From: Actinomycetota bacterium | GTDB lineage: Bacteria > Actinomycetota > Actinomycetes > Actinomycetales > Microbacteriaceae | Direction: 5' to 3' | Assembly (NCBI GenBank): GCA_018895315.1 | Contig: JAHIOK010000441.1 | Location: 1-11,974 of the forward strand | Length of the DNA: 11,974 nt | In this document: piece after piece, positions 1 through 11,974 of the stretch | How positions within the stretch are numbered: the first letter of the stretch is position 1 | Layout of the letters: each line of letters begins with the position of its first letter | Made by a program: the position numbers and the translations under genes | Notes under the pieces: model-generated | What the model was told of the DNA's origin: nothing | Databases searched by the model: none | Seen by the model: only the letters and a program-made list of their open reading frames with translations

Positions 1-734
1 ACCGTGGTGTCGACACCGGCGGTCAACAGGGATCGCACGATCATCGGCGCGTACTGCTCGGTGATTTCGCCGCGGTCTGCGGCGGCCCAGATCTGCGCGC
101 CGAAGCCACCGGCGGTGAGGTTCTCGCGTTGGCACTGCTCGCCGATCCACCCCATCACCGGCGCCATGTGGGGAGCGGCAGCGGTGACGAGGGCATTCTG
201 CGGGCCGAAGGCATTGAAGGCGAAGTCGCCGTACGGCAGCAGATTCTCGCGCCCTTCGGTGCCGATGCCCACGGCATCCGGAAAGACGCGCAGCGGAAAG
301 ACCTCGGCGAGGTCGGTCACGGCATCGAACTCGTCCCCGCGTGCCAGCAGTTCATCCACCACGGTCGCGGCATCTCCGCGCCAGCGCTCTTCGAGGTGAC
401 GCAGCGCGCGCCCCGAGATGAGCGGCTCCACGACCGCTCTCGGTGCGTCGTGGCGGGGTGGGTCGGCCTCGAGGAGCACGCTCGGCGGACGCCAGGGCTC
501 TTCGACGCGGAAGTTGGCGAGCCCCACACCTGCGGCGGATTGGAAGGACTGCCAGTCGACGAGGGCCGCATGCACTTCGTCGTATCGCGCCATCGCGTAG
601 ACGCCGTACTTCTCCAGCAGAACGACCGGTCCGGCATCCCGCATCAGCGCGTGCGCCGGCAGCGGGTCGCGCAGAAAGTCCAGGTCGAACGGATCGATTG
701 CGGAGGCATCCGTCGCAGAAAGAGAGGTCGTCAT
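1..734 (-). CDS. CYP199-type cytochrome P450, para-methoxybenzoate O-demethylase (3' part missing)
   Basis: Partial: 244 residues are visible and the gene runs off the left edge just after the I helix, so the heme-cysteine loop is not seen. The start is ATG at 734, 11 nt after the reductase stop, preceded by GAAAGG. The sequence follows Rhodopseudomonas CYP199A4 as I remember it along its whole visible length. The carboxylate-binding Arg and Ser are in PWRPPS (R82, S85; R92/S95 in CYP199A4) and again at R234/S235. The aromatic pocket is Y168, F173 and F176 (Y177, F182, F185). The oxygen-activating acid-alcohol pair is D242-T243 in TAGVDTT. CYP199 enzymes oxidatively remove the para-O-methyl of 4-methoxybenzoates (p-anisate, veratrate), releasing formaldehyde. 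Inferred role: veratrate to vanillate, feeding the LigM-type enzymes nearby. Family assignment is strong; the exact substrate is inferred. Confidence 0.9.
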   Translation of the reverse strand, partial: MTTSLSATDASAIDPFDLDFLRDPLPAHALMRDAGPVVLLEKYGVYAMARYDEVHAALVDWQSFQSAAGVGLANFRVEEPWRPPSVLLEADPPRHDAPRAVVEPLISGRALRHLEERWRGDAATVVDELLARGDEFDAVTDLAEVFPLRVFPDAVGIGTEGRENLLPYGDFAFNAFGPQNALVTAAAPHMAPVMGWIGEQCQRENLTAGGFGAQIWAAADRGEITEQYAPMIVRSLLTAGVDTT

Positions 735-745
735 CGTCGTGCCTT

Positions 746-1729
746 TCACAGATCCAGGATGAGTCGCGGGCTCACCGCGCGGGAGATGCACGGGAACATG
801 CAGGTGGATGCGGCGCGCTCCTGTGCTGTGAGGAGGGCATCGCGGTGGTCGGGGATGCCCGAGACCACGCCCGTCTCGCAGGTACCGCAGATGCCCTGTG
901 CGCACGAGGTGAGCACATCGATGCCCACACGGTGCAGAGCCTCGACGACCGTCTCTTCTGCGGAGACGGTGACGACCTGCCCGCTTCCCGCCAGTTCGAC
1001 TTCGAATGCCGCACGCACCTTGCTCGCCTCTGCACTCGCGGTGAAACGCTCCCAGCGCACGCGGGCCGCCCCGCGCGCGTCGTGCCAGCGAGCCATCTCG
1101 TCGAGCAGCCGCTCCGGCCCGCAGGCGTACACGGCGGTGCCAGCGTCCCGCCCCGGCATCCGGCTCGCGAGTGCAAGCGGGCCGTGTTCGTCTCGCAGGT
1201 GCACCTGCACCCGATCGCCGTAGGCGGCGAGTTCGTCGAGATAGGCCATGCGCGAACGGGTGCCCCCGAGGTACAGCAGCTTCCAGGTGTCACCGAGCAA
1301 CTCGGCCTGATGGATCATCGGAAGGATCGGAGTGATGCCGATACCCCCGGCGATGAAGAGGTAGTCGGATGCGGGGTGAAGGCGAAAGTTGTTGCGGGGG
1401 CCGCCGAATCCCACTGTGTCGCCGACGCGCAGACGTGTGTGCAGGTACTCCGAACCGCCGCGGCCCGCGCGATCGCGCTGCACAGCGATGGTGAAGGCAT
1501 ACGGATCCCAGCGGTCGCCGAGCAGGCTGTACTGCCGGGTGGTTCCGTTCGGGAGCACGATGTCGATGTGCGCGCCCGGTGCCCAGTCGGGAAGTCTCTC
1601 GCCTTCGGGGCGCGACAGCGTCAGTTCGATCACGTCACGGACCACCTCGCGCCGCGCGCGCACCTCGAGGGTTCCGCCGTGTGCGCTGTTTCGTCGAGTG
1701 ATCGTAAAATCCGTCGTCGTCGTCGACAT
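746..1729 (-). CDS. Phthalate-dioxygenase-reductase-type electron transfer protein for the P450
   Basis: A 327-residue single-chain reductase passing electrons from NAD(P)H through flavin and [2Fe-2S] to an oxygenase. Domain order is flavin, NAD, ferredoxin. The flavin motif RQYS is at 65-68, the nucleotide-binding AGGIGITP at 127-134, and CGP at 203-205. The C-terminal plant-type cluster is ligated by C276, C281, C284 and C314 in the CxxxxCxxC...C pattern. This is the phthalate dioxygenase reductase / VanB order, not the N-terminal ferredoxin order of GcoB. The ATG at 1729 was chosen because AGGAGG lies 4-6 nt upstream and the flavin domain begins soon after; the frame stays open to 1924 but that extension reads like non-coding sequence. 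It is the first gene of an operon with the P450 and is very probably its redox partner. I recall a comparable CYP199-reductase pair (PbdA/PbdB) in Rhodococcus. It could also serve other oxygenases. Confidence 0.9.
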   Translation of the reverse strand: MSTTTTDFTITRRNSAHGGTLEVRARREVVRDVIELTLSRPEGERLPDWAPGAHIDIVLPNGTTRQYSLLGDRWDPYAFTIAVQRDRAGRGGSEYLHTRLRVGDTVGFGGPRNNFRLHPASDYLFIAGGIGITPILPMIHQAELLGDTWKLLYLGGTRSRMAYLDELAAYGDRVQVHLRDEHGPLALASRMPGRDAGTAVYACGPERLLDEMARWHDARGAARVRWERFTASAEASKVRAAFEVELAGSGQVVTVSAEETVVEALHRVGIDVLTSCAQGICGTCETGVVSGIPDHRDALLTAQERAASTCMFPCISRAVSPRLILDL

Positions 1730-1806
1730 CGGGGCCTCCTTGCCCAGGCGGCTCCTTCGCCGTCTACGGGAACGGTATTCGCCGCCACTCCCACCGCACG
1801 CGCATA

Positions 1807-1821
1807 TTCCGTTCAACGGAA
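1807..1821. promoter_or_regulatory. Perfect 7-1-7 palindrome, candidate IclR operator
   Basis: TTCCGTT-C-AACGGAA is a perfect inverted repeat in the 134-bp gap between the divergent reductase/P450 operon and the iclR-type gene. IclR-family operators are commonly short palindromes of about 15 bp in exactly this divergent position, so the adjacent regulator is the obvious candidate to bind it. A weaker, related half-site (AACGG at 1771-1775, inside GAACGGTATTC) lies 44 bp to the left and could be a second contact. I could not define convincing -35/-10 pairs on either strand. The palindrome is observed; its function is inferred. Confidence 0.55.
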
Positions 1822-1863
1822 ATCTGCGCGATATGCTCGGGGTCTCGATGGTGAGGAGAACGC

Positions 1864-2727
1864 ATGGCGCGGGGTTCGGCGGGTGAGTCGGTGCTGAGTC
1901 GCCACTTGCGCGTGCTCGGCGCATTCGACGTGCAGCATCCTTTCCTCACGCTCGCCGAGCTCACGGGACGCGCCGGGCTCGCAGCATCCAGCGCCCATCG
2001 CCTGGTCGGCGAACTTGCCGAGCAGGGGCTGCTCGAACGTCTGCCCGATCGCACCTATCGCCTGGGATCACGGTTGTTCGAGCTGGCGAGTCGCACGCCG
2101 GGCGCCCTCGGCCTGCGCGAGATCGCGGGACCGATCCTGCGGGAGGTGCACAGCCGCGTGCGGCAGCACACTCAGCTCGGCATCCGTAGCGGACGCGACG
2201 TGCTCTACGTCGAGCGGATGTCGGCGCGGGATGCCGTCGTCAACGTGACCCTCGTCGGTGGGCGTATCCCGCTGCACGCGTCATCGGTGGGCTTGGTGCT
2301 GCTCGCCCACGCTCCGGCAGATCTCGTCGATGATGTGCTCGATCGCGAGCTCGTCACCTTCACCACCGAGACCATCCGCACCGGCGCAGAGCTTCGCGCC
2401 CGGCTGGGCCGGGTGCGTGCTGACGGGCACGCCGTCACCGACGGCCACATCCACCTCGATGCTCGTGGCGTCGCGGTACCGATCTTCGGCGCGCATGGCG
2501 AAGTCGTCGCCGGCGTGGGTCTCGTCGTCCCCAACGACGGCAGCTCACCGGCCGCGCACATCGAGCTGCTCACCCGTGCCGCGGTCGCGATCTCGTCGGC
2601 ACTCCGAGACGCCTACCTGCCTCCGGGTGATGCATCGGCACCACCCGGAGCGCGGTTGCGGCCGTTGGTCAGTTCTTCCACGAGTTCCATGAAGTACCTG
2701 GCCGAGATCGCCGTCTCTCTCGACTGA
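1864..2727 (+). CDS. IclR-family transcriptional regulator
   Basis: A 287-residue regulator. An N-terminal winged helix-turn-helix spans about residues 10-68 (LTLAELTGRAGLAASSAHRL, then the GLLERLPDRTYRLGSRLFEL wing). An IclR effector-binding domain follows from about 85 to 250 (LREIAGPILREVHSRV, DVLYVERM, RIPLHASSVG, VAVPIFGAHGEVVAGVGLVV). The ATG at 1864 has GAGGAG 5 nt upstream. It is divergent from the P450/reductase operon, so it probably controls that operon and itself from the palindrome at 1807-1821. IclR regulators of aromatic catabolism usually respond to an aromatic acid or ring-cleavage product; the ligand here is unknown. Odd feature: about 35 extra, low-complexity residues at the C-terminus after the normal end of the domain (near YLPPGDASAPPG), so the family part is about 250 residues. 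The stop lies 7 nt from the stop of the convergent LigM paralogue. Confidence 0.9.
   Translation: MARGSAGESVLSRHLRVLGAFDVQHPFLTLAELTGRAGLAASSAHRLVGELAEQGLLERLPDRTYRLGSRLFELASRTPGALGLREIAGPILREVHSRVRQHTQLGIRSGRDVLYVERMSARDAVVNVTLVGGRIPLHASSVGLVLLAHAPADLVDDVLDRELVTFTTETIRTGAELRARLGRVRADGHAVTDGHIHLDARGVAVPIFGAHGEVVAGVGLVVPNDGSSPAAHIELLTRAAVAISSALRDAYLPPGDASAPPGARLRPLVSSSTSSMKYLAEIAVSLD
2621..2650. repeat. Inverted repeat (9-bp arms) inside the iclR 3' end
   Basis: CTCCGGGTG (2621-2629) and CACCCGGAG (2642-2650) are perfect inverted arms with a 12-nt loop, lying within the extra C-terminal coding sequence of the IclR gene. There is no room for a hairpin in the 7-nt gap between the two convergent stops. 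This stem could end transcripts arriving from the minus-strand LigM paralogue. Equally, it may be only a by-product of proline/glycine-rich coding. There is no T-tract on either side. Confidence 0.3.
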
Positions 2728-2734
2728 GCCCGGA

Positions 2735-4096
2735 TCAGTTCTTGCGGTAGTTCTCGCGGGCGAACGCGGAGTAGGGCGCTGCCTCGACCGTCGCGCGGAT
2801 CTGCACCTGACGGTGGGCCTCGACGGCGGGCTTGCGGGAGTTGGGTTCTTCGCCCCACACCACGACCACCTCGGTGCCGGGGGCGGCGTGCGCGGGGTCG
2901 ATGCTCGCGAGGGACGCGAACACCTGCTCGTTGGTGATGTAGCCGGCGTCGTGCGAGATGCCGACCTCCACTCCATCCACGAGTACGCGGTCGACCTGGT
3001 AGACGCCGTAGCGGGCCTTCGGGAAATCGATGTACTTCGCCGGCATCCCGGGCTCGAGCAGGGTGCGCTGGGTGGCGGCGACGTCGTCGGCGCTCCACAC
3101 CAGGGTGACCTTCTTCCGCTGTTCAGCGGCGGCATGCACCTCGAGGGCGGCCCTCCCGATGAAGTCGTGGTCGAACGCGACGCTGCGGCCGTAGCCGAGG
3201 TCGTACGGCGTCAGGTAGTAGTCCTCGATGTCGTCGGACGTGTGGCTTCCTGCGAGCGAACCCACCCGGTTCGACGGGAGCCACTGCAGGTAATCGGCGG
3301 TGCCCTCACCGGTGAAGATCGCGGGCAGCGGCGAAGGCACCCAGGCAGACTCGAGGTTCGCCGACGAGTAGGCCTTCGACCCGACGAGCACGAGTCCGAA
3401 CTCCTCGCCTGCCTCGATGATGGCCGATCGCACGTGCTCGCCTTCCGCCCAGGGGCCGAAGAGCTCGAATCCCGGCTGCCCCGCCATCCCATGGCGGAGG
3501 GAACGCACGGTGAGCCCGGCGATCGTGAAGGTCGTCATCCCGAAGAACTTCGTGGGGGGCACCGGTGCGCCGGTGAGCTTCTCCATCAGCGCCAGTGCCT
3601 GCGGCCCCTGGATCTCGTAGCGATAGAGCTTCGGGTCGCCGGAGCGCATGAGGGAGTTGCCGTCGCGCTCGAACGTCACGTCGTAGTCGCCGGTCTCGCC
3701 GATGTACTGCACCCAGTCGAGCACCATGAACCACCCGACCAGGTCGAAGACATTGTCTTCGAGGTGGAAGAGGATGGCGTCGCCGATCAGAAACCCCTCG
3801 TGATTGACCGCGACGAACTGCTTCGCGGCATCCACCGGGAAGTTGGCGAAGCTGTTCACACCGGTGTCGGAGAGCAGTCGCAGGGCATCGGGCCCCGAGA
3901 TGAACAGGTCGGTCATGTGGTGGGACTGGTCGAGCAGAGCGACGCTGTCGCGCCACGCGCGCTGCTCAGAACGCCAGTTGCTGAACTCCGGGGTGACGGG
4001 GAAGATCGTCGGGCGCGCCTGCGCGTTGCGGAGCAATTCGACCGGACTCCCGGCGCGGGCAATGGCGTCGGCGGCGGATTCGACGGACTGTGACAC
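2735..4096 (-). CDS. Divergent LigM-like tetrahydrofolate-dependent O-demethylase paralogue (GcvT fold)
   Basis: A 453-residue protein of the aminomethyltransferase-like family, clearly homologous over its full length to the LigM-type product at 5228-6631 ([63 protein letters not shown]). The GTG start at 4096 has AAGGAG 8 nt upstream; earlier in-frame codons have no comparable site. LigM-type enzymes transfer an aryl O-methyl to tetrahydrofolate in the cytoplasm. The catalytic tyrosine is kept (Y243 in KAYSS), as is the HH pair at H59/H60. Two substrate-site positions differ: the LigM Tyr31 position is F32 and the Arg122 position is W122. The folate role is likely retained but the methyl-donor substrate is probably not vanillate. 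Candidates are syringate, 3-O-methylgallate, a neutral guaiacyl compound, or a non-aromatic methyl donor. It is monocistronic and divergent from a LysR regulator. Confidence 0.85.
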   Translation of the reverse strand: MSQSVESAADAIARAGSPVELLRNAQARPTIFPVTPEFSNWRSEQRAWRDSVALLDQSHHMTDLFISGPDALRLLSDTGVNSFANFPVDAAKQFVAVNHEGFLIGDAILFHLEDNVFDLVGWFMVLDWVQYIGETGDYDVTFERDGNSLMRSGDPKLYRYEIQGPQALALMEKLTGAPVPPTKFFGMTTFTIAGLTVRSLRHGMAGQPGFELFGPWAEGEHVRSAIIEAGEEFGLVLVGSKAYSSANLESAWVPSPLPAIFTGEGTADYLQWLPSNRVGSLAGSHTSDDIEDYYLTPYDLGYGRSVAFDHDFIGRAALEVHAAAEQRKKVTLVWSADDVAATQRTLLEPGMPAKYIDFPKARYGVYQVDRVLVDGVEVGISHDAGYITNEQVFASLASIDPAHAAPGTEVVVVWGEEPNSRKPAVEAHRQVQIRATVEAAPYSAFARENYRKN

Positions 4097-4133
4097 GGGG
4101 TGAACTCCTTCGTTCGCGATGGATGCCAAGCGC

Positions 4134-4166
4134 GCATCCGTCCCCATGCTAGTTACCGACGGATGC
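4134..4166. repeat. Inverted repeat in the divergent LigM-paralogue/lysR gap
   Basis: GCATCCGTC (4134-4142) and GACGGATGC (4158-4166) are perfect 9-bp inverted arms around a 15-nt spacer. They lie between the GTG of the LigM paralogue and the probable promoter of the LysR gene. It could be an operator, or a hairpin at the 5' end of the minus-strand transcript. The same 9-mer forms part of the terminator at 5187-5218, and GGATGC/GCATCC is a very common word throughout this genome, which lowers its weight as a specific site. Confidence 0.35.
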
Positions 4167-4183
4167 TCCACACTCCGTCTGGG

Positions 4184-4198
4184 ATAATCTCTCCTTAT
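4184..4198. promoter_or_regulatory. LysR-type box (ATAA-N7-TTAT) overlapping a GATAAT -10
   Basis: ATAA (4184-4187), 7 nt, then TTAT (4195-4198) is a perfect short dyad that satisfies the T-N11-A rule for LysR-family recognition sites. It overlaps GATAAT (4183-4188), the best -10-like hexamer upstream of the LysR gene on the plus strand. That arrangement is typical of LysR autorepression with activation of the divergent gene. No clear -35 is visible. The motif is seen directly; binding is inferred. Confidence 0.5.
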
Positions 4199-4246
4199 GC
4201 CACGACAAGGATGTCTTACCCGCGCACCCGCACCGGGATCGTCGCG

Positions 4247-5188
4247 GTGGATCTGAACCTCGTCCGGGTCTTCGTGGCGATCTACGAGACCCGCAGTCTC
4301 ACGACGACCGCGGCACGCCTCTACGTCACGCAGCCCGCCGTCAGTCAGGCGCTGGGAAGACTGCGGCGCGAGCTCGATGACCCTCTGTTCGAGCGCGCCG
4401 GTCGGCAGATGCAGCCGACGCCGCTCGCCGAGAGCGTCTTCCCGGGCTTTCGCGAGTCGATCACGCGCATCGACCGCACCCTCGACGCCGTGCGCGGTTT
4501 CGATCCGTCCGATTCGCACAAGCTGTTCCGCCTTGCGCTGTCGGAGCTGGGAGAGATCGGCTGGCTGCCCGCGATCCTCCGCGCTGTGCGTCGGCGCGCG
4601 CCGCATCTGCGCATCGAGGTGGTTCCGCTGGACATCGCACAGCTCTCCGAGTGGCTGGCGCGCGGCGTCGTCGATCTCGCGATCACCCCCGCCGGTCTTC
4701 CCGGGGCGTTCGACCATGTGCCCCTGAAATCGCAGGCGTACGGTGCGGCGATGTCGGCGCAGCACCCGCTCGCCGTGGGCGACCTCGATCTGGACGCCTA
4801 CCTCGCCGCCGCCCACGTGAGCGTGGCCAGCGATTCCGGGGCGGCCATGCTCGAGTCGGCGCAGCGCAGAGCCGGCGCCATCGTCTCTCCCCAGGTGGCC
4901 GTGCGCCATTTCGCGACGCTGCCACCCCTGCTGGCGGCGAGCCGCGAGCTGATCGCGACCGTGCCCGACACGATCGCGGCCGGCTGGGCGACGACGTGGC
5001 CGCTCGTCGTTCGGCCGTTGCCGTTCGCGATGCCCCCCGTCGAACTGTGCCTGTACCGCCGTGCGACCACTCAGCAGACCGCGGCGCTCGACTGGCTGTT
5101 CGCGACGGTGTCGCAGGCCGTGCGCGGCTCATCGGGGCAGTTCTTCGTGATCCACGGAGACGCGCTGGCTGAGACGGAGCACGCGTAG
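4247..5188 (+). CDS. LysR-family transcriptional regulator between the two ligM-type genes
   Basis: 313 residues from the GTG at 4247. The N-terminal helix-turn-helix covers about residues 3-60 (NLVRVFVAIYETRSLTTTAA, then RLYVTQPAVSQALGRLRREL and PLFERAGRQMQPTPLAE). A periplasmic-binding-protein-like effector domain follows from about residue 88 to the end. I chose 4247 because LysR proteins characteristically begin with (M/V)DLNL just before the first helix and the length is then typical. ATG 4211 is in frame, but its AAGG abuts the start codon. The gene is divergent from the LigM paralogue at 2735-4096 and convergent with ligM across a hairpin terminator. Its likeliest target is the divergent paralogue and itself, through the box at 4184-4198. 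The effector is unknown; an aromatic acid is plausible from context. Confidence 0.87.
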   Translation: MDLNLVRVFVAIYETRSLTTTAARLYVTQPAVSQALGRLRRELDDPLFERAGRQMQPTPLAESVFPGFRESITRIDRTLDAVRGFDPSDSHKLFRLALSELGEIGWLPAILRAVRRRAPHLRIEVVPLDIAQLSEWLARGVVDLAITPAGLPGAFDHVPLKSQAYGAAMSAQHPLAVGDLDLDAYLAAAHVSVASDSGAAMLESAQRRAGAIVSPQVAVRHFATLPPLLAASRELIATVPDTIAAGWATTWPLVVRPLPFAMPPVELCLYRRATTQQTAALDWLFATVSQAVRGSSGQFFVIHGDALAETEHA

Positions 5189-5218
5189 GGGGACGGATGC
5201 CGCAGCATCCGTCCCCCT
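5187..5218. terminator. Bidirectional hairpin terminator between lysR and ligM
   Basis: A perfect 14-bp stem (5187-5200 with 5205-5218, core GGGGGACGGATGC / GCATCCGTCCCCC) closed by a CGCA tetraloop. It starts inside the TAG of the LysR gene and ends 9 nt before the ligM stop codon on the other strand. The perfect GC-rich stem in a convergent gap strongly suggests an intrinsic terminator serving both strands. A T-tract is lacking, as is common in actinobacteria. Confidence 0.8.
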
Positions 5219-5227
5219 CCGTCGTGG

Positions 5228-7543
<2,316 letters not shown>

Positions 7544-7547
<4 letters not shown>

Positions 7548-8248
7548 CCCACGTCATCGTCACCGACATCGAACGAGCGGATGCCGCGACGATCGATGCC
7601 CTCGGAGTGCACGGAGTCGCCACCGTGCACGAAGCGATGGGGCGCACGGGGCTCGCCGGCCCCGCGCTGCGACCGATCCAGGACGGTACGCGCATCGCTG
7701 GTTCGGCGGTGACCGTCCTCAGCTGGCCCGGCGACAACCTCATGATCCACGCCGCTGTCGAGCAGTGTCAGGCGGGCGACATCCTCGTCGTGGCGACGGT
7801 GTCACCGTCGCTCGACGGTTCGTTCGGCGAGCTGTTCGCGACGGCCCTGCACCATCGCGGCGTGCAAGGGCTCGTGACCACGGGCGGAGTGCGGGATGTC
7901 GTGGACCTCCGCGCGATGGGTTTCCCGGTGTGGTCGGCCGCGGTGAATGCGCAGGGGACGGTGAAGGCGACACCCGGCTCGGTCAACGTGCCGATCGTTG
8001 TCGGCGGCACCACCGTGCGACCAGGTGACGTGATCGTGGCGGACGACGACGGCGTGCTGTGCGTGCCGCGAGCGACCGCGGCTGAGGCGCTCGCCGCCTC
8101 GGATGCCCGCGTCGAACGCGAGGCTGCGGCTCGCGCCGACTATCAGTCCGGTGGGCTCAGCCTCGATCGCAACAAGCTCCGCGGAGTGTTGCGCGACCTC
8201 GGGGTGACTTATATGACGCAAGCGGAATATGACGATGGCGGTCGCTGA
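7544..8248 (+). CDS. galC: 4-carboxy-4-hydroxy-2-oxoadipate aldolase, RraA-like class II
   Basis: 234 residues from the GTG at 7544, which overlaps the galB stop by 4 nt. This is the HMG/CHA aldolase (GalC/LigK) branch of the RraA-like fold. It cleaves CHA to pyruvate and oxaloacetate with a divalent metal and often also decarboxylates oxaloacetate. Visible signatures are GVHGVATVHEAMG (21-33), GELFATALHHRGVQGLVTTG (95-114), and GGVRD with R117 and D118, the expected pyruvate- and metal-binding pair. An acidic residue, E96, sits 21 positions before R117, the spacing of the D-x20-R-D aldolase motif, with Glu in place of Asp. The C-terminal helix ends with LGVTYMTQAEYDDGGR. Its last 20 nt overlap galD. 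The order B-C-D matches sequential action on one intermediate. RraA (RNase E inhibitor) is excluded by the motif and context. Confidence 0.92.
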
Positions 8249-9296
8249 CGGCATCCGCTGCCTCCTGATGCGCGGCGGCACATCGAAGGGCGCCTATTTC
8301 TTGGCCGACGACCTGCCGGCAGATGCGGCGACCAGGGCCGACCTGCTGCTGCGGATCATGGGCTCGCCCGATCCGCGACAGATCGACGGCCTCGGCGGGG
8401 CCCACCCGCTGACGAGCAAGGTCGCCGTCGTTTCGACCTCGACCGTGGCCGGGATCGATATCGACTACCTGTTTCTGCAGGTCGGTGTGGATGCGGCATC
8501 CGTCAGCGACAGCCAGACCTGCGGCAATCTGCTCGCGGGCATCGGCCCGTTCGCGGTGGAACGCGGTCTCGTCGCGCCGGGCGATGCGCAGACCACCGTA
8601 CGCATCCGGATGGTCAACACCGGCGATGTCGCGACCGCGCGATTCGCGACCCCCGGAGGCCGTGTCGACTACGACGGCGAGACCGCGATAGACGGGGTGC
8701 CGGGCACCGCCGCTCCGATCGAGCTCGAGATCGGCGGGGGAGCGAAGCCGCTCCTGCCGACCGGAAACGTGGCCGACGTGATCGAGGGACACACCGTGAC
8801 CCTCATCGACAACGGGATGCCGGTGGTGCTGCTGCGCGCCGAGGAGTTCGGCGTCTCGGGGGATGAGGCCCCGGCCGGGCTGGAAGATCGAGCCGACCTG
8901 TGCACGGCCGTCGAGCGCATCCGCGTCCTCGCGGGGCCGCTCATGGCGCTCGGCGATGTCGCGGATACGACGGTGCCGAAGATGATTCTGCTCTCGGCCC
9001 CGACCCGCGGCGGCGCGATCTCGACGCGTGCGTTCATCCCCGCCCGCGTGCACCCCGCGATCGGTGTGCTGATGGCGGCATCGGTGGCCGCCGGCATCCG
9101 CATTCCCGGGGCGGTGGGGTTCGACATCGCGGTGCCGTCCGCGACGGGACCCGACGACATCGAGCATCCGAGTGGTGCTTTTCCCTCGCACGTGACCGTG
9201 CGGAACGACGGCTCCCGCTGGCACGCGACCTCGCTGTCGGTGCGCACCGCTCGCCCTATCTTCGACGGTGTCGTGTTTCCGCGACCCCGTCTCTAA
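8229..9296 (+). CDS. galD: 4-oxalomesaconate tautomerase, PrpF family
   Basis: 355 residues, the normal size for GalD. It belongs to the PrpF/diaminopimelate-epimerase-like fold and interconverts tautomers of 4-oxalomesaconate so that GalB can hydrate it. Family signatures are IRCLLMRGGTSKGAYF (9-24), GSPDPRQIDGLGGAHPLTSK (45-64), SDSQTCGNLLAGIGPFAVE (93-111), RMVNTG, and ALGDVADTTVPKM near residue 240. K64 and C98 match the positions of the catalytic Lys and Cys reported for PrpF. Two ATGs lie 6 nt apart (8229 and 8235); both are inside the galC coding end, giving a 20- or 14-nt overlap with only a weak GCGGA upstream, so coupling to galC translation is likely. A 24-nt gap separates it from the downstream dioxygenase gene. 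Confidence 0.92.
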   Translation: MTMAVADGIRCLLMRGGTSKGAYFLADDLPADAATRADLLLRIMGSPDPRQIDGLGGAHPLTSKVAVVSTSTVAGIDIDYLFLQVGVDAASVSDSQTCGNLLAGIGPFAVERGLVAPGDAQTTVRIRMVNTGDVATARFATPGGRVDYDGETAIDGVPGTAAPIELEIGGGAKPLLPTGNVADVIEGHTVTLIDNGMPVVLLRAEEFGVSGDEAPAGLEDRADLCTAVERIRVLAGPLMALGDVADTTVPKMILLSAPTRGGAISTRAFIPARVHPAIGVLMAASVAAGIRIPGAVGFDIAVPSATGPDDIEHPSGAFPSHVTVRNDGSRWHATSLSVRTARPIFDGVVFPRPRL

Positions 9297-9320
9297 CCGC
9301 ATGTCAGAGAGGACTGCCCG

Positions 9321-10271
9321 ATGACCGACTACACCTCGTTCGATGTCGCCCACCTCGCGAACGTCGAGCTGCTCACCCCTGAGTTCGAGAAGAGCCTGTG
9401 GTTCTTCCGCGACCTGCTGGCGATGCGGGTCGTCGCCGAGGCAGGCGACTCGGTATACCTCCGCACGTGGGACGAGTACGAGCTCTACACGATCAAACTC
9501 ACGGCGTCGGAAGCCGCGGGCGTGGGGCGCACCTCGCTCCGGGCTTCGTCGCAAGAGGCTCTCGAGCGCCGCGTCGCCGCGATCGATGAGACCGGGCTCG
9601 GCGAGGGCTGGGTCGACGGCGAAGTCGGCACCGGGCCGACCTACACGTTCCGCGACCCCGACGGCCATGCCTTCGGCATCTACTACGAGACCGAGCGCTA
9701 CGTCGCGGGAGACGAAGATCGACCGGCGTTGAAGAACCAGGCCTCCCGCTTTCCGGGTTTCGGCGTGAACGCGCGGCGCCTCGACCACATCAACTACCTC
9801 GCGAAAGATGTCGAGGCCAACGGCCAATTCATCGCCCGCGCTCTCGGCGGGCGGGAGAGCGAGCGCATTCGCAACGATGACGGCAAGTTCGCTGCCTGGT
9901 GGTTCCACTTCCAGAACAAGTCGTATGACGTCGTGTACTCCGACGATTGGAAGAAAGCGGGCAACCGGCTTCACCACATCGCGTTCGCTCCCGACACCCG
10001 CGAAGACATCCTCAAGGCAGCCGACATCTTCCTCGAGAACGGCATCCATATCGAGTCGGGTCCGCATAAGCACGCCATCAACCAGACCTTCTTCCTCTAC
10101 GTCTGGGAGCCCGGCGGCAACCGCATCGAGTTCGCCAACGCGGGCGCGCGCCTCTTGCTCGACCCCGACCAGCCGGTCGTGGAGTGGAGCCAGGAAGAGC
10201 GCAAGAAGGGCCAGGCCTGGGGGATGAAGACGATCGAGTCGTTCCACACCCACGGCACTCCTATCGTCTGA
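9321..10271 (+). CDS. VOC-superfamily (type I) extradiol ring-cleavage dioxygenase, substrate unknown
   Basis: 316 residues in two vicinal-oxygen-chelate domains (about 9-123 and 153-275). Aligned from memory to XylE catechol 2,3-dioxygenase with a nearly constant offset, the iron ligands are H156 (RRLDHINYL), H219 (NRLHHIAF) and E270 (GGNRIEF). The second-shell H251 and Y260 match XylE H246 and Y255. The third second-shell residue, XylE H199, is replaced by Y202 (KSYDVV). W194 matches a substrate-pocket Trp in homoprotocatechuate 2,3-dioxygenase. The ATG at 9321 follows GAGAGGA. It is the last gene of the galBCD operon, 24 nt after galD, and is followed by a terminator. Since GalD acts on the gallate ring-cleavage product, this enzyme is the natural candidate to make it, although known gallate dioxygenases are LigB-type. 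Catechol, protocatechuate or 3-O-methylgallate are alternatives. Confidence 0.87.
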   Translation: MTDYTSFDVAHLANVELLTPEFEKSLWFFRDLLAMRVVAEAGDSVYLRTWDEYELYTIKLTASEAAGVGRTSLRASSQEALERRVAAIDETGLGEGWVDGEVGTGPTYTFRDPDGHAFGIYYETERYVAGDEDRPALKNQASRFPGFGVNARRLDHINYLAKDVEANGQFIARALGGRESERIRNDDGKFAAWWFHFQNKSYDVVYSDDWKKAGNRLHHIAFAPDTREDILKAADIFLENGIHIESGPHKHAINQTFFLYVWEPGGNRIEFANAGARLLLDPDQPVVEWSQEERKKGQAWGMKTIESFHTHGTPIV

Positions 10272-10321
10272 TCGCGGTGAGGCGCGAGTTCAGCTGCGCC
10301 AAAACACCGAGAAACGAGGCG

Positions 10322-10354
10322 CGACCGGGCAGGATGCCGCACCCTGCCCGGTCG
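10322..10354. terminator. Bidirectional hairpin terminator after the gal operon
   Basis: Perfect 12-bp arms, CGACCGGGCAGG (10322-10333) and CCTGCCCGGTCG (10343-10354), around a 9-nt loop. It lies in the 103-bp gap between the stop of the dioxygenase gene (plus) and the stop of the second LysR gene (minus). A very GC-rich stem in a convergent gap is best read as a two-way terminator. No T-tract follows. Nothing else is recognisable in this gap. Confidence 0.8.
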
Positions 10355-10374
10355 AGGCCGTGAACACGGTGAGG

Positions 10375-11316
10375 CTAACCGAGCAGCGCCACACCGAAGC
10401 CGGCAACAACAGCCCGCAGTTCAGCGAGGTACGTCTGTGCCTGCTCGGTGAGCGGGATCGCGGAATGGCCGATCCAGCCGATCTCGATGCGTTCCTCGAC
10501 GTCGAGCGGGATAGCGACGATCTCGGGGTCGAGGTCGTCGCTGATGATGCCCGTCGAGATCGTGTAGCCGTCGAGCCCGATCATCAGGTTGAAGATGGTC
10601 GCGCGGTCTGAGACCCGGATCTCCTGCGTGCTCGACAGAGTGGAGAGGATCTCCTCGGCGAAGTAGAAGGAGTTGTTCGCCCCCTGGTCGAAGGTGAGCC
10701 GCGGCGAGTCGGCGAGATCGGCGAGCGTGACGCGATCTCGCGAGGCGAGTGGGTTCTTCCGGGCGATGAAGATGTGCGGCTCGGCGAGGAAAAGCGGGCG
10801 GAACGCGAGCCCGGAGTCCCTGAGCAGTTTGTCGATGACGTTCCGATTGAAGTCGTTGCGGAAGAGGATGCCGAGTTCGCTGCGGAGCGTGCGTACGTCT
10901 TCGATGATGTCCCAGGTGCGAGTCTCGCGTAACGAGAACTCGTACTCGGCCGCCCCGCTGCCCTTCACCATCCGGACGAACGCATCGACAACGAACGAGT
11001 AATGCTGCGCCGAAACCCCGAGCAGGCGTCGCGACGGCGGCCGCCCGAGGTAACGCTGCTCCAGGAGCGCTGCCTGTTCGGTGACCTGCCTCGCATATCC
11101 GAGAAACTCCGCACCGTCGGCGGTGAGTGTCACCCCGCGGGCGGAGCGCAGGAGGAGTGCGCGACCCACCCGCGCCTCGAGATCTTTCATCGCCGCGGAC
11201 ATGGTCGGCTGCGAGACATAGAGGAGGTCGGCCGCGGCGCTGATAGAGCCTTCCGCGGAGACTTCGATGAAGTAGTGGAGCTGCTGCAGCGTGATGCCGC
11301 CGGGGGCCCGTGCCAT
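10375..11316 (-). CDS. LysR-family transcriptional regulator, divergent from the mesX-like gene
   Basis: 313 residues. The N-terminal helix-turn-helix is at about 9-66 (LQQLHYFIEVSAEGSISAAA, LLYVSQPTMSAAMKDLEARV, then LLLRSARGVTLTADGAEFL). An effector-binding domain follows from about 95 (LGVSAQHYSFVVDAFVRMVK, ...DVRTLRSELGILFRNDFN, ...YTISTGIISDDL). The ATG at 11316 has no Shine-Dalgarno, but a TATAGG -10-like element ends 8 nt upstream, so the mRNA may be leaderless. It is convergent with the gal operon across a terminator and divergent from the DUF1852/mesX-like gene, so it more likely controls methionine synthesis than aromatic breakdown. LysR regulators such as MetR and CmbR commonly control methionine or cysteine genes. 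The effector is unknown. Confidence 0.87.
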   Translation of the reverse strand: MARAPGGITLQQLHYFIEVSAEGSISAAADLLYVSQPTMSAAMKDLEARVGRALLLRSARGVTLTADGAEFLGYARQVTEQAALLEQRYLGRPPSRRLLGVSAQHYSFVVDAFVRMVKGSGAAEYEFSLRETRTWDIIEDVRTLRSELGILFRNDFNRNVIDKLLRDSGLAFRPLFLAEPHIFIARKNPLASRDRVTLADLADSPRLTFDQGANNSFYFAEEILSTLSSTQEIRVSDRATIFNLMIGLDGYTISTGIISDDLDPEIVAIPLDVEERIEIGWIGHSAIPLTEQAQTYLAELRAVVAGFGVALLG

Positions 11317-11345
11317 AGCTTGAGCCTATAGGAATGCATAGCTTG
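11314..11345. repeat. Two direct copies of CATAGCTTG flanking CCTATAGG
   Basis: CATAGCTTG occurs at 11314-11322 and again at 11337-11345, 23 bp start to start (about two helical turns), with the palindrome CCTATAGG between them. CTAT (11326-11329) and ATAG (11338-11341) also form a short dyad. All of this lies in the narrow divergent lysR/mesX-like gap and overlaps the lysR start codon, so bound protein could block lysR expression. These are candidate recognition sites for the adjacent LysR regulator; binding is inferred. Confidence 0.4.
11325..11330 (-). promoter_or_regulatory. TATAGG -10-like element for leaderless lysR transcript
   Basis: On the minus strand TATAGG ends 8 nt before the ATG at 11316, the distance at which transcription would start at or next to the A of the start codon. 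No Shine-Dalgarno is present in those 8 nt. Leaderless mRNAs are common in actinobacteria. No strong -35 is visible. The element is part of the perfect palindrome CCTATAGG (11325-11332). Confidence 0.4.
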
Positions 11346-11440
11346 GCCTAGTTACCCGATAGTCGCCGGGTGGCTTCAGGATGGCGGTACAGACTTCCGC
11401 ACGGCCGAGCACGGCCGATCAGACACCGGATTGGCCGCTC

Positions 11441-11974
11441 ATGGCGAACGAATTCACGTTCAGCATCACCACCACCCGCTTCGACGAGGACTACTCGCCC
11501 TCGGACGATTCTCGGATCACCACGAACTTCGCCAATTTGGCACGAGGCGAGGACCGCCAGCAGAACCTCCGCAACGCCCTGACGATGATCGACCGCCGGT
11601 TCAACGACCTCGCGCAGCGTGACAACCCGTACGGGGACCGCTACACCGTCGAACTCGACATCGTCTCGGTTGCACTGGAGTTCACCGCGGGGGGCGAGGA
11701 CCAGGTGTTCCCGCTGCTCGAGGTCTTGGATACTCAGATCGTCGACCGGCGGACCGGCGAACGTCACCACGGGATCGTGGGGAACAACTTCTCGTCGTAC
11801 GTGCGCGATTTCGACTTCAGCGTGGTGCTCCCGGCGGCCACCGAGGCCGCCGGGAAGTTCACCGTGCCCGAGGACTTCGGCGATCTTCACGGCAAGCTGT
11901 TCCAGCACTTCCTTGATTCGGACGCATACCGGGATCGCTTCTCGACGTCGCCCGTCATCTGCATCAGCGTATCG
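11441..11974 (+). CDS. mesX: DUF1852 protein, MesX-like partner of oxygen-dependent methionine synthase (3' end missing)
   Basis: 178 residues are visible; the gene runs off the right edge (I expect roughly 320 in full). It matches the DUF1852 family as I remember it: NEFTFSI at the N-terminus, TRFDEDYSPSDDSRITTNFA, NLARGEDRQQNLRNAL, RRFNDLAQRDNPYGDRY, GIVGNNFSSYVRDFDFSVVL, EDFGDLHGKLF. DUF1852 was named MesX, a putative oxygenase needed by MesD, one of the folate-independent short MetE-like methionine synthases; mesD usually lies next to it and should be just beyond this window. I chose ATG 11441 because family members begin (M)xNEFTFSI. ATG 11381 is in frame and would add 20 residues; neither start has a clear ribosome site, and an in-frame stop at 11360 limits any further extension. 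It is divergent from a LysR regulator, probably its controller. Confidence 0.82.
   Translation, partial: MANEFTFSITTTRFDEDYSPSDDSRITTNFANLARGEDRQQNLRNALTMIDRRFNDLAQRDNPYGDRYTVELDIVSVALEFTAGGEDQVFPLLEVLDTQIVDRRTGERHHGIVGNNFSSYVRDFDFSVVLPAATEAAGKFTVPEDFGDLHGKLFQHFLDSDAYRDRFSTSPVICISVS

Follow-up and report, generated by a model that had tools for sequence, protein, structure and literature searches.

A VOC-fold extradiol dioxygenase encoded beside galB, galC and galD in an actinobacterium is a probable non-homologous counterpart of LigB-type gallate dioxygenases

Results

Gene content of the window

The window, that is the whole stretch of 11,974 nucleotides analysed here, is one entire contig (C405) of a MAG that is 72.8% complete. 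Its features are listed in Table 1. The first-pass annotation described galB-galC-galD followed by a VOC-type (type I) extradiol dioxygenase gene, and this arrangement was confirmed: galB, galC and galD overlap one another, and 24 nt separate the end of galD from the start codon of the VOC gene. The open reading frame of the VOC protein is intact, starts with ATG and encodes 316 amino acids. The sole match of GalB is PIG-L, the fold of GalB. GalC falls under the cut-off of the ligK_PcmE model (280.1 against 304.5). A terminator had also been placed after the VOC gene. A GC-rich stem of 12 bp does lie there (z -3.6 for a stretch of 109 nt), but it has no T-run and is absent from the consensus scan, so that only the hairpin part of the claim stands.

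Table 1. Features of the window
Feature	Position	Strand	Remarks
CYP199-like cytochrome P450	3..734	-	truncated at contig end; phmmer 9g9q CYP199 1e-103, CYP199A4 1.9e-78
PDR-type FAD/2Fe-2S reductase	746..1729	-	
IclR-type regulator	1864..2727	+	under every curated cut-off
DesA/LigM-like O-demethylase, candidate syringate O-demethylase	2735..4096	-	
LysR-type regulator	4250..5188	+	start codon provisional
ligM, vanillate/3-O-methylgallate O-demethylase	5228..6631	-	NF047885 908.8 bits, cut-off 580
Inverted-repeat element, candidate shared operator, divergent ligM/galB intergenic region	6719..6741	.	
galB, PIG-L-fold hydratase	6792..7547	+	PF02585; position between ligM and galC
galC, CHA aldolase / oxaloacetate decarboxylase	7544..8248	+	NF006731 309.8 bits, cut-off 179
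galD, 4-oxalomesaconate tautomerase	8229..9296	+	NF033377 (NCBIfam OMA_tautomer) 445.6 bits, cut-off 440
VOC-fold (type I) extradiol dioxygenase, proposed gallate dioxygenase	9321..10271	+	
Codon of metal ligand His156	9786..9788	+	alignment to HPCD
Codon of Tyr202, at HPCD His200 position	9924..9926	+	
Codon of metal ligand His219	9975..9977	+	alignment to HPCD
Codon of metal ligand Glu270	10128..10130	+	alignment to HPCD
GC-rich hairpin 3' of VOC gene	10322..10354	+	without T-run
Second LysR regulator gene	10375-11316		
MesX-family gene, 5' part	11381-11974		PF08908, 282.6 bits; truncated at other contig end

Pfam gives no match for the P450. Assignment to the GcoA type was considered and rejected; the nearest solved chains are CYP199. 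The chain 5x1i, a vanillate/3-O-methylgallate O-demethylase, is nearest to LigM and also to the DesA-like protein. The latter scores 574 bits against a DesA cut-off of 800 and 525.1 against the LigM cut-off of 580, and with both scores under the cut-offs it is a candidate syringate O-demethylase. At the other end of the contig, the MesX-family gene is divergent from the second LysR gene. It may help to use methyl groups placed on folate by LigM. On a Pantoea plasmid (L162), a cobalamin-independent methionine synthase gene lies near galD.

The inverted-repeat element between ligM and galB was compared with other loci by its mismatch count, and in 18 of 21 of them the match was better than the best of 200 shuffles. 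A regular-expression search for a shared operator gave matches in 4 of 22 regions. These results, from homologous regions and simple shuffling, are only suggestive of a conserved operator shared by the two divergent genes. The element overlaps the start of a TTGAC hexamer, and its core appears GntR-like by eye. A scan of the window genes showed none of the GntR type.

Family and relatives of the VOC protein

The VOC protein matches PF00903, its Pfam matches are to Glyoxalase families only, and by Pfam it is not a member of the LigB fold. phmmer aligned it with 3lm4, 1f1r and 1mpy across most of its length. Judged by sequence, it is a member of the type I (VOC) extradiol dioxygenase family. The best curated model is catechol 2,3-dioxygenase (TIGR03211), but the score of 298.2 bits is 22 bits short of the cut-off of 320.2; a homologue from Thermus thermophilus reaches 378.8 bits, above the cut-off. 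The nearest relatives come from Microbacterium and its kin, and the homologous genes are annotated in database records as 'catechol 2,3-dioxygenase' or 'VOC family protein'. Among solved chains the nearest is 9wgj, which is 51% identical in the alignment and was deposited under the name 'Catechol 1,2-dioxygenase'. Its nearest plasmid match is 56.6% identical, and no paper on 9wgj was found in the open-access literature.

In a class sample of 296 genomes, identity to the window protein falls from 56% to 36%. Intermediates exist outside that sample, namely L017 (46%) and two Thermus thermophilus proteins (39-42%), and these have His at position 202. In a maximum-likelihood tree of 80 rows, which carries a long-branch warning (for example for L142), the 61 rows with Tyr, 9wgj among them and the plasmid homologues not, form a clade with 99/96 support.

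Active site

In homoprotocatechuate 2,3-dioxygenase (HPCD), the residues H155, H214 and E267 are metal ligands. In the HMMER alignment they correspond to H156, H219 and E270 of the window protein, so the metal triad is complete. HPCD His200, the catalytic His equivalent to BphC His194, aligns with Tyr202, and the second-sphere catalytic His is thus missing from the window protein. The Tyr was present in 16 of the 17 proteins of alignment A1, in each of the 11 clade loci that the class sample supplied, in 10 of 10 plasmid homologues with 52-60% identity, in 9wgj, and in 80 of 80 loci of the wider scan described below (the best 80 of 576). All 16 outgroup loci of the class sample have His there, as do L017, both T. 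thermophilus proteins, 3lm4 and 1f1r. Among the same best 80 of 576, the metal triad is complete in 79, and Tyr260 and His251 are kept in every one.

Linkage with gal genes in the family

The first-pass annotation called for a survey of gal operons in the family of the window, and 299 genomes were used for it. The VOC protein has matches at 1e-80 or better in 17 of them and GalD in 39, with 33 above the model cut-off; a LigB-family protein occurs in 73. Among the 39 galD genomes, VOC adjoins galD directly in 16, LigB lies within 2.5 kb in 15, one (G156) has a LigJ/LigI-type cluster truncated by the contig end, and seven have neither. VOC and LigB occur together at the galD locus in none of the 39. 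In the 17th genome with a VOC match (G200, 46%), the gene lies away from galD and position 202 is His.

Leaving the window's own genome aside, regions of up to 20 kb were fetched for the remaining 15 VOC-galD genomes, for G200 and for 16 other loci, which include 6 of the 15 LigB-galD genomes. Ten regions, the window among them (with L018-L026; VOC 66-88% identical), all carry LigM; galB was not found in one of these (L025). The six others (L027-L032; VOC 57-60%) are without LigM and have a DUF1932 gene between galC and galD. The DUF1932 protein was considered as a substitute for LigC and rejected, because it occurs beside many kinds of gal loci and is therefore undiagnostic. Among the loci fetched from the class sample, the VOC gene has galC and/or galD at a distance of 1.5 kb or less in 11 of 11 clade members against 0 of 16 outgroup members, and the linkage is therefore more than chance.

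The loci L040 (G281), L044 (G121) and L041-L043 (tblastn) carry galD with galB and/or galC and DUF1932; VOC and LigB were not found nearby. The gene content of L040 and L044 includes ABC importers, but a dioxygenase was not seen. Loci of this type perhaps import 4-oxalomesaconate, or a related tricarboxylate, that other organisms produce.

The protocatechuate route and LigB-family enzymes

According to the first-pass annotation the window itself holds no LigAB/GalA, LigC or LigI. Whole-genome searches of the assembly agree for LigB, LigC and LigI in the window: they found no match to PF02900 (LigB) and none to LigI, and LigC-like paralogues lie on other contigs only. LigA, LigB, LigC, LigI and LigJ are likewise absent from all 15 VOC-galD regions outside the window. 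The six LigB-galD regions (L034-L039) have galC and galD alongside all five, with LigC truncated by the contig end in L039.

A genome search for LigB-fold gallate dioxygenase, ligC and ligI, proposed at the outset, was extended to all 16 VOC-galD genomes. LigC orthologues are present in 3 of 3 LigB controls at 79-100% identity, whereas the 16 VOC genomes have paralogues only, at 37% or less. LigI is present in the three controls at 81-100%; 14 of the 16 VOC genomes have none, and the other two give weak partial matches (G041, 35%; G199, 31%). pcaH was found above its cut-off in 15 of the 16 VOC genomes and in none of the three controls, and the window's MAG has a sub-cut-off piece only. A PF02900 match occurs in 4 of the 16 genomes, and the other 12 are without any. 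The four proteins, one 3-carboxyethylcatechol dioxygenase and three distant class III proteins, reach no more than 51-98 bits with the gallate dioxygenase model (cut-off 412), and none passes. VOC-galD genomes of the family can therefore handle protocatechuate via the ortho route, and they lack the two enzymes that would lead from CHMS to 4-oxalomesaconate. They are without a recognisable LigB gallate dioxygenase, a statement established for the family sample and not everywhere.

Wider survey

A scan of a collection of 84,980 species gave at least 596 stretches that matched the pattern, 576 of which encode a relative. The best 80 of the 576 were taken, and by record title these are 63 actinobacterial loci and 17 from Bradyrhizobium or its family. 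Absences carry little weight in seven of the 80, whose stretches do not reach 12 kb. Among the 63 actinobacterial loci in the best 80 of 576, galD was found in 53, galC in 53, galB in 40 and any of the three in 56. In 48 of the 63, galD is on the same strand as the VOC gene and no more than 200 bases from it, and LigJ occurs with galC and galD in 10. LigM is present in 22 and LigI in 6, in two of which (L089, L094) it is several kb away and towards the stretch's end; LigA, LigB and LigC are present in none.

Near the VOC gene of the remaining seven actinobacterial loci there is no gal gene. L072 (Microbacterium MAG, 70%), which belongs to these seven, has LigM and DesA-like genes and carries Arg in place of His219. 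The copy may be inactive, or the Arg may reflect an error in the sequence. L083 (Amycolatopsis, genome G590) has the order galB-galC-VOC, and its genome gave no galD match at 1e-40; either another tautomerase or a spontaneous step could serve there. The record of L084 is titled as a Rhodococcus MAG and classed under a cyanobacterial family, apparently through mismatched labels in the database.

All 17 Bradyrhizobium-type loci in the best 80 of 576 (L107-L112, L114, L116, L119-L122, L124-L126, L128 and L129; about 60% identity) have no gal genes within the flanks. galD lies elsewhere in 3 of 7 genomes of this type, and 4 of 7 are without galD at 1e-40. In L112 the neighbours of the VOC gene encode a HerA-type helicase and a molybdopterin/cytochrome c protein. 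A LigB-family protein of some kind occurs in 10 of 11 genomes (7 Bradyrhizobium, 4 actinobacteria), a count of family membership only. One of these matches is strong (294 bits, in G593, locus L070, without galD).

Plasmid loci and tannase

The window protein matched 301 plasmid records, and 12 loci were picked by eye for variety and fetched. In five of them the order is galB-VOC-galC-galD (Agrobacterium tumefaciens 186, Rhizobium SL42, Thioclava FTW29, A. vitis CG78 and a Paracoccaceae strain, the last with a small hypothetical gene after galB). A Nonomuraea plasmid has the actinobacterial gene order. On a Pantoea plasmid galD is about 6 kb from VOC, and on a Methylobacterium plasmid LigJ and ligK lie at a greater distance. 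Roseomonas L158 has VOC, a LigB-family protein and LigI together. Two homologues from Thermus thermophilus (42 and 39%) are encoded beside dmpG and acetaldehyde dehydrogenase, of the catechol meta pathway.

The VOC gene of a Thermus oshimai plasmid lies near galB and galC; GalD was not found in the stretch fetched (L160). A DUF6282 protein is encoded there at 10588-11505, in the operon between VOC/GntR and galB, and it may substitute for the tautomerase in this species.

In one of the five galB-VOC-galC-galD loci, that of a walnut Agrobacterium, a tannase gene (PF07519, 437.9 bits) lies downstream of galD. When this tannase was used for tblastn against the fetched regions, tannase-family genes were found in 5 of the 63 actinobacterial loci among the best 80 of 576 (L054, L060, L076, L099, L106), in 0 of 15 VOC-galD regions, and in none of the other family-sample regions. 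A PF07519 match occurs in 1 of 299 family genomes, more than 600 kb from the VOC gene of a VOC-galD genome (G164); this background is a rough yardstick, as three of the five tannase loci come from other families.

Discussion

Our analysis suggests that the VOC protein probably represents a family of gallate dioxygenases that is not homologous to, and is isofunctional with, the LigB-fold enzymes GalA and DesB. The substrate is read from the gene linkage and from what is absent. A non-homologous replacement for LigB-type gallate dioxygenase had been put forward in the first-pass annotation, and it gains support from the mutual exclusion of VOC and LigB at galD loci of the family sample, the absence of LigC and LigI orthologues there, the presence of pcaH, the insertion of the VOC gene into the gal operon, and tannase. 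In the proposed reaction, His156, His219 and Glu270 would hold iron (or manganese), which would bind two adjacent hydroxyls of gallate, and O2 would open the ring between C4 and C5 to give 4-oxalomesaconate directly. GalD, GalB and GalC would then convert 4-oxalomesaconate to pyruvate and oxaloacetate. The source of gallate on the contig may be methoxylated aromatic acids. The CYP199-like P450 would strip the para-methyl group, the DesA-like enzyme would turn syringate into 3-O-methylgallate, and LigM would turn this into gallate. In some relatives, tannase might release gallate from tannins.

GalA of Pseudomonas putida and DesB of Sphingobium SYK-6 catalyse the same reaction as proposed here and feed the same downstream steps (GalD/GalB/GalC or LigU/J/K), but they have the LigB fold, which is unrelated to VOC. 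The syringate route of SYK-6 (DesA, LigM, DesB, LigU/J/K) likewise combines tetrahydrofolate-dependent demethylation with a subsequent gallate-type ring cleavage. The window differs in that a VOC protein would cleave the ring, GalB takes the place of LigJ and a CYP199-like P450 lies beside the cluster. Catechol 2,3-dioxygenase and HPCD share with the window protein the fold family, the 2-His-1-Glu triad and Asn158, Trp194, His251 and Tyr260 (window numbering). In HPCD, Arg243 and Arg293 bind the substrate carboxylate; the window protein has Ser246 and Gly297 instead, and it differs further in Tyr202 and in its linkage to the gal operon. The chain 9wgj shares the Tyr motif and the clade with the window protein, although its deposited name implies a different reaction.

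The gallate dioxygenases in the literature consulted are of the LigB type. Those named in one paper are DesB and GalA (PMC12314914), and AromaDeg places gallate dioxygenases in the LigB superfamily (PMC4250580). A LigB-type PcaA from Pseudarthrobacter is described as cleaving protocatechuate and, at 44%, gallate (PMC8431788). Microbacterium is reported among veratric-acid degraders (PMC10602745). A VOC-type gallate dioxygenase was not found among the open-access titles and the openings of abstracts listed; subscription papers and preprints lie outside this scope, and an unseen report is possible.

Several observations speak against gallate as the substrate. The nearest curated model is that of catechol 2,3-dioxygenase and 9wgj is named after catechol. 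The Bradyrhizobium-type homologues and seven of the 63 actinobacterial ones lie without gal genes, the 15 VOC-galD regions of the family sample gave no tannase match, LigB-family proteins are common outside that sample, and Roseomonas L158 has both a LigB-family gene and VOC. The window's own MAG is also incomplete (72.8%).

The main alternative, possible but in our view unlikely, is that the enzyme mainly cleaves 3-O-methylgallate, either to the methyl ester of the ring-opened acid or to 2-pyrone-4,6-dicarboxylate, with gallate as a secondary substrate. LigM and the DesA-like gene adjoin, so this compound is plausibly made here, and SYK-6 employs several dioxygenases for it (PMC3962378, PMC12314914). 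The pyrone hydrolase LigI near VOC in six of the 63 actinobacterial loci (best 80 of 576), with no LigA, LigB or LigC, suits 3-O-methylgallate as well as gallate: unless LigC lies elsewhere in the genome, LigI without LigC implies that the substrate from which the pyrone came was oxygenated at C5. However, 57 of these 63 loci are without LigI within the flanks, and no enzyme of the DesC/D or MgaC/D type was recognised among the window proteins scanned. LigM would take the methyl group off first, and there is no evident source of 3-O-methylgallate in the loci that lack LigM or in the tannase-linked Agrobacterium locus.

A type I protocatechuate 4,5-dioxygenase, with OMA reached via CHMS and PDC, is very improbable. 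LigM also makes protocatechuate from vanillate, and homologues of GalC and GalD are common to the protocatechuate 4,5 route, but neither LigC nor LigI has an orthologue in any of the 16 VOC genomes (the two weak partial LigI matches aside), 15 of them have pcaH, and the fetched LigB-type protocatechuate loci carry LigI and LigC together. The chance is slighter still that the protein is an ordinary catechol 2,3-dioxygenase that stands beside galBCD by accident. TIGR03211 as best model and the name of 9wgj would fit this, but the protein lies under a cut-off which the T. thermophilus homologue, with its dmpG and acetaldehyde dehydrogenase neighbours, exceeds. The gal linkage is found in three phyla, with galD in two of them and with galB/galC in Thermus oshimai, and no gene of the catechol meta pathway was named among the window proteins scanned.

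With Tyr at position 202, normal activity is less certain. According to the DesB paper, a catalytic base stands beside the axial hydroxyl in all extradiol dioxygenases, His192 of DesB and His194 of BphC occupy the same position, and activity of DesB His192Phe was undetectable (PMC3962378). The Tyr clade is therefore unusual. DesB retains this His, whereas in the VOC clade, with its different fold, Tyr occupies the equivalent site; because DesB cleaves gallate with His, the replacement is not simply required by the substrate. Tyr in every clade member examined, in place of a His that is reported as essential in DesB, would fit a protein that no longer cleaves rings and acts in another way on a compound of the gal pathway, but this is the least probable reading of all, as the metal triad, Tyr260 and His251 are kept in the scan loci (79, 80 and 80 of the best 80 of 576) and no enzyme recognisable as ring-cleaving would be left at the family sample's VOC-galD loci.

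We consider it evenly balanced whether Actinomycetota, Proteobacteria and Thermus share a second, independently evolved family of gallate dioxygenases, of VOC fold, in which Tyr replaced the catalytic-base His and the third vicinal hydroxyl of the pyrogallol perhaps shares in the acid-base chemistry.

Gallic acid is a building block of tannins and a product of lignin breakdown. If our reading is true, the VOC family would provide a natural test of how essential the second-sphere His is in extradiol chemistry, and it would be a new tool for lignin upgrading. It would also fill the ring-cleavage step in the breakdown of tannins and syringyl lignin, both for many actinobacteria and for plant-associated Agrobacterium and Rhizobium.
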